Source: Pseudobutyrivibrio sp. (lineage in GTDB: Bacteria > Bacillota > Clostridia > Lachnospirales > Lachnospiraceae). Taken from it: DNA of 64,000 bases. Under the pieces are notes generated by a model that was given only the letters and a program-made list of their open reading frames with translations, was not told the origin of the DNA and did no database searches. This document shows positions 1 through 64,000 of this stretch, one piece after another. Each line of letters begins with the position of its first letter. Position 1 is the stretch's first letter. Where the stretch lies: the NCBI RefSeq assembly GCF_015057185.1, contig NZ_SVEV01000001.1:124001-188000 (forward strand). The letters are read 5' to 3'. The translations under genes were made by a program, and so were the position numbers.

Positions 1-559
1 TCTACAATATCCTATGAGCTATCTTGCTACTGATAAGGAAATTGAACTTATCAAATTATGTAATCAGCATAATATGGGATTTATTGCAATGAAAGGTCTA
101 GCTGGTGGATTAATCACTAATTCTACTGCTGCTATGGCTTTTATTTCTCAATTTGATGGTGCCGTTCCTATTTGGGGAATTCAAAAAGAATCAGAGCTTG
201 AAGAATGGCTTGTTTTCATGGACATTACCCCTTCATTGAATCATGAAATCAAAGCATTTATTGAAGATGAACGTAAAGAATTAATGGGTGAATTTTGCAG
301 AGGCTGCGGATACTGCATGCCATGTACTGTTGGAATACAAATTAATCAGTGTAACCGTATGTCTCTCATGCTTAGACGTGCTCCTTCTAGGGACTGGTTA
401 AATGAACACTGGCAGGCAGAAATGGAAAAAATAAATGACTGTGTTGAATGTGGAAAATGCATGACTCACTGTCCATACGAGTTACAAATTCCTACTCTTC
501 TACGAAAAAATCTTGAGGATTATCACGAAGTTCTCGCAGGAAATAGAAAAGTTCAGTAA
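1..559 (+). CDS. Aldo/keto reductase, C-terminal part, with ferredoxin-type tail (5' end outside window)
   Basis: Only the last ~185 codons are present; the reading frame is open to the left edge (in frame from base 2). The first part matches the end of an aldo/keto reductase barrel (motif GFIAMKGLAGG, then PIWGIQKESELEEW). The second part carries two cysteine clusters, CRGCGYCMPC and CVECGKCMTHCP, typical of the 4Fe-4S tail of ferredoxin-linked aldo/keto reductases common in anaerobic Firmicutes. Such enzymes are thought to couple carbonyl reduction to ferredoxin; the substrate cannot be told. A hairpin terminator follows directly. Confidence 0.85.
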   Translation, partial: LQYPMSYLATDKEIELIKLCNQHNMGFIAMKGLAGGLITNSTAAMAFISQFDGAVPIWGIQKESELEEWLVFMDITPSLNHEIKAFIEDERKELMGEFCRGCGYCMPCTVGIQINQCNRMSLMLRRAPSRDWLNEHWQAEMEKINDCVECGKCMTHCPYELQIPTLLRKNLEDYHEVLAGNRKVQ

Positions 560-564
560 ATATA

Positions 565-604
565 ATGGACTCCATACTTTATTGCATGGAGTCCCTTGTT
601 TTCT
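565..604 (+). terminator. Rho-independent terminator of the aldo/keto reductase
   Basis: A perfect 9-bp stem, GGACTCCAT (567-575) with ATGGAGTCC (586-594), is followed by CTTGTTTTCTTC. It starts 7 bases after the stop codon. Confidence 0.85.
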
Positions 605-620
605 TCAATGTGAACATCAT

Positions 621-638
621 CTGAATCTTAGCTGAATC
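621..638 (+). promoter_or_regulatory. Direct repeat with 11-bp period upstream of the transglutaminase gene
   Basis: CTGAATC occurs at 621-627 and 632-638 with TTAG between, so the repeat period is 11 bp. OmpR/PhoB-type response regulators commonly bind tandem repeats with this spacing. The -10 candidate downstream (TACAAT, 676-681) has no good -35, as expected for an activated promoter. No such regulator is in the window, so the role is a guess. Confidence 0.3.
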
Positions 639-708
639 CTAATCGCAAACTACTGTATTAGATATTAAATTGTAATACAATGCATTTTAGAAAATATAGG
701 AGAAATAT

Positions 709-1926
709 ATGCGAAAACGAGGATTCAAAAAATTTTTAAAAGGTGTAATAATCTCTTTCACTATTGCCCTATTTATCGAAGGCGGATTATTAATTTGGGG
801 CAATATTTCATATGTAAAGGCTAGTATATCGATGCTCTCCCGCCCAGAAGTTGCAGTAGATTCTTCAAAGGGGCCTATGGAAGGTGAGCAAACACTAGCT
901 ACTACAGATGAATTAGAAGATCCTGAAAACACTGGCTCTGAACTAAGCTTTGATGCCACCACATATCCTTATAGAGAGCTTCTAAATGAAAGAGAACAAG
1001 CTGTATACAACCAAGTATATTCAAATGCCTTGGATTATAATACAGAAGCCTTTACATTAACGGAAACACTTACTTCTGATGAACTAATCGAAACAATGAA
1101 CTGTGTTTACAATGATCATCCAGAATTGTTTTGGCTTAACACCTCATATCAATATGGGTACAACTCTTCTAATGAAATTGTTAAGGTTCAATTAAGCTAT
1201 GGAATCTCAAAAAGTAATCTAGACAGCGCTAAAACTGCTTACAACAATGCTATAGAAAATATAGTTAGTGGCGCTTCGTCTTATGAATCAGAAATAGAAA
1301 TTGAGTTATATGTTCATGATGCTATTTGTGAATTAGCAACCTATAATTCTAATGCAGAATTAAACCAAAGTGCCTACTCTGCCCTTGTTAACGGTTCTAC
1401 AGTTTGCGCAGGCTATGCTAGAGCATTTCAAAATGTGTGTCAAGAATTAGGCTTGACCTGCTACTATCTCACTGGTACAGCTGATGGTGGCGATCATGCA
1501 TGGAATATAATTTCAATTGATGGAAATTTTTACAATGTAGATTTGACTTGGGATGATTCTATTTCTGAAAGCTATGGTTCTTCCGTTTATACTTATTTTA
1601 ATTTAACTGATAGTGAAATTGGTGTTGATCATACTAGAAGTACTTTGTCAGCAAATTTACCAGCATGCACTTCCACTGAAATGAGCTATACAAATGTATA
1701 TGGCGCTACTATTGAAATTGATGATATTGATAATCAAAGTGGAAGTCAGCTTACAGACGGGAACTTTACAATCCAAGCACCCCCAGAACCAATAATTGAT
1801 TGGCACGATGGACCTTCTGGTAATAATCCTATTAATAGCGCACCTTCAAATGAGCCAATTAATAATGAAATGGAAAATAATGTTCCAATGAATAGAAATG
1901 ATATGGGAAACAAAGGCGGCCATTAA
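709..1926 (+). CDS. Membrane-anchored transglutaminase-like domain protein
   Basis: A 405-residue protein. Residues 1-11 are basic and about 12-32 form one hydrophobic segment, so it is probably a signal anchor with the rest outside. Residues ~195-290 hold a transglutaminase/protease-like core with the Cys-His-Asp triad visible: C233 in STVCAGYARAF, H263 in GGDHAWN, D278 in NVDLTWDD. The last ~60 residues are rich in Pro, Asn and Gly and look unstructured. Family members act on cell-wall or surface proteins as proteases or crosslinkers; the substrate is unknown. The start ATG follows TAGGAGAAATAT. It is monocistronic, with its own terminator. Confidence 0.8.
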   Translation: MRKRGFKKFLKGVIISFTIALFIEGGLLIWGNISYVKASISMLSRPEVAVDSSKGPMEGEQTLATTDELEDPENTGSELSFDATTYPYRELLNEREQAVYNQVYSNALDYNTEAFTLTETLTSDELIETMNCVYNDHPELFWLNTSYQYGYNSSNEIVKVQLSYGISKSNLDSAKTAYNNAIENIVSGASSYESEIEIELYVHDAICELATYNSNAELNQSAYSALVNGSTVCAGYARAFQNVCQELGLTCYYLTGTADGGDHAWNIISIDGNFYNVDLTWDDSISESYGSSVYTYFNLTDSEIGVDHTRSTLSANLPACTSTEMSYTNVYGATIEIDDIDNQSGSQLTDGNFTIQAPPEPIIDWHDGPSGNNPINSAPSNEPINNEMENNVPMNRNDMGNKGGH

Positions 1927-1942
1927 GGCCGCCTCTCTTCTT
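1912..1942 (+). terminator. Terminator overlapping the transglutaminase stop codon
   Basis: Stem AGGCGGCC (1914-1921) pairs with GGCCGCCT (1927-1934), followed by CTCTTCTTTT. The TAA stop (1924-1926) lies in the 5-base loop, so the last codons form the left arm. The flanking A/T tracts could let it also stop minus-strand transcription from the oxidoreductase gene at 1943. Confidence 0.85.
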
Positions 1943-3634
1943 TTAATATTTACATACAAATTCTTGACTGAATTCATCTGGATTAACATGAGTTGACATA
2001 TACATTCTAGTTCCTGCAGGATATACCTTTATATTCTCAAATCCATTATTTTTTAGAATTCGAGCAGCATTATAAGCTCTTACGCCAATGGCACAAACAA
2101 CAATGTATTTTTGGTTCTTATCAAGCTCATCAAGTCTGCTTCTTAATTGACCAAGAGGAATATTAATTGCATTTTCATAAGAATACATAGCAAGCTCTCC
2201 TGTCTCTCTAACATCAAGAATAATTGCATCCTTATCTGTATCAGGCTCATTCCATTCAGCTATCTCGACTAATCCAGCCAAAACATTTTCTGCAACAAAG
2301 CCAAGCATATTTACTGGATCTTTTGCTGAAGAATATGGTGGTGCATAAGCAAGCTCCATGTCAGTCAAATCATAAACTGACGCACCGAATCTAATTGCTG
2401 TTCCAAGTGTATCAATTCTCTTATCTACGCCTTCTTTACCAACAATTTGAGCCCCATATATTTTACTTCCATCCATTGAGAATACCAATTTTAAAATCAT
2501 TGGTTTTGCTCCAGGGTAATATCCGGCATGAGAATTCTGAGTTACAATTACAGTTTTATAATCTTTATTCTTTACCATGCCTCTTCTCTGAAGAGCTTTT
2601 TCGTTGGCTCCTGTAGCAGCGGCAGTTAAATCAAATACTTTTACAACTGAAGAGCCTTGTGTTCCCTTGTAGATTGAAGAAATACCTGCAATGTTGTCTG
2701 CAACAATTCTGCCCTGCTTATTTGCTGGACCTGCAAGAGGAACCATAGTTTTATCACCGAAAATAAAATCTGTAACTTCTACAACATCACCGGCAGCATA
2801 AATAAATGGATCTGAAGTGCGCATATTATCATCCACAACAATTCCACCACGCTGATTTAACTCTAATCCAGCTTCTTTTGCTAAATCGCTGTTTGGGCGA
2901 ACACCTATTGAAAGAATTACTAAATCAGCTGTCACGCTTTTACCACTTGCAAGATTTATTTTTACTTCATTAGTTTTGTCTTCAAAATTGGCAACGCCGT
3001 CTCCAAGGATTAAATCTACTCCATTGGCTCTAATGTTTTCATTTAATAGTAATGCCATTTCGTAGTCAATTGGAGCCATAACCTGATTAGCAGCTTCGAC
3101 TATTGTAACCTTTAAACCTAAAGCATGAAGGTTTTCTGCCATTTCTAGACCGATAAAGCCACCACCTACAACTACTACAGATTTAACTTCGTTTTCTGTA
3201 ATATATGCCTTTATTTTGTCAGTGTCTGGCACTGTCCATAATGTCTTAACCTTATTAGAATCTATTCCCTCAATTCTTGGTCTAATTGGTGAAGAGCCTG
3301 TTGCAATTACAAGATTATCATAGCTTTCCTGATACTCTTCGCCATCAGTCTTTCTTATAGTAATTAGTTTATTTGTTCTATCGATTGAAAGAGCTTCACT
3401 ATTTTCTCTAACATCAATTTTGAAACGATTTTGCATTACCTGCTTCTTTGTTACAAGTAGATTTTCTCTGTTCTGAATAACATTACCTACATGATATGGT
3501 AATCCGCAGTTTGCATAAGAAATATATTCTCCTCTTTCAAGAAGGATTATTTCTTCATCTTCCTTCAATCTTCTAAGTCTGGCAGCAGTACTTGCTCCTG
3601 CAGCAACACCACCAATAATAACTGTTTTACCCAT
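1943..3634 (-). CDS. CoA-disulfide reductase-type flavoprotein with C-terminal rhodanese domain
   Basis: A 563-residue pyridine-nucleotide disulfide oxidoreductase. The N-terminal FAD site is GGVAAGAS (8-15) and the single active-site cysteine C43 sits in SYANCGLPY, the signature of CoA-disulfide reductase/CoADR-like enzymes; a second dinucleotide site is VVVGGGFIGLEMAE. Residues ~465-563 are a rhodanese domain with catalytic C514 in IVVCAIGVRAY. Members of this fusion family reduce CoA-disulfides, CoA-persulfides or polysulfide with NAD(P)H, the rhodanese carrying the sulfane sulfur. It is the last gene of a three-gene operon after a membrane iron-sulfur protein, starting 3 bases after that gene's stop. 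The exact substrate is not decidable. Confidence 0.88.
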   Translation of the reverse strand: MGKTVIIGGVAAGASTAARLRRLKEDEEIILLERGEYISYANCGLPYHVGNVIQNRENLLVTKKQVMQNRFKIDVRENSEALSIDRTNKLITIRKTDGEEYQESYDNLVIATGSSPIRPRIEGIDSNKVKTLWTVPDTDKIKAYITENEVKSVVVVGGGFIGLEMAENLHALGLKVTIVEAANQVMAPIDYEMALLLNENIRANGVDLILGDGVANFEDKTNEVKINLASGKSVTADLVILSIGVRPNSDLAKEAGLELNQRGGIVVDDNMRTSDPFIYAAGDVVEVTDFIFGDKTMVPLAGPANKQGRIVADNIAGISSIYKGTQGSSVVKVFDLTAAATGANEKALQRRGMVKNKDYKTVIVTQNSHAGYYPGAKPMILKLVFSMDGSKIYGAQIVGKEGVDKRIDTLGTAIRFGASVYDLTDMELAYAPPYSSAKDPVNMLGFVAENVLAGLVEIAEWNEPDTDKDAIILDVRETGELAMYSYENAINIPLGQLRSRLDELDKNQKYIVVCAIGVRAYNAARILKNNGFENIKVYPAGTRMYMSTHVNPDEFSQEFVCKY

Positions 3635-3637
3635 AAT

Positions 3638-4234
3638 TTATTTTTTCAAAACCTCCTTGGCTTTTATTTTACAAATTCCTTGAGTCATAGTACCCATAGG
3701 ACAGAATGAACACCATGTTCGCTCTTTATATAGAACCATTACAATTAGTCCAATAAGAGTTGATGTCAGCATTAAGCTGTAGAAACCAAATCCAAATTGT
3801 GCAACCCAATCCGGGAATACACTACCGTTATACGCCCATTTCCAAGGCACTTTAAATGTCCAGAATAGTTTTATGGCTTTTCTAAGAGTTCCGGCCCCTG
3901 AGAATACCATATAAGTTTGAAATATCATTGTGCCAAACATTGTCATGAAAAATGTTAAGAAGCCATATCTGAACCACTTAGAGGATAACCATTTTGGCGC
4001 TGTTTTTTGTCTAGAACATTTAAGGTTTCTACCTAACATCCAAAATAATTGACCTCTACCACACATATTATTGCAGAACCATTTATTTCCACCAAAAGTT
4101 GCGAAAATCAATGGTAAAATAAAATCGATCAGTCCAAGCCATGCAAACAGAATATTGAAAAATCCTAATGCAAAATAAATAATTGACCATATCCAAAGGT
4201 AGCTATACCAAGAATTCTTTTTTGTTTTAGACAT
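3638..4234 (-). CDS. NapH/NosR-like membrane 4Fe-4S protein
   Basis: 198 residues with several hydrophobic segments (about 10-50, 88-112, 150-170). Two cysteine groups face the same side by sequence: CNNMC near residue 53 and WCSFCPMG with a following C near the C-terminus, similar to the CxxxCP motifs of NapH/NosR/FixG-like electron-transfer proteins, though shorter. It probably passes electrons between the membrane and the soluble ferredoxin and flavoprotein of the same operon. The start ATG has CGGAGG 6 bases upstream and overlaps the last codons of the ferredoxin reading frame. Function in detail is inferred from context. Confidence 0.7.
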   Translation of the reverse strand: MSKTKKNSWYSYLWIWSIIYFALGFFNILFAWLGLIDFILPLIFATFGGNKWFCNNMCGRGQLFWMLGRNLKCSRQKTAPKWLSSKWFRYGFLTFFMTMFGTMIFQTYMVFSGAGTLRKAIKLFWTFKVPWKWAYNGSVFPDWVAQFGFGFYSLMLTSTLIGLIVMVLYKERTWCSFCPMGTMTQGICKIKAKEVLKK

Positions 4235-4438
4235 TTGCCACCTCCGAATTTACATCTTCTATAATTATTGCATCTGCTGGACATGCTTTTTTACATAGAC
4301 CACAACCTACACATTTTTTGAATCTACAACAGCATAGCAGCCTTTATATATGCTGATTGCTTCTTTGGGACATTGTAGTGCACATACACCACATGCCACG
4401 CAAATACTTTTAACCGGGTTTGCTCTTCTCTTCGCCAT
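4227..4438 (-). pseudogene. Two-cluster 4Fe-4S ferredoxin, split by a -1 frame change (broken gene or frameshift-expressed)
   Basis: From ATG at 4438 the first frame encodes MAKRRANPVKSICVACG... with cluster motif CVACGVCALQCP and stops at a TAG after ...VVDSKNV. In the -1 frame the protein would continue as SKKCVGCGLCKKACPADAI... to a TAA at 4227-4229, overlapping the start of the NapH-like gene. Both halves are excellent ferredoxin cluster motifs, so the intact product would be about 70 residues with two 4Fe-4S clusters. The frame changes at a run of six A (plus-strand T6 at 4314-4319) within TCA AAA AAT. One missing A by mutation or sequencing error would explain it, but the run also fits the slippery pattern A_AAA_AAT. 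Confidence 0.75.
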
Positions 4439-4477
4439 TTCCTATAACGCTCTTTTCCTAACTTGATTTATTTATTA

Positions 4478-4506
4478 TTGCAATTCTCAGCTGATAGGTT
4501 TATTAT
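4478..4506 (+). promoter_or_regulatory. Promoter for the HxlR regulator
   Basis: TTGCAA (4478-4483), 17-base spacer, TATTAT (4501-4506). It points at the hxlR-type gene starting at 4583. Its -10 coincides with the -10 of the opposite promoter. Confidence 0.6.
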
Positions 4507-4529
4507 ATGTGGTACAAAAAATATATCAA
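4502..4529 (-). promoter_or_regulatory. Promoter for the ferredoxin/CoADR operon
   Basis: On the minus strand TTGATA (4529-4524), 16-base spacer, TATAAT (4507-4502). GTAC half-sites at 4512-4515 and 4530-4533 flank the -35 and spacer and form an imperfect inverted repeat that could be the HxlR operator. Confidence 0.6.
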
Positions 4530-4582
4530 GTACGCAGATTTTATTAACCTAGTAAGAAAAAACTGACTACCGGAGGAAATAT

Positions 4583-4918
4583 ATGAGTAAGAAAGAACCA
4601 CTTTGCGATAATATTGCAGGCGAGGATTGCGGATTAAAGAAAGTCATTAATATAGTTGGTGGTAAATGGAAAATCATGATTCTTTGTGTAATCGACAAAG
4701 ATGAAGTTGTTCGTTACGGAGATTTAAGACGTTCTGTATATGGCATAACAAATACAATGCTTGCCAACTCCCTGAAAGAATTAGAAGAAGCCGATATGGT
4801 TGTTAGAAAGCAATATGATGAAATGCCAGTTAGAGTAGAATACTCTCTAACTGACAAAGCTAAAAGTATTATTCCGATTTTGCTTGAGCTTAAAAGATGG
4901 GGTGAAAAGAATTTATAA
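4583..4918 (+). CDS. HxlR family transcriptional regulator
   Basis: 111 residues, the usual HxlR length. The winged helix is clear: KVINIVGGKWKIMILCVI, RYGDLRRSVYGITNTMLANSL, then the wing and YSLTDKAKSIIPIL. Cysteines at positions 8 and 16 lie where redox- or electrophile-sensing HxlR proteins (YodB/HypR type) carry their sensing Cys. It has CGGAGGAAATAT before ATG and is divergent from the ferredoxin/NapH-like/CoADR operon, with overlapping promoters. It is therefore likely to control that operon and itself in response to thiol or aldehyde stress; this is inference. Its 3' end overlaps the next convergent gene by 6 bases. Confidence 0.85.
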   Translation: MSKKEPLCDNIAGEDCGLKKVINIVGGKWKIMILCVIDKDEVVRYGDLRRSVYGITNTMLANSLKELEEADMVVRKQYDEMPVRVEYSLTDKAKSIIPILLELKRWGEKNL

Positions 4919-5599
4919 AATTACAAGGTCGGCTCTAGCCATAATGAGATATCCATGCTCATTATCGAAAACTTCGATAATATTACCTTCATCACGTTTT
5001 ACCTTGTACTCCTTATTATTAAAAATATTACGGACCATTAGTCCCTCATTCCACTTATTATAATCTGATTTTAAATTTATTTTTGGAGCTGGTTTTGCTG
5101 TTTTTTCTTCAGTAATAGCCGGCTCATTTTTCTTATTAGGAACAACTGGATCCTTTGGTAAATCAAAAATATTTATTTGCTCAAAAGCTTTTGTCTTTTT
5201 ACTTTTCTTAGCCTTATCCTTTTCCTCGATGCTCTGAGTTTTTGCATCATATGATAAAGTTACAATTCTATTCTCTAATTCAATAGTAAGTGTTCCTTCT
5301 TCAAATGAGCTTTTTGTAACTTTGGCACCAGTATAATAATCATTGTAATAGTGAATAATAGCATCATAAGCCTCTTGCTTTTTCAAGAATTCGTCCTTGT
5401 TGCCAGAATCATCTTTCATTGTAAACTCTTCTATTACTTTGCCCTTGTCGTCACAAGACAATGTAATAATACGTGATTTGGTAGCAAGCTTAATAGATGG
5501 CTCACTTTCTCCTAACAGATCCTCAACAACCTCAAATTCTTCTGGTAATGAATCCATATAATTGGCTATTTTATTTCTTTTTCCACTAGGACTAAGCAT
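4913..5599 (-). CDS. Hypothetical protein
   Basis: 228 residues from ATG at 5599; GAGGAG lies ~10 bases upstream, and a TTG further upstream would overlap this site, so the ATG is preferred. Two repeated segments can be seen near residues 30-65 and 100-125 (RIITLSCDDKGKVIEEF and RIVTLSYDAKTQSIEE), suggesting an internal duplication of a small beta-rich unit. A Lys/Pro-rich linker follows, then a C-terminal ~45-residue block ending YLIMARADLVIL. No signal peptide, membrane segment or known motif was recognised. It is flanked by a convergent regulator and a terminator, so it is probably monocistronic. Confidence 0.7.
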   Translation of the reverse strand: MLSPSGKRNKIANYMDSLPEEFEVVEDLLGESEPSIKLATKSRIITLSCDDKGKVIEEFTMKDDSGNKDEFLKKQEAYDAIIHYYNDYYTGAKVTKSSFEEGTLTIELENRIVTLSYDAKTQSIEEKDKAKKSKKTKAFEQINIFDLPKDPVVPNKKNEPAITEEKTAKPAPKINLKSDYNKWNEGLMVRNIFNNKEYKVKRDEGNIIEVFDNEHGYLIMARADLVIL

Positions 5600-5659
5600 A
5601 GTATCACTTCTCCTCAAAATGATTAATATGTTCCTAAATAGATTATATCAAATGCCATA

Positions 5660-5695
5660 TTAAAAGGAAAAGCCCATATCTATAAGATATGAGCT
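5660..5695 (-). terminator. Terminator after the acyltransferase gene
   Basis: On the minus strand AGCTCATATCT (5695-5685) pairs with AGATATGGGCT (5681-5671) and is followed by TTTCCTTTT. Confidence 0.75.
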
Positions 5696-5708
5696 TAATT
5701 AATAAATA

Positions 5709-6458
5709 TTAAGTTAAAATCTCTGGGTTAGATTGTGTGTTATCATGCACACCGTGTTCTTCCATTGTATTAATGATTGTATTTCGCACTAAACTGGCAA
5801 TCTCGTGAGTCTTCATGCCGTTATATTCCTCATAATAGATTGGCTTACCAAATATAACCTTTGTATTAACAGGTCCTGGTTTTAAGCTATTAAAGGCAAT
5901 ATATGAATCTATAAGTGTAACAGGAACAATAGGTGCTTTTGCATTCATAGCACATTTAAAGCTGCCTGGTTTGAAGCGTTGAACCAAATTACCATTTCGA
6001 TCATAGCCACCTTCAGAAAATAGAATGTAGCGCTTTCCTTCCTTTACCTCCTTGGTAATCTGCTCCATTATTCGAACATTTTGACGTACATCATCAAGTG
6101 CTAGCCTTTTAGCTCCTAGTAAGTCTACTAGCTCTCTAACTAAGAAGCCATAAGACTTTGCTTTGTCCATAACAAAAGTACAGGGATTATGATGAGCATA
6201 CATGATACCTAGTGCATCATATTTCCCCTGATGGTTGGGATACATTACATAACCACCATCTGTAGGAAGATTTTCGACGCCAAATACTTCTGTTGTTATG
6301 CGAGCACTTTTCATCAAATATCTAATAAGTCTAAGTGCATATGCGTATCTGACCTTTTCCGGATATCTATCCATATGCTTAGTCATTTTACGCATATGGG
6401 AAACCAACGAAGGTCCTCGTTTTAAATTAAGCAAGATTGCAATAAAAAATCTAATCAT
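5709..6458 (-). CDS. plsC: 1-acyl-sn-glycerol-3-phosphate acyltransferase family protein
   Basis: 249 residues with the PlsC/LPLAT motifs in order: NHQGKYD (H76, D81, the HX4D catalytic pair), the glycerol-phosphate binding block FSEGGYDRNG, and the APIVPVTL block. These enzymes acylate lysophosphatidic acid with acyl-ACP or acyl-CoA at the membrane to make phosphatidic acid. The N-terminus starts with a short hydrophobic stretch (IRFFIAILLNL) that may anchor it. It stands alone between two intergenic regions. A paralogue with other acceptor specificity cannot be excluded, so the gene name is family-level. Confidence 0.85.
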   Translation of the reverse strand: MIRFFIAILLNLKRGPSLVSHMRKMTKHMDRYPEKVRYAYALRLIRYLMKSARITTEVFGVENLPTDGGYVMYPNHQGKYDALGIMYAHHNPCTFVMDKAKSYGFLVRELVDLLGAKRLALDDVRQNVRIMEQITKEVKEGKRYILFSEGGYDRNGNLVQRFKPGSFKCAMNAKAPIVPVTLIDSYIAFNSLKPGPVNTKVIFGKPIYYEEYNGMKTHEIASLVRNTIINTMEEHGVHDNTQSNPEILT

Positions 6459-6550
6459 GAAATCTCCTAAAAATACAAAATATAGATACTAATCAATAGC
6501 ACAATCTATATATATGTATTCTATCACAGGAGCAAAATAATTGCGAACAA

Positions 6551-6877
6551 TTAAAGAGCCTCATACGAAGAATATTGAATAACCAAATGCTTTCCTGCTG
6601 TAATAGAGTCAGTAGACATATGATTAAGTTCTTTAATGTTCTCAATAAATTCTTCTTTATCTATGTAATCAGGCCCCATATACTGGTCCGCAATAGACCA
6701 TAAAGTATCGCCTGGCTGTATCTCGTAACTAGTGTAGTATGTGTATACTTCTCTACTATCCTCAGCATCAGCTATATTTGAAAAAATGATAAATGAAAAC
6801 AATAAACAAATAATACTGCCAGTAAGTAAAAGTATACGATTTCTAACAATGTTTTTATTTCTTCTATTTGTTCTCAT
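6551..6877 (-). CDS. LysM-domain protein, YneA-like SOS cell-division suppressor
   Basis: 108 residues: a basic N-terminus, one membrane segment (~13-32, ILLLTGSIICLLFSFIIF), then one LysM domain from ~50 (YEIQPGDTLWSIADQY ... TAGKHLVIQY). Size, architecture and divergent placement next to lexA match Bacillus yneA, whose product delays septation during the SOS response. The intergenic region carries three LexA-like boxes. GGGAGG precedes the ATG. Sequence similarity outside LysM cannot be judged by eye, so the role rests on architecture and location. Confidence 0.8.
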   Translation of the reverse strand: MRTNRRNKNIVRNRILLLTGSIICLLFSFIIFSNIADAEDSREVYTYYTSYEIQPGDTLWSIADQYMGPDYIDKEEFIENIKELNHMSTDSITAGKHLVIQYSSYEAL

Positions 6878-6902
6878 ATTAACCTCCCAAATATTCGTTC
6901 GA

Positions 6903-6914
6903 AAACATCTGTTC
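6903..6914. promoter_or_regulatory. Candidate LexA box 1
   Basis: AAACATCTGTTC fits the Gram-positive LexA box GAAC-N4-GTTC with one mismatch. It is the closest of the three to the yneA-like gene. Confidence 0.5.
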
Positions 6915-6932
6915 TGAAATAAATATACAATC

Positions 6933-6946
6933 CGAACAATCGTTTG
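6933..6946. promoter_or_regulatory. Candidate LexA box 2
   Basis: CGAACAATCGTTTG matches CGAAC-N4-GTTCG with one core mismatch (GTTT for GTTC). It is central between the yneA-like gene and lexA. Confidence 0.75.
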
Positions 6947-6959
6947 TCAATACTTTTCT

Positions 6960-6973
6960 CGAACAAAATTTCG
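6960..6973. promoter_or_regulatory. Candidate LexA box 3
   Basis: CGAACAAAATTTCG matches CGAAC-N4-GTTCG with one core mismatch and lies about 70 bases before the lexA start. This suggests autoregulation. Confidence 0.65.
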
Positions 6974-7043
6974 GAAAATGTGTTTGCAAAAATATGTTCT
7001 TTATGCTATCTTAAATGTAAGAAAACGAAAGGAGTATTTCACT

Positions 7044-7658
7044 ATGGCATACGGCAAAATTTCTGCAAAGCAGCGTGAGATTCTTGAAGTAATAAAAAGC
7101 GAGATTTTAAATAGAGGATATCCTCCTACTGTTAGAGAATTATGTGATGCTTGTAATCTTAAATCTACATCATCTATTCACTCTCATCTTGAGACATTAG
7201 AAAAAAATGGATATATTAGACGTGATCCTTCGAAACCACGTGCAATAGAAATCGTTGATGATAATTTTAATATGGTTAGACGTGAGGTTGTTAATGTACC
7301 AGTTGTTGGTAATGTTGCTGCCGGTCAGCCATTACTTGCAGTTCAAAATATCGACGAATACTTCCCTATTCCTGCTGAGCACATGCCTAATCAACAGGCT
7401 TTCATGCTTAAGGTAAAGGGCGAGTCCATGATTAATGCAGGTATTCTTGATGGCGATACAATTATTGTTATGCAACAGGATACAGCTAAAAATGGAGACA
7501 TGGTTGTTGCTTTAGTCGAAGACAGCGCCACTGTAAAAACCTTCTACAAAGAAGACGGTCACATTCGACTTCAGCCTGAAAATGACAATATGGACCCAAT
7601 TATCGTTCCAGATTGCCAGATTCTCGGAAAAGTCTTTGGAGTATTTAGATTCTTCTAA
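7044..7658 (+). CDS. lexA: LexA repressor, SOS master regulator
   Basis: 204 residues from the ATG at 7044, which follows GAAAGGAG; an earlier in-frame ATG at 6978 has no ribosome binding site and its extension is not LexA-like. The winged helix (1-65, GYPPTVRELC) is followed by the autocleavage site A93-G94 (VGNVAAGQP), catalytic S128 (KGESM) and K165 (SATVKTFY). It represses SOS genes until RecA filaments trigger self-cleavage. It is divergent from the yneA-like gene as in Bacillus, with LexA boxes between them. The length matches the family. Confidence 0.97.
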   Translation: MAYGKISAKQREILEVIKSEILNRGYPPTVRELCDACNLKSTSSIHSHLETLEKNGYIRRDPSKPRAIEIVDDNFNMVRREVVNVPVVGNVAAGQPLLAVQNIDEYFPIPAEHMPNQQAFMLKVKGESMINAGILDGDTIIVMQQDTAKNGDMVVALVEDSATVKTFYKEDGHIRLQPENDNMDPIIVPDCQILGKVFGVFRFF

Positions 7659-7671
7659 ACATTAAACTATA

Positions 7672-7722
7672 AAAAGCCTAGTGATGAATTATCTTTCCTG
7701 ATAACCTCACTAGGCCTTTTTC
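7672..7722. terminator. Bidirectional terminator between lexA and the siroheme genes
   Basis: Stem GCCTAGTGA (7676-7684) pairs with TCACTAGGC (7707-7715). On the plus strand it ends in CTTTTTC; on the minus strand it ends in TTTTTATAG. It can serve both lexA and the convergent hem genes. Confidence 0.85.
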
Positions 7723-7723
7723 A

Positions 7724-7882
7724 TTATTGTGCTTTTTCCTTTAAATCATCCATTTTAAGCACAACAAGGTTGCCATTTTCATGTACTATAATCCCTGCCT
7801 TTTTAAATTGAGATATTATTCTTGAAACGGTTTCTCTCTTTGCTCCTAACATATTAGCCAAAAAAGTTACAGTGGTTCTATT
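7724..7882 (-). pseudogene. Remnant of a Crp/Fnr-family regulator (C-terminal DNA-binding part only)
   Basis: The minus-strand frame encodes about 52 residues, including FLANMLGAKRETVSRIISQF, which is the helix-turn-helix of a Crp/Fnr protein, then a typical wing (AGIIVHENGNLVVL) and a natural stop at 7724-7726. An in-frame stop lies directly upstream (7883-7885) and no start codon or sensor domain is present. The missing ~170 residues appear deleted; the junction is right at the end of cobA-hemD. It may have been the regulator of this locus. Confidence 0.75.
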
Positions 7883-7892
7883 TTATCTTCCA

Positions 7893-9389
7893 TTATAAAA
7901 GCTCCAAAATGCCTGCATATGAAGAAATTTCAGCTTCAATTGTGTTAGTATAGCCAAGTTCATTAATCTTTTTTGTACATGCAGGTCCAATCGAATAAAT
8001 CTTTTCTGGCATGCGTCCTTTTAAATGAGGAATTGTGGCACTAGCATTACTTCCACTAGTAAAAATAGCCCCGTCACAAGCTGCAATCTCATTAAGCATT
8101 TCATCTGAAAAACTTATGTCTAATAGTACATTTTCGTAACAAATATGCTTATGTAAAGCAATGTCCTTTTTTAATGTTTCTTCAAATCCAGCTGAGGTAT
8201 CCTTCCCGCAAGCCCAATGTATTTCACCTGATTCTAAAGATACATTTAATATATTTGCTAAATCAGCACCATTTTGTTTATCGCTAATAATATCAGCAAC
8301 AATGCCAAAATCTTCAAGTGCTTCCTTAGTTTTCTTTCCAACTACAGCAAACTTAAAATGTCCTAAAGCTCTTACATCCAAATGATTAACAACCCATAAA
8401 TTCCAAAAGAAGGATTTAACTCCATTAGCGCTAGTAAATACAATAAAACCATTTTTATTCTTTTCATTTAGGAATTCAAGATTACATTTGACTGGAGAAA
8501 TACATCCTGTTTCTACGGTCAAAATATCAGCACCTAAAGAAATAAGAGAATCCTCTAATTCATTTCTATTTTGTTCAAAACCATCAGCTTTAAAGGAATA
8601 ATTAAAATGCTTTATAAATGGCAGAAAATATTTCTTACCAAATAGTTTTCTTCTCTCAAAAAAATTCAAATCACCCGCAAGACTCACAACATCTCCTACA
8701 ACTATTATTGCAGGAGAAACAATATCTGCACTCTTAATCTTCTCAGCTATATTACATAGATTTCCTACACATTTTGTTTGGTGATTTGTTGTTCCATTAG
8801 ATATTACAGCAATAGGTGTATTTTCAGACCTTCCAACTGATAATAAGCCATTTGCAATTTCCTCTACATGGGCCAACCCCATTAAAAAAACAAGGGTAAC
8901 TGTATCATCGGTAAGTAAAGAATAATTAATATCCGCTGCCTCATCTCTTCTACTATGTGCTGTTATAACTTGAAATCCCTTTGAAAGGCCTCTATGAGTA
9001 ATTGGAATACCTGCTGTAGATAATGCAGCTATAGAAGAACTTATTCCTGGTACACTCTCAACATCTATTCCATTTTCTTTTAAATAAAGAGCCTCTTCAC
9101 CGCCTCGACCAAATACATATGGGTCGCCGCCTTTTAGTCTTACAACAAGTTCATATTCATTTGCTTTTTCTAGTAGCAACTCATTGATTTTGTCCTGAGG
9201 CATAGTATGTAAATGATTTTGTTTTCCTACAAATATTTTCTCACTGTTATCAGGGGCTATTGAAAGCATAGCTGGATTTGCCAATCTATCATAAACTATA
9301 CAATCAGCCTTTCTTAAAAGTTTTTCTCCCTTTATTGTCAAAAGGTCCAATTCTCCTGGGCCGGCACCTAATAAAACTACTTTTCCCAT
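7893..9389 (-). CDS. cobA-hemD: Fused uroporphyrinogen-III C-methyltransferase / uroporphyrinogen-III synthase
   Basis: 498 residues in two domains. Residues 1-~240 are a SAM-dependent tetrapyrrole methyltransferase (VVLLGAGPGELDLLTIKG, YDRLA, VVRLKGGDPYVFGRGGEE, VPGISSSIAA). Residues ~255-498 resemble HemD (FTSANGV, FTSGSNASA). HemD cyclises hydroxymethylbilane to uroporphyrinogen III and CobA methylates it to precorrin-2, the branch to siroheme and cobalamin. The start codon overlaps the end of hemC by 13 bases, so the two are translationally coupled. No precorrin-2 dehydrogenase gene is in the window. Fusions of these two domains are common in Firmicutes. Confidence 0.92.
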   Translation of the reverse strand: MGKVVLLGAGPGELDLLTIKGEKLLRKADCIVYDRLANPAMLSIAPDNSEKIFVGKQNHLHTMPQDKINELLLEKANEYELVVRLKGGDPYVFGRGGEEALYLKENGIDVESVPGISSSIAALSTAGIPITHRGLSKGFQVITAHSRRDEAADINYSLLTDDTVTLVFLMGLAHVEEIANGLLSVGRSENTPIAVISNGTTNHQTKCVGNLCNIAEKIKSADIVSPAIIVVGDVVSLAGDLNFFERRKLFGKKYFLPFIKHFNYSFKADGFEQNRNELEDSLISLGADILTVETGCISPVKCNLEFLNEKNKNGFIVFTSANGVKSFFWNLWVVNHLDVRALGHFKFAVVGKKTKEALEDFGIVADIISDKQNGADLANILNVSLESGEIHWACGKDTSAGFEETLKKDIALHKHICYENVLLDISFSDEMLNEIAACDGAIFTSGSNASATIPHLKGRMPEKIYSIGPACTKKINELGYTNTIEAEISSYAGILELL

Positions 9390-10297
9390 ACAAACTCCTC
9401 TAGCTGTCTTTTTATGTCAGATACAGCCTCATCAATAATCTGCTGACTGCAGAGCTTACCCATCTGTTTTGTTGTGGCTAGCGCTGTGCCATCCTCACTT
9501 CCAAACAAAGCTTTGAGGCAATACTGACCATTTTCATAGCAAGCATATGCACCAATAGGTAAATGGCAATCCCCACCTATAGCTGACAAAAATCCTCTTT
9601 CAAGAAATGTTATATTTTGAGATTCTTCGTTTGATAAAGAATTTACCATTTCAAGAAGCTTTGTATTATTTTCAGCAAGTTCAATGGCCAATGTTCCTTG
9701 TCCTGGAGAAGGAATCATTTCATCAACTGTAAAGAATTCAGTAATATTATCCTCAAGGTGCAATCTCTTTAATCCGGCAGCTGCCAGAATTATTCCGTCT
9801 AATTTTGTTCCATCGGAAAGTCCTTCATGGAGCTTCCTAATTCTAGTATCTATATTTCCACGAATTGGTACTATTTTAATATCAGGTCGTAATTTCAAAA
9901 GCTGATAAGATCTACGCTTGCTACCTGTAGCAATAACAGCCCCTTCAGGAAGCTCATTTAATGACGAATATTCTTTCAATAAAAGTGCATCTCTAGGGTC
10001 CTCTCTATCCCATGGCTTTGCAAAAATCAATCCATCCATAGGACTTGATGGCATATCCTTTAACGAATGAACAGCCATCTGAATATCATCATTTAGTAGT
10101 GCCTTTTCTATTTCATCAACAAATAAGCCTTTTGAACCGAGCTCATCCAAAGGTTTTGTAGTATCTTTATCGCCAGTGGTAGTAATAATAACTACGTTAT
10201 ATTCATTTTCTGGATATTTTTCTTTTAAACGAGAAATCACATAGTTTGTCTGGGCTAAAGCCAATTTTGATCCTCTTGTACCTACATTGATTGTCAT
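9377..10297 (-). CDS. hemC: Hydroxymethylbilane synthase (porphobilinogen deaminase)
   Basis: 306 residues from ATG at 10297, which has AGGAG 7-8 bases upstream. The frame is open further upstream, but that extension is a bioY fragment, not HemC. Motifs include NVGTRGSKLALAQT (N-terminus), HSLKDMPSS, and the dipyrromethane-cofactor cysteine C244 in GGDCHLPIGAY. It joins four porphobilinogens into hydroxymethylbilane in the cytosol. It is coupled to cobA-hemD and so probably makes siroheme or corrinoid precursor rather than protoheme, as no other heme genes are nearby. Confidence 0.95.
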   Translation of the reverse strand: MTINVGTRGSKLALAQTNYVISRLKEKYPENEYNVVIITTTGDKDTTKPLDELGSKGLFVDEIEKALLNDDIQMAVHSLKDMPSSPMDGLIFAKPWDREDPRDALLLKEYSSLNELPEGAVIATGSKRRSYQLLKLRPDIKIVPIRGNIDTRIRKLHEGLSDGTKLDGIILAAAGLKRLHLEDNITEFFTVDEMIPSPGQGTLAIELAENNTKLLEMVNSLSNEESQNITFLERGFLSAIGGDCHLPIGAYACYENGQYCLKALFGSEDGTALATTKQMGKLCSQQIIDEAVSDIKRQLEEFVWEK

Positions 10298-10360
10298 ACC
10301 TACTCCTGTCTTTTTAATAATTATATTGTTTGATATTTTGCAATCCTTTTGAATGCAGGA

Positions 10361-10658
10361 ATAAGCTGCAAGGATAAATCCAAGAAGAAATCCAAAGCCA
10401 GGACGTAAAACATATCCTATTCCCCCCACCAGCAGCAAAAATAGGTACTCCAGCCAATCCAATAAGTATATATGTAATAACACTTAGAGCACCAATTTTA
10501 GCTCCTAGTAAGAATCCTGCCATCAAAACAAATAACCACTGTAATGTAAAATGCATGGTATAAAGTGGCAGTGGAATATCGATTTTAATAAAGGCTCCCA
10601 CAACTATTAAAGCTGCAAATAACGCTGTAAATGTAATATCTTTTGTTGTTAATTTCAT
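10361..10658 (-). pseudogene. bioY: Broken bioY (biotin ECF transporter S component), frameshifted and 3'-truncated
   Basis: From ATG at 10658 the frame encodes a BioY N-terminus (TALFAALIVVGAFI, the LQWLFVLMAGFLLG helix, GLAGVPIFAAGGG), then leaves frame at a run of six G. In the other frame the protein continues IGYVLRPGFGFLLGFILAAY as a normal BioY would. Deleting one G restores it. After about residue 105 the similarity stops and hemC follows, so the last ~80 residues are gone. It is non-functional as read, though its upstream region may still drive hemC. Confidence 0.85.
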
Positions 10659-10682
10659 AAAGTCGCTCCATGTAATAATATA

Positions 10683-10700
10683 GTGTGACCTAAATCACAC
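10683..10700. promoter_or_regulatory. Crp/Fnr-type palindrome upstream of bioY'-hemC
   Basis: GTGTGA-N6-TCACAC (10683-10688 and 10695-10700) contains the textbook TGTGA-N6-TCACA consensus. On the minus strand it sits just upstream of a TATATT -10-like element (10682-10677), about 25-42 bases before the bioY' start. It is in position to control transcription of hemC-cobA-hemD. Confidence 0.65.
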
Positions 10701-10742
10701 AATAAAAGTATCACATCACATAAAAAATATAAAGTAATATAA

Positions 10743-10790
10743 ACTAAAAATAGGCTATGTATTCTTGTTAATACAAAAATACACAGCCTC
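10743..10790 (-). terminator. Terminator after rsfS
   Basis: On the minus strand AGGCTGTGTATT (10789-10778) pairs with AATACATAGCCT (10763-10752), 12 bp with one G-U, followed by ATTTTTAG. It ends the obg-nadD-rsfS run. Confidence 0.85.
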
Positions 10791-10806
10791 TAAATGTTGT
10801 ATACGA

Positions 10807-11154
10807 TTATAAATCTGCAGCGTCGATAATGACACCGTCTTTCCAGATACGCTCTAAATCATAGAATAATCTGTCTTCCTCATCAAAAAGATGTACGATA
10901 ACATCCTCGTAATCCATAAGCACCCATGTACTCTGACGATTACCCTCGATAGATTTTGCATGGATCCCCTGCTCATAAAGAACACGATCAACCTCATCCT
11001 GCATAGCGTTTAACTGGTTTATATTTGATGCAGAAGCAACAATGAAATAGTCTGCCATAACGCTAACTTCTGAAATATCAATTGCTTTAACGTCAATAGC
11101 TTTTTTATCCTCTAATGCCTTGCAAACAATTTTTGCCATCTCTCTAGATTCCAT
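10807..11154 (-). CDS. rsfS: Ribosomal silencing factor RsfS
   Basis: 115 residues from ATG at 11154 (GAGGT upstream); a GTG at 11166 is possible but its start would overlap that site. Motifs are typical: DVKAIDISEVSVMADYFIVASA, DEVDRVLYEQG, GNRQSTWVLMDYEDVIVHLF. RsfS binds ribosomal protein L14 and blocks subunit joining in starvation. It overlaps the end of nadD-yqeK by 11 bases, the standard order in Firmicutes. Confidence 0.95.
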   Translation of the reverse strand: MESREMAKIVCKALEDKKAIDVKAIDISEVSVMADYFIVASASNINQLNAMQDEVDRVLYEQGIHAKSIEGNRQSTWVLMDYEDVIVHLFDEEDRLFYDLERIWKDGVIIDAADL

Positions 11155-12349
11155 TATTAACCTCACTTTTTCTTTGTTTACAATAGTAATTATAAGTATC
11201 TATAGTTGTTGGATCTACCATATCCGGATTGGTATTAAGATATGCCACCGAATCCTCAAGTATCATAAATACACATTTATCTAAGTCAGAATAAGCAACA
11301 CTTCTAAGAATATCAAGTCTTGGCTGTTTATCCCTACCTGGTTCAATATAGTCAGCTACAAAAATAATTTTGTCTAGAAGATTCATAGCAGGACAGCCTG
11401 TAGTATGTACTTCTATGGCATGTTTAATCTGTGAATCAAAAACATCATATTTGCTACTACAATAATAAGCGCCAACTTTTCCATGTAATAAATGAGGATA
11501 CTTGTACTCTATCTCGCTAATTGGAATATTGTTCTTTTCACAAACATTAATTCTTTTTTCATCTGATATGCATTTAGCGCAATCATGAAGCATTCCTGCA
11601 ACCATTGCTGTATATGCTGGATAATTCCATTTTAAAGCAAGTGCATAGGCAGTAGTTGCAACTCCAAGAGTATGTACATAACGACCAGGCTTAAGTGCTT
11701 TTTTCATTTCCTCAGACAATCTAATAACATCATCATATCCATAAGAATATTGGCTATAAAGATTATGCTCTACAATGTAATTATATACACTAGGATTAAG
11801 ACCAGCTCTAACAGATTCATCCTTATAGAAATCACTTCTGATAGTTGATGATGCTAAACCATTAGCTTTGTAATCAATCAGGAAGAAATCCCCCTCAAAC
11901 AATTCCTTGCATTCTTGAATGGATTGCTTAAGTGTCTCAATGTCATCTCCTAACCTAGGTGCACAAAGAATTGTAGCACATTTTGAGATAATATCAGGCT
12001 TTACCCAATTTTTAAAATTAATAAGGCTATCACTACCCATAATAAAGAAAATTTCATCATTAGGATATGATTCTTTAAGCTCAGTCATCGTCAAATAGGA
12101 ATAAGATTTACCTGCCCTATATAACTCTCTGTCATCAATAAATAAATGTGGTTCACCCTTAATAGCAAGAGAAACCATTTCAAGTCTGCAAACATCAGCA
12201 ATAGTTTCAGCAGTATTCTTGTGAGGTGGAGTGCCTGCTACAAGAAAATATACTCTGTCTAAAGAAAACTGCTTTAAAGCTGCTTTTGCAATACTTATAT
12301 GTGTATTGTGAATTGGATTGAATGTCCCACCATAAATACCAATTCTCAT
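11144..12349 (-). CDS. nadD-yqeK: Fusion of nicotinate-nucleotide adenylyltransferase and YqeK-type HD hydrolase
   Basis: 401 residues. Residues 1-~200 are NadD (GIYGGTFNPIHNTH at the N-terminus; SSTIRSDF as the ISSTxIR motif), which makes deamido-NAD from nicotinate mononucleotide and ATP. Residues ~208-400 are a YqeK-type HD domain (YVHTLGVATTAYALA, AGMLHDCAK, HGKVGAYY, EVHTTG, ADYIEPGRD), a family that hydrolyses diadenosine tetraphosphate. In other Firmicutes these are adjacent separate genes; the fusion is seen in Lachnospiraceae. An oddity is HNTH where the nucleotidyltransferase signature is normally HxGH. It lies between yhbY and rsfS. Confidence 0.9.
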   Translation of the reverse strand: MRIGIYGGTFNPIHNTHISIAKAALKQFSLDRVYFLVAGTPPHKNTAETIADVCRLEMVSLAIKGEPHLFIDDRELYRAGKSYSYLTMTELKESYPNDEIFFIMGSDSLINFKNWVKPDIISKCATILCAPRLGDDIETLKQSIQECKELFEGDFFLIDYKANGLASSTIRSDFYKDESVRAGLNPSVYNYIVEHNLYSQYSYGYDDVIRLSEEMKKALKPGRYVHTLGVATTAYALALKWNYPAYTAMVAGMLHDCAKCISDEKRINVCEKNNIPISEIEYKYPHLLHGKVGAYYCSSKYDVFDSQIKHAIEVHTTGCPAMNLLDKIIFVADYIEPGRDKQPRLDILRSVAYSDLDKCVFMILEDSVAYLNTNPDMVDPTTIDTYNYYCKQRKSEVNNGI

Positions 12350-12358
12350 GATGTCTCC

Positions 12359-12646
12359 TTACTGAGGAAGCTTGATGCTTGGCTTCTTCGATGCTCTGTA
12401 TAAAATAATTTTTCTACCAATAACTCTAACAACCTCTGAATGAGTACGCTCAGAGAGTACCTGTGCAATCTCCTTTGGATCATCAAAGCAATTCTTTAAA
12501 ACATTAATTTTAATAAGCTCTCTAGCCTCAAGTGCCTCATCAACAGCGTTTGTATACTCTGGTGTAAGGCTAGCTTTACCAATTTGAAGAATTGGATTCA
12601 TATCTGAAGCAAGAGATGATAAATATGCTCTTTGTTTATTAGTCAT
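12359..12646 (-). CDS. yhbY: CRM-domain RNA-binding protein YhbY
   Basis: 95 residues, the full family length. Motifs LSSLASDMNPILQIGKASL and NPKE-like DDPKEIAQVLSE, then VVRVIGRKIILYR, are those of YhbY/YqeI, which binds the pre-50S ribosomal particle. It sits between obg and nadD, 9 bases from each. Confidence 0.95.
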   Translation of the reverse strand: MTNKQRAYLSSLASDMNPILQIGKASLTPEYTNAVDEALEARELIKINVLKNCFDDPKEIAQVLSERTHSEVVRVIGRKIILYRASKKPSIKLPQ

Positions 12647-12655
12647 TTGTAACTC

Positions 12656-13939
12656 CTATTTATAATAATCAAAAACTAAACCGTACATTCTAACGGTATC
12701 GCCTTCCTGAATACCCTTTTCCTCAAGCTCCTTAAGAATACCCTGCTCTTTAAGGAAGTTCTGGAAGAACAAGAATCCTTTCTCAGACTCTAAGTTAGTG
12801 TATCCAAGCATTTTTTCGATACGAGGACCCTCTACTACATAATCGCCCTCATCGTTAATCTCAACAGTATATGGCTCTTCTGAGAAGGCTCTAATTGTTG
12901 GATCAAACTCCTGCTCGTAAACGATTGGAGCGTCATCACATGTTTCAAGTAGTCTAACAACTTCGTATAAAAGCTCCTTAAGACCCTTTCCTGAAACAGC
13001 TGAGATAGGAAATACCTTGATTCCCTTTGGCTCAAATTCAGCCTTTAATGCCTCGATAACCTCATTAGAATCCTCTCCAATTACATCCATTTTATTGGCT
13101 GCAATAACCTGAGGCTTCTTAAGAAGCTCTGAGTCATAGGCTTCAAGCTCAGCAGAAATAGTTTTAATATCCTCAACAGGATCTCTACCTTCAACTGATG
13201 CACCATCTACCATATGAATGATTACCTTGGTACGCTCAATATGTCTAAGGAATTCGTGACCAAGTCCTACTCCCTCAGAGGCACCCTCGATAAGTCCAGG
13301 AATATCTGCAATAACAAATCCATTTATATCATCAACATCTACAACACCTAAGTTTGGAGAAAGTGTTGTAAAATGATAATTTCCAATTTTAGGCTGAGCA
13401 TTAGTTACACGAGAAAGAAATGTTGATTTACCAACATTTGGATAACCAACAAGACCAACATCAGCAATAACCTTGAGTTCAAGTAAAACCTCAAGCTCAA
13501 TAGCATCTACACCTGGCTTTGCATATTTAGGAGCCTGCATTGTAGATGTGGCAAAATGCTGATTACCAAGTCCGCCTTTTCCTCCCGGTAAAACAAGCTG
13601 ACGTTTATTATCCCCTGACATATCAGCAATAACTCGTCCGCTTTCAGCGTCCTTTATAACAGTTCCTTCAGGTACCTTTAAGATAAGATCTTCGCCATTT
13701 TTACCGTGGCAATTATCTTTTCCGCCCTCTTCACCAGCTCCTGCAGCAAATTTGCGTCTATGACGATAGTCAACCAAAGTATTCAAACCTGGATCAACTT
13801 CAAAAATAACGTCGCCACCTTTACCGCCGTCACCGCCATTAGGACCACCATTAGGAACATATTTTTCGCGTCTAAAACTAACGTGGCCATCACCACCTTT
13901 ACCGCTTTTTATAATAATCTTTGCTCTATCAGCAAACAT
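12656..13939 (-). CDS. obg: GTPase Obg/CgtA
   Basis: 427 residues from ATG at 13939 with AAGGAG upstream; the open frame before it has no support. The Gly-rich Obg fold (1-158: KSGKGGDGHVSFRREKYVPNG) is followed by the G domain with GYPNVGKS (P-loop), DIPGLIEGA (switch II) and NKMD (guanine specificity), and a C-terminal OCT domain (~355-427), which not all Obg proteins have. It acts in late 50S assembly and stress control. It is preceded by a hairpin after rpmA. Confidence 0.97.
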   Translation of the reverse strand: MFADRAKIIIKSGKGGDGHVSFRREKYVPNGGPNGGDGGKGGDVIFEVDPGLNTLVDYRHRRKFAAGAGEEGGKDNCHGKNGEDLILKVPEGTVIKDAESGRVIADMSGDNKRQLVLPGGKGGLGNQHFATSTMQAPKYAKPGVDAIELEVLLELKVIADVGLVGYPNVGKSTFLSRVTNAQPKIGNYHFTTLSPNLGVVDVDDINGFVIADIPGLIEGASEGVGLGHEFLRHIERTKVIIHMVDGASVEGRDPVEDIKTISAELEAYDSELLKKPQVIAANKMDVIGEDSNEVIEALKAEFEPKGIKVFPISAVSGKGLKELLYEVVRLLETCDDAPIVYEQEFDPTIRAFSEEPYTVEINDEGDYVVEGPRIEKMLGYTNLESEKGFLFFQNFLKEQGILKELEEKGIQEGDTVRMYGLVFDYYK

Positions 13940-13957
13940 AGTTTTCTCCTTAATAAA

Positions 13958-13988
13958 TTGACCCGACTGCAATAATGAGTCGGGTCAA
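13958..13988 (-). terminator. Intercistronic hairpin between rpmA and obg (attenuator or processing site)
   Basis: On the minus strand TTGACCCGACT (13988-13978) pairs perfectly with AGTCGGGTCAA (13968-13958), followed by ATTTATT. It begins 4 bases after the rpmA stop and ends just before the obg ribosome binding site. Partial termination would keep obg below the ribosomal proteins. Confidence 0.6.
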
Positions 13989-13992
13989 ATAA

Positions 13993-14277
13993 TTACTGTT
14001 CTACTGGATAGACAGAAGCCTGCTTCTTGTCTCTACCTTTTCTTTCGAAACGAAGTACTCCATCAACTAAAGCAAAAAGTGTATCGTCTCCACCGAGACC
14101 TACATTGTTGCCTGGAAGAATCTTTGTACCACGCTGTCTGTAAAGAATATTGCCAGCCTTTACGAACTGACCGTCTGCTCTTTTAGCGCCTAATCTCTTA
14201 GACTCTGAATCTCTACCGTTCTTTGTAGAGCCAACACCCTTTTTATGAGCGAAGAACTGAAGGTTCATCTGTAACAT
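13993..14277 (-). CDS. rpmA: 50S ribosomal protein L27, with cleavable N-terminus
   Basis: 94 residues. The N-terminus [14 protein letters not shown] has the Firmicute extension cut by Prp after FF so that the mature protein begins AHKKG and its tail can reach the peptidyl-transferase centre. The rest ([37 protein letters not shown]) is standard L27. AAGGAGG lies 9 bases before the ATG. The gene follows prp directly. Confidence 0.98.
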
Positions 14278-14280
14278 GTC

Positions 14281-14607
14281 TTACACCTCCTTGTAAAGCA
14301 ATGATAAATACTCATCGCCATATTGTTTTTGAATTTCGTCCAAACCTAATAACATTGAATCAAGTAATAACTTTGATTTATCAGACATAGTCTCAGAAAA
14401 ACTCATAGATAAAAATCCACCGTCCTCTGCACTATCACAAGAAAAATCATCATCTGTAAATCGTTCTATACTATTAAAAGTATTAATCACGAGAACTGAT
14501 ACAGCAGCACACACTATATCCTGACCTGCGTCAGCATATCCAGCGTGACCATCTAAAGCTACACTGATGTATTTTTCATTATGTTTGGTAATTACTACGC
14601 TAATCAT
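14281..14607 (-). CDS. prp: Ribosomal-processing cysteine protease Prp
   Basis: 108 residues. H21 in ALDGHAGYADAG and C33 in DIVCAAVSVL are the conserved catalytic pair of Prp. The enzyme removes the N-terminal extension of L27, encoded by the next gene. It begins 2 bases after the L21 stop codon. Prp together with an FF-containing L27 leader is confined to Firmicutes and close relatives, which supports the taxonomic call. Confidence 0.95.
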   Translation of the reverse strand: MISVVITKHNEKYISVALDGHAGYADAGQDIVCAAVSVLVINTFNSIERFTDDDFSCDSAEDGGFLSMSFSETMSDKSKLLLDSMLLGLDEIQKQYGDEYLSLLYKEV

Positions 14608-14609
14608 AA

Positions 14610-14918
14610 TTAGCCGTTAATCTTCTCAATCTTAACCTGAGTGAAAGCCTGTCTGTGGCCATTCTTCTTGTGGTAACCTGTTTTTCTCTTGTACTTGTAA
14701 ACGATTACCTTCTTACCTCTGCCTTCTTTAACAACAGAAGCCTCTACTGTAGCACCCTTAACTGTTGGGTCGCCAACCTTGAGATCCTTGTCGCTAACAG
14801 CAAGAACCTGATCAAAAGTAACCTTTTCACCAGCTTCAACGCCAAGCTTTTCAATGGTAATGATATCGCCTTCAGAAACTTTGTACTGCTTACCACCTGT
14901 TGCAATAATTGCGTACAT
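14610..14918 (-). CDS. rplU: 50S ribosomal protein L21
   Basis: 102 residues, full length: [17 protein letters not shown] at the start and [17 protein letters not shown] near the end are L21 signatures. It is the first gene of the rplU-prp-rpmA-obg operon, with AAGGAGGAGCAACC before ATG, a strong promoter ~95 bases upstream and a structured leader. Confidence 0.98.
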
Positions 14919-15005
14919 GGTTGCTCCTCCTTTTTATCATTACTCGCCAGTTTCGGTGGCATTTCGTAATGAAATGCACTTAAAAAACCACACTGAGCGG
15001 CATAC
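14919..15005 (-). promoter_or_regulatory. L21 leader (5' untranslated region, probable autoregulatory RNA)
   Basis: From the predicted transcription start near 15005 to the rplU start, the leader holds a hairpin GCATTTC-ATTAC-GAAATGC and flanking conserved-looking stretches (CCGCTCAGTG; CCACCGAAACTGGCGAGTAAT). Firmicutes commonly carry an L21 leader here that is thought to bind L21. The match to that family is by position and shape, not by alignment. Confidence 0.6.
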
Positions 15006-15011
15006 TCAAGT

Positions 15012-15040
15012 ATATTAACACATGATTTTATATACGTCAA
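15012..15040 (-). promoter_or_regulatory. SigA-type promoter of the rplU operon
   Basis: On the minus strand TTGACG (15040-15035), 17-base spacer, TAATAT (15017-15012). Confidence 0.8.
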
Positions 15041-15078
15041 TCCAAATTGTTCATAAAACTTAGAAAATTAATATACGC

Positions 15079-15447
15079 CTAGTCTACTTCATGTATATCG
15101 CCTAGATGCTTTTTCAAATATACATCTAAGGAACTGAGATTCTTTTCATTTCCTTCGCGAATCTTTTTTGCTTCATCTTCTAGACAATGCCTGCAAGTCC
15201 TTCGAAGGTCCTCCTCCTCATTTTCAGAAAACCAATTATTGAACTGCTCATCCAATTCCTCATTGCCATGAAAATGAAATTTACTAAGCTGAAGAGTTAA
15301 TTGTGATGTTGAACGAATTCTAACTGATTCTCTAGCCTCATCAGTAAGATTTACTTCAGGAAAGTCTTTGTTAAACCTAACAATTTCCTGTTTTGCAATC
15401 TCTTCTGCTTTATCTTCTACAATTTGAATAATATTATTGATTTCCAT
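15079..15447 (-). CDS. Hypothetical acidic protein
   Basis: 122 residues, mostly helical and very acidic (EENEEEDLRR-like stretch near residue 80), with GGGGGTG before ATG. Two cysteines, with a His between them, form TCRHCLEDEA. There is no signal peptide or membrane segment and no recognised domain. It lies between the RNase E/G-like gene and the rplU promoter and could be part of the ribosome-related cluster only by position. Confidence 0.65.
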   Translation of the reverse strand: MEINNIIQIVEDKAEEIAKQEIVRFNKDFPEVNLTDEARESVRIRSTSQLTLQLSKFHFHGNEELDEQFNNWFSENEEEDLRRTCRHCLEDEAKKIREGNEKNLSSLDVYLKKHLGDIHEVD

Positions 15448-15540
15448 AGCTGCACCCCCGCAGAAAAACCAAATTAATAATGTAGATATAACTCGATGTC
15501 ACAAATTATAGCATTAACCATTGAATTTTCTATGTTTTAT

Positions 15541-16431
15541 TTATTCATTAAACAATGAATTAATTGGTGCCGTTATCCTGCTTCTGGTAATCTCAAGCAA
15601 GCCAAGATTAGTAAATCCATGAACTGTCACCTGAGAGAAATCCTCCTTGCAAGCCTTCTTAAATGTATCGATTATCTCTTTTTGTTCCTCTTTGGAAACT
15701 TTAAGTAAATCTACAATTACTATGCCGGAAATCGACCTGAGCCTAAGCTGTCTTGCAAGCTCTTCCACAGCCTCCATGTTTGTATCAAAAGCGCATGTCT
15801 TCCCATAATTCTTGGATGAATTCACATCAATTATTGTCATGGCCTCAGTAGGCTCAATAATAAGATTTCCACCACTTTTCAGATGTACCACCTTGGACAG
15901 CGTTCTGTCTAAAAGAGCTGTCAACCCATATAAATCCCATAGGCTATAGGAATCATCCTCATATAATCTTACTTTAAAATCTCTTTGCAAGAGCTCAGGT
16001 AAATCTGAAATAACTTCAAAATCATCTCCTGCCATTTCAGCTACATAATAATCGATAAAATCTCTTTCACCGGTATGTTCTGACAAGAATTTGCATGAAT
16101 AAGGCTTTGTATTTTTTCTGTCCTGTGTAATCTCAACCCAGAATTTATCTTCCTGGCAAACAGTCTTCTTTTCAGAATGTCTGACCTTAAAAAATTCCGG
16201 CTTTAGCTTTTTGTTCTCGATAAAACCTTTATCGCCAGTAGAAAGTTTCAATATACAGGCATCAATATCATTTAATACCTTTTCTACTGTTGCTTCACAA
16301 ACTGTACCTACCTTTGTCACATCAAGATTAATCAAATCAAGAGCCTTATCTTTTTCATCAAATGAAACAAGGAGCCGAAGCTCCTTATCTAAATACATTC
16401 CAGTTGTAATTATAATTTTTTTAATGCTCAT
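15541..16431 (-). CDS. Short ribonuclease E/G family protein
   Basis: 296 residues. An S1-like RNA-binding region spans about 35-105 and the catalytic region about 110-296. The metal ligands align with RNase E D303, N305 and D346: D202 and N204 in IIDVNSSKNYG, D241 in IVIVDLLKV. The block ELARQLRLRSISG is also conserved. RNase G/E cut single-stranded AU-rich RNA and mature rRNA. The protein stops right after the catalytic region (RITAPINSLFNE), before the CxxC Zn-link that holds RNase E/G dimers together, so it is much shorter than E. coli RNase G. It overlaps the TIGR03936 gene by 11 bases; the cluster order with rplU is typical of clostridia. Confidence 0.85.
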   Translation of the reverse strand: MSIKKIIITTGMYLDKELRLLVSFDEKDKALDLINLDVTKVGTVCEATVEKVLNDIDACILKLSTGDKGFIENKKLKPEFFKVRHSEKKTVCQEDKFWVEITQDRKNTKPYSCKFLSEHTGERDFIDYYVAEMAGDDFEVISDLPELLQRDFKVRLYEDDSYSLWDLYGLTALLDRTLSKVVHLKSGGNLIIEPTEAMTIIDVNSSKNYGKTCAFDTNMEAVEELARQLRLRSISGIVIVDLLKVSKEEQKEIIDTFKKACKEDFSQVTVHGFTNLGLLEITRSRITAPINSLFNE

Positions 16432-17137
16432 CCCCTATATCTCCAAGAGAAATAAAGTTGTCTGGTTCTCCAGTAAACATATCAATTCGACGAATATCAA
16501 GTGACAATTCATCAAATTCTGGTAAACCTAAGAATTCATGAAAAGCTTTAACAACAAGTTCTGGTTTTATATTGTCTGTACTTCCACTAGAAAGTAAGAA
16601 ATCATAAACAGGTACACCATCTTTAATATCTAAGTTAAAACGGTAAATAAGTGGCTTTAAATCTAGCTCCCTCTCACCCTTTTTTGTTTTCTTAATAATT
16701 GAAATAGATGACGCTTCATCGAAAAACTTCTGCTTCAAATCTGCAATATTATCAATGTAACAAGCATCATCCTTTGAGTCTTTGTAAGTGACAATATAGC
16801 TAGCTGCTGTTACTGCAGACATACATTTTTCTGCATCATCTGGCAAATACTTAAAGCCTGTGATCTCAAGACCTTCTACCATGTTATTGTTTAAAGCTTC
16901 AAGGGCTGCCTTTGCATCAACCTTTTCCTTTAAATCAATATCCATGTATTCGCCCTGTGATGTTAATCCAACACCAAGTGGTGATGCAAAAGACATAATC
17001 TGATGAGGATTAAAGCCTTCGGAATATCTAATAGGAAGACCTGATCTTTTGACAGCCTTTTGAAAAAATCTCATTAAATCCAAATGGCCAACATATCTCA
17101 TTATGCCATTCTTTTCAAATCTAACTCTAACGCGCAT
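16421..17137 (-). CDS. TIGR03936 family radical SAM-linked protein (DUF2344)
   Basis: 238 residues from ATG at 17137, which overlaps the end of the upstream radical SAM gene by 11 bases. The N-terminus RVRFEKNGIMRYVGHLDLMRFF and SEGFNPHQIMSFASPLGVG are the family signature. The protein is always found with, or fused to, the TIGR03960 radical SAM protein and near rplU/rng; its chemistry is not established. Confidence 0.88.
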   Translation of the reverse strand: MRVRVRFEKNGIMRYVGHLDLMRFFQKAVKRSGLPIRYSEGFNPHQIMSFASPLGVGLTSQGEYMDIDLKEKVDAKAALEALNNNMVEGLEITGFKYLPDDAEKCMSAVTAASYIVTYKDSKDDACYIDNIADLKQKFFDEASSISIIKKTKKGERELDLKPLIYRFNLDIKDGVPVYDFLLSSGSTDNIKPELVVKAFHEFLGLPEFDELSLDIRRIDMFTGEPDNFISLGDIGDEH

Positions 17138-18995
17138 TATGACATACCCCCGATCCAATTATTGCTGCACCACAACCACTGCAGCCCATTTTACAATTTG
17201 GAGTAACCTTTTCATTCATAGCGTTATTCCACTCTCTCTTAAGGAAAGCTTTGCTAACATGACAATCAATGAAATCCCAAGGTAATACTTCATCCAAATC
17301 GCGTTGACGATATGCATAATAATCTATTGAAATATTGTTCTTCTCAAAAGCAGCAAGCCATTTATCAAAATCAAAATATTCACCCCATGCATCAAAGAAG
17401 CAACCGCTCTTGTATGCATCTAGAATTGCAGGGCAAAGTCTTCTATCACCTCTTGCAAAAACTCCTTCAAGAACAGTGACATCTGAATGGTGCCAATTAT
17501 ATTTGAGGGATTTTTGATTAAGCTGCGCTTTCATTTCATCATTAACTACCTTTGCACGACGAAGGTACTCTCCAGCCTCGTACATAGGTGCCCACTGGAA
17601 AGGCGTGAAAGGCTTTGGAACGAAGAATGATGTAGATATAGTAATCTGACATCTTCCCTGTCTCTGTTCCTTTGGAACCGTATCATAATAAGCAGCAGCA
17701 ACCTCGTTGGCCAACTGAGGGATTGCCTTCATATCTTCATCAGTCTCGCCAGGCAAACCTAGCATGAAGTAGAATTTAACTTTATTCCATCCGCCCTTAA
17801 AAGCAAGTGTAGCACCGCCAATAATGTCATCAACAGTAAGCCCCTTATTAATAACATTACGCATTCTCTGGGAACCAGCCTCTGGTGCGAAGGTAATGCT
17901 TGATTTACGAACATCCTGTACTTTAGACATTACATCTAATGAGAAGGCATCAATTCTAAGTGAAGGTAATGAAACATTAACACCCTCTGATAGACAATCA
18001 TCTATCAGGAAATCCATTAATTCACCAAGCGCATGGTAGTCTGATGAAGAAAGTGAACTAAGTGAAATCTCCTCATGTCCTGTAGACGCAAGAAGCTCCT
18101 TTGCCTGTTCCTTAAGGACTTCTACTGATTTTTCTCTATTAGGTCTATAAATCATGCCTGCCTGACAAAAACGACAGCCTCTGATACAACCACGCTGAAT
18201 TTCAAGAACAACTCTGTCTTGGATTGCTCTAACAAATGGAATAAGCATTTTGGTTGGATAGCTAGATGAATCCATATCCTTAACTACTTGACGCTGGATA
18301 GTTGCAGGAACATCCTCATAAATAGGTTTGAAGGATTCAATTGTTCCATCAGATTCTTTATATGTAACTGTATATAAAGAAGGTACATATATACCAGGAA
18401 TCTTTGATGCATCTCTAAGGAAGGCTTGTCTATTAAAGCCCTTTTCTTTGTGTGATTTATACAGCTCAAGAAGAGGTGGGTAACTATTCTCTCCCTCACC
18501 TACATAAACAAGATCAACAAAATCTGCAATAGGCTCAGGATTAGTAGCACAAGGACCGCCAACTATAACTATAGGATCATCGTTTTCTCTGTCCTTTGTT
18601 TCTAATGCAACACCTGCCAAATCAAGAATCTGAAGAATATTTGTATAGCACATCTCATACTGAAGTGTCATACCAATAAAATCAAAATCCTTAATTGGGT
18701 CCTGAGATTCTAACGCAAAAAGAGGTATACTCCGCTCCTTCATCAGATTATGTAAATCTGGCCAAGGCGAATATACCCTCTCACAAAATGTATCATCACG
18801 CTTGTTTAGCATATCGTAAAGTATAGCTATTCCAAGGTGAGACATACCTACCTCATAGACATCAGGAAAGCACATGGCAAATCTGATGTCTACATCAGCA
18901 GGATTCTTATTTACACTATTAAATTCGTTACCAATATAACGTGCAGGTTTGTCAATCTGCATCAATATATCGTCAGGTAAAGCTAGTTTCTTCAT
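17127..18995 (-). CDS. TIGR03960 family B12-binding-domain radical SAM protein
   Basis: 622 residues. The N-terminal ~230 residues form a B12-binding-like Rossmann region (DVYEVGMSHLG, VIVGGPCATNPEP). The radical SAM cluster cysteines are C270, C274 and C277 in QRGCIRGCRFCQAG. Two more Cys-rich stretches occur at the C-terminus (CKMGCSGCGA). It starts 6 bases after hisIE and is coupled to the TIGR03936 gene. The family is widespread in anaerobes beside L21/L27 genes; substrate unknown, probably a translation-related modification (inference). Confidence 0.9.
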   Translation of the reverse strand: MKKLALPDDILMQIDKPARYIGNEFNSVNKNPADVDIRFAMCFPDVYEVGMSHLGIAILYDMLNKRDDTFCERVYSPWPDLHNLMKERSIPLFALESQDPIKDFDFIGMTLQYEMCYTNILQILDLAGVALETKDRENDDPIVIVGGPCATNPEPIADFVDLVYVGEGENSYPPLLELYKSHKEKGFNRQAFLRDASKIPGIYVPSLYTVTYKESDGTIESFKPIYEDVPATIQRQVVKDMDSSSYPTKMLIPFVRAIQDRVVLEIQRGCIRGCRFCQAGMIYRPNREKSVEVLKEQAKELLASTGHEEISLSSLSSSDYHALGELMDFLIDDCLSEGVNVSLPSLRIDAFSLDVMSKVQDVRKSSITFAPEAGSQRMRNVINKGLTVDDIIGGATLAFKGGWNKVKFYFMLGLPGETDEDMKAIPQLANEVAAAYYDTVPKEQRQGRCQITISTSFFVPKPFTPFQWAPMYEAGEYLRRAKVVNDEMKAQLNQKSLKYNWHHSDVTVLEGVFARGDRRLCPAILDAYKSGCFFDAWGEYFDFDKWLAAFEKNNISIDYYAYRQRDLDEVLPWDFIDCHVSKAFLKREWNNAMNEKVTPNCKMGCSGCGAAIIGSGVCHNAR

Positions 18996-19001
18996 AAATT
19001 C

Positions 19002-20282
19002 CTATCTCTGAGCAAGCTCCGAGGTGATATCTTCCCAAGTTACACCCTTTTCGGCCATCAGAACCATAATATGATACAGGAAATCAGAAATCTCATATTT
19101 TGTTTCCTCAGGGTCAGGATTCTTAGCGGCAATAACAATCTCTGTTGCTTCCTCGCCAACCTTCTTGAGAATCTTATCAAGTCCTTTATCAAATAAATAA
19201 TTTGTATAAGAACCTTCTTTTGGATGTTGTTTTCTATCTAAAATGATAGAGTAAACATCCTCAAATACCTTAAGTGGATTACGCTCAATATACTCCTTTT
19301 TTACAATCTCATTAAAGAAGCAGCTTGGCGCACCAGTGTGACAAGCAACTCCTACTTGAGAAACTTTCGCCAAAATAGTATCAAAATCACAATCAGCAGT
19401 CAATGATTTAACAAATTGGAAATGACCGCTAGTCTCGCCCTTAACCCAAAGAGCTTTTCTTGAACGAGAAAAATATGTCATTCTGCCAGTACGAATTGTT
19501 GTATTAAATGACTCTTCGTTCATATAGGCAAGCATAAGTACTTCACCAGTCTGAAAATCCTGAACAATAGCAGGAACAAGCCCGTGTGAATTAGGTTTTA
19601 AATCTGACCAATTAAGCTTTGGTTCAAAATTGTCCATTTTGATACCAGCATCAGAAAGTTCACTCTTTATCTGCATTATATCAGAATTTCTGTCATTAAA
19701 ATATGTACCGGAAATTCCTCTAATTTGATCAGATTTAAGAAGCTTTGCAACATATTCAAAGCTGTAATCATCAACCTGAACAATGTAAGGAATTGTTGTG
19801 ATGTTCTCAAGTCCCTCTAGAAGAGTTGTGTTCATTATTAATAGCTCGTGTACATTGTTAGCTAGAAAATCCTTTGTTTTAAAAAGAAAATCTACTGTGC
19901 TAAGACTTACAAGCATTTTTTGTGCACCAAATCGTGCTGATGCTTCTTTAATTAAATCTATAGTTTCTGGCTTTGAACCATTTAAAATTACCTCAATACA
20001 GCCTGCGTAAAGAAGCTTTTTTACATCCTCGAGACGTTTGATATTTCCGCCACCAGCAGTTTTAACCTGAATGTTTCTATTAATTTCTCTGATAGCTAAA
20101 ATATTTTTATCATGCTCCTCATCATCTGTAGACAAATCATAGCAAATAATTTTATCTATACCACTATCATCATAAGCAGATGCCAATTCAAGGACATCTA
20201 TTTTTTCTTCTAAATCTGTAGGGCTTTTAACCGCCATACCATCTTTGATGTAGATGGTAGCAACTATATTTTTGTGCTCCAT
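19002..20282 (-). CDS. hisIE: HisA/HisF-like domain fused to HisI-HisE
   Basis: 426 residues in three parts. Residues 1-~215 resemble a HisA/HisF barrel: the phosphate-binding TAGGG is present ([18 protein letters not shown]), but the two catalytic aspartates align with Y11 (ATIYIKDG) and a Ser (MLVSLSTVD). Residues ~222-330 are HisI, phosphoribosyl-AMP cyclohydrolase ([22 protein letters not shown]; zinc cysteines in [17 protein letters not shown]). Residues ~335-426 are HisE, phosphoribosyl-ATP pyrophosphatase ([21 protein letters not shown]). HisE and HisI perform steps 2 and 3 of histidine synthesis. The barrel is probably structural or regulatory. It is the last his gene of the operon. 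Confidence 0.9.
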
Positions 20283-20298
20283 AAAAATACTCCTCCGA

Positions 20299-20895
20299 TT
20301 AAATTGATCCTTTTGTACTCATAGTCATATTTTGAATTCTAGGATCAATAATTGTTGCTTCGTCTAGGGCTTTAGCAAAGGCTTTAAACATTGCTTCACA
20401 CATGTGATGTGAATTGCCAGGCGACAAAACCTTAATGTGTAAATTCATTGATGCAGAATATGAAATAGCATAGAAAAATTCCTTTACCATTTCTGTATCC
20501 ATATAACCAATTTTCTCAGTAGGAAAATCTGCTTCAAATGATAAATATGGTCTATTACATAAATCAACAGCAACAAGAACTAATGTCTCATCCATAGGGA
20601 GAATACAACTGCCATATCTTTTTATACCAAGTTTATTGCCACATGCTTTTTTAATTGCATTTCCAAGAACTATTCCTGTGTCCTCGATAGTATGGTGACA
20701 ATCAACCTGAAGATCACCTTTAATTTGAGCATCTAAATTGAATAGTCCATGTCTTGTAAAGGCTTCTAACATGTGATCAAAAAACCCAATACCAGAGTTG
20801 ACTGAACACTCTCCTTTTCCATCTAAAGAAAAATCGATTGTAATATCTGTTTCCTTTGTTTTTCTAGCAATTTTAGCTCTTCGTTCTTCTGTCAT
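20299..20895 (-). CDS. hisB: Imidazoleglycerol-phosphate dehydratase
   Basis: 198 residues from ATG at 20895; a TTG 12 bases earlier overlaps the GGGG ribosome binding site. Manganese-binding motifs [27 protein letters not shown] and [13 protein letters not shown] are intact. It dehydrates imidazole glycerol phosphate, step 6 of histidine synthesis. It is monofunctional (no phosphatase domain). The 99-base gap after hisD is AT-rich with a weak internal promoter-like element. Confidence 0.96.
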
Positions 20896-20994
20896 AATTC
20901 GCCCCAATCAGTAAATAACCACTCTAGAAATAATTATACCTAAGTATAATAAATTAATAAAGTTACAAGTATAAAGATATGTTTATCATTTTAA

Positions 20995-22287
20995 TTAAAT
21001 GTCTTCAAATCTGACTTTAATTGAATTTGCGTGAGCTGTAAGCTGCTCATTATTTGCAAACTTTACAATGTCTGGATATACCTTTTCTAAGGCCTCTTTT
21101 GAGTAAGAAATAATGCTAGATTTCTTAATAAAATCATCTACTGAAAGAGCTGAAAAGAATCTAGCAGTTCCATTTGTAGGAAGAACATGATTAGGCCCTG
21201 CAAAATAATCTCCAAGAGGCTCTGAAGAATATTGTCCAAGGAAAATTGCTCCTGCATTTTTTATATAAGTCATATCCTCAAATGGATTTGCTGTAACTAT
21301 TTCTAAATGCTCTGATGCAATTGCATTTACGCAATCAATTGCATCCTTTTTGTCATCAGCGATTAATAAATATCCAAAATTATCCAATGATTTCTGGATA
21401 ATATCTTTTCTAGATAAAATTTGTACAAAACGATTGATTTCACTTTCTACTTTGTCCGCAAGTTCTGCAGATGTTGTAACAAGTATTGCAGAGGCAAGCT
21501 CATCATGTTCTGCTTGTGAAAGTAAATCTGCAGCTACATAAGTAGGATTCGCTGTTTCATCTGCTAGCACCAAAATCTCTGATGGACCTGCAATTGAATC
21601 GATAGAAACATATCCAAAGACTGCCTTTTTAGCCAGTGCAACAAAAATATTTCCTGGACCAACAATTTTGTCTACCTTTGTAATACTTTCTGTACCAAAG
21701 GCTAGAGCCGCAATAGCCTGAGCTCCACCGCATTTATAAATCACATCAACTCCAGCTTCATTTGCTGCAACAAGTGTGCTAGGATTAACCTTTCCCTCTT
21801 TGTTACATGGTGTAGTCATATAAATTTCTGGTACACCTGCAACCTTTGCTGGCATAACATTCATTAAAACTGAAGAAGGATAAACTGCTTTGCCACCAGG
21901 AACATAAACTCCAACCTTCGCAAGGGGTGTTACCTTTTGTCCTAAAATGATTCCGTCCTCTGATGTAAACCAACTATTTTGCTTTTGCTTTGCATGGTAC
22001 TTTTCGATGTTAATAAGAGCCTTTCTAATTACATCAACAAGCTCCTGTGGCACCTTAGTATAAGCTTCTTCTATTTCTTCCTTTGTCACAACAACGTTGG
22101 ATTTATTTATTTCAGCCCCATCAAATTTCTTCGTATATGCGAATACAGCTTCGTCGCCCTTTTCTCTTACCGCATTTACGATATCGTTGACAGTGCCCTC
22201 ATATTCTGTATATTGACTTGGGCTACGCTTTAATAATGATTCTAAAATATTATCAATTGTATCCTTTGTAAGCTTAAGCTTTCTCAT
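20995..22287 (-). CDS. hisD: Histidinol dehydrogenase
   Basis: 430 residues, family length. Motifs: [58 protein letters not shown], and [14 protein letters not shown], carrying the zinc and catalytic His/Glu residues. It oxidises histidinol to histidine with two NAD. It overlaps hisG by 14 bases, showing translational coupling. Confidence 0.97.
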
Positions 22288-22933
22288 TTTCTAATGCTCC
22301 CTTTAGCTTTTCAATTAGTTCAGTAATTCTCTCATTTTCCATTTTCATAGAGACCTGATTAACTACCATCCTAGCTGACAGTGGACATACTTCTTCAAGT
22401 ACAACTAATCCATTTTCTCTAAGGGTTGATCCGGTTTCTACAATATCAACGATTACCTCTGACAAACCAACAATTGGTGCAAGCTCTATCGAACCATTGA
22501 GCTTTATAATTTCCACTGTTTGATTTTTTGTATTGTAAAAATAATCCTTTGCAATACGAGGATATTTGCTGGCAACTCTAATTAATTCATGATGCTTCAA
22601 AAGCTCTGCAGCTTCTGCTGGACCACATACGCACATGCGGCATTTGCCAAATCCAAGGTCAAGCACTTCATAAATATTTCTGTTTTCCTCAAGTATTGTA
22701 TCCTCACCTACAACGCCAATATCAGCGGCACCATATTCAACATAGGTCGGAACATCAGGTCCTTTTGCCAAAAAAAATCTGAGCTTTAATTCTTCGTTTG
22801 TAAATATCAGTTTCCTAGTATCAGGATCTTTCATTTCCTCGCATGTAATGCCGATACTTTCAAATAATTCTAATGTCTTTTTTGCCAATCTGCCTTTTCC
22901 TAAGGCAAAGGTCAAATATCTATCTTCACTCAT
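22274..22933 (-). CDS. hisG: ATP phosphoribosyltransferase, short form
   Basis: 219 residues, the short HisG that lacks the C-terminal histidine-binding domain and needs HisZ. Motifs: [30 protein letters not shown], and the PRPP loop [16 protein letters not shown]. It starts histidine synthesis from ATP and PRPP. Its ATG overlaps the hisZ stop by one base. Confidence 0.96.
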
Positions 22934-23919
22934 TACCTTCTCCTAAGTGCTAACATCAACTGATCAACTGTAATAGCAAACCCAATAGCAGGTGAATCCT
23001 TGCCAAAATGACTAAGCAGTGAATCATATCTACCACCTTTTACAAGTGGCTCACCCACTCCGTAAGAATAACCTGTAAAAATGATTCCAGTATAATACTT
23101 ATATTCAGAAATCATTCCTAGCTCAAATGAAATATAATCCATGACACCATTTTTATCTAAAAGCTCATATAGCTTTGTAAGATATTCAAGTGCATCATAT
23201 ACTTTTTTATATTTCTTTGCTTTATCTAGATATGGCGCCCATTCCTTTGGTGAATTCATTATCTTTCCAGTAATGTCAAATAAATCAATCAGGCCCTTAC
23301 TTACTTCAGCCTGCTCTAACAATTCTTTGGCTCCAAAGAAATTTTTATTGGAAATCAAGTTGATGAGCTTTTCTTCTTTTTCTTCAGAAAGATTAGCTGC
23401 ATCAATAAGTCCTCGAACTATATCGATATGACCTACTCCAATTTCAAATTCCTTTAATCCAATTGATTTTAAAGCATTAACAACTATAGTGAGAATCTCA
23501 GCATCAGCATCAACAGAGCTATCGCCAATAAACTCGCAGCCTGCCTGTGTACTCTCTTTAAGTCTGCCTTGAAGACTATGATAATTAATAAAAACATTTC
23601 CTTCATAGCAAAGCTTAACAGCTTCATCTGTATCTGAAAAATACATAGCAGCAGCTCTGGCAACTGATGGAGTAATATCCGGTCTCAAAACTAAGGTATT
23701 GCCATCTCTATCAAAAAATTTGAACATTTCATTTGATTTGCAAGAACCTACCTCCTTTGAAAAGGTATCAAAATACTCAAAGGTCGGTGTAGAAATTGGC
23801 GAATAACCTGAATCCTTAAAGCACTTTCTAAGGTTATATAAAACATCCAATCTCTGCTCATATTCACTGTTATAAATGTCTCTAACTCCTTCTGGAGTAT
23901 GTAATGTAAGATTTTTCAT
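22933..23919 (-). CDS. hisZ: ATP phosphoribosyltransferase regulatory subunit
   Basis: 328 residues from ATG at 23919 (GAGGTGGGG upstream). It resembles a class II histidyl-tRNA synthetase core without the anticodon domain: [40 protein letters not shown] at the end. HisZ forms an octamer with short HisG and gives feedback inhibition by histidine. It is the first gene of the his operon behind a near-consensus promoter. Confidence 0.95.
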
Positions 23920-23959
23920 TTCCCCACCTCGCACTTTAGTGTGATAAAGAACTAAAGTC

Positions 23960-23988
23960 ATTATACTTTAATAGTGATGTGAAGTCAA
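23960..23988 (-). promoter_or_regulatory. SigA-type promoter of the his operon
   Basis: On the minus strand TTGACT (23988-23983), 17-base spacer, TATAAT (23965-23960). The start would be ~35 bases before hisZ, leaving no room for a T-box or attenuator; no His-rich leader was seen. Confidence 0.85.
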
Positions 23989-24043
23989 TATTTGGTTATA
24001 TCCTAGCTTACCGCCATTACCCTATAGTAGAAACTATTCAATT

Positions 24044-24080
24044 CTTAGAAAAAATGAGCTGCTTACCGCAACTCATTTTC
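24044..24080 (-). terminator. Terminator after the GNAT acetyltransferase gene
   Basis: On the minus strand AAAATGAGTTGC (24079-24068) pairs with GCAGCTCATTTT (24062-24051) and is followed by TTCTAAG after an unbroken T run. Confidence 0.85.
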
Positions 24081-24085
24081 AATCA

Positions 24086-24643
24086 TTATTTATTAAGTTC
24101 CATTCTCATGGCAATCAATTCCTGAAAACCACTAATCCTTGAATTAAATCCAAGAGGATTTCTTCCCATTTCAATAAATCCTAGTTTTTTATAGAGTAAA
24201 TAAGCTTTATCATTATCACTAACAACTTCTAGTTCAAGCTGAAGATATCCTGCAGCCTTAGCGCAATCAATGCATACTTTAGTAAGAATAGTGCCAATAC
24301 CTAGTCCCCAATATTCTTTTAAAATAGATATACCAAAATTTGCTCTATGCTTAAGCTTATATTGTTTTCCTGTACTTTCTACTCCAGCAGAACCCACTAG
24401 TTTACCATTGTAAATAGCAACTAGTTGTAAATCCCTATCACTATCTATACTTTCTTGAATAAAATCCGCTTCATCTTGTACTGAGAAAGAATTCTCATCT
24501 GTATAAGACAATAAATAATCAGTCTCTTCATGAGTCAATAAAAATTCATCCAGTAATTCCTTAGCATCTGAAGTTTCAGCATTTCTAATTACTATTTCAT
24601 CTCCATTTTTCAAATAATAGGTTTTATTAAATCTCAAAGCCAA
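24086..24643 (-). CDS. GNAT family N-acetyltransferase
   Basis: 185 residues. The acetyl-CoA loop is recognisable in FGISILKEYWGLGIGTILTKVCI, followed by LELEVVSDNDKAYLLYKKLGFIEMG, the classic GNAT motifs A and B. The substrate is unknown; size and layout resemble RimI/RimJ-like or amine acetyltransferases. It is 17 bases downstream of a DUF1653 gene and ends at a terminator. Confidence 0.85.
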   Translation of the reverse strand: MALRFNKTYYLKNGDEIVIRNAETSDAKELLDEFLLTHEETDYLLSYTDENSFSVQDEADFIQESIDSDRDLQLVAIYNGKLVGSAGVESTGKQYKLKHRANFGISILKEYWGLGIGTILTKVCIDCAKAAGYLQLELEVVSDNDKAYLLYKKLGFIEMGRNPLGFNSRISGFQELIAMRMELNK

Positions 24644-24660
24644 GCCCCCTAAATTCTATT

Positions 24661-24909
24661 TTATTTCGCCTTCTTGCTAGCGATTTCTTGTAGTTCAAAT
24701 CTATATTTCTGTTTTACCTCAGGATATTTAGCATGATCAACCTCAGATAAGAACATCTCCTTTGGACGAACCCAAAGAGAACCATCATCATAAAGCTTAC
24801 GATATACTACCATCTCTTCTTGTGTTTCAGAATCTCTAGCCACATCCTCGACTAAATAATAATCCCCTTTAAAGTGTTTATATACTCTGTGCAATACTAA
24901 TTCCTGCAT
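24661..24909 (-). CDS. DUF1653 domain protein
   Basis: 82 residues, starting with ATG at 24909, which is better spaced from AAGGAG than the ATG at 24915. The sequence [24 protein letters not shown] and [21 protein letters not shown] is the DUF1653 signature. Function is unknown. It lies between a CPBP protease and the acetyltransferase, on the same strand and closely spaced. Confidence 0.85.
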
Positions 24910-24923
24910 AATCATATTCTCCT

Positions 24924-25727
24924 TTAAATTCTATAATCGATATTAAAAATCTTAGAATTTTTCTTGTTCTCTGTCAAACAAATAAGTCCAATAATAAAAA
25001 TGTAAATAATCGAAAGAATGACATAAAACCATATATTAACTTTTAAAAAGCAATATAAGAAATTGAAGCAAAAATGAACAACTATTCCATATATAAGATT
25101 ATCATGTTCCTCCATAAAATAATTCATGATAAAACATAATCCAGTCATTACCATTACATTTGAAATAATATATGGAAGCATTTCAATTCCCATAAAATCA
25201 GAATCAACAAACCAAAGTACAGCATGCCAAAAAGCCCATATAACGCCCTGAATCACCGAGGCTTTAAAAAAGCTATATTTTGAGTTTAAATATGGTCTTA
25301 AATAACCACGCCATCCAGACTCCTCTCCTGTAGGCCCTGTAGTAATGGAGAATAAAAATGACGCCCAAAATGGATACGTTCCAAGACTCCAATATGAGTT
25401 AAATGTACTATTCTCTATTATCGATAGGATAAATACAGAGAGAAGTGTTGCAGCAGCAGTTATGGCTCCTGCAACACCCAAACAAAAGAATGAAACTTTG
25501 CCACCAAATGCTTTTTTATAAAAGGAGCGTATAGATTTATTTGGAGAGAAATATTTAAATCCGGCTAAAAGCACTAAAGTTGGCGACCAAGCGCAAATAT
25601 TAGAAAGTATACGCATGACTACTGGAGGGCAATGAAATACCATACTTGCAGTACCGCATATACCAATTACCATTATCCAAAATACTAAATAACTCAGTAA
25701 AACATAACGTTTTATTCTTGTATCCAT
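24924..25727 (-). CDS. CPBP family intramembrane glutamic endopeptidase (CAAX-protease-like)
   Basis: 267 residues with about seven hydrophobic segments. The active-site motifs are in order: [10 protein letters not shown] (the EExxxR glutamates and arginine), FWHAVLWF, and a histidine in [10 protein letters not shown]. Bacterial CPBP proteins are membrane proteases often linked to bacteriocin immunity or peptide processing. No bacteriocin precursor was found beside it. AGAGGATTGAT precedes the ATG. Confidence 0.88.
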
Positions 25728-25781
25728 ATCAATCCTCTTCTAATGTCCCATATATTTTCGTATCTTTTACTATTAAAAGTT

Positions 25782-26429
25782 CTATACCATAAGTGCTAAT
25801 ACTCCATACATAGCCATTCCTAAACTAGCGGCACAGCAGCTTGGTGCATCTATAAATATCTTAAGTCCTGTCCTCCGAAGCAATAAACCTAGCAGTTGGA
25901 ATACTAAAGGGTTTAATGCCAAACACCATATCGGCAATATCAAAATACCATTAATTATTAATCCCATTACAACAATTGAAGGAACTATCACTAGCATGCA
26001 ATAAAGAGTAAAAAAGGGTATATATATTTGTGCGAATAAATCATATATAAGTTCTTTCGCTAGTTCTCTTTCACTTCTAACAGAAAGCTTCTGGTAAATA
26101 GTAGGCTGCAGGCACAAAAAAATGTGAATCATAAATCCACCCATTGCACCTATCAAAAATATAGCAGACAAAACTCCCGGAAATAGTTGATAGGACTCTG
26201 TCATTTTATTCATAAGCGCTACAAATCCACAGGAATACATTGGAACAGCAAACATAGCCAAAATGCCTGATATAACAAAACGCCAATGAGACATATTCTC
26301 CCATTCGCTATCTATAATTCCATTTTTTATATTATTAGGTCCCTTTAGATCTAATAACAAATCTGCAATAGCACATAGCAAACCGCCCACTATACCTATA
26401 ACTGCTAAAATATTATTTACAAAAAACAT
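25782..26429 (-). CDS. Integral membrane protein of unknown function (DUF6796-like)
   Basis: 215 residues from ATG at 26429 (GGAGAATG upstream). Six or seven hydrophobic segments, with a conserved-looking start IVGGLLCAIADLLLDLKGP and VPMYSCGFVALMNKM. Similar proteins of this layout are annotated DUF6796 in clostridia; the assignment is from memory and uncertain. It is downstream of the terminator of the MFS gene. Confidence 0.65.
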   Translation of the reverse strand: MFFVNNILAVIGIVGGLLCAIADLLLDLKGPNNIKNGIIDSEWENMSHWRFVISGILAMFAVPMYSCGFVALMNKMTESYQLFPGVLSAIFLIGAMGGFMIHIFLCLQPTIYQKLSVRSERELAKELIYDLFAQIYIPFFTLYCMLVIVPSIVVMGLIINGILILPIWCLALNPLVFQLLGLLLRRTGLKIFIDAPSCCAASLGMAMYGVLALMV

Positions 26430-26485
26430 GATACATTCTCCATAAATCATTCTCATTCATTTTTATAATCCTATAATATCAATAC

Positions 26486-26526
26486 TAAAAAAACAGACTT
26501 AAATCGCACTGATTTAAGTCTGTTTT
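26486..26526 (-). terminator. Strong terminator after the MFS gene
   Basis: On the minus strand AAAACAGACTTAAATC (26526-26511) pairs with GATTTAAGTCTGTTTT (26505-26490), 16 bp, loop of 5, followed by TTTAG. Confidence 0.9.
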
Positions 26527-26570
26527 ACACTAATTTATATTAATTTTAAGTGATTTGAATTTAGTATTTT

Positions 26571-27851
26571 TCATTGTTCTATAAATCTGTATTTTTTCAT
26601 GGATTGTCCAGAAACCAGGCATAACAATGTACCAGAAATTCCAAGAACAAACATCATAAGAGCTGCACCAGAGCCTTTGCCTGTACCAAATAGTGCATTC
26701 CAGAATGAATTATACCTATGATATGCCATAAATGGTTCGCATATGTTATCTACGCTAAATCCACCTAGAAACAGCCCTATAGGAATTGTAAAAAACTGAA
26801 GTGTGTTTCTACAAGCATAGACTCTTCCTTGCAATTCAACTGGTATATTACTACGCATAATAACGTCTTGATTAGCAACCATAAGTGGCACAAAGAACCA
26901 TCCTATAAATTGTCCAACACACCAAACAATTGAACTACTTGAAAATGCTAATATAAAGTTTTCAATTCCAAGAGAAAACAGCATTGTAAGATAAATTACT
27001 CTTACTCTATTCTTTGGCTTTGGAAGAATCGTAGGTAAAAAACTTCCTATTACCATGGCAATTCCTGAACAGGCTGTTACGATTCCAAGTGTATTATTTC
27101 CTGCCTTAGGAATCACAAGTGCTGGAAGAACTGCATCAAATGTAGAAGCAGTAAGATTAACACCAGCCATAAAGAGAATAATAGTAAATATCATAGGATT
27201 ATTTTTTAGGAAAGATAGCCCTTCTTTTGCAAGGATAAGAATACTATCATTTTGGTCCTCCTCTTTTGTTATTTCAGGCAAACTAATAAATAACGATAGT
27301 GAAATAAATGCCACAACAAATGTTAAAAGGTCTACCATGATGACTATATCTAATCCTGCTAGTCCATAAAGCGATGCAGCTAAAATAGGATTGCCTATGG
27401 AAATCAGTGATCTACTAAGAGATTGTAAACCACTGGTCTTTTGATAATCATCCTTTGGTACCACCAGAGTATACGCTACTTCTGATGCCGGTTGTTGTAC
27501 TGTATTCATAAGCCCCGAAAACATGTTTATTGCATAAAGATGCCACATTGTCAGGGTATCAATTTTGTAGAGAATAAAAACCAAAATTGTAGTAAACGCA
27601 GCCAAAAGATCACATACCAACATAGTTTTCTTTTTGTTAAACCTATCTGTTATTGCCCCAGCAAAAATGCTCATTGCAACATAAGGAGCATAGGTGCAGA
27701 TAGATAAAGCTGCCGTACTAAGTGCAGAACCTGTTTTTTCATATATCCATAAGGTAAGTGCAAATTCAGTCATAGCACTTCCTAGTTGCGATAGACTCTG
27801 AGTGCTCCAAAGAATATAAAAATCTCGTAATCCATGTATTCTATTTTTCAT
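26571..27851 (-). CDS. MFS drug-efflux-type transporter (Mef-like)
   Basis: 426 residues with about 12 hydrophobic segments. Near the N-terminus LWSTQSLSQLGSAMTEFAL and the loop DRFNKKKTMLVCDLLAA resemble the DHA3/Mef branch, which holds macrolide efflux pumps. It would export a small molecule using the proton gradient at the cell membrane. The start ATG has AAAAAGGAG 9 bases upstream, but that site is the right arm of a perfect 11-bp stem whose left arm lies in a 12-codon leader peptide. This suggests expression is induced by a ribosome-stalling drug. Substrate is inferred from this arrangement only. Confidence 0.85.
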   Translation of the reverse strand: MKNRIHGLRDFYILWSTQSLSQLGSAMTEFALTLWIYEKTGSALSTAALSICTYAPYVAMSIFAGAITDRFNKKKTMLVCDLLAAFTTILVFILYKIDTLTMWHLYAINMFSGLMNTVQQPASEVAYTLVVPKDDYQKTSGLQSLSRSLISIGNPILAASLYGLAGLDIVIMVDLLTFVVAFISLSLFISLPEITKEEDQNDSILILAKEGLSFLKNNPMIFTIILFMAGVNLTASTFDAVLPALVIPKAGNNTLGIVTACSGIAMVIGSFLPTILPKPKNRVRVIYLTMLFSLGIENFILAFSSSSIVWCVGQFIGWFFVPLMVANQDVIMRSNIPVELQGRVYACRNTLQFFTIPIGLFLGGFSVDNICEPFMAYHRYNSFWNALFGTGKGSGAALMMFVLGISGTLLCLVSGQSMKKYRFIEQ

Positions 27852-27858
27852 TTTTTTT

Positions 27859-27897
27859 GCTCCTTTTTCTAATTAATTATTATTTTGAAAAAGGAGC
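27859..27897 (-). promoter_or_regulatory. Stem-loop hiding the MFS ribosome binding site
   Basis: On the minus strand GCTCCTTTTTC (27897-27887) pairs perfectly with GAAAAAGGAGC (27869-27859), 17-base loop. The left arm covers leader codons 8-11, the right arm contains the AAGGAG of the MFS gene. A ribosome stalled near leader codon 8 would keep the arm open. No T run follows, so the control would be at translation. Confidence 0.75.
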
Positions 27898-27918
27898 TAC
27901 TGCAATGCAGATAATCAT
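27880..27918 (-). CDS. Leader peptide MIICIAVAPFSK of the MFS gene
   Basis: Twelve codons plus TAA, with a perfect AGGAGG (27931-27926) 7 bases before the ATG. The segment IAVA resembles IAVV of the ErmA leader class that stalls ribosomes in the presence of macrolides. Codon 8 (GCT), followed by proline, is the first codon of the stem's left arm. It is short and cannot be proven from sequence, but the ribosome binding site and its exact fit to the stem argue that it is translated. Confidence 0.7.
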   Translation of the reverse strand: MIICIAVAPFSK

Positions 27919-27942
27919 ACTAAAACCTCCTGTATATATAAC

Positions 27943-27960
27943 ATGGTAGACAACTACCAT
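27943..27960. repeat. Short inverted repeat ahead of the MFS leader
   Basis: ATGGTAG (27943-27949), ACAA, CTACCAT (27954-27960) is a perfect 7-bp dyad 12 bases upstream of the leader's ribosome binding site. It could be an operator or an RNA hairpin. No confident promoter was placed for this unit. Confidence 0.45.
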
Positions 27961-28055
27961 TACAACAAGTCGTGCTTTTGCTTCATCATTATTATTTATG
28001 ATTTCACAAGCTTTAAAAACTTCTTATCGTTCAGTTGCTCATTTGTTACATACTT

Positions 28056-28742
28056 TCAATCACAAAACAAAGCATAATTCGTGATAGGAGTCGGAGCATT
28101 TTGAGCTTCATCTTTACTGATTATATGAATTGCCCTAAATTGAATTCCATTCTCTTTAGCTGTCCGCTCCAAAATTGGTACGTACTTTGCATTAAAAGGA
28201 CACTGGCTTGTATAATACAAAACATACCCATTTTCATCTATATGTGGATGCTTAGCACAGTCTTTGAATCGTGGTGGGGCTACCTTATCTTCAAACGGCA
28301 GATACCAAAGCTGAACACCATTATCTGCTTCATCGCCTACAATAAAGCCTTTATACTTCAAAAACTTCGGATCGGCCAGAAACGGCTTTTTCTTAGTTGC
28401 ACATAAAATACAAAGACCCTTCTTGCCTTTTCCTTTGCTATCCTCGATGCAATCATTCAGAAGATCCGTAGAATATCCATGTCCTTTGAAAGAACCGGAC
28501 ACCCACAGACAGTCGATGTACATATATCCATCTGCCTCAATCGGAATCCATGCATTTTCCGCAGGGATATATTCAATGAAACACTTACCACGTTCGGCAC
28601 TCTTCAGAAAAACAAGTCCATCTTCAAACCTATCAGACAGCCAAGTCTTCTTAGAAGAAACTTGTACATCTTTATTATTTGAAATAGCACAACATATATG
28701 CTCGTTTTCAATATTCTCTTTAGTCACCTGTATATAATCCAT
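28056..28742 (-). CDS. YoaP-like N-acetyltransferase, C-terminus cut by an in-frame stop
   Basis: 228 residues as read. GNAT-type N-terminal half (VSGSFKGHGYSTDLLNDCI; CILCATKKKPF) and a YoaP-type C-terminal half (GYVLYYTSQCPFNAKYVP). The frame ends at TGA (28056-28058) after NYALFCD but remains open beyond it for 20 codons (KYVTNEQLNDKKFLKLVKS) to a TAA at 27996-27998. Reading through would give 248 residues, close to the ~250 of Bacillus YoaP, so the TGA looks like a GGA-to-TGA mutation or recoding. AGGGGG precedes ATG. Function in this family is unclear. Confidence 0.75.
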   Translation of the reverse strand: MDYIQVTKENIENEHICCAISNNKDVQVSSKKTWLSDRFEDGLVFLKSAERGKCFIEYIPAENAWIPIEADGYMYIDCLWVSGSFKGHGYSTDLLNDCIEDSKGKGKKGLCILCATKKKPFLADPKFLKYKGFIVGDEADNGVQLWYLPFEDKVAPPRFKDCAKHPHIDENGYVLYYTSQCPFNAKYVPILERTAKENGIQFRAIHIISKDEAQNAPTPITNYALFCD

Positions 28743-28745
28743 AGC

Positions 28746-29378
28746 CTACCCCCTATTATTTAAATCTCCCCTAAGCAAATAAACACCTAAAATACAATTA
28801 AAAATCACAACCGAGAATGTGCTTAGTCTTTCAAATAATCCAAATAGATTTTTAGGCGCTATTCCTGTACCAAGTACACCTATAAACATCATCAAAAAGC
28901 AAATAAGTGCCCAATTGCTAATGAAACTAAGACCGTCTATTCTTGCCCCAATAATAATACATATAAGGGAGGCAATCGATAAAAGCACAACTAGAATAGT
29001 TACTACAATATGCATTACATTTTGAAAACTAGACATACTTTCATTTGCAACAAGTGGAAACATTTTATAACCGATATTTGTTATCCATTCCATTGCGGCA
29101 AACAATCCAATTCCAATTTTAAAAAGCTTACAATCCTGACAACTTACTGCCACGCAAACAGCCATTATAGATACAAGGCCGCATGGACCAAATAAAGCAT
29201 TTAACCTGTCAGCCAAATCTGCCGACGGCGCTCCTACTGCACTTAAATCACTAACTGCCATTGAAAGCCAATCATATCCCGGATATGCAATAGGTGAAAT
29301 AAAAACCATGGCAGCATATGATAATAAACTTAATATTCCGCAAAAACCTAAATGCTCTAATCTAAACTCTTTTTTCAT
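28746..29378 (-). CDS. DUF998 family membrane protein
   Basis: 210 residues with six hydrophobic segments. The N-terminal SPIAYPGYDWLSMAVSDLSAVGAPSA block (shown in part: YPGYDWLSMAVSDLSA) is characteristic of DUF998. Function unknown. It starts with AGGAAG upstream and is followed 3 bases later by the YoaP-like gene, so they are probably cotranscribed. Confidence 0.85.
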   Translation of the reverse strand: MKKEFRLEHLGFCGILSLLSYAAMVFISPIAYPGYDWLSMAVSDLSAVGAPSADLADRLNALFGPCGLVSIMAVCVAVSCQDCKLFKIGIGLFAAMEWITNIGYKMFPLVANESMSSFQNVMHIVVTILVVLLSIASLICIIIGARIDGLSFISNWALICFLMMFIGVLGTGIAPKNLFGLFERLSTFSVVIFNCILGVYLLRGDLNNRG

Positions 29379-29458
29379 TAGTCTTCCTAATCCCTATCTT
29401 GCACTGAATAAAATCATTATTATAAACATGACCCTCATTTAGCTGAGTATCTAACTAC

Positions 29459-30787
29459 CTAAATAACCATCCTAACTTTAAATACTCCATTCTCTGATAT
29501 ATATTTAATATCACTATCTGTTTCTTGAATAAATGCAAGTACACTTCTGGTACCAATTCCATGATTTGACATATTGCTAAATGGATATCCATCCTCATTT
29601 AGTGGCACAACCCCATCACATGAATTTACTATTTCTAGAAGAAGCTGGCTTTTATATTTTGCAGTAACTTCAATGAATCTATCATTCTCATCAAGATTCT
29701 CACAAGCATGTATTGCATTTTCTAAAAGATTGCTTATCACAATAGCAAGTTGCAATTCATCCATCTCAAGTTCTCGAGGGATATTAGTTGATACAGTAAT
29801 TTTAATATTATTTAATTCCGCAAGAGAAACATAGTGAGTAAGCGATGCATTAATTGTAGCATTATCACAGTATTTCTTTATACTCCTAGGTTCTATTGCC
29901 ATACGATCTTCTAAACAGCTTTTAGCTTTCTCTATATTTCCTTCTTGTAGTAATGACAAAAGTAGAGCCTCGAAGTGCCTACGGTCATGACGCATTTTTC
30001 TATCTTGCTCAATCACCTCCTCTGATGATGTAAGTCTTTCCTTCATATTTTTTGTGGCCAGTGCCATTATTTCTGCATCAGATTGAAGCTTGATTTCATT
30101 CTGCTTAAGGATAATTTCCTTTTTCAGCAAATCAGTAAATTTTTCAAGTAAAGCAAAAACGAATAAATTGAATAATATGAGAATAACAATCATCTTTGTA
30201 TATTCAGTAAGAATAAAAGAATCGCCATTATTTATATATTCAACTCCTGTAAAACAATAAAAAATAATTGTTACAAATGGAAGCACCACATATGCCAATG
30301 CAACCTTATCAAATCTTCTATCTTTTTCTTTGTTTCCAAAGTAGCACATACCTTTAGCAAAGATAAACTGTACTAAAAGTGTCACGCCTGTACCAGTTGG
30401 AACCATCCATGCATAGTCCATATTATAACTATCAATTTGCCCCATATCTTCCATCGCTAAGGCAATACCAATTTCAAGGGCGCCTTGCATTGCTATATAA
30501 AAAATAAAATAGACTATACCACGTATATTATTAACCTTATAGCCAATAAATAAAGGCAAAAAATAGAAAGCAAATGCGGCAATCATATTTAAAACTGTAT
30601 GACCAAATGTATTTAAATAGAAAAAGCCTACAACCGAAAAAACATAAATCACTAATAAGCAAAACCAGTTTTTCTCGAAAAAATCACGCTTTTTATAAAA
30701 ATTCTTGTGAAACAAATAGTATATGTATATGGCCACAATATTTCCAACAAATAATAACGAATATGGTCCAGCAAGAAAATCAGTCAT
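29459..30787 (-). CDS. AgrC-type sensor histidine kinase (GHKL)
   Basis: 442 residues. Six to seven membrane segments fill residues ~5-210, followed by a coiled region (~215-265) and a kinase core: MRHDRRHFEALLLSLL holds the phospho-accepting His, NLLENAIHAC is the N box and GIGTRSVLAFI the G box. This is the AgrC/peptide-sensing family, paired here with a LytTR regulator encoded upstream. No agrB/agrD-like genes are beside it, so the signal is unknown; a host or own peptide, or a bacteriocin, are possible. Confidence 0.88.
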   Translation of the reverse strand: MTDFLAGPYSLLFVGNIVAIYIYYLFHKNFYKKRDFFEKNWFCLLVIYVFSVVGFFYLNTFGHTVLNMIAAFAFYFLPLFIGYKVNNIRGIVYFIFYIAMQGALEIGIALAMEDMGQIDSYNMDYAWMVPTGTGVTLLVQFIFAKGMCYFGNKEKDRRFDKVALAYVVLPFVTIIFYCFTGVEYINNGDSFILTEYTKMIVILILFNLFVFALLEKFTDLLKKEIILKQNEIKLQSDAEIMALATKNMKERLTSSEEVIEQDRKMRHDRRHFEALLLSLLQEGNIEKAKSCLEDRMAIEPRSIKKYCDNATINASLTHYVSLAELNNIKITVSTNIPRELEMDELQLAIVISNLLENAIHACENLDENDRFIEVTAKYKSQLLLEIVNSCDGVVPLNEDGYPFSNMSNHGIGTRSVLAFIQETDSDIKYISENGVFKVRMVI

Positions 30788-30965
30788 ATCTACCCTTTCT
30801 TATCAAATTAGTTTATATCCCTCAGCTTTTATTCTAATAAATGCATTCAAATAAATAAAGAATAACTAACCACACTAACGCTTTGTGTCCCATATTTAAT
30901 TCTAGACCATAATATTTCGTCTCATTTACCCTCCTAATGTCTATGATTAGTATCCCATAAATTGA

Positions 30966-31172
30966 TTAATCTATAACCTTATTCGGCCATCTACATATCC
31001 CAACTTCCAAGACTGTCTCTTCTTTAATATGGAAATCTGCGTATTTGCAGTACCAACACCCCTTTATACTTTCAATTGAATCTTCTCTAGGCGTGTAAGC
31101 TGGGCAACAATCATTAGGCCAGACGCTTCCATCTTTTTTTGGAATTTCATAAACATGATTTTCTTTTGCCAT
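30966..31172 (-). CDS. Small Cys-rich protein
   Basis: 68 residues from ATG at 31172 (AGAGGAAATACT upstream); the open frame before it is not coding-like. It has five cysteines: the pair CC in NDCCPAYTP, CWYC, and one in VGICRWPN, with HIKEE between, suggesting a metal- or zinc-bound mini-domain. No known family is recognised with certainty. It lies between the response regulator and the sensor kinase on the same strand, so it may be part of that signalling unit. Confidence 0.65.
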   Translation of the reverse strand: MAKENHVYEIPKKDGSVWPNDCCPAYTPREDSIESIKGCWYCKYADFHIKEETVLEVGICRWPNKVID

Positions 31173-31270
31173 AGTATTTCCTCTTTTTATGTCACCTTTC
31201 AATAACAAATATATCACAATGCATATATACAGAATTTTTTCACACTGTTTTCCCCCGAATTTGCACGGAA

Positions 31271-31309
31271 TTAAAAAAAGACATATCAAAATGACATGTC
31301 TTTTTTGAT
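31271..31309 (-). terminator. Terminator after the LytTR response regulator
   Basis: On the minus strand AAAAAAGACAT (31306-31296) pairs with ATGTCTTTTTT (31284-31274). It separates the regulator from the small Cys-rich protein and kinase. Confidence 0.8.
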
Positions 31310-31314
31310 TTATA

Positions 31315-32040
31315 TTAAAATCTAAAATCCATATATGCATCCATCACTTCAGAATGTCTGCTTTTTGAAACTGGAAGTATCTCTTTATTTCTAAGAGTTA
31401 TCTCAGTTTTAGTTAGTTTATCAATTGCACCAACATTTACTGCAATTGACTCATGACACCTTACAAAATCAGTTCCTCCATGATTCTCATCGAGATAATC
31501 AGAAAATCCTACTCGAAGCGTTGGTGGAGAGATGCATTCTCCAGAGCCCAAATGATATGTAACCAAATGATTTCGGTATTCAATATAGAGAATATCATCA
31601 AGCTTAATAGTTTGAAATCCACCTTTGACTTTAATTAGGACGCTTTTATCATTCTCTAAATCTATGCGACTAATAGCTAAATCAAGAGTGGAAAATAGTT
31701 TTTCTCTATCAACAGGTTTTAAAATATAATTAATAGGATTTACATCAAAAGATTCTAGCGCATATGTGCTTTCTGAAGTAGCGAAAATAATCTGTGCATC
31801 CGGCTGATTCCATCTAAGCTCTCTAGCCGCCTCAATACCTGTGACCATAGGCATAACAATATCTAGAATATAAATATGAGGTCTGAACCCCATGCATTCT
31901 TCCAAAAGAGCATCTGGATGATTAAATACCTTTACGTCTGCGTTTATGTTTTTTTCCTGTAAATATTCATCTACAAAATTTAAAATCCTTTGACAATCTC
32001 TTTTGTCGTCATCACATAAAGCAATTCTTAATTTATTCAT
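31315..32040 (-). CDS. LytTR-family response regulator (AgrA-type)
   Basis: 241 residues from ATG at 32040 (AGGAG upstream); a GTG two codons earlier is less likely. The receiver domain has acidic residues D10-D12 and the phospho-acceptor D60 (PHIYILDIVMPMV); residues ~135-241 form a LytTR DNA-binding domain (VKGGFQTIKLDDILYIEYRN; FVRCHESIAVNVGAIDKL). It is the probable partner of the AgrC-type kinase encoded downstream, from which it is separated by a terminator and a small gene. Confidence 0.92.
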   Translation of the reverse strand: MNKLRIALCDDDKRDCQRILNFVDEYLQEKNINADVKVFNHPDALLEECMGFRPHIYILDIVMPMVTGIEAARELRWNQPDAQIIFATSESTYALESFDVNPINYILKPVDREKLFSTLDLAISRIDLENDKSVLIKVKGGFQTIKLDDILYIEYRNHLVTYHLGSGECISPPTLRVGFSDYLDENHGGTDFVRCHESIAVNVGAIDKLTKTEITLRNKEILPVSKSRHSEVMDAYMDFRF

Positions 32041-32094
32041 ACCCACTCCTAAATAATCCTTACTTAGTTCATTATAACACTATCTAATATTATC

Positions 32095-32140
32095 ACTAAT
32101 AAAAAACCAGACCCTGATATCACATATTTGGGTCTGGTTT
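32095..32140 (-). terminator. Terminator after recU
   Basis: On the minus strand AAACCAGACCC (32140-32130) pairs with GGGTCTGGTTT (32114-32104), followed by TTTATTAG. Confidence 0.9.
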
Positions 32141-32153
32141 GCACTTATAAATT

Positions 32154-32687
32154 TTATGGCCTGGTAGACAAATCAATGTTGATCATATCTAGATAAGGCA
32201 CTAGCAAATTAGGCTTTGTAGTAAAGAAATACTTTTCATCTAATTCTTCGATTCTAAAGCTTTTTCTGCCGCCTTCCTGCATCCTGTCCCAGAATGATTT
32301 CAGCTTTTCGTAGGTTAGATAATAATACATATCTCGCTCGCTAAAGAAAATCAAAATAAACGCCAGTCCATCCTGCGCTTCCCATTTGCCCATAAAATCA
32401 ATCTGATGTGCATGTATATTTTGAAGTGGAAATGTGTCTTTATTACATTCTTTTGCGTCAAAACATACTGGAATTCCTTGGATTGCCCCCACATAATCGA
32501 CAGTTGATTTTTGGTCAAAATAGGCAAGAGTAATATGCCCTTTTTTACTGTCCATATCTATAGGTGTAATTGGTGTGGGAATTTTCTGGATGAGAGCTAA
32601 ACCGTTTTCGGCATAAACCTCATTTGTTTTATTTATGAATTCTTCAAATGTGGATCCACGAAGTCCACGTGACTTAAATGTACTCAT
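32154..32687 (-). CDS. recU: Holliday junction resolvase RecU
   Basis: 177 residues from ATG at 32687, with GAGGGAG upstream and overlapping the 3' end of the pseudouridine synthase gene by 14 bases. The nuclease core shows [20 protein letters not shown] (metal-binding Asp and Lys), then [14 protein letters not shown], which match RecU. The enzyme cuts four-way junctions in recombination in Gram-positive bacteria, the counterpart of RuvC; ruvAB are elsewhere in this window and no ruvC was seen. Confidence 0.9.
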
Positions 32688-33609
32688 TAAACTCCCTCGG
32701 TAAATCACAGACATATTTCCTTCCGTCTGCAAATTCAATGGAATATGCATGCAGAAGCTGCCCTCTTACCTTTTGTTTTTTATTAATTATCGTATTTCCG
32801 TATTTATTATCTCCTAAAATTGGATGCCCTATAGAGGCCAAATGTGCTCTAATCTGATGAGTTCTACCTGTAATCAAATGAATCTCAAGCAAAGTAAAAT
32901 CATCTCCAATATTTTTTATTGGTCGATAAGCTGTCTTGATTGGCTTTGAATCTTTTGCCTCATGATCCAAAATAGTTACCTTATTTGTGGATTCATCCTT
33001 AGATAAAAAACCATTAATCTCCTGCTTACAGTCAATTTTGCCAAGAACTACAGTACGATACATCTTTCTACAGCTTCGTTCTTTTAATGCTTCACCTAAT
33101 TCCTGTGCAGCATGTAGATTCTTTGCAAAAAGTACTATGCCAGAAGTATTTCTATCCAACCTGTTACAAACGCTTGGATGGAAATGTTTAAAGCGTTCTT
33201 CACTAAGCTGGCCCTCATTAATCATATAGGATATAGCCATCTCATTTATTGAAACATCTGAGGGTGTATCCTTTTGAGATTTTATTCCTGCTGGTTTATT
33301 AATAATGATAATATCATCATCCTCATAAACTATAGAAATATTATGATTTACTTCTTTGATGGAATAATAGAGTTCATCTCTATCATCAGCTCCCGCCATT
33401 TTGGCAAAAGTTTCATCAGAAAACCAAATCTTGATATTATCGCCTATATTAAGTTTCTCTGACCCATCAGCTTTTTTGTCATTCAAAGTAATATTCTTCT
33501 TACGAAGCATTTTATAAATAAAGCTTGTGCTTGCGTTAGGAAGAACGCGTTTTAAAAATTTATCAAAACGTTGATTACTATCGTTTGCGCTTATTTTTAG
33601 TTCTTTCAT
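32674..33609 (-). CDS. RluA/RluD-family 23S rRNA pseudouridine synthase
   Basis: 311 residues with an N-terminal S4 RNA-binding domain (1-~65) and the catalytic domain. The active aspartate D152 is in [40 protein letters not shown] is also typical. The product modifies uridines in 23S rRNA; which position (RluC or RluD type) is not decidable. It overlaps the YgiQ gene by 32 bases and recU by 14 bases, so these are coupled. Confidence 0.92.
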
Positions 33610-35560
33610 TTGACTTATTATGTTTGCCAGAATTATTTGTTCTGGAAGACTTATTATTTTTATTTATAGATTTTGACCCTTTTGAACCATCTTTTGTTTC
33701 ATTTGTTTTCGGTGCATTTGAATGGTTCTTTTTAGGTTCGTTTTTCTTGAATTCTCGGCTCTTTATTTTTCTTGGTGGGATGAGACATTCCTCACCAAAG
33801 CCAATTAAATCTTCACGACCAGCCTTCATAAGAGCTTCTTTAACCAAATCATAGTTTTCAGGTCTCTTGTATTGAATCAGAGCTCTTTGCATGGCTTTTT
33901 CATGAGGATTCTTACAAACATAAACAGGCTTCATATCCCTAGGATCAATTTCAGTGTAGTACATGGTAGTTGATATTGTACTAGGAGTAGGATAAAAATC
34001 CTGAACCTGCTCTGGAGACAAATGATGGTCTCTTAAATACTCTGCAAGAGCAATGGCATCGTCCAAAGTTGAACCTGGATGAGAGCTCATAAGATATGGC
34101 ACCAAATATTGCTTTAAGCCTAGTTCTTTGTTTATCTTTGCATATTTCTCACAAAAGCTATTGTATATAGAAATATCAGGCTTACCCAGATAGGAAAGCA
34201 CATTATTTGAAATATGCTCAGGCGCAACCTTTAGCTGTCCACTAACGTGATATTTACATAAATCTCTAAGGAATGTATCGTCTTTATCGTACATGGCATA
34301 GTCAAATCGTACACCAGAACGTACAAAGACCTTCTTAATTCCTGGAAGTTTTCTAAGCTTAGTAAGCAATGATACATAATCTTTGTGATCCACCTCTAGA
34401 TTTGGGCATTTTGTAGGGAATAGACATTGTCTATGCATGCACACACCCTTTGTCATCTGTTTTTTGCAGGATGGATTTCTAAAGTTAGCTGTAGGGCCAC
34501 CTACATCATGAATGTAACCCTTAAACTCAGGATCCTTTGAAATGAGCTTTGCTTCCTCAATAATAGATTCATGACTTCTAGACTGAATAATTCGTCCCTG
34601 ATGGAATGTAAGGGCACAGAAATTGCATCCGCCAAAGCATCCTCTATTACTAATCAATGAGAATTTTACTTCTTTGATGGCTGGGATTCCGCCATCCTTT
34701 TCATAGATTGGATGATAGGTACGCATATATTCAATTGCATATACATCATCCATCTCTTGTCTTGTTAGAGGCTCCTGAGGTGGATTCTGTATAACAAACA
34801 TAGCCCCATCATATGTTTCTACTAATTTTTTAGCTGTAAAGGCATCCGTATTTACGTATTGAGTATAAAAGCTTTTAGCATATGTAGCTTTATCTGCTTT
34901 TATTTCTTCGTAGGACGGCAAAATAATTGCATCCTCAGTGAACTCAACATCTCTTGTTTTGAAAACAGTACCAGGAATATAAGTAATATCCTTAACATCC
35001 ATTCCCGAAGCAAGACAATCTGCGATTTCGATAACTGAACGTTCACCCATACCATAGGAAATCAAATCCGCTCCTGAATCCAACAATATAGAACGTCTAA
35101 TTTTGTTAGACCAGTAGTCATAGTGCGCTAATCTTCGAAGGGATGCTTCGATACCTCCAATGATTATTGGCTTTTTCTTATAGGTATGCCTTATTAAATT
35201 ACAGTAAACAACAGTGGCATAATCTGGCCTAAGTCCAATCTTGCCACCTGGAGAATAGTTATCAAATTCTCTTCTATGTTTTGAAACGCTGTAATGATTT
35301 ACCATTGAATCCATATTACCAGCGCTTACAAAAAAGCCTAATCTAGGCTCTCCCAATATATTAATAGAGTTGTCATCCTTCCAATCTGGTTGAGCAATAA
35401 TGCCAACAGAATATCCATGCAACTCAAGAAGGCGGCAAATAATTGCCGCCCCGAATGAAGGATGATCTACATATGCATCTCCACAAACATAGACAAAATC
35501 AAGTTGAGAAATGCCACGTTCATCCATATCTTCTTTAGAAATAGGTAAAAACTTTTGCAT
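33578..35560 (-). CDS. YgiQ family radical SAM protein (UPF0313)
   Basis: 660 residues. The radical SAM cysteines are C308, C312, C315 in [21 protein letters not shown]-terminal motifs [18 protein letters not shown] and C-terminal [15 protein letters not shown] are typical of YgiQ, whose reaction is unknown. The last ~60 residues are a low-complexity Lys/Asn/Ser tail, likely RNA-binding or disordered, overlapping the next gene's start. Confidence 0.92.
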
Positions 35561-35566
35561 TAAACT

Positions 35567-36268
35567 TTATTCCTTGTTAAAAAACTGCTCTGGAATATCA
35601 AGAGCTGGAATATCATCCTCTTCTTTTGATGCTGCAGCATGTGATTCATGTGCAACTTCATCATTTGTAATATCCCCTGTTGATTCAAGGTTAGCAGCTG
35701 GATCATCATCACCATCGTTTAATGAATCAGGAACCAATGATGCTCTGTTTGCATCAACAGTATCTAAATAAACCTGCATAGTGCTCAAGAACTGGTCAGT
35801 ACGTGTTCTTGTAGTTTCGATAGAATTAGCCAAAATAGTTTGAATATTAGCAAGTAATTCATCCGTATATGCGATAGCTCCCATACGAATATTATTAGCA
35901 TCTTCTGTTGCTCTATCAATTGTCTCTTGAGCGTTCTTTTGAGCAATAAGAATAACCTCATTTGCCTGAGCATATGCCTGTTGCATAATCTGATGCTGAG
36001 AAACAAGTTCATTAGTCTTTATCTCAGCCTGACTAACAATTTCATCGGCCTTAGCTTTTGCATCAGCAAGAATCTGCTCACGATTAGCAATCATTCTTTG
36101 ATATTTTCTAATCTCGTCAGGTGTTTTTGTTCTAAGTTCTTGTAATAATGACTCTAACTCATCCTTATTAACAACAATTTTACTAGTTGAAAAAGCAGAT
36201 GGTTTACAATCATCAATATAGGCTTCAATCTCGTCAATAATATCTTCTATTTTGCTTGCACTTGCCAT
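35567..36268 (-). CDS. Hypothetical coiled-coil protein, DivIVA/ATP-synthase-b-like
   Basis: 233 residues, predicted mostly helical: heptad-rich from ~55 to 175 (ANREQILADAKAKADEIVSQ) with Ala/Glu/Gln-rich repeats typical of DivIVA-like or ATP-synthase-b-like coiled coils, then an acidic disordered tail. No membrane segment. Such genes commonly lie just after coaD in Lachnospiraceae and are often annotated loosely as an ATPase subunit; the function is unknown. It starts 4 bases after coaD stops. Confidence 0.75.
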   Translation of the reverse strand: MASASKIEDIIDEIEAYIDDCKPSAFSTSKIVVNKDELESLLQELRTKTPDEIRKYQRMIANREQILADAKAKADEIVSQAEIKTNELVSQHQIMQQAYAQANEVILIAQKNAQETIDRATEDANNIRMGAIAYTDELLANIQTILANSIETTRTRTDQFLSTMQVYLDTVDANRASLVPDSLNDGDDDPAANLESTGDITNDEVAHESHAAASKEEDDIPALDIPEQFFNKE

Positions 36269-36272
36269 AACA

Positions 36273-36761
36273 TTAATTCTCCTTGTCTTTAAATTTCGCT
36301 TCTATGAGAGGTATGATCTGTTTAGGAACAAACAAACTGATATCTCCTCCATATGACGCAAATTCCTTTGCGACGGTAGAACTCAAATAAGAATACTTTA
36401 AAGATGTGGTCATAAACAATGTTTCAAGTTCTGGGTACTGAACTTTATTTGACTGAGCTAATTGAATTTCATTTTCAAAATCAGTAACAGCTCTTAATCC
36501 CCTAATTATTACTTGAGCATCTTGTTTTTTTGCAAAATCAACTAACAATCCTTCAAAGCTTTCAACCTTGACATTATCTAAATTTTCAGTCAATTCCTTT
36601 ATCATACTAACACGTTCATCAATGGAAAACAACGGATTTTTTTGTTTGTTGTTTAGAACTCCAATGATTAATTCGTCACATAATTTACTTGCTCTATTTA
36701 TAATATCCAAATGCCCATAAGTAATGGGATCAAAACTGCCTGGATAAATTGCTCTTTTCAT
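36273..36761 (-). CDS. coaD: Phosphopantetheine adenylyltransferase
   Basis: 162 residues, exact family length. [19 protein letters not shown] contains the TxGH nucleotidyltransferase motif, and the ISSTxVKE-like [20 protein letters not shown] near the end. It makes dephospho-CoA, the penultimate step of CoA synthesis. It follows rsmD with 1 base between, the usual pairing. Confidence 0.97.
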
Positions 36762-36762
36762 T

Positions 36763-37314
36763 TTACGCCTTCTTCAAAAATATATGCTTATTTGTTTTGT
36801 AAAGCTTTTCTTTAGTAATAGAATATCCATATGACTCAACATAATCAAAATCAGTTTCTAAAGAAGCTTCAACAATTATTAATGTCTCATCAGATATAAA
36901 AGGTGAGTTAGCTAAGGATTTCAGCACATCCTTTTCGATTAATTTGTTATATGGTGGGTCCATAAAAACAATATCGAAAACGCTGTGATTTTTAAGCATA
37001 TTTAAAGCAGAAAAAACATCAGTTTTTAATAATAAACTATCGTCATCAAACTTTGCCTTATTAAGATTTTTCTCAATACAAGCAATTGCTCGTTTATCCT
37101 TTTCTACGAATACAGCCTCTCTTGCTCCGCGACTCAATGCTTCTATTCCCATTTGGCCACTACCGGCAAATAAGTCTAGAAAATAAGAATCATAAACATA
37201 TGGCGCAATCATATTGAATAATGTTTCTTTTATTCTATCTGATGTAGGTCTTGTATCCATTCCATCAGGCGTTTCTAAGAGCATTCCTCTTTTGTTACCT
37301 GAAATAATCCTCAA
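36763..37314 (-). CDS. rsmD: 16S rRNA (guanine-966 N2)-methyltransferase
   Basis: 183 residues. Signatures are [24 protein letters not shown], the SAM site [20 protein letters not shown] and the catalytic [11 protein letters not shown]. It methylates G966 of 16S rRNA. Placed between cinA and coaD. Confidence 0.96.
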
Positions 37315-37317
37315 ATT

Positions 37318-37797
37318 TTATTCCTCTATTTCTTGTAAGCAATCAGCCAATAATTCAATGGCTCGATTTGCAGCCAAATTTCTGATTTGTGTCCTGTCAC
37401 CATGCAAATGTAGCTCTAAAACCTTACATTTATTGTCTCCATATGCACAAGCCACATAAACAAGTCCAACTGGTTTTGAAGGAGAACCTCCTCCTGGGCC
37501 AGCTATACCTGTAGAAGAAACACCGAAATTAGAGCTTGCTCTTTTTCTAACTCCCATTGCCATTTCTGTAGCTGTCTGTGAGCTAACAGCTCCGTAGGCC
37601 GAAAGTGTAGAATCCTTAACGCCAAGATTCTTCATTTTTGCTTCATTGGAATATGTAACATAGCCTTCATTAAAGCAATACGAAGCACCTGGTACGTCAA
37701 CAATATTACTGGCAATTAAACCGCCAGTGCATGATTCTGCAGTGGCAACTGTTAGGTTAAGCTCTGTGAGTCTTTCTACAAGCATAGAGATATCCAT
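37318..37797 (-). CDS. CinA family nicotinamide-nucleotide amidase (PncC-like)
   Basis: 159 residues, i.e. only the C-terminal amidohydrolase domain of CinA. Motifs AESCTGGLIASNIVDVPGAS, YGAVSSQTATEMA and STGIAGPGGGS are conserved. It would return nicotinamide mononucleotide to nicotinate mononucleotide. Its ATG overlaps the pgsA stop by one base. Confidence 0.93.
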   Translation of the reverse strand: MDISMLVERLTELNLTVATAESCTGGLIASNIVDVPGASYCFNEGYVTYSNEAKMKNLGVKDSTLSAYGAVSSQTATEMAMGVRKRASSNFGVSSTGIAGPGGGSPSKPVGLVYVACAYGDNKCKVLELHLHGDRTQIRNLAANRAIELLADCLQEIEE

Positions 37798-38348
37798 TAA
37801 TTCTGCTCCTTAAGGACATCAATATTCTGGCAAATATAAATTACAAGTGAAATAATTGTCATTAAAAGTGCAACCCATTTAAAGATTTCACCGATAACAA
37901 CAAGCCATGTTGCCTGAATGTTTGCAACAAGGATGATAATCATAATCATCTGTGTAACTGTTTTAATCTTGCCAAACATATTTGCTGCAATAACTATTCC
38001 ATTTTCAGCAGCAATAAGTCTGAATCCTGAAATAATAAACTCTCTAGCAATAATAATAATTACAAACCATGAAAATAATTGCTTTGTTTCAATTAAGCAA
38101 ATCATTGCAGAACAAACCAAAAGCTTGTCAGCTAATGGGTCCATAAATTTTCCAAAGTTTGTAACAAGGTGATACTTGCGCGCGATTTTTCCGTCTAACA
38201 TGTCTGTAAGAGAGGCAACTACAAATATAACATCTGCAATAATTCTTAATGCCATATTGTCATCAAGCGCATGTCCCAATAATAAGAAAAAAACAAAAAA
38301 TGGAATTAAAACTACTCTGATAAGTGTTAACTTGTTTGGTAAATTCAT
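37797..38348 (-). CDS. pgsA: CDP-diacylglycerol-glycerol-3-phosphate 3-phosphatidyltransferase
   Basis: 183 residues, several membrane segments. The CDP-alcohol phosphatidyltransferase motif D-x2-DG-x2-AR-x8-G-x3-D-x3-D is visible in LTDMLDGKIARKY ... FGKFMDPLADKLL. It makes phosphatidylglycerol phosphate. It overlaps rimO by 4 bases. Confidence 0.95.
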   Translation of the reverse strand: MNLPNKLTLIRVVLIPFFVFFLLLGHALDDNMALRIIADVIFVVASLTDMLDGKIARKYHLVTNFGKFMDPLADKLLVCSAMICLIETKQLFSWFVIIIIAREFIISGFRLIAAENGIVIAANMFGKIKTVTQMIMIIILVANIQATWLVVIGEIFKWVALLMTIISLVIYICQNIDVLKEQN

Positions 38349-39673
38349 AGCTTTACATCTCCTATCAAATCATATTCATCAAAGCCAGTAACTGTAACAT
38401 CAACATATTGACCGCTACTGAGCTCAATGTCACTGTTAACGAAAATAAATCCATCTACTGATGGTGTATCTCTATAGGTTCTACCTATAAATACTCCGTC
38501 CTCTGGCAGCTTACCTTCGATAAAAACTGGAAGTGTGCGTCCAACGTAACCCTGGTTATTTGATAAACATATATCTTTCTGGCAAAGCATAACTTCGTCT
38601 TGCCATTTTTGTTTAAGTTCATCATCAACCTGATTATCCCATTTAGCAGCAACAGTTCCGTCCTCCTTTGAGTAAGCAAATGCACCAAGTCTATCAAATT
38701 TCATAGTTCTAATGAACTCCAAAAGCTCCTCGTGCATTTCCTGAGTTTCACCTGGGAATCCACATATTAATGTGGTTCTAAGCGAAATATCAGGCATAGC
38801 CTTTCTCAAACGAGCTGCAATATTCATAATATCAGCTTTATTTGTCTTTCTGCCCATCTTTGCAAGAATATCATCATTGCAATGTTGAATAGGCATATCA
38901 ATGTAATGACAAATCTTTGGCTCAGAAGCCATACACTGAATTAATTCGTCTGTTATTTCTTCTGGATATGCATAAAGAATTCGAATCCATTCTATACCTT
39001 CAATCAAGCATAGCTTGTGAAGTAACTCTGGAAGTGATTTTTTTCCATAAATATCAATTCCGTAAACAGTTGTTTCTTGAGCAACTACTATAAGCTCCTT
39101 AACTCCATCTGCAGCTAATTGCTTTGCTTCCTCAAGAATCTGCTCCATTGGATATGAACGATAATTGCCTCGAATGTATGGAATAATACAATAAGTACAT
39201 CTTTTATTACATCCTTCGGCAATTTTTAAATATGCATAGTGTCCACCAGTTGTAAGAACTCGTCGGCCATCTTTTGGCAATCCAACTAAGTCCTTTTTAA
39301 TAACTGGTTTCTCTCCATTTTTTTCTAGGACTATATTAATAGCATTTAATAATTCATCATATGAATTAGTTCCTATGATAGCGTCAACCTCAGGTAAATC
39401 CTTAAGAATATCTTCGGTAAAGCGTTGAGCCAAGCACCCAGTAACAATAAGTCCCTTTAGGTTGCCTGTCTCTTTGTAAGAGCCTAAATCAATGATATTT
39501 TGAATACTTTCTTCCATGGCATCAGCTATGAAAGAACATGTATTTACTACAATAATGTCTGCTTCAGATTCATCGTCGCAAATGGTAAAACCATTATCCA
39601 TTAAATCACCAAGCATATGCTCAGAATCAACGAGATTCTTATCGCAGCCAAGAGAAACAAATAAAACCTTCAT
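38345..39673 (-). CDS. rimO: Ribosomal protein S12 methylthiotransferase
   Basis: 442 residues. N-terminal cluster domain (SLGCDKNLVDSEHMLG; NTCSFI; GCLAQRF), radical SAM motif GCNKRCTYCIIPYIRG, and a C-terminal TRAM domain. SLGCDKN plus the RimO pattern distinguishes it from MiaB, also present in this window. It methylthiolates Asp88 of S12 using two iron-sulfur clusters. Confidence 0.95.
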   Translation of the reverse strand: MKVLFVSLGCDKNLVDSEHMLGDLMDNGFTICDDESEADIIVVNTCSFIADAMEESIQNIIDLGSYKETGNLKGLIVTGCLAQRFTEDILKDLPEVDAIIGTNSYDELLNAINIVLEKNGEKPVIKKDLVGLPKDGRRVLTTGGHYAYLKIAEGCNKRCTYCIIPYIRGNYRSYPMEQILEEAKQLAADGVKELIVVAQETTVYGIDIYGKKSLPELLHKLCLIEGIEWIRILYAYPEEITDELIQCMASEPKICHYIDMPIQHCNDDILAKMGRKTNKADIMNIAARLRKAMPDISLRTTLICGFPGETQEMHEELLEFIRTMKFDRLGAFAYSKEDGTVAAKWDNQVDDELKQKWQDEVMLCQKDICLSNNQGYVGRTLPVFIEGKLPEDGVFIGRTYRDTPSVDGFIFVNSDIELSSGQYVDVTVTGFDEYDLIGDVKL

Positions 39674-39676
39674 CGA

Positions 39677-39919
39677 TTAATTGTTTACATCCTCATTTAA
39701 AATTTTGATAGCACCGTCATTTAACTCATTTACGGCAATTGAAAGTGGCTTATCACCCTTCTTGTAGTTGATAAGTGGCTCAGCTCCATCAATAATCTGG
39801 CGAGCACGCTTAGCTGTAGCAGCAACGATTGTATAACGTGAGTTTACAACTGGCTCCTCTCCAACCTCTACATTTTCATTTACTTTTTCCATTAATTCTA
39901 CATAAGATGGATGTATCAT
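39677..39919 (-). CDS. rpoZ: RNA polymerase omega subunit
   Basis: 80 residues. NSRYTIVAATAKRARQI and KPLSIAVNELNDGAIKI are the omega motifs. It follows gmk by 2 bases in the usual remA-gmk-rpoZ order. Confidence 0.93.
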   Translation of the reverse strand: MIHPSYVELMEKVNENVEVGEEPVVNSRYTIVAATAKRARQIIDGAEPLINYKKGDKPLSIAVNELNDGAIKILNEDVNN

Positions 39920-39921
39920 AA

Positions 39922-40560
39922 TTAATTACTCCTTTCAAATATCTTTAATTGTTCTTTCATTTCACTGATTGTCATTGTGTTTCTTGACACCTTGAAATGT
40001 TCAGCTTGAATTATATTATGAACCTGATCTACAGCTTTCTCTAATGAATCATTGATAATCAGGTAATCATAGTTATCCATTATGTCTGCTTCCTTGTTAG
40101 AAATCGCAAGTCTCTGAGCAATAACCTCAGGAGTCTCTGTACCTCTTCCTACAAGTCTATTTTTTAATTCCGCAGCAGAAGGCGGCATTGTAAATAATAA
40201 TAAAGCATCTGGGTACATCTTTTTAACTTGAAGTGCACCATGTGTGTCTATCTCGAGAATGACATCCTTACGTCTGTCAATAAGCTGCTCAACATATGCT
40301 CTAGGTGTTCCATAGGAATTACCATTGAATGTGGCATACTCCAAAAGCTCATCATTTTTAATCATTTCTTCGAATTCTTCTTTTGTTTTAAAGAAGTATT
40401 CTCTTCCTTCTTTTTCTCCCGCACGCATTGCCCTAGTGGTGGCCGAAATAGATAGATTGTAATCTGTTGGATGTGCCTCAAGCAAATGTTTCATAATTGT
40501 ACCTTTGCCTGCACCCGAAAAGCCAGATAATACAACCACAAGGCCTTTATCATGCATCAT
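39922..40560 (-). CDS. gmk: Guanylate kinase
   Basis: 212 residues. The P-loop VLSGFSGAGKGTIMKHL and ATTRAMRAGEKEGREYFF, then ILEIDTHGALQVKK, identify GMP kinase. AAGGAGG lies about 10 bases upstream. It overlaps remA by 11 bases. Confidence 0.97.
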   Translation of the reverse strand: MMHDKGLVVVLSGFSGAGKGTIMKHLLEAHPTDYNLSISATTRAMRAGEKEGREYFFKTKEEFEEMIKNDELLEYATFNGNSYGTPRAYVEQLIDRRKDVILEIDTHGALQVKKMYPDALLLFTMPPSAAELKNRLVGRGTETPEVIAQRLAISNKEADIMDNYDYLIINDSLEKAVDQVHNIIQAEHFKVSRNTMTISEMKEQLKIFERSN

Positions 40561-40813
40561 ACTCTAAATCCTCCTTGGTAGAATTATCGCTAATTCTAGT
40601 AGCTATTGTATCAGGCATAAGAGCTGATAAAACAACATAATCATCACAGATAATAACTGCTCTAGTTCTTCTGCCTTGAGTTGCATCTATGATGTTTCCT
40701 TTTTCTTTGGCTCCTGCAACAATTCTTTTAGCAGGGGCAGAATCTGAAGTAATCATAGAGACAATTTTTTTGCTATTTATAATGTTTCCAAAACCTATGT
40801 TAATAAAAGCCAT
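40550..40813 (-). CDS. remA: RemA-like DNA-binding regulator (DUF370)
   Basis: 87 residues. NIGFGNIINSKKIVSMITSD, APAKRI and RTRAVIICDDYVVLSAL match RemA/YlzA, which in Bacillus activates biofilm matrix and osmoprotection genes. It lies between yicC and gmk as in Bacillus. Confidence 0.95.
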   Translation of the reverse strand: MAFINIGFGNIINSKKIVSMITSDSAPAKRIVAGAKEKGNIIDATQGRRTRAVIICDDYVVLSALMPDTIATRISDNSTKEDLEYDA

Positions 40814-40815
40814 AA

Positions 40816-41694
40816 TTATTCGATATTTTGAATCTGTTCTCTAACCTTTTCAATAAGTGTCTTGAGAGTAATACCAATATCTGCGATTTCAACATCGGTA
40901 GACTTTGAAAGAATTGTATTTGCCTCTCTATTAAGTTCCTGTGCCAAGAAATCAAGTTTGCGTCCTACTTCTTTGTCTAAATCAAAGACGCCTCTAGTCT
41001 CAGAAACATGGCTTTTAAGTCGTACCATTTCCTCATCAATGCAGACCTTGTCAGCATAGATAACAACTTCTTGAGCCAAACGTGCCTCATCAATATTAGT
41101 ATCCTCTAAAAGCTCTGCAACCTTTGCTTTGAGCTTTTGTCTGTATTCTTCGATGATTTGAGGACTACGCTTTTCTAATTTATCAACCAGAACAAGCATT
41201 TCATCCATTTTAGCAATCAAGTCGGCCTCAAGACGGTTTCCTTCGGCAATACGAGACTCTACAAACTGGTTAATACATAAATCAAGTGCTCTAAGAACAA
41301 GCTCCTTGAGTCCTTCTTCATCAGCATCCATTTCCTCTAATTCGATTACGTCAGGTAATCTAGAAATATTGCTAGCCTTCATGTCGTTATCTATTCCAAG
41401 CTTCTCAGCCATAGCAGAAATAGAATCCAAGTATTTTTGCGCAATGGCGTCATTAATAGACACCTGATAGCAAGCATCAGAATGCTCATTTAACGTAATG
41501 TATACGTCTACTTTTCCTCTAAAAATACTTTCGCTGATTTTGTTTCGAACCTGACTCTCTAAAAAGTTGAGCTTCTTAGGAAGTTTGATATTCAAATCTA
41601 GATATCTGTGATTAACAGACTTCATTTCGATAGTGACACGTGCGTCTGCATTTTCGGCAAATCCTTTGCCGTATCCTGTCATACTACGGACCAT
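40816..41694 (-). CDS. YicC/YloC family endoribonuclease
   Basis: 292 residues, family length. MVRSMTGYGKG at the N-terminus and GRKLDFLAQELNREANTILSKS near the C-terminus are the YicC signatures. The family includes RNases that affect stress survival and RNA decay. It is first in the yicC-remA-gmk-rpoZ operon behind a promoter that overlaps the rqcH promoter. Confidence 0.93.
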   Translation of the reverse strand: MVRSMTGYGKGFAENADARVTIEMKSVNHRYLDLNIKLPKKLNFLESQVRNKISESIFRGKVDVYITLNEHSDACYQVSINDAIAQKYLDSISAMAEKLGIDNDMKASNISRLPDVIELEEMDADEEGLKELVLRALDLCINQFVESRIAEGNRLEADLIAKMDEMLVLVDKLEKRSPQIIEEYRQKLKAKVAELLEDTNIDEARLAQEVVIYADKVCIDEEMVRLKSHVSETRGVFDLDKEVGRKLDFLAQELNREANTILSKSTDVEIADIGITLKTLIEKVREQIQNIE

Positions 41695-41711
41695 GTAAGT
41701 ATCCTCTTTCC

Positions 41712-41746
41712 CTATGTAAGTCGCATACTATTCCACATTTACATAG
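41712..41746. repeat. Inverted repeat in the yicC leader
   Basis: CTATGTAA (41712-41719) and TTACATAG (41739-41746) are perfectly complementary and lie between the predicted yicC transcription start and its ATG. The hairpin could affect yicC translation or be an operator. Confidence 0.4.
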
Positions 41747-41775
41747 TTGTATTTAATTATAATTAAAGATACAAT
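41747..41775 (+). promoter_or_regulatory. Promoter of rqcH
   Basis: TTGTAT (41747-41752), 17-base spacer, TACAAT (41770-41775). The start would be near 41782. It overlaps the opposite yicC promoter almost completely. Confidence 0.65.
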
Positions 41776-41784
41776 AATAGTCAA
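41756..41784 (-). promoter_or_regulatory. Promoter of the yicC operon
   Basis: On the minus strand TTGACT (41784-41779), 17-base spacer, TATAAT (41761-41756), a near-consensus SigA promoter. Confidence 0.8.
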
Positions 41785-41812
41785 TTATAGATTGAAAGGA
41801 CAAAGTGAAATA

Positions 41813-43564
41813 ATGGCATTAGATGGCTATACAATAAGCTTCCTTGTTCATGAATTTAAAGCAAATCTTTTGAACGGAAAAATAAATAAAATTTCGCAGC
41901 CCGAACGCGAGGAGTTATTGATTACAATAAATACAGCTAGTGGAAATAAAAGGCTTTTAATTTCTGCTAACGCTTCTCTTCCATTCATGTATATTACAGA
42001 TACAAATAAAACTGCTCCTGCTGTTGCTCCGGGCTTTTGCATGCTCCTTCGCAAGCATATTGGCGCGGGCAGAATAATTGAAATTTCCCAAATGGGAATG
42101 GAACGTGTTGTTCGTTTCAAAATACAGCATCTTAATGAGATGGGTGACATTACCTATAAATACCTATACATAGAGATAATGGGCAAGCACTCCAACATCA
42201 TTTTCTGCAACGAAGACAATATGATTTTGGATGCGATCAAACACATTCCAGCATCAGTTAGTTCAGTAAGAGAGGTTTTGCCTGGCAGAGATTATTTTAT
42301 TCCTGCACAAGAAGGTAAAGTAAATCCCTTCAATGTTTCTGAAGAATATTTCTTAAATACAGTTCTAAAGCGAAGTGAATCAGTATTTAAAGCAATCATG
42401 TCTTCTTTTATCGGCATAAGCCCTACTATTGCTAACGAAATTTGCTATAGGAGCAAAATCGATTCAGATTCTAGCTGTGCCTCTTTATTTGATGAGCACA
42501 AAAAGGCTCTTTATAACTCATTCAAGGAATTAATAGATTATTCAATTAACGATGAGCATAATTATTCAATCTACATTGATCCTATTAAAGGAAACCCTGT
42601 AGAATACGCTCCAATTCAACTTGATATGTATTCAGACATGGAATGTAAAAATTACGAAACAATGTCTCAGGTCTTATCAGAATTTTATGCAAAACGAAAT
42701 GCATATACCAATATTCGTCAAAAATCTACTGATTTGAGAAAGATAATTTCAAATCACATTGAGCGTGCATCAAAAAAATTAGATTTACAAGAAAAGCAAT
42801 TAAAGGATACGCAAAAGAGAGAAAAATACAAAATATACGGCGAGCTGCTTCATACATATGGCTACGAAGCAAAACCAAAGGATAAATCTATTACAGTAAT
42901 TAATTATTACACCAATGAAGAGTTGACCATTCCTCTTGATCCAGATTTATCTGCCTCAGAAAATGCAAAAAAATATTTTGACAAGTATGCAAAATTAAAA
43001 CGTACCGCCGAAGCATTAGACACTTACATAAAACAATCCAGAGATGAATTAGAACTTCTGAAATCTATCGAGGTTTCGTTAAATATTGCAGAAACCGAAA
43101 TAGATCTAGCTGATATCAGACGAGAGCTTTCTGATCATGGATTTATAAAGAAGCATACAAACGGCAAAAAAGAAAAATCTAAAAAAAGTAAGCCACTACA
43201 TTTTGTTGATGATAACGGTTTTCATATATATGTTGGCAAAAACAATTACCAAAACGATGAGCTTACTTTCAAATTTGCCACCGGAAACGATTGGTGGTTC
43301 CATACCAAAAAGATACACGGCAGTCACGTAATCGTTAAAACTGAAGGCAAAGAATTGCCAGATAGTAGCTATGAATACGCCGCAGAACTCGCTGCGTACT
43401 ATTCTTCCGGAAGAGATACTGACAAAGTTGAAATCGATTATCTCCAAAAGAAGAACGTAAAAAAGCCCGCTAACTCAGTAGCAGGCTTTGTAGTTTATTA
43501 TACTAACTATTCAATGGTTGTAACCCCAACCTTACAGCACGTAAAACTGATTAGCCAGGAATAA
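41813..43564 (+). CDS. rqcH: RqcH (NFACT protein), ribosome-associated quality control
   Basis: 583 residues from ATG at 41813; an earlier ATG at 41747 lies in the promoter. NFACT-N domain (ALDGYTISFLVHEFKANLL), helix-hairpin-helix and long coiled coil (~285-440), then NFACT-R (NDELTFKFATGNDWWFHTK). RqcH binds stalled 50S-peptidyl-tRNA complexes and adds Ala tails; older annotations call it fibronectin-binding protein. It is the only plus-strand gene in a 50-kb minus-strand stretch. Its last 33 bases overlap the recG 3' end. Confidence 0.94.
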   Translation: MALDGYTISFLVHEFKANLLNGKINKISQPEREELLITINTASGNKRLLISANASLPFMYITDTNKTAPAVAPGFCMLLRKHIGAGRIIEISQMGMERVVRFKIQHLNEMGDITYKYLYIEIMGKHSNIIFCNEDNMILDAIKHIPASVSSVREVLPGRDYFIPAQEGKVNPFNVSEEYFLNTVLKRSESVFKAIMSSFIGISPTIANEICYRSKIDSDSSCASLFDEHKKALYNSFKELIDYSINDEHNYSIYIDPIKGNPVEYAPIQLDMYSDMECKNYETMSQVLSEFYAKRNAYTNIRQKSTDLRKIISNHIERASKKLDLQEKQLKDTQKREKYKIYGELLHTYGYEAKPKDKSITVINYYTNEELTIPLDPDLSASENAKKYFDKYAKLKRTAEALDTYIKQSRDELELLKSIEVSLNIAETEIDLADIRRELSDHGFIKKHTNGKKEKSKKSKPLHFVDDNGFHIYVGKNNYQNDELTFKFATGNDWWFHTKKIHGSHVIVKTEGKELPDSSYEYAAELAAYYSSGRDTDKVEIDYLQKKNVKKPANSVAGFVVYYTNYSMVVTPTLQHVKLISQE

Positions 43565-45580
43565 ATTTAAGGTAGACCTAAGTTCTAGATGATTATCTAA
43601 GCTTGGGTCTTCTTTTATAATTTCGTCTACATCCGAAGAAGCAAGCTCAAGTTCATCAGCATCTTGATAAATATCAGCTATTTTAAAGCTAAATTCACCA
43701 CTTTGTCTTACGCCAAACATATCACCTGGACCTCTTAATTTCAAATCTTCTCTAGCAATCAAAAATCCATCATTAGATTTCAGCATAATATTAAGTCTTT
43801 CAGATTCATGATTATCATTACTAGAGTTCATGAGAATGCAATAACTCTGGGCATCTCCTCGCCCTACTCTGCCTCGCAGCTGATGAAGAGCCGCTAGACC
43901 AAATCGATTGGCATTTTCAATCATCATAACTGTAGCATTAGGTACATTTACTCCAACCTCTACAACAGTTGTAGAAACCAAGATTTGAGTTTCGCCCTTT
44001 GCAAATTCCGCCATAACCTGATTCTTTTCTGTCGGCTTCATTTTTCCGTGCAAAACGCCAATTGAATATTTCTCTTTAAAGACCTCTTTAATTTTCTTAC
44101 TGTAATCTATAACATTTTGAGCCTCAGTTGTTTCAGAGGCCTCAACCAAAGGACAAATAATGTAAACCTGATGCCCCTTTTCTATCTCATCAGAAACAAA
44201 TTTGTAGGCTGTTTTGCGCATGCTTTCTTTTATAACACAGGTTTTAATAGGCAATCTATTTGCTGGAAGCTCTTTGATTGCCGAAACATGCATATTTCCG
44301 TAAAGAATCATCGCAAGAGTTCTCGGAATAGGCGTAGCAGACATAACAATTATATGAGGATGATTTCCCTTTGAAGAAAGCTTATCACGCTGCTGAACTC
44401 CAAATCGATGCTGCTCATCAGTAATTACAAGAGCAAGATTCCCAAATTCACGTCCTTCTGATATCAATGCATGGGTTCCTATAATCAAACACTTTTCATT
44501 TTCGTCAACAAGCTTCTGCATGGCTTTCTTTTCGGAAGCCTTCATCGAGCCAGTAAATAATGCAACTGGGATATCAAATTCCGAATCATCGATCCAGTTT
44601 TTAAAGCTTTCGTAATGTTGTTTGGCCAGTACTTCAGTAGGTGCCATAATAGCAGCCTGATATCCAGATAAAGCAACATCTAGCATAGCTAAAAAAGCTA
44701 CTATAGTTTTTCCTGAGCCTACATCACCTTGAATTAATCTTTGAGAAATATAATCGCCTGTTAAGTCATCAATAATATCACTCAAAACCTTATTCTGATC
44801 ACCAGTCAATTTAAACGCCAATTTTTCTTTGAATAAATCAGTTTCTGGATGATGAGTGATTGAAAATGTATTTTCAAAGGATACACCTTTGTTTTCTTGC
44901 AAACGAGAATTCAATATAAAAAAGAACATTTCCTCATATGCAAGACGCCTTCTAGCTTTAACAAGTGAATCAAAATCACTAGGAAAATGATAAGTATACA
45001 CTGCTTTAGAATAACTCATAAAATTATTCTTTGCTTCTATTTCAGCAGGAAGCCTATTATCATTTAAGCTACAATGTTCAAAGGCTGTTTTGACAGATTT
45101 TAAAACCGTATTATTGCTAAGCCCTTTTGTCAAATGGTAAATAGGCTGGATTTCTTTTCTTAATTCCTCGTACTTTTGTGTGTCAAATATTTGTGGTTGA
45201 GAAATCTTATATCTACCATTATCAAAAATCAATCTGCCATAGAAAATATATATTTTCCCAGGTTCCATGGAACTTTTAAGATAATTGGAGTTAAACCACA
45301 CTAAGTCTACAGGAATATTCTCACAAAAGGCTGTAGCCGAAAGCACATCGATTCGACTTTTCGACCTAAATGCCTTTGGGGAAGTTTTTATCCTTCCATT
45401 TATACTCACTAGCGAATTAACCAAATCTTTATTAGGCAATTGAGGCTTAGGATAAACTAAATAGGTGCGCGGAAAAAAAAGGAGTATATCCTCAATGGTA
45501 TATACTCCTAACTTATTCAATAATTTAGTTGTCTTTTCTCCAACGCCCTTTATAGTGTCAATTGGTGACAACAATTCCAT
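43532..45580 (-). CDS. recG: ATP-dependent DNA helicase RecG
   Basis: 682 residues. N-terminal wedge/OB domain, Walker A LIQGDVGSGKTIVAFLA, DEQH box VITDEQHRFGVQQ, MSATPIPRTLA, and the RecG-specific C-terminal GGRGP-like REDLKLRGPGDMFG. It regresses stalled replication forks. It follows yloV after an 88-base intercistronic region with two hairpins and a possible pseudoknot close to the weak AAGG ribosome binding site. Confidence 0.96.
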   Translation of the reverse strand: MELLSPIDTIKGVGEKTTKLLNKLGVYTIEDILLFFPRTYLVYPKPQLPNKDLVNSLVSINGRIKTSPKAFRSKSRIDVLSATAFCENIPVDLVWFNSNYLKSSMEPGKIYIFYGRLIFDNGRYKISQPQIFDTQKYEELRKEIQPIYHLTKGLSNNTVLKSVKTAFEHCSLNDNRLPAEIEAKNNFMSYSKAVYTYHFPSDFDSLVKARRRLAYEEMFFFILNSRLQENKGVSFENTFSITHHPETDLFKEKLAFKLTGDQNKVLSDIIDDLTGDYISQRLIQGDVGSGKTIVAFLAMLDVALSGYQAAIMAPTEVLAKQHYESFKNWIDDSEFDIPVALFTGSMKASEKKAMQKLVDENEKCLIIGTHALISEGREFGNLALVITDEQHRFGVQQRDKLSSKGNHPHIIVMSATPIPRTLAMILYGNMHVSAIKELPANRLPIKTCVIKESMRKTAYKFVSDEIEKGHQVYIICPLVEASETTEAQNVIDYSKKIKEVFKEKYSIGVLHGKMKPTEKNQVMAEFAKGETQILVSTTVVEVGVNVPNATVMMIENANRFGLAALHQLRGRVGRGDAQSYCILMNSSNDNHESERLNIMLKSNDGFLIAREDLKLRGPGDMFGVRQSGEFSFKIADIYQDADELELASSDVDEIIKEDPSLDNHLELRSTLNLFLANQFYVL

Positions 45581-45595
45581 TTAATGTGCCTTGCC

Positions 45596-45639
45596 GCAGG
45601 CATGGTGCCAATCTATGACTTGCCTGCAATGTCATAGAT
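45596..45639 (-). promoter_or_regulatory. Possible H-type RNA pseudoknot before recG
   Basis: On the minus strand, stem 1 is ATCTATGAC (45639-45631) with GTCATAGAT (45619-45611), 9 perfect bp. Its loop holds GCAGGCA (45627-45621), which can pair with TGCCTGC (45602-45596) downstream, 7 bp. The linkers of 3, 1 and 8 bases suit an H-type fold. The AAGG ribosome binding site begins 3 bases after the second stem. Confidence 0.55.
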
Positions 45640-45640
45640 T

Positions 45641-45668
45641 CAATTTTAAAAGATTACTTTTAAAATTG
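45641..45668 (-). other. 12-bp AU-rich hairpin after yloV
   Basis: On the minus strand CAATTTTAAAAG (45668-45657) pairs perfectly with CTTTTAAAATTG (45652-45641), loop of 4. It starts directly after the yloV stop codon. The absence of a following T run and the mixed stem make it more likely a processing or stability element than a terminator. Confidence 0.5.
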
Positions 45669-47186
45669 TTACTCCACAGAAACAATATAGGCATAAACAG
45701 CCTGACCACCCTCAGAAATCTCAACTTCTAAGTCTGGATATTTCTCCTGGATAGCATTACCAAGAGCCTCTGCCTGTGCCTGATCACTACCCTCGCCCCA
45801 ATAAATTGAGACAACAGAAGAATCTTCAGATACCATCTGATCAATCATTTCTTTAAACGCAACATTAATATCTGCATTTACAGAAAGAAGTCCAGAATCA
45901 CCCATACCCATCCAGTCGTTGTTTTTGATTTCCTTATTGTCAATCATTGTATCACGGACTGCATAAGTAACTTGTCCTGTTTTAACATTAGCAATCTCTT
46001 CGCACATTGCTGCTTCGTTATCTTCAACGCTAGCATCAGCCGCAAATGAAATAAGAGCTGTAATTCCCTGAGGAATAGTCTTTGTAGGAATAACTACGAT
46101 TTTCTTATCCTCACAAATTGCAGCTGCCTGATTAGCAGCAAGAATAATGTTTTTGTTGTTTGGAAGAACAAAAACAGTCTTTGCGTTAACCTTTGCTACA
46201 GCGCTAAGAATATCGTCTGTACTAGGATTCATAGTCTGTCCACCAGGAATCATATAATCGCAGCCAAGCTCTGTAAAGATATTTGTAAGCCCCTCACCAG
46301 TAGCGATAGAAACGAATCCCATCTCTTTAGCTGGCTCAGTGAAAGCTGGCTTTGACTCTGATTCAAGTGCTGGTGCATCAGCTCCATCCTCAGTAATAGT
46401 AATGTCAGAAATCTCGCCTACACCAATTTTTTCAAGCTTTGCCTTGATTTCTTTAAGCTGATATGAAGCAAGTGGTGCATCTGACTCAACAATAAATTCA
46501 ACTGTATATTTAGATTTTGATGGCTTTGAAACAGTGATTTCAGCTGCTTCAAGAGTATAATCAACTTCCTTGCCAATAAGAGCATCATAAGCGCCCTGAA
46601 GTACACATACAAGTCCCTGTCCGCCTGAGTCAACAACACCTGCCTGCTTTAATACAGGAAGCATATCTGGAGTCTTAGCAAGAACTGCCTCAGCCTCAGC
46701 AATAACTGCCTCAGCAAACTCTACAATATCAGTTGTCTTTCCCTTCATAGAAGCTGCCTTGTCAGCTGCGCCCTTTGCAACAGTAAGAATTGTACCTTCC
46801 TTTGGCTGCATTACAGCTTTGTATGCTGTCTGTGTAGCTTTCTCAAAAGCCTCACAAAGGATATCTACTGTAACCTCATCATAGTTTCCCATGACCTTTG
46901 TAAGTCCACGGAAAAGCTGAGAAAGAATAACACCAGAGTTACCTCTAGCTCCTCTTAAAGAGCCGGAAGAAATAGCCTTAGCTAATGTCTTCATGTCAGG
47001 ATTATTAAGCTCTGCAACTGCATTAGCTGCAGACATAATAGTCATTGTCATATTTGTACCCGTGTCTCCATCAGGAACAGGGAATACATTCAACTCATTA
47101 ATCCATTCTTTTTTAGCCTCGAGATTCTTTGCTCCCGAAAGAAACATCTTTGCTAACAAAGACGCATCAATAGTTTGGATCTCCAC
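45669..47186 (-). CDS. DAK2-domain protein YloV (fatty-acid kinase FakA-like)
   Basis: 505 residues. N-terminal Dak2 nucleotide-binding domain with PVPDGDTGTNMTMTI and GSLRGARGNSGVILSQL, a middle region, and a C-terminal FakA-type segment. In Staphylococcus the homologue FakA phosphorylates fatty acids held by FakB. No fakB-like gene is in the window. Gene order rpmB-yloU-yloV-recG matches Bacillus. Confidence 0.92.
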   Translation of the reverse strand: MEIQTIDASLLAKMFLSGAKNLEAKKEWINELNVFPVPDGDTGTNMTMTIMSAANAVAELNNPDMKTLAKAISSGSLRGARGNSGVILSQLFRGLTKVMGNYDEVTVDILCEAFEKATQTAYKAVMQPKEGTILTVAKGAADKAASMKGKTTDIVEFAEAVIAEAEAVLAKTPDMLPVLKQAGVVDSGGQGLVCVLQGAYDALIGKEVDYTLEAAEITVSKPSKSKYTVEFIVESDAPLASYQLKEIKAKLEKIGVGEISDITITEDGADAPALESESKPAFTEPAKEMGFVSIATGEGLTNIFTELGCDYMIPGGQTMNPSTDDILSAVAKVNAKTVFVLPNNKNIILAANQAAAICEDKKIVVIPTKTIPQGITALISFAADASVEDNEAAMCEEIANVKTGQVTYAVRDTMIDNKEIKNNDWMGMGDSGLLSVNADINVAFKEMIDQMVSEDSSVVSIYWGEGSDQAQAEALGNAIQEKYPDLEVEISEGGQAVYAYIVSVE

Positions 47187-47200
47187 TATAAATTGCCTCC

Positions 47201-47560
47201 TTAGTCTATAACTCTTACGCCTTCAACGTAAATGTTGATGGTATCTACAGTTAAACCTGTAAATGAAGATACCTTGAACTTAACTGTTTCAATGAGATTC
47301 TCTGCCACAGCCTCGATGCTAACACCATATGAAACAATAACATGAAAATCAATAGAAATAGAATTATCTTCAGAGATATTTACACTAATTCCATGATTCA
47401 AATAATCTTTTTTAAGTAGCTTAACCAAGCCGTCCTTCATATTAACAGCTGCCATACCAACAATGCCGAAGCATTCAACAGCAACCGAACCAGCATAGGT
47501 CGCAATTACATCTGTGTCTATAACTATCTTACCAAGCTCTGTTTCCATTTGACCTTGCAT
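47201..47560 (-). CDS. Asp23/Gls24 family protein YloU
   Basis: 119 residues from ATG at 47560 (GGAGG 9 bases upstream). GKIVIDTDVIATYAGSVAVE and GFVGM-like CFGIVGMAAVNMKDG, then VSSFTGLTVDTINIYVEGVR, match the Asp23 (YloU/AmaP-related) family linked to the envelope. It starts the yloU-yloV-recG unit. Confidence 0.93.
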   Translation of the reverse strand: MQGQMETELGKIVIDTDVIATYAGSVAVECFGIVGMAAVNMKDGLVKLLKKDYLNHGISVNISEDNSISIDFHVIVSYGVSIEAVAENLIETVKFKVSSFTGLTVDTINIYVEGVRVID

Positions 47561-47603
47561 AAAACTTAACCTCCAAATTCGCATATTTTGTCATGATATG
47601 AGA

Positions 47604-47609
47604 ATTATA
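47604..47609 (-). promoter_or_regulatory. Possible -10 element for yloU
   Basis: TATAAT on the minus strand (47609-47604), about 44 bases before the yloU start and close to the rpmB terminator. No good -35 is present at 17 bases. Confidence 0.4.
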
Positions 47610-47620
47610 CACTAATCATG

Positions 47621-47655
47621 GTAAAAATAAAAGCCACCCTTTCGAGTGACTTTCA
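47621..47655 (-). terminator. Terminator after rpmB
   Basis: On the minus strand AAAGTCACTC (47653-47644) pairs with GGGTGGCTTT (47639-47630) using G-U pairs that form only on this strand, with TTCG-type loop and a following TATTTTTAC. Confidence 0.75.
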
Positions 47656-47668
47656 ATATCGTGTAAGA

Positions 47669-47854
47669 TTAAGCACGCTCAACCTTGCCAGAACGTAAAC
47701 AAGAAGTACATACATATAACTTCTTAGGTGTTCCATTCACATTACACTTAACGGACTTCACATTAGACTTCCACATATGATTGGATCTTCTATGAGAATG
47801 GCTCACATTGTTACCGAAATGAGCGCCTTTTCCACAAACTGCACATTTTGCCAT
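47669..47854 (-). CDS. rpmB: 50S ribosomal protein L28, zinc-binding form
   Basis: 61 residues. MAKCAVCGKGAHFGNNVSHS and YVCTSCLRSGK provide the two CxxC pairs of the zinc-type (C+) L28. GGAGGTGCAATC precedes ATG, behind a strong promoter. Confidence 0.97.
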   Translation of the reverse strand: MAKCAVCGKGAHFGNNVSHSHRRSNHMWKSNVKSVKCNVNGTPKKLYVCTSCLRSGKVERA

Positions 47855-47915
47855 GATTGCACCTCCTTGTAAATTATTTCAAAAAACCAAGTGTGCGATT
47901 TTTCGCAACAAATGG

Positions 47916-47944
47916 ATTATAGCAAAGCAAATTAGAAATTGCAA
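47916..47944 (-). promoter_or_regulatory. SigA-type promoter of rpmB
   Basis: On the minus strand TTGCAA (47944-47939), 17-base spacer, TATAAT (47921-47916). The leader that follows contains the small hairpin GCGA-AAAA-TCGC. Confidence 0.8.
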
Positions 47945-47959
47945 TGACTTTTTATAGAA

Positions 47960-49387
47960 TTATTCAAAATAAGCCTCAAAAACTTTGGAAGCAAGAGGTG
48001 CTGCATATTTGCTACCATATCCTGCACTCTCCATAATTACAGCAACAGCCAGCTTTTTGCCATTATCTCCCACTGCATAACCAACAAACCAAGAATGAGT
48101 AACACTTTTATTTTCGGAATATTCTGCCGTTCCAGTTTTGCCGTAAACAGTTAAATCTCCAAAATCCACTTTCTCAGCAGTTCCTTCTTCTACAACAGCT
48201 GCCATGTAGCTTTGTAGCAGTTCTGCTTCTTCTGAAGAAATCAATTGACCGTATTCAACAGGCTCTGTCTTACTGACCTCTGTTCCATCAGTACTAACTA
48301 TTTTGTCCGCCATATATGGTTCCATAAGTACACCATCATTAGCAATGGCAGAAACAAGCATACACATATGTAGTGGTGAAACCGTTGTATCCCCTTGTCC
48401 TATGGCAGTTTGAGCCACTATAGTATCAGAGGTACTACTATCTATTTTAAAGCTGGACTTTTTAGTAGATTCAAGCATTGTAGGTAATGTTTCATTAAAC
48501 AAAAGCTCCTCTGCTGTATCTACAAATTCTTGCCTGTCTAGATTAATTCCTATATATGCATATGCACTGTTACAAGAATTAGAAAAAGCTTTTAATAAGT
48601 CTTCTGTGCCATGGGATTTATTTCCACTACAGTGAATTTTATAATCATCAACGTTAATAGAGCCTGAGCATTTATAATTAAACTCAGAATCGCCGTCATT
48701 GGCCCTTAGATAAGCAATAGTTGTGACAATTTTAAATGTAGAGCCAGGCGGATATGTTCCTTGTATAGCTCTATTTACCAAGGATGATTTGTTATTGGTA
48801 GAATCGGTTATGTCATCCCAATACTCAGCAATAGTATTAGGATCATAATCTGGTTTTGATACCATAGCAATTATTTTTCCTGTATCTGGTTCTATGGCAA
48901 TAACAGCGCCATCATACATTCCAAGTCCATCAAAAGCTGCCAACTGGGTATTGTAATCAAAGGTTGTATATAAATTATCACCAGGATTTTTCACACCAGC
49001 CAGATTATTATCTATTTGATCAGAAAGCTCAATATTTGATTTCAGTAGGTCAAATGTATATTGTGCTTCTAGACCTGCCATACCTTTATTTACATATCCA
49101 ACAGCATGACAAAAAAGCCTATCATCAGGATATACTCTGATTTCATTGCCCTCTTCGTCTGTTTTGGTTTCGGCAATAACAGTTCCATCCGATGTATAAA
49201 TGCTACCTCGCTTTACATCTTCAGAAAAAACTGAAAATCTAGAATTATAAGCATTGTATATAAAGTCCTTGGAACCTTTATTTACATACATAACAAAGTA
49301 TCCAATCATAGCTCCAAATACAATTACAAAGAAAGCTGCAACTATATATATTTCTTTTCTGATTATTTTCTTTTTATTACCTTGCAT
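47960..49387 (-). CDS. Class B penicillin-binding protein (transpeptidase), short type
   Basis: 476 residues from ATG at 49387, which overlaps the RodA/FtsW gene by 11 bases. One membrane segment (~12-34), a short N-terminal region, then the transpeptidase domain with S216 in PPGSTFK, SCN in FSNSCNSAY and KTG in GKTGTAEY. There is no large dimerisation domain, as in PbpA of actinobacteria. With the coupled SEDS protein it forms a glycan-polymerising/crosslinking pair in division, elongation or sporulation; which one is not decidable. Confidence 0.9.
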   Translation of the reverse strand: MQGNKKKIIRKEIYIVAAFFVIVFGAMIGYFVMYVNKGSKDFIYNAYNSRFSVFSEDVKRGSIYTSDGTVIAETKTDEEGNEIRVYPDDRLFCHAVGYVNKGMAGLEAQYTFDLLKSNIELSDQIDNNLAGVKNPGDNLYTTFDYNTQLAAFDGLGMYDGAVIAIEPDTGKIIAMVSKPDYDPNTIAEYWDDITDSTNNKSSLVNRAIQGTYPPGSTFKIVTTIAYLRANDGDSEFNYKCSGSINVDDYKIHCSGNKSHGTEDLLKAFSNSCNSAYAYIGINLDRQEFVDTAEELLFNETLPTMLESTKKSSFKIDSSTSDTIVAQTAIGQGDTTVSPLHMCMLVSAIANDGVLMEPYMADKIVSTDGTEVSKTEPVEYGQLISSEEAELLQSYMAAVVEEGTAEKVDFGDLTVYGKTGTAEYSENKSVTHSWFVGYAVGDNGKKLAVAVIMESAGYGSKYAAPLASKVFEAYFE

Positions 49388-50720
49388 GTCTACCTCTATG
49401 ATGTACTCGTTCCCTGTATAATTCATTTGATGTTAAAACAATCATAAGCGATACCGTAAGAGATACCAAAGAATTGGAACCATAACTAATAAAAGGAAGG
49501 GTTACGCCTGTAGAAGGAATAAATTTAGTCACTCCTCCAATGTTTAATATGGCTTGAACCGCAAAAATAATTGCTGTTCCACAATCTACGAGCATGTAGT
49601 AGCTATTAGTACATTTAAATGCCATATTAAAAAGCATTATAACCGTTGCACAAAAACACAGGATTAAGCACACCCCTACTAGGGCTCCCATTTCTTCTGA
49701 AATGGCTGCAAAAATAAAATCATTAGTTACAACAGGAATTTTATTTGGCATCCCTTTATTAAGCCCAGAGCCTAGCCATCCTCCTGTACCAATGGCAAAT
49801 AAAGACTGTGATATTTGGTAGCCCTTATCGTCAATAACAGAAAGTGGATCTGACCATGCCAAAAATCTAGTTTGAATATGTGGGAATAAATTATACGCCA
49901 AAATGCCACCGATAAATGCAGCTCCAAGCTCAACAGATAAGACTATATAGTTTTTGTAAGCAATAAATACTACAAACACATAACATACTGCAAATATCAA
50001 GGCCATACCTAAATCTCTAGATAAAACCAAAAGAAGTACATGGATAGCTGTTCCAAGAGTGGCAATTAAAAGCCCTCTAAAATCCTTGTAGTTAGCTATA
50101 CAAGCACTTATAAATAAAACAAATGTTATCTTTACAAATTCACTAGGCTGAAACCTGAGACTCCCTATTGCCAAAGATAGCTTTGCACCATTTTCAACCT
50201 GCCCCATAAAGGCTACTAAGGATAATAATAGGATTCCAATTATCGCAAAATAGAACACAAATCGTTCTATCATAACTATTTTTTTCACAAGAATTACTAC
50301 AGCTACAGCAATTACAAGCGCAAAAATAAGTGACATAAACTGTTTAACTGCAAGACTAATTTTTAAACGCTCAAGGGTAACAATGCCCATGGCCACAAAC
50401 AGAAAGCAATTATTAATTAGTCCCTTTGAAATAAAATGCTCTTCATTTGTAAATACATTAATAATTATCGAAAATACGATATAAAAGATTATAAGTCCTG
50501 CAAACAAAAACCAAACAGTAGCATCCTCCTTGGCCATATAAAGAACTATGGAAGCGTTAACCAAAAAGAGCACCAGCATTACAGCTTGAATGGTGGCTAA
50601 AACACTTGCAACTACTTCATTTAATTTATATTCAAACATTTGAAATAAATCTATTACGGCAAATACAACAATGAATACGAGTATTGTAATACGTGAAAAG
50701 GATGTAATAACATTTAGCAA
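49377..50720 (-). CDS. SEDS peptidoglycan glycosyltransferase (FtsW/RodA/SpoVE family)
   Basis: 447 residues with about ten or more membrane segments. Family motifs: GSLRFQPSEFVKITFVL (lipid II polymerase site), LGMALIFAVCYVFVVFIAY, and VGVCLILCFC ... PFISYGSNSLVSLTVSL with the conserved PFISYG. It polymerises lipid II. Its partner PBP follows immediately. Confidence 0.93.
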   Translation of the reverse strand: MLNVITSFSRITILVFIVVFAVIDLFQMFEYKLNEVVASVLATIQAVMLVLFLVNASIVLYMAKEDATVWFLFAGLIIFYIVFSIIINVFTNEEHFISKGLINNCFLFVAMGIVTLERLKISLAVKQFMSLIFALVIAVAVVILVKKIVMIERFVFYFAIIGILLLSLVAFMGQVENGAKLSLAIGSLRFQPSEFVKITFVLFISACIANYKDFRGLLIATLGTAIHVLLLVLSRDLGMALIFAVCYVFVVFIAYKNYIVLSVELGAAFIGGILAYNLFPHIQTRFLAWSDPLSVIDDKGYQISQSLFAIGTGGWLGSGLNKGMPNKIPVVTNDFIFAAISEEMGALVGVCLILCFCATVIMLFNMAFKCTNSYYMLVDCGTAIIFAVQAILNIGGVTKFIPSTGVTLPFISYGSNSLVSLTVSLMIVLTSNELYRERVHHRGRHAR

Positions 50721-50722
50721 AA

Positions 50723-52834
50723 CTACTCAACTCCTCTTTTTAAGTGACCTTTAGTATAGTTTTCTTTTGACAAAAAGCTTCCATTTTCAATGAATACTCT
50801 TTCGTATTCATCAAGAACTGTCTTAACTTCCTTAGCATTTTCGACTGTAAAGTCTAATCGATATTCTAAAACGCCAAGATTATCTAATTCTTTTTTAACA
50901 TCAAAAGCAAAATACTTCTTACTGTTATAAATTGTGTTATAGCAATATGTGCAATCACAGGCAACTGTAAGGTTTTCATTTTTTCGATCAACCAATGTAA
51001 TAACATCATTTGCCTTACGGCAGCCAAGGGTATTTTTAACCGTACAATTAGCAGTTACCATCATTGGAATACGAGAATAAACAATCATCTGAGTATTGTA
51101 ATTGTTTCGATGATTCATTTCCTTTAGTGATAACTCATATGGCATACAATTAAGTTTATATCCAAGCTTCTCGAAGCTGTTTATACTTCTGTTATTGAAG
51201 GTATAAATTCTATGATCAAGAATCATTTTATCCTTAGGGTAGCCTACAGACTCAAGGTATCCTAGCTGATCAAAGGAAGCAGCCAAAACGCCAGCGGCTC
51301 TAGAATCTATTTTTATATCAGGAATATATTCGCTTCTAAGCACCGTTGGAAGATAAACATATATCTGGCCCCTGAATTTATTATAGGCATCATCAAATAG
51401 CTGTTGTGGTACAGCAATTGCATCTACAAAACTATATTTTGAAACTGCATCAAGCTGTTCACCTGTTTTAACAGTGATAAAGCATCGGTTATTTGATGGA
51501 ATATTTCCAGCAGCTTTTAACTCCTCAAAAGGTAATACTGTCTTTGGAAGCTCCTTTAATGAAACTAATTCTGATAATTTATCAATCGCATCTCTTCTTG
51601 CATTTTTAATAGTTGATAATGGAATAAAAATATTGTCATCATAATCAACATTAATGCTATTAAGAGCAAAAGGAGTGTTACCTAAACCAGATGCTGCCTT
51701 AACAATATCTTCTTTTGTTGTAGGCTTATTTTGAGCTATTTGAACCTCTCCAAGCACCGATGTAAATTCATTTCCATTTTCGTCTATAAATTTAATAGTA
51801 AACGGTTGTCCTATTAATGCTTTTATATGGCAATCTACAGGTCTTTTTCTCTCAGAAATATCTACCTGTACATCGCCAACCTTTGTATGAGAAGGTGCCT
51901 CGAAGGTAATCATCTCTGGTCCATTATGTTTATGTAAATATAAATCAGTAAAACCACTACGATTACCAAAATCTAAAAGCTTTTTAATGTCCTCTTCTGT
52001 AACTTTATATCCTCGTTCACCCTTGTACAAAAATTGATCTAAATAATGGCGATATACAGAAACAACACCAGTAGCATATTCTATTTGTTTCATTCTTCCT
52101 TCAATTTTAAAGGAATTAACACCAGCCTTTATCATATCTGGCAGATAATTAATGGTACAAAAATCCTTTGGACTAAGTATATATTGTCCCTTTTTATTTA
52201 ATTTATTGCCATCTTTATCAAAGGCATCATAAGGCAAACGACATGGTTGTGCGCAACGTCCTCTATTTCCAGAACGCCCACCTAAAATAGATGACATCAA
52301 GCATTGACCTGAATAGCATACACATAGAGCTCCATGAATAAATGATTCAATTTCCAAATCAGGACACATCTGATGAATCTTTGAAATTTCATCAATCGAA
52401 ATTTCTCTAGCAGTAACTATTCTTTTGGCCCCTAGCTCTTCAAAAAATCTTGCGCCATAGCCAGTACACAAGCTAGCCTGCGTACTAATGTGTGTATGAG
52501 TATCTGGAAAATATTCTCTGATGAAATTAAACACGCCAAAGTCTTGAACTATAAAAGCATCGATTCCAGCCTCTACATAAGACTTTAGATATGGATATAA
52601 ATTCTTTTCTATTTCAGTATTTTTGAGAAGTGTATTAACTGTTAAATAAGCTCTAGCTCCATGAAGATGAGCATATTTAATAGCTTCCTGGGCCTCCTCT
52701 ATAGTGAAATTTTTGGCATATGCTCTGGCGCCAAATAAATCTCCACCGAAATAGACTGCATCTGCTCCCGCGTTAACTACTGCTTTAAAAATTTGTAAAT
52801 CACCAGCTGGCGATAATAATTCCAATTGATTCAT
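50723..52834 (-). CDS. U32 family peptidase, long form
   Basis: 703 residues from ATG at 52834 (AAAGGA upstream). LELLSPAGDLQIFKAVVNAG, GADAVYFGG, FIHGALCVCYSGQCLMSS, GGRSGNRGRCAQPCR and FKIEGRMKQIEY are the U32 signatures. Members of this family are tied to collagenase-type activity or, like RlhA/UbiUV-related proteins, to Fe-S hydroxylation; it also carries a C-terminal DUF3656-like part. Substrate unknown. Confidence 0.92.
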   Translation of the reverse strand: MNQLELLSPAGDLQIFKAVVNAGADAVYFGGDLFGARAYAKNFTIEEAQEAIKYAHLHGARAYLTVNTLLKNTEIEKNLYPYLKSYVEAGIDAFIVQDFGVFNFIREYFPDTHTHISTQASLCTGYGARFFEELGAKRIVTAREISIDEISKIHQMCPDLEIESFIHGALCVCYSGQCLMSSILGGRSGNRGRCAQPCRLPYDAFDKDGNKLNKKGQYILSPKDFCTINYLPDMIKAGVNSFKIEGRMKQIEYATGVVSVYRHYLDQFLYKGERGYKVTEEDIKKLLDFGNRSGFTDLYLHKHNGPEMITFEAPSHTKVGDVQVDISERKRPVDCHIKALIGQPFTIKFIDENGNEFTSVLGEVQIAQNKPTTKEDIVKAASGLGNTPFALNSINVDYDDNIFIPLSTIKNARRDAIDKLSELVSLKELPKTVLPFEELKAAGNIPSNNRCFITVKTGEQLDAVSKYSFVDAIAVPQQLFDDAYNKFRGQIYVYLPTVLRSEYIPDIKIDSRAAGVLAASFDQLGYLESVGYPKDKMILDHRIYTFNNRSINSFEKLGYKLNCMPYELSLKEMNHRNNYNTQMIVYSRIPMMVTANCTVKNTLGCRKANDVITLVDRKNENLTVACDCTYCYNTIYNSKKYFAFDVKKELDNLGVLEYRLDFTVENAKEVKTVLDEYERVFIENGSFLSKENYTKGHLKRGVE

Positions 52835-52881
52835 ATAATAATCCTTTATAAAAAAATTTAGAGCCCCAATCATGGGACTCT

Positions 52882-53307
52882 TTAATCATCTGATAACGAA
52901 CCTAGAAGCGCGTCCTCTAAGGAAGCCTCAAGCTTAGTTTTGTTGAGAAGAAGCTCTTTATTCTCCCTCTCTAGCTTTGAAATTGTTTCTTCTAAAGTTT
53001 CTGTTTTTAACTGAGCTGAAATTAAATCATGCTTAAGATTGTAAATCTCTTTATCTCTAATCTCTAAATCTGACTCAAGGGATTCGACCTGTGTCTTTGC
53101 TTTGAAATAGTCGTCTGCAATATTCAGCTCAAGCAGTGTGGCCTTTAGGTCAGCTGAAATACGCTTGTAATCATCAATTGAATTAAACTCATCAAGTTTT
53201 GAATTGATGTAATTAGCTATCTTCTGAAGGTATTCTTCAGACTCGTAGCCACTTAACGTATATACTTTTCCGCCTATAAGCACCTTTGCGCTCTTTTCGG
53301 AAACCAT
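52882..53307 (-). CDS. zapA: Cell division protein ZapA
   Basis: 141 residues from ATG at 53307 with GGGAGG 8 bases upstream. KVLIGGKVYTLSGYESEEYLQKIANYIN is the ZapA fold (KVLIGGKVYTLSGYESEE shown in part), followed by a long coiled coil. ZapA crosslinks FtsZ filaments. It is first in a unit with the U32, SEDS and PBP genes, a division/cell-wall group. Confidence 0.9.
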   Translation of the reverse strand: MVSEKSAKVLIGGKVYTLSGYESEEYLQKIANYINSKLDEFNSIDDYKRISADLKATLLELNIADDYFKAKTQVESLESDLEIRDKEIYNLKHDLISAQLKTETLEETISKLERENKELLLNKTKLEASLEDALLGSLSDD

Positions 53308-53338
53308 AACGCATCCTCCCGTCAGAAATTCAAATATA

Positions 53339-53367
53339 ATTATATATATATTTAGCCTTAAAAACAA
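53339..53367 (-). promoter_or_regulatory. Promoter of zapA
   Basis: On the minus strand TTGTTT (53367-53362), 17-base spacer, TATAAT (53344-53339), about 25 bases before the zapA ribosome binding site. Confidence 0.7.
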
Positions 53368-53432
53368 GACTTAGAGTGAGTATAATCCCACAATTTATAT
53401 ATCTTTTTGATTTTCAAATGAATATTAAAAAC

Positions 53433-54443
53433 CTATAAGATTTCTGGAACAGGCATATTAAAATGCTCATAAGCAACCTTTGTAGCCACTCTTCCTTTTG
53501 GCGTACGAATTATTAAACCATTTTGTAATAGATAAGGCTCATAAACATCCTCTATTGTACCAGAATCCTCTCCTACTGTTGCAGCAAGATTATCAAGACC
53601 TACAGGGCCTCCATTAAATTTCTCGATAATGGCTAAAAGAATATTTCTATCGTTATTATCAAGTCCTAAAGTATCCACCTCTAAAGAATCAAGTGTAGTG
53701 GCAGCTACTTCTTTAGTGATTTCACCGTCGAACTTAACCTGAGCGTAATCCCTAACTCGTTTTAAGTATCTATTAGCCAAACGAGGGGTTCCTCTAGATC
53801 TAAGGGCTATCTGGTATGCCCCCTCATAATCTATTGGTGCATCAAGCTTTGCCGCTGATGCTGTAACTATTGTAGAAAGCTCCTCTGGTGTATAGTAATC
53901 CATGTGTCCAATAATACCAAATCTATCTCTAAGTGGTGCAGAAAGAAGTCCCGGTCTTGTAGTTGCACCAATAAGAGTAAATCTAGGTAATTTTGTATGG
54001 ATAGAACGAGCTGTAGTATCTTTGCCCATTACAATATCCACTGCAAAATCTTCCATTGCAGAATATAGAGTCTCCTCTACAGGTTTTGACAATCTATGAA
54101 TTTCATCAATAAATAATATGTCTCCATCCTTTAAGGTCATAAGAACAGCTACAATCTCACCTGGAATTGTAATAGCAGGACCAGATGTGACCTTGATGTT
54201 TGACCCCATTTCACCAGCCACAATGCCAGCAAGTGTAGTCTTTCCAAGTCCCGGCGGGCCATACAACAAAACATGGTCCAGTGCATCACCACGCTGTTTT
54301 GCAGCCTCAATGTAGATTTTCATATTCTCTTTGACCTTTGACTGACCAATATAGCCATCAAATGTCTTAGGTCTAAGTGCATTATCATTTACCAAGTCTT
54401 CGTGACTTGCTATTGTCGAAGTTATTTGCTTGTTACTTAACAT
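53433..54443 (-). CDS. ruvB: Holliday junction branch migration helicase RuvB
   Basis: 336 residues, family length. [19 protein letters not shown], Walker [38 protein letters not shown] and [17 protein letters not shown] are unmistakable. It forms the motor of the RuvAB complex, starting 13 bases after ruvA. Confidence 0.98.
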
Positions 54444-54456
54444 TTATTTTCCCCAT

Positions 54457-55074
54457 TTATAAGAACGACATTTGCTTTAATGTATCTGAAAGCAATTGTT
54501 CTGTAGTAGTAGATTCTGTGATAGTCATCTTATCTAAAGCACGAGCCGCATTACTTGGAGAGTACCCCAGTGATACAAGAGCTTCAAGGACCTCTTCCTT
54601 GACTGTTGTAGTTGGGGCTGCCGACTTTTTGCCAGATAAATCAGAGGTGATTTTGGCCTCAAAGGCTCCGATAATATCAACCTTGTCCTTAAGATCGATA
54701 ATTGCACGTTCTGCAGTTTTCTTTCCTACACCAGGAACAGCGGAAAACGCCTTGGCGTCAGAGCCTGCAACTGCAAACTGAATATCACTAACAGTCATCG
54801 AGCTAAGAATTGCAAGAGCCCCCTTAGGACCTATTCCACTAACAGAAAGAAGAAGCTCAAACATCTTAAGCTCCTCCTTATCACAAAATCCATATAAAGT
54901 AAGAGAATCTTCTTTTGGAATTAGCTTGGTTTCAAGTTTAATCTCTGAACCAATATTAGGTAATTGTCTAATTGTGTTCATAGATGAACTGATACCATAA
55001 CCAATTCCATTATTCTCAACTATAATTGTATTCTCATCAATATCAGAAAGTATACCTCTAATAAAAGAAATCAA
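54457..55074 (-). CDS. ruvA: Holliday junction-binding protein RuvA
   Basis: 205 residues. MISFIRGILSDIDENTIIVE, the helix-hairpin-helix motifs LLSVSGIGPKGALAIL and FSAVPGVGKKTAERAI, and the C-terminal domain III. It loads RuvB on junctions. RuvC is absent here, RecU being the resolvase. Confidence 0.97.
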   Translation of the reverse strand: MISFIRGILSDIDENTIIVENNGIGYGISSSMNTIRQLPNIGSEIKLETKLIPKEDSLTLYGFCDKEELKMFELLLSVSGIGPKGALAILSSMTVSDIQFAVAGSDAKAFSAVPGVGKKTAERAIIDLKDKVDIIGAFEAKITSDLSGKKSAAPTTTVKEEVLEALVSLGYSPSNAARALDKMTITESTTTEQLLSDTLKQMSFL

Positions 55075-55091
55075 TGTTATTCTCCCTTTGA

Positions 55092-56522
55092 TTAAACTTG
55101 TTCTCCAATGAAGTAGAACCCTTTACAACAGTTTAACCTAACATCGACTAATTTTCCAATTAAAGATTCATCTCCTGGGAAATGAACTGTAACATTATTA
55201 GCAAGCTTTCCTGATACAAGAGAGCTATCCTGCTCGTTAACATCCTCAACAAGAACCTTTTGAACAGTACCTTCAAGGGCTTTAACCTTATCATGACCAT
55301 GCTTTTGAACTAAAGCAAGAAGTCTATCGAATCTATCCTTTACAACATCCTCTGGAACCTGATTATCCATTGCAGCAGCAGGTGTACCAGTTCTCTTTGA
55401 ATAAATAAATGTAAATGCAGAATCATAATGAACCTTGTCAACTACATCCATTGTTTCAAGGAAGTCCTCTTCTGTCTCTCCAGGGAATCCAACAATAATA
55501 TCAGTTGTAATGGCAACATCAGGAATTCTGGCGCGAAGCTTTTCTACCAATCCAAGATAATGCTCCTTAGTGTAGCGACGATTCATCTTCTTGAGAATCT
55601 CTGTACTTCCTGACTGTAATGGTAAATGCATGTGATGACAAACCTTTGGAAGTGTAGCCATTGCCTCAATAAGCTCATCTGATAAATCCTTTGGATGAGG
55701 AGTCATAAAACGAATTCTCTCAAGGCCCTCAATGTCATTAACCATCTTTAATAATTCTGCAAATGTAGTCTTTTCTTCAAGGCCTACTCCATAAGAATTA
55801 ACATTTTGTCCGAGAAGCATAACCTCAACTACACCGTCAGCAACTAATCCCTTGATTTCATTTACAATGTCCTCTGGCTTTCTTGAACGCTCACGGCCTC
55901 TTACATATGGCACGATGCAATATGTACAGAAGTTGTTGCAGCCAAAGCTAATATTTACACCTGACTTGAAAGGATATTTTCTTGAGATAGGTAAATTCTC
56001 AACAATTTTGTCTGTATCCTTCCAAATATCGATAATCATACCCTTTTTATTTAAAAGGGCTGTTGTAAATAACTCTGCAAACTTGTAAAGATTATGAGTA
56101 CCAAAAATAAGGTCTACAAACTTGTAATTAGCTTTAAGATGCTCAATAACAGTAGGTTCCTGCATCATACAGCCGCAAAGACCAATCATCATGTCTTTGT
56201 TTTTCTTTTTATAACCATGAAGAATACCAAGGTGACCATATACCTTGTTATTTGCATTCTCTCTAACAGTACAAGTGTTGTAAATTACAAAATCTGCATT
56301 CTCATTTTCTGTTTCTACATAACCGATTTCCTTGAGAACACCTAGAAGCTTCTCTGAATCTCTAGCATTCATCTGACAACCAAAGGTTGTAACACAGCAT
56401 GTAAGCTTACGTCCAAGCTCAGCTTCCTTTTTTGCAATAATCTTTTTTGCCTCAGCAATAAAATAATACTGACGCTCTGGCTCCTGCTCTGGAGCATTGT
56501 TTAATAAATCTGTAATATTCAT
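55092..56522 (-). CDS. miaB: tRNA-2-methylthio-N6-dimethylallyladenosine synthase
   Basis: 476 residues. TTFGCQMNARDSEKL, NTCTVRENANNKVYGHLG and GCNNFCTYCIVPYVRGRERS give the two Fe-S clusters; a TRAM domain ends it. It methylthiolates i6A37 of tRNAs. It is distinguished from RimO by the MNxxDS-type N-terminal motif. Confidence 0.97.
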   Translation of the reverse strand: MNITDLLNNAPEQEPERQYYFIAEAKKIIAKKEAELGRKLTCCVTTFGCQMNARDSEKLLGVLKEIGYVETENENADFVIYNTCTVRENANNKVYGHLGILHGYKKKNKDMMIGLCGCMMQEPTVIEHLKANYKFVDLIFGTHNLYKFAELFTTALLNKKGMIIDIWKDTDKIVENLPISRKYPFKSGVNISFGCNNFCTYCIVPYVRGRERSRKPEDIVNEIKGLVADGVVEVMLLGQNVNSYGVGLEEKTTFAELLKMVNDIEGLERIRFMTPHPKDLSDELIEAMATLPKVCHHMHLPLQSGSTEILKKMNRRYTKEHYLGLVEKLRARIPDVAITTDIIVGFPGETEEDFLETMDVVDKVHYDSAFTFIYSKRTGTPAAAMDNQVPEDVVKDRFDRLLALVQKHGHDKVKALEGTVQKVLVEDVNEQDSSLVSGKLANNVTVHFPGDESLIGKLVDVRLNCCKGFYFIGEQV

Positions 56523-56540
56523 TTATAAATTCCTATCTAA

Positions 56541-57785
56541 TTATTTTCTAACCTGTCCATCTCCATAGATGGTGTATTTATAGCTTGTGAGAGCCATAAG
56601 TCCCATAGGACCTCTAGCATGAAGCTTCTGGGTACTGATACCAATTTCAGCTCCAAAACCAAACTCAAAGCCATCTGTAAATCGAGTTGATGCGTTTACG
56701 TATACGCAAGCAGCATCAATTCCATTTAAGAATTTCTCAGCATTATCTTTATCATTTGTGATAATAGCTTCTGAGTGGCCTGTGTTATATTTATTAATAT
56801 GTTCAATAGCCTCTTCTACAGACGCTACAGTTTTAACAGAAATAATATAGTCTAAATACTCTGTTGCAAAGTCTTGCTCAGTGGCAGCATCAGCGCCTTC
56901 CATAAGAGCCTTTGCTTTCTCATCTGCAAAAATCTGTACTCCCTTTGCTCTAAGTTCTTTATTTAAAACAGGGAGCAATTTACTTGCAATATTTTCATTT
57001 ATAACAAGAGACTCACATGCATTACATACGCCAATACGTTGAGTCTTCGCATTTACGATAATATTTACAGCCATATCAATGTCTGCATCATAATCAACAT
57101 AGATATGACAATTGCCAGAGCCTGTTTCAATCACTGGAACAGATGCATTCTCAACAACTGATTTAATTAAACCAGCACTACCTCTAGGAATAAGCACATC
57201 AATATATCCGTTTAAACGCATCATTTCTTTGGCTGTCTCACGACTAGTATCCTCAATAAGAGTGATTGCATCCTCAGGAAAACCACCTACTCTAAGAGCA
57301 TCCTTTATAACCTTAACGATTGCCTTATTAGATTCGAGTGCATCACTACCGCCCTTTAAAATGACAGCGTTACCTGTTTTAAAGCAAAGTCCAAAAACAT
57401 CAGCAGTTACATTAGGTCTAGCCTCATAAATAACACCAACAACACCAATTGGTACAAGTCGCTTTTTAATATCAAGTCCATTAGGACGTGTAAACTCTTC
57501 AACAACTTTTCCGATTGGGTCCTCAAGGGCTACAACCTCACGAAGACCATCTGCCATCCCCTTGATTCTTGACTCATCTAATTTAAGTCTATCTAAAAGT
57601 CCTTGGGATAATCCCTTTTGGGCTCCATTTTCCATATCAATAGCATTAGCAGAAATAATTGAAGCAGCATTTGCTTCTAATGCATCAGCCACAGCTGTGA
57701 TTGCAGCATTCTTTTTTTCTGTAGATAGTGAAGCTACGCTATATTTAACATTTTTTGCTTTAGTAGCTAGTTCAAGTAAAGTCAT
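56541..57785 (-). CDS. proA: Glutamate-5-semialdehyde dehydrogenase (gamma-glutamyl phosphate reductase)
   Basis: 414 residues, family length. [27 protein letters not shown] (start [18 protein letters not shown] shown), the catalytic Cys in [11 protein letters not shown], and the C-terminal [18 protein letters not shown]. Second step of proline synthesis. It overlaps the folate enzyme gene by one base; proB lies just beyond, interrupted by two small genes. Confidence 0.97.
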
Positions 57786-58375
57786 TATGCACCTCTTTTT
57801 ATAAGCCTGTCATTAGTTACAATATAGTCTAAAGGCATGTCATGCGCCTCTATCTTCAAATTATCAACCATCTGTTGTTCAAATCCAACACCGATTTTAA
57901 TATAGTTAGAATGTTGTTCAAAAAATCTATCATAATAACCGCCACCATATCCAATACGATTACAGCTATTATCAAAGGACACCCCAGGTGTAATAACCAC
58001 CACCTCATCCTGCACTGCTTCTAACAATGGCAAATCCTTGCAGGGCTCCATTATTCCATAAGCACCTGTACTAAAATCCTTTGAAAAATCATTAACTTCA
58101 TGAAACGATAATTCATGTCTATCAGAATCAGATATAGGAAAAAAAATACGCTTTCCTTTACTTTTTAAAATATTATACAGTCCACGTAAATCAACCTCTG
58201 AGCCAAACGGATAGAAACATAAAAAAATATTAGCTCCTTTAAAATCAGATTCTAAAAGAGCCAAAACGTTTTCTGTAATATCCTGAGACATAGATTCTCT
58301 TTGTTCCAAAGAAATATTGTCTCGTATGCTTTTAATTTTTTTTCTAAGTTCTTTATTATTTAGAAACTTTTCCAT
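57785..58375 (-). CDS. 5-formyltetrahydrofolate cyclo-ligase
   Basis: 196 residues from ATG at 58375, chosen because it overlaps the end of ynzC by 20 bases and the protein begins there in the family; earlier ATGs (58414 onward) are possible. Motifs are [16 protein letters not shown] and [15 protein letters not shown]. It converts 5-formyl-THF to 5,10-methenyl-THF. The start has no clear ribosome binding site, suggesting translational coupling. Confidence 0.88.
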
Positions 58376-58577
58376 ATTTTTCGCCAAGATTCTCCACCTT
58401 GCCATTTTCATCAACTATATCAATATTGTTAAGCTGAGCTCTAACATTGCCTCTTATAGCTTCTATATATGCTTTTCTAAGCTTTGCCTGCTCTTCCTTT
58501 TCAGCATCTGTAAGACCTTCTGCTTTTTGCTTGTGATAAAGCTCATTAATTCTCGCAATATCTTTCTCTGTAATCAT
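58356..58577 (-). CDS. DUF896 protein (YnzC family)
   Basis: 73 residues. [40 protein letters not shown] match UPF0291/YnzC, a small helical Firmicute protein of unknown role, in Bacillus linked to the SOS yneA operon. Here it is between proB and the folate enzyme, 2 bases after proB. Confidence 0.92.
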
Positions 58578-58579
58578 AA

Positions 58580-59413
58580 TTAATCCTCTAACAAATCTAA
58601 TATTCGAACATCATCGCGCTTATTAGCAACAAATAATGTTCCTTTATCTTTATTTTCAAAAATCCTATGTATATTACCTATATGGGCACCATTTGTTATA
58701 ACCATGTCTGCGCCGCTATATGTAGCAATCTGAGCTGCACGAAGCTTTGCAGTCATACCACCTGTTCCAACATTTGATGAGCTTTCAGAGCTAGCCATGT
58801 TCATTACATCATCAACGCTCTCAACTATAGGTACAAACTCTGCATCAGGATTAGTAGCAGGATTATCTGTATATAATCCCTCTATGTCTGAAAGTAAAAC
58901 TAATGCATCAGCCTTAACAAGAGCGGTAACAATGGCAGACAAAGAATCATTATCGCCAAACTGAATCTCATGAGTGGCAACGGTATCATTTTCATTTACA
59001 ACAGGAATGACACCAAGAGAAAATAGCTCTTCAAATGTATTTCGTGCATTTTCTCTAGATTCTGGATCAGTCATAGTCTTTTTGGTCATTAGAATCTGAC
59101 CTGCTCTTTGATTGTACTCAGAAAAAAGCTTTTGATATACAGACATCAGATAGGCCTGTCCAATGGACGCACACGCTTGTTTAGTAGCCAAATCCTTTGG
59201 ACGCTCCTTTAGCCCAATAGCATAACGTCCAACAGCTATTGCTCCGGAGGAAACAAGACAAACATCCTTTCCTTGAGCTCTTAAGTCGCATAACTGTCTA
59301 ACTAAACGTTCTAGCTTTGTGTAATCGATATTGCCTGTAGCATCATGTGTAATAGTTGAAGAACCAACTTTTACAACTACTCTTTGTTTCTTTGTAAAAT
59401 CTCGACCGTACAT
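58580..59413 (-). CDS. proB: Glutamate 5-kinase, without PUA domain
   Basis: 277 residues. [45 protein letters not shown] and [16 protein letters not shown] are the amino-acid kinase motifs. It lacks the C-terminal PUA domain of the E. coli enzyme (~367 residues), a common variant in Firmicutes. First step of proline synthesis; feedback by proline acts on the kinase domain. Confidence 0.96.
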
Positions 59414-59440
59414 AATTATCTCCCAAAATATTTCCGCATA

Positions 59441-59470
59441 ATCATACCACTAAAGCCTATACAAGCGCAA
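59441..59470 (-). promoter_or_regulatory. Possible promoter of proB
   Basis: On the minus strand TTGCGC (59470-59465), 18-base spacer, TATGAT (59446-59441), about 30 bases before proB. Moderate match. Confidence 0.45.
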
Positions 59471-59498
59471 GAATCATTATAAATTAAATGAGGCACAA

Positions 59499-61412
59499 TT
59501 AATTTACCTTGATGTATTCCAAAAACTCCTTTTTCGAAAGAGGCTCAGAAAAATAATAGCCTTGGAAATAATCAACTCCATATTTTTGTAGTTCATGTAT
59601 TTGATTATCCGTTTCTACACCTTCAACTAGGACTTTACAGCCCAAACCATGAACCATATTAATACTATTCTCAAGAATAACTCGTCCTCGTTCTGCCCTC
59701 ATGGCATTCCATAAAATACTCTTATCAATTTTTACAATATCAAAATCAAGGGAAAATATTCCTTCAACATTTGAATAGCCTGTGCCGTAATCATCCATTG
59801 AAAGAGAAAATCCTGCCCCCTTTAATTGATGAGCAACCTTTGATAATACGGAGTAGTTTTCTGCCCCAACAGATTCAGTAATCTCAAAATTAATAGATGA
59901 ATGCTTTACTTTATATTGGTCTACTATGGCGATTATGTGATTAAAAAATCCAGGTCTCAAGCATTGAACAACAGACAAATTTACATTAATGCAATCAAGA
60001 TTGTTTTTCTCAAGAACTCCAGTCTGAATCAATTGGCAAACCTGATGTAATACAAAATCATCTATTTGATCAACAAATCCAATTTGCTCAGCAATAGGAA
60101 TAAATTCTTCTGGGGAAATATCACCTACGTTTTCGTCATGCATACGTACTAATGCTTCTGCCCCATGAAGCACCTTACCATCACCACAGAATGTAGGCTG
60201 ATAGAAAACTTCAAATTTTTGATTGTTAATACTATTTTTGATAGCCCTTTCTATTTCAGAACGGCGAGTAATCCATTCGATTTCACCATGCTCACTTATT
60301 ACGCTTTGAGGGATAATACTGTCAGCTATATAAGCAATTTCTTCATGTGAATGAATCTGTTCTGGAATAACTGCTTTAAACACAGAAGCATTTAATTTGA
60401 AGGAGTTATCATAAATATCCCAAAGATTATTAAATCTCTCTACTATTTTAGATAAGTATCCATCGGCTTTGTCTAGCTCGTTACTATCACAAATAATCAC
60501 AAAGCACTCTTTGCTTGGACTATATATTTTATATCTAGGCACCAAAGTCTTTAAAAAATCTGTAACAGCAATAGCTAAAGCATCATAATTGTTAGAACGA
60601 GTAACCCTCTCAATAATATTGGCATTAGAAATTTTAATAAATATCAAGCCAGCCTTTTCATTCATAATTAGCATATTATGAACATCATTGTGGAGTGCAA
60701 TACGATTATATATTCCTGTGTCCACGTGCATTCTATCGTCTTCATTTTCTATAGCAAGCATGGCACCCATTAATGCTAAGGCTTCTGAAAAAAGCTCCGT
60801 TTTCAAATCAATATAAAGCAGCTGAATTACAACCCCTGCCATAGTTAATAAAAACAGATATGATAAGGCGACACTTCTACGTGGTGTAATAGCTTTCCAT
60901 GAAAATAAGAGCTCAAACACAGATAGCGCAAAATAAAATACTGCAACCCAGTAAATAATATATTCGCCCCAGTTTCTATGGAACTTGAATAAGAAATCAT
61001 AGTAGAAAACGCAATTATAAAATGGGTTAAGTAAAACAAGTATTTCTGTGCATATAAACGGAATATGGAGTAAAAATGATTTAAATAATGAACGTCTCCT
61101 GCTTTTACCAGTTACACAAGATACATAATCGTATAACATAGGACAAAGAGCAGAATGAAACAAGAAATATATATTCTGGGAAACTATAAGGCCCCAGTAG
61201 CTTGTGATTGATTTAGCATAATCAGTTTCAAAAACGGAAGTAGTCAATTCGGAAATCGAATTAATAAGAATAATAAATAATACAATAAGAAACCATCTAT
61301 TTTGCGGCTTATCTGTTCTCTTTTGAATAAGTGTAAATATAAGAACAAATACAGTTATAGCTAAAGCAGTTGCAAAAAATGCCATGTGAAATTGATTAAT
61401 CATAATGACCAT
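59499..61412 (-). CDS. Membrane-bound EAL-domain protein with degenerate GGDEF (probable c-di-GMP phosphodiesterase)
   Basis: 637 residues from ATG at 61412, 12 bases after GGAGG; TTG 61421 and ATG 61403 are alternatives. Seven or so membrane segments (~10-225), then a GGDEF-like region lacking the GGDEF motif (FVIICDSNELDKADGYLS instead), then an EAL domain (~395-637). The EAL catalytic set is complete: HGAEALVRMHDE, NVNLSVVQ, FEITES, MDDYGTGYSN, VKIDKS, VEGVET and QGYYFSEP. It likely degrades c-di-GMP in response to a membrane signal, lowering biofilm or motility switching. Confidence 0.9.
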   Translation of the reverse strand: MVIMINQFHMAFFATALAITVFVLIFTLIQKRTDKPQNRWFLIVLFIILINSISELTTSVFETDYAKSITSYWGLIVSQNIYFLFHSALCPMLYDYVSCVTGKSRRRSLFKSFLLHIPFICTEILVLLNPFYNCVFYYDFLFKFHRNWGEYIIYWVAVFYFALSVFELLFSWKAITPRRSVALSYLFLLTMAGVVIQLLYIDLKTELFSEALALMGAMLAIENEDDRMHVDTGIYNRIALHNDVHNMLIMNEKAGLIFIKISNANIIERVTRSNNYDALAIAVTDFLKTLVPRYKIYSPSKECFVIICDSNELDKADGYLSKIVERFNNLWDIYDNSFKLNASVFKAVIPEQIHSHEEIAYIADSIIPQSVISEHGEIEWITRRSEIERAIKNSINNQKFEVFYQPTFCGDGKVLHGAEALVRMHDENVGDISPEEFIPIAEQIGFVDQIDDFVLHQVCQLIQTGVLEKNNLDCINVNLSVVQCLRPGFFNHIIAIVDQYKVKHSSINFEITESVGAENYSVLSKVAHQLKGAGFSLSMDDYGTGYSNVEGIFSLDFDIVKIDKSILWNAMRAERGRVILENSINMVHGLGCKVLVEGVETDNQIHELQKYGVDYFQGYYFSEPLSKKEFLEYIKVN

Positions 61413-61441
61413 CTTTATCAATATCCTCCAAAATCATTTAA

Positions 61442-61454
61442 TGCAAACGTTTCT
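61442..61454. promoter_or_regulatory. cre-like palindrome upstream of the EAL gene
   Basis: TGCAAACGTTTCT, on the minus strand AGAAACGTTTGCA, resembles CcpA/LacI-type operators (core AAACGTTT). It lies about 30-42 bases before the EAL start. Weak match; one of many possible sites. Confidence 0.3.
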
Positions 61455-61490
61455 TTAAAAAATCCCTTTGATTATGTTAACATTAAATTA

Positions 61491-61522
61491 GCTCCTCGAC
61501 AATAATCGAGGAGCCTTTTTTG
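61491..61522 (+). terminator. Hairpin with T run on the plus strand after rnfB
   Basis: GCTCCTCGA (61491-61499) pairs with TCGAGGAGC (61506-61514), followed by CTTTTTTG on the plus strand. There is no plus-strand gene nearby; on the minus strand the stem is followed only by TAATTTAAT. It could act weakly for rnfB, or stop antisense transcription entering the rnf genes. Confidence 0.7.
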
Positions 61523-61529
61523 TAATAAT

Positions 61530-62321
61530 CTAGAGAATTATCTTTCTAGGACAAACTTCAGCACACTTGCCACAGCTTGTACATTTTTCTTGATCTATAT
61601 GAGCATAAAAACCATCAACGGTAATTGCACCAAATTCACAAGTCTTTTCGCATTTGTGACATCCGATACACCCCACCTTACAAACGCTCATAACATCCTT
61701 ACCTTTGTCATTGTTATGACATTGAACAGCATGTCCAAAATCATAAGGGATAAGCTCAATAAGGTGATTAGGACAAGTTGCAACGCATTTTCCGCAAGCC
61801 TTGCAGGCTTCTTTATCTACCACTGCAACTCCATCTACGATATGGATTGCATCAAATGGACAAGCCTTTACACATGAGCCAAAGCCCATACAACCATAGG
61901 AACAAGCTTTTGGTCCTCCACCAGGAACAAAAGCCATTGCCTTACAATCCTCAACTCCAGTGTAATCATAAAGCTGTTTAGCATTCTCACAAGTACCATT
62001 ACACATAACAAAGGCAACTTTGCGAACACCTTCTTCTGCAGCTACACCCATAATTTCGGAAATCTGAGCAGCTACAGGAGCGCCACCAACTGGACATTGG
62101 TTAACCGGAGCTTCTCCTTTAGCTATAGCAGCTGCCAAACCTGAACAACCAGCATATCCGCAACCACCGCAGTTATTTCCTGGTAAGACTCCAAGTACAG
62201 CCTCCTCTTTTGGATCAACCTCAACCTTAAACTTCTCTGCTGAGAAGCAAAGGAAAAATCCTATAATACAACCAGTAGCGCCAACAATAACAGCTGCCAG
62301 TAAAATTCCTGTTATACTCAT
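61530..62321 (-). CDS. rnfB: Electron transport complex protein RnfB
   Basis: 263 residues. One N-terminal membrane segment (~4-25), the RnfB domain with PGNNCGGCGYAGC and CPVGG cysteines, then ferredoxin-type motifs CVKACP, CKACGKCVATCP, CIGCHKCEKTC and CTSCGKCAEVCP. It brings electrons from ferredoxin to the Rnf complex, which reduces NAD+ while pumping Na+ or H+. It is the last gene after rnfA. Confidence 0.96.
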   Translation of the reverse strand: MSITGILLAAVIVGATGCIIGFFLCFSAEKFKVEVDPKEEAVLGVLPGNNCGGCGYAGCSGLAAAIAKGEAPVNQCPVGGAPVAAQISEIMGVAAEEGVRKVAFVMCNGTCENAKQLYDYTGVEDCKAMAFVPGGGPKACSYGCMGFGSCVKACPFDAIHIVDGVAVVDKEACKACGKCVATCPNHLIELIPYDFGHAVQCHNNDKGKDVMSVCKVGCIGCHKCEKTCEFGAITVDGFYAHIDQEKCTSCGKCAEVCPRKIIL

Positions 62322-62334
62322 TTGTCAGCCCTCC

Positions 62335-62925
62335 TTATAATGATATAACTCCTGAGAATCCAAGAAATGCCATAGCCATAAGTCCTGCTGTAATGAGGAC
62401 AATAGCTGAACCCTTGAATGTCTCTGGAATATCGTTGTATTCGATTTTCTCACGTATACCAGCCATAATTACAATTGCAATTGTAAAACCAACTGCTACG
62501 CCAAAGCCATTGATGACTGATTTGAGAATATCGTATTCTTTAGTAACATTATTAATTGCTGTACCAAGTACTGCACAGTTTGTTGTGATAAGTGGAAGGT
62601 AAACTCCCAATGATTCATAAAGTGAAGGTACACTCTTTTTAAGGAACATCTCAACAAACTGAACTAAGGCTGCTATTACAAGAATAAATACAATTGTCTG
62701 CATGTATTCAAATCCTGTAGGTGCCAAAATAAATTTATAAATTACACTTGATACAAATGAAGCTATCGTAATTACGAATATTACGGCGCCGCCCATACCA
62801 GCTGCTGTTTCTACTCGTTTTGAAACTCCAAGGAAAGGACAAAGTCCTAGGAACTGAGAAAGAACAACGTTATTTACAATAGCCGAAGAAACAAGTAATA
62901 AAATTAATCCTGTAACATAACTCAT
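62335..62925 (-). CDS. rnfA: Electron transport complex protein RnfA
   Basis: 196 residues with six membrane segments. NNVVLSQFLGLCPFLGVSKR and PLITTNCAVLGTAINNV are the RnfA/NqrE signatures. Its Cys pair binds a membrane iron-sulfur centre with RnfE. It overlaps rnfE by one base. Confidence 0.97.
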   Translation of the reverse strand: MSYVTGLILLLVSSAIVNNVVLSQFLGLCPFLGVSKRVETAAGMGGAVIFVITIASFVSSVIYKFILAPTGFEYMQTIVFILVIAALVQFVEMFLKKSVPSLYESLGVYLPLITTNCAVLGTAINNVTKEYDILKSVINGFGVAVGFTIAIVIMAGIREKIEYNDIPETFKGSAIVLITAGLMAMAFLGFSGVISL

Positions 62926-63788
62926 TATTTATTCTCCTCCTTTCCTTCAATATCATCATCAGCATAGGACGAATCTGAACCTGATTTTTCAACATCCTCT
63001 GTATTTTTTGTGTTTGCTGTCTGTTTAACTGCATCCTTAGCAGGCTCTGGCTTAGCAACATCCTTTGGATCTACTGGTATCTCTTCTTTTGTAACATGAA
63101 CCATTGATTTTCCAGTACATGCAGAAGAAAGTGTACAGCCTGAGCAATCTCCGCTTAAACAGCCTTGAACTGCAGGAAGTGGCTTGCCTGCTGCTTCCAT
63201 TTTTCTTCTGACAACATTCATGATTGCTACTAAGAATCCAAGAACAATAAATGCACCTGGAGCAAGTCCAAATAATGTAATATGGAAATCATTGAGAGCT
63301 GAAATAGTAACGCCAAATACTGAACCATTTCCAAGTATCTCTCTAACGATACCTATTAATGTAAGACCAACTGTAAAGCCAAGTCCCATTCCAATACCAT
63401 CAAACATTGAAGGAATAACTGGATTTTTAGAAGCATAGCTTTCAGCACGTCCAAGAATAATACAGTTAACAACAATAAGTGGAATATAGATTCCAAGAGA
63501 TGCGTAAAGCGAAGGAGTAAAACCTTGCATTAAAAACTGTACTATTGTAACAAATGAAGCAACTACAACTATAAATGCAGGCATTCTCACTCTATCAGGA
63601 ATGATATTTCTAAGTGCAGAAATCATCATATTTGAAAGAACAAGTACCACCGTTGTAGATAGACCCATACCAATACCATTGATAGCTGATGTTGTAACAG
63701 CAAGTGTTGGACACATACCAAGCATCAATACAAAGGTAGGATTTTCCTTCCAAAGACCATTATAAAGTCGTTCTAAATTTTTATTCAT
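62925..63788 (-). CDS. rnfE: Electron transport complex protein RnfE with extra Cys-rich tail
   Basis: 287 residues, longer than the usual ~200-230. Residues 1-~205 are RnfE/NqrD (NPTFVLMLGMCPTLAVTTSA; PLIVVNCIILGRAESYA). The C-terminal ~80 residues, after the last membrane helix, hold C210, C215, C218 and C224 (C-x4-C-x2-C-x5-C), then an acidic/Lys-rich disordered tail. The tail is presumably in the cytosol and could hold a metal or iron-sulfur centre; this is inferred. It overlaps rnfG by 4 bases. Confidence 0.93.
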   Translation of the reverse strand: MNKNLERLYNGLWKENPTFVLMLGMCPTLAVTTSAINGIGMGLSTTVVLVLSNMMISALRNIIPDRVRMPAFIVVVASFVTIVQFLMQGFTPSLYASLGIYIPLIVVNCIILGRAESYASKNPVIPSMFDGIGMGLGFTVGLTLIGIVREILGNGSVFGVTISALNDFHITLFGLAPGAFIVLGFLVAIMNVVRRKMEAAGKPLPAVQGCLSGDCSGCTLSSACTGKSMVHVTKEEIPVDPKDVAKPEPAKDAVKQTANTKNTEDVEKSGSDSSYADDDIEGKEENK

Positions 63789-64000
63789 TGTGCACCTCCT
63801 ACTAAAGAATTAAAGTAGGTAACGCCAGCGTTAATGCCACTTGTTACTGCCTTTGAAGTAATTGTGGCAGCCGAAATAGCATCAATCTCTGATGAAGAGG
63901 ACGCACCAGTCTTTGTTACAGTAAATGTCTCAGCATTTCTATTGATGAACTGTGATGAAAATGTTCCATCACCTGTATCTCTAGCCTTCATGCCAAGACC
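63785..64000 (-). CDS. rnfG: RnfG, C-terminal part (5' end outside window)
   Basis: The last ~71 codons are present; the frame is open to the right edge. GLGMKARDTGDG and DAISAATITSKAV are the RnfG/NqrC FMN-binding motifs, the latter holding the Thr that carries covalent FMN. In the complex it passes electrons toward RnfD and the membrane part. It follows the order G-E-A-B on the minus strand; rnfC and rnfD should lie beyond 64000. Confidence 0.93.
   Translation of the reverse strand, partial: GLGMKARDTGDGTFSSQFINRNAETFTVTKTGASSSSEIDAISAATITSKAVTSGINAGVTYFNSLVGGAQ

Follow-up and report, generated by a model that had tools for sequence, protein, structure and literature searches.

A conserved leader peptide and SD-covering hairpin, probably a translational attenuator, before an MFS efflux-like gene of Pseudobutyrivibrio

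The leader peptides of ermC and ermA carry the motifs IFVI and IAVV, and in cat-86 the ribosome arrests after five residues, with Thr in the penultimate position. The integron gene cmlA is described, in the portions of PMC8876359 and PMC5418344 available to us, as an exporter gene induced by chloramphenicol through translational attenuation, and for cplR of C. difficile sequestration of the Shine-Dalgarno sequence (SD) has been shown (PMC10201436, available portion). In kind, cmlA is the nearest known system to the locus described here.

The locus lies in a window of 64,000 nt (the whole stretch of DNA that was analysed) from Pseudobutyrivibrio sp., and the host is a rumen-type anaerobe. Its features are as follows.

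27931-27926, minus strand: SD of the leader, AGGAGG, 7 bases before the ATG (sequence reading)
27918-27916, minus strand: leader start ATG (sequence reading)
27880..27918, minus strand: leader ORF MIICIAVAPFSK, 12 codons plus stop (sequence and leader table)
27901..27909, minus strand: leader codons 4-6, C-I-A, the proposed arrest motif, outside the RNA arms (placed by conservation and by the opening position predicted in relatives)
27897-27887, minus strand: arm 1, the anti-SD arm GCTCCTTTTTC, leader codons 8-11 (sequence and fold)
27882-27880, minus strand: leader stop TAA (sequence reading)
27869-27859, minus strand: arm 2, GAAAAAGGAGC, containing the SD of the MFS gene (sequence, fold and chance scan)
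27866-27860, minus strand: SD of the MFS gene, AAAGGAG, inside arm 2 (sequence reading)
27851-27849, minus strand: start ATG of the MFS gene (sequence reading)
26571..27851, minus strand: MFS efflux-like gene, 426 aa, the proposed regulated gene (ORF and profile searches)

Re-reading the minus strand bore out the leader, SD and stem of the original prediction to the base. Arms 1 and 2 form 11 perfect pairs around a loop of 17 nt, and this stem is present in the predicted fold of 211 nt (-45.7 kcal/mol, z -2.89, 2 of 200 shuffles as good). Among 70 ORF starts taken mechanically within the window (100 aa or more, first start codon), only that of the MFS gene has a perfect SD-covering stem of at least 9 bp, the next best having 8, and 11 bp or more arose in 2 of 3000 dinucleotide shuffles of the gene's own 100-nt upstream sequence. 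The leader and stem of the window exceed chance. The stem is followed by A's with no T-run and is therefore not intrinsic-terminator-like; an intrinsic terminator was rejected on this ground, the terminator scan having admitted loops of 3-8 only, a range that leaves out the 17-nt loop. A known Rfam element was also rejected: a search of eight relatives and window positions 26300-28400 gave nothing at or above a gathering score, and the weak matches below it included two on the stem itself.

The leader and hairpin are, in our judgement, very probably a translational attenuator of the transporter, in which a peptidyl-transferase drug arrests the ribosome on C4-[I/S]5-[A/V]6. Leader translation, the arrest and the identity of the drug are what we infer. 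In the absence of drug arm 1 would pair with arm 2, hiding the transporter SD; an antibiotic bound near the peptidyl transferase centre would arrest the ribosome on the motif with about codon 5 in the P site, and the arrested ribosome would cover the start of arm 1, so that the hairpin would open and the transporter would be made. In relatives with four arms, helices 1:2 plus 3:4 would hide the SD, and arrest at codons 4-6 would let the segment running on from the end of arm 1 (1') pair with arm 3 (alternative helix 1':3), releasing arm 4, which holds the SD. The window would carry a shortened two-arm form of this switch. A short ORF with its own SD stands upstream of the gene, and inverted repeats that overlap the leader cover the gene SD in the window and across the family; that a halted ribosome frees the SD comes from folding.

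Anatomy, conservation, compensatory pairing, gene association and predicted opening position are computed. Forty-one relatives were collected by protein similarity, of which L070 and L071 had no 5' side, leaving 39 readable. Conservation in close relatives, on which the original prediction had been made to depend, was found: a similar leader and stem precede the transporter in 34 of the 39. No recognisable element was found upstream in the other five (L050, L054, L063, L065 and L066), nor before L003, a 62% identical relative outside the 39. Most of the 34 leaders read M-x-x-C-[I/S/G/V]-[A/V]-x-A-P-[C/F]-[R/K/S]; individual departures are T at position 4 (L055), a start one codon later with V-P (L064), T-P (L035) and R at position 10 (L059 and L060), and in two of the 34 (L056 and L069) the arms are kept and the leader frame shifts after codon 7.

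The elements fall into three layouts. Class A (7 of the 39 relatives, together with the window) has arms CTCCTTTTTC:GAAAAAGGAG; class B (16 relatives) pairs CTCCATGCA(G/A)AT with ATTTGTATGGAG, G-U pairs included; class C (11 relatives) has four arms, its leader and gene starts lying 110 to 161 nt apart. Arm 1 spans leader codons 8-11 in every class and includes an SD complement, and arm sequences vary between classes with complementarity kept. The arms are nearly invariant within class A and within class B, which makes those alignments alone weakly informative. In a tree of 66 transporter proteins, midpoint-rooted for drawing and containing long branches, a single clade of 23 rows (support 100/99) unites class A (8), class B (11), two class C members and two rows that lack an element; all other rows belong to class C or lack it, and rows without the element occur at three places (L003; L063 with L066; L050 with L054). 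The two-arm hairpin of the window is thus nested among four-arm elements, and on the simplest reading the Butyrivibrio/Pseudobutyrivibrio line seems to have reduced a four-arm attenuator to a two-arm one, once or twice.

Compensatory changes, which the original prediction had named as a check, are present in the wider family in helix 1:2. In an alignment of 37 elements (A5), two-sided changes occur at 7 of the 10 pairs of this helix; none occurs in helix 3:4. For the whole structure none of 500 shuffles matched the observed cells paired, two-sided changes or covariation score, and 14 of 500 were as high in further pair types, with the reservations that related sequences can exceed shuffles and that the elements were aligned to a model with 1:2 and 3:4 structure, so the counts lean towards it. 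Slid versions of the structure had two-sided changes at 4 pairs at most. Covariation became clear only after more distant members were added; among 18 closer four-arm elements it was not above shuffles (score reached by 122 and 72 of 500).

The alternative helix was evaluated by permuting partners. For 36 elements the 1':3 duplex averaged -24.3 kcal/mol with the element's own partner and -19.5 (sd 0.59) with permuted ones, none of 10000 permutations being as low; the 15 elements without the GAGGA type gave -23.6 against -19.0 (sd 0.96), again 0 of 10000. Own pairs rank low in L081 (26th of 36) and L069 (21st), and L101 is last, its arm 3 having been cut by the column window. Lineage variants include TGAGGA:TCCTCA, AGGGAC:GTCCCT, GGATAG:CTATCC and CGGACGAA:TTCGTCCG. 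Since own partners pair better than permuted ones, the pairing changes as a unit between lineages. Together with conservation in 34 of 39 relatives, the compensatory changes leave leader-peptide attenuation of the efflux-like gene, the core of the original prediction, well supported.

The element was also sought without regard to the gene behind it. A 21-base class C piece, GCTCCATGCAGRGYNTGAGGA, allowed up to 2 mismatches, found 8 sites in 7 of 196 genomes of the order; seven lie directly before this transporter family (one copy, L075, truncated near its start) and the remaining one is inside an unrelated ORF. Covariance models were built from 19 class C elements (R1) and from 37 elements (R2) and used at E 0.001 per genome on samples that share some genomes. 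R1 matched 25 of 391 Clostridia genomes. R2 matched 31 of the same 391 (32 places, 27 of 222 genera), 48 of 392 in an order sample (50 places) and 9 of 398 in a phylum sample (9 places), and it matched the window element at E 1.2e-4.

Most downstream genes were assigned by eye or from BLAST comparison with the window protein, with Pfam/NCBIfam scans for representatives only. In the class sample 24 of the 32 places precede this MFS family (including L161, an MFS relative by eye), and the others precede one MFS remnant, three CatA-like genes, two Cfr genes and two CD3324 genes. In the order sample 27 of the 50 places have an MFS gene (L132 of only 339 aa) and three more a truncated or remnant one; six precede a 430-aa protein without Pfam match (one scanned), six CD3324 (L149 visible only at a contig end), two a SpoU methylase, two an APH-like gene, and one each a CatA-like, a methyltransferase and a radical SAM gene, with no visible gene at the last place. 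The phylum sample gave four MFS genes, one remnant, three CD3324 genes and one place without a gene. Some model matches, then, have no gene or a mere gene remnant downstream. Cfr is firm at L160 (677.8 bits against 468, and 600 against the CfrAB cut-off of 530); L162 was scanned over 90 residues only. L101, L102 and L142 match Pfam CAT at E 2e-59 to 5e-57 and are termed CatA-like because they reach 212-214 of the 270 bits of NCBIfam chloram_CatA. Behind one CD3324 gene (L110) stands a Vat-family-like acetyltransferase (235 of 300 bits), and behind some others, by eye, GNAT-like or hydrolase-like genes. That one switch stands before pumps and other resistance genes in Clostridia suggests that its probable role is to activate resistance in response to ribosome stalling by an antibiotic.

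In one genus the element precedes the 430-aa protein without Pfam match and, by eye, a diaminopropionate ammonia-lyase-like gene. Neither is a known resistance gene, an observation that counts against the resistance reading.

Wide spread on mobile records was not seen in the phage and plasmid searches. With a four-arm element as query, the phage search gave no match and the plasmid search one partial match, which covers 32% of the query and lies on a 368-kb Monoglobus record; by protein, matches on plasmid records were below 60% identity, the best two (Monoglobus and Subdoligranulum, about 50%) having the element. For a CatA-like relative (73%) on a Pusillibacter record, no recognisable element was found in the 280 nt upstream.

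The transporter passes the Pfam MFS_1 cut-off (95 against 33.4). By profile search it is nearest to the Mef and TIGR00900 (H+ antiporter subfamily) models, scoring 112 of the 675 bits required for Mef(A) (E 3.3e-32), 98.5 of 800 for Mef(B) and 187.1 of 319.6 for TIGR00900 over residues 11-370; membership in the Mef macrolide exporters or in TIGR00900 was rejected on these scores. "Mef-like", as the gene had been called, is therefore loose: it is a distant relative of Mef(A), far under the required score. Its closest named protein relatives are from Butyrivibrio (71-80% identity), and a 99% identical fragment occurs in a Pseudobutyrivibrio MAG (L070).

Which leader codons matter was examined in a table of 77 leader rows, which include a few before gene remnants plus L137, without visible gene; nearly all of them have, by eye, an SD-like run of purines upstream. 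Sixty rows enter the position counts, from which L064, L077, L097, L108, L131 and L132 were left out for shifted starts; among the 60, L128 has a wrong start, and L072 and L115 are one place. Codon 4 is C in 47 of the 60 (TGC 39, TGT 8), codon 5 is I or S in 50 (I 32, S 18) and codon 6 is A or V in 53 (A 35, V 18). These three codons lie outside the arms and are kept despite synonymous variation. Codon 7 is nearly free to vary. Codons 8 and 9 are A in 56 and P in 53, and codon 10 is Cys in 47, F in 8 class A rows and R or Y in three others, all with bases within arm 1. Monoglobus has CTA for CCA (A-L at 8-9), matched by AGAG for GGAG in arm 2, and on the strength of this paired change we attribute the conservation of A8-P9 to RNA base pairing. 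Leaders with shorter or longer N-termini (MLCIATAPCRV and MIVLPLCIALAPRIV) keep the motif at a fixed position relative to the arms, not to the start codon.

The position at which a stalled ribosome opens the hairpin was predicted by folding with the ribosome footprint held unpaired and computing SD accessibility. The set comprised 43 four-arm elements (A5 minus L069, L100-L102 and L105, which were set aside beforehand, plus 11 later elements), or 42 distinct ones given that L072 and L115 are one place. Mean accessibility was 0.19 for the free RNA, 0.44 with codon 5 in the P site and 0.12 with codon 8 or later. The maximum fell at codon 5 in 35 of 43; with a footprint of +13 the best codon was 6 (32 of 43) and with +17 it was 4 (30 of 43). 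Accessibility rose by 0.2 or more in 28 of 43 and by less than 0.2 at any stall position in 15. Two-arm forms open for any stop from about codon 4 on. Class means rise from 0.52 to 0.65 in A, with a small gain in several members (L032, L039, L040), and from 0.48 to 0.80 in B, of which 10 of the 16 members were folded; the window element goes from 0.46 when free to 0.71 at codon 4 and 0.86-0.88 at codons 5-8. Conserved motif and predicted opening coincide at codons 4-6, which speaks against codon 8 as the arrest site of the family.

The original prediction had put the halt at codon 8, by analogy with the IAVV class of ErmA. In the window, folding agrees that such a halt would free the gene start, and it gives the same result for any stop from codon 4. 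As an arrest site codon 8 did not hold up: A8-P9 is due to pairing, and in the four-arm relatives a ribosome there does not, on average, expose the SD. As a rule for the family it was rejected, these relatives opening best at codons 4-6. An attenuator of the ErmA type, with a macrolide-bound ribosome halting at codon 8 of MIICIAVA and thereby releasing a Mef-like macrolide pump, is nevertheless the alternative that survives best. The window leader has I-A-V at positions 5-7, which we take to be the positions of IAVV in the ErmA leader, its two-arm hairpin opens equally for stalls at codons 5 to 8, and the transporter is distantly related to Mef(A). Mef itself is under leader-peptide attenuation, though transcriptional, according to the available part of PMC4335068. 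Against this stand the family data: position 7 is unconserved and C4, I/S5 and A/V6 are kept, a codon-8 stall leaves the four-arm relatives closed on average (0.12), RNA pairing accounts for codons 8-9, and the element also precedes CatA-like and Cfr genes, whose products, to our knowledge, do not act on typical macrolides. The IAVV-like residues 5-8 are not conserved as an arrest motif, so membership in the IAVV type was rejected; the macrolide analogy fits the window leader only, and as an account of the element we consider it unlikely. Macrolide induction of the two-arm window form is possible.

Under the preferred reading, arrest on codons 4-6 by a peptidyl-transferase drug, the most likely inducer is a phenicol or another drug of the Cfr spectrum (phenicols, lincosamides, oxazolidinones, pleuromutilins and streptogramin A), to which we give about an even chance. 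The reasons are a mostly small residue before the predicted P-site residue and the occurrence of the element before CatA-like and Cfr genes, an association no less indicative of phenicols or other peptidyl-transferase drugs than of macrolides. The position preceding the predicted P-site residue holds C in 47 of the 60 leaders, A in 5, T in 1 and S in 1; G occupies it in three of the four CatA leaders, which read G-L-D, not C-I-A, at codons 4-6. According to the part of PMC8987054 available to us, chloramphenicol and linezolid arrest best with penultimate Ala, Ser and Thr being less effective; that part does not name Cys. The mostly small residue of the leaders comes close to this preference. 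Against a drug of the Cfr spectrum count the G-L-D of three of four CatA leaders and the absence of Cys from the residues named.

Sensing of something other than a drug, such as a shortage of charged cysteine tRNA or generally slowed translation, would draw on the Cys at codon 4 and at codon 10 (47 of 60 each); slow decoding near codon 4 would put the ribosome near the opening position, and the diaminopropionate ammonia-lyase-like gene of one genus looks metabolic. Codon 10, however, belongs to arm 1, and class A (8 rows) has F there and three further rows R or Y, 10 of 60 leaders have A, I, T or S instead of Cys at codon 4, I/S5 and A/V6 would be left without a role, and most genes behind the element are relatives of efflux or ribosome-drug resistance genes, all of which makes this explanation very improbable. 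A transcription terminator or mere tuning of basal translation, with the leader no sensor, is likewise very improbable: a stable SD-covering stem does by itself lower translation, and some Clostridia uORF systems use both levels (cplR, in the available portion of PMC10201436), but the window stem is followed by A's, not T's, and the leader start, its SD and codons 4-6 are conserved outside the stem, for which a passive stem gives no reason.

The wider set raises the question of how far the element is one thing. Elements before CD3324, Cfr, SpoU methylase relatives and APH-like genes carry the arm CTCCATGCAAAG or one near it, read in other frames: L-H-A-K in the putative Cfr, SpoU and several CD3324 leaders, S-M-Q in the APH-like ones and A-P-C in those of efflux and CatA genes. 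Several have more than one possible leader ORF, and in L111 and L156 no ATG ORF over the arm was found. The shared arm may reflect common descent or convergence; any anti-SD arm contains CTCC.

Tentatively, and with the odds somewhat against it, one modular switch could provide shared drug-inducible control of much of the Clostridia resistome, the CTCCATGCA-like arm being kept and the sensor peptide exchanged, even through use of all three reading frames of the arm, so that pumps, CatA, Cfr, SpoU-type methylases, APH-like kinases and CD3324-led operons would each answer their own drug. If the attenuator reading is right, many gut and rumen Clostridia would hold silent drug-inducible intrinsic resistance under one recognisable switch, which could explain resistance missed in uninduced tests. 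The switch would also be a sequence signature for unknown ribosome-drug resistance genes, any gene behind it being a candidate; the C-[I/S]-[A/V] leaders would offer new natural arrest peptides for the study of how drugs read the nascent chain; and the family would form an evolutionary series in which a four-arm attenuator was seemingly cut down to two arms.

The mechanism is of a known kind. What seems to be new is the leader family, its unusual breadth across Clostridia and the way that resistance genes of unrelated types share it. Among the open-access papers listed by our searches there was no description of this leader or element, which is weak evidence of absence. The systems cplR, vmlR and lsaA likewise have conserved uORFs before resistance genes, but in the available portion of PMC10201436 their leaders have 3-4 residues (MR[I/M], MIN, MAGN) and precede ABC-F genes, and none resembles C-I-A-x-A-P-C. 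In mef(E)/mel, Mef is an MFS relative and drug-inducible through attenuation (PMC4335068, available part), whereas control there is transcriptional and the window stem has no T-run. In ermC, as described in the accessible text of PMC5418344, leader arrest likewise leads to an alternative structure that exposes the SD; unlike ermC and ermA, the leader here has neither IFVI nor IAVV, the predicted arrest is near codon 5 instead of 8-9, and the window gene is no methylase. In inducible cat and fexA, drug-dependent leader arrest frees the SD of a phenicol resistance gene (same source and extent); the arrest geometry of cat-86 is close to that predicted for the window family, although the leader is another one, many members here have four arms and the element is shared by unrelated genes of Clostridia, CatA-like ones included. 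Finally, cmlA, in the available portions of its sources, resembles the window in having a membrane exporter, a leader peptide of comparable length (9 aa in cmlA) and alternative stems that hide the SD; it differs in leader sequence, the window gene is closest to the Mef and TIGR00900 models, and the element described here occurs in 27 of the 222 Clostridia genera sampled.

The element, a leader ORF with a hairpin predicted to hide the Shine-Dalgarno sequence of the downstream gene, also precedes genes other than the MFS efflux-like transporter among the loci (L-numbers) collected by protein search or covariance-model matching. Behind it at L160 and L162, where the model match lies at 1501 of each locus, comes cfr; the L160 product passes the Cfr models with margin, and the L162 scan covered the first 90 residues only. 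The possible leaders at both loci read the arm as R-L-H-A-K.

SpoU-type methylases and APH-like kinases also lie behind covariance-model matches (L136, L143, L153, L157), the methylase of L143 showing a weak likeness to TsnR. In one genus (L133, L135, L138-L141, L167, L168) the element carries a leader MRLTI[A/V]x[T/S]PCKV and is followed by a 430-aa protein, which gave no Pfam hit when that of L133 was scanned, and then at L167 and L168 by a diaminopropionate ammonia-lyase lookalike. Neither is a known resistance gene.

Before the transporter itself, the leader frame is shifted past codon 7 at L056 and L069 (2875-3010) with the arms kept. These two loci are a natural test of the idea that codons 1-7 alone matter. 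The transporter is truncated or deleted at five loci (L075, L105, L109, L129, L147), with the element in front still present. Upstream of the starts of two more distant transporters, L006 and L007 (42% and 37% identical), reading by eye suggests multi-arm leaders that have diverged and encode other peptides.

The window copy has the following surroundings.

28056-28742, neighbour gene, GNAT/YoaP-like protein
27943-27960, inverted repeat of 7 bp without mismatch (ATGGTAG-TTGT-CTACCAT), shortly before the Shine-Dalgarno sequence of the leader
26490-26526, terminator-like hairpin of 16 pairs, after the transporter gene
25782-26456, neighbour gene, DUF6796 protein

The inverted repeat, not seen by eye in the relatives' 170-nt upstream stretches, is possibly an operator, or the terminator of the preceding gene. 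Given the terminator-like hairpin behind it, the transporter gene may be transcribed alone.

Small HTH proteins of the CD3324 family follow the element at twelve loci (L106, L110, L111, L112, L145, L146, L148, L149, L150, L152, L163, L164), the assignment being made with NF040785 for L145 and by eye for the others. Vat-like, GNAT-like or hydrolase-like genes lie behind some of these. The possible leaders of L145, L146 and L152 contain K-R-K runs, reminiscent of Arg/Lys-X-Arg/Lys, a macrolide/ketolide motif according to PMC8298421.
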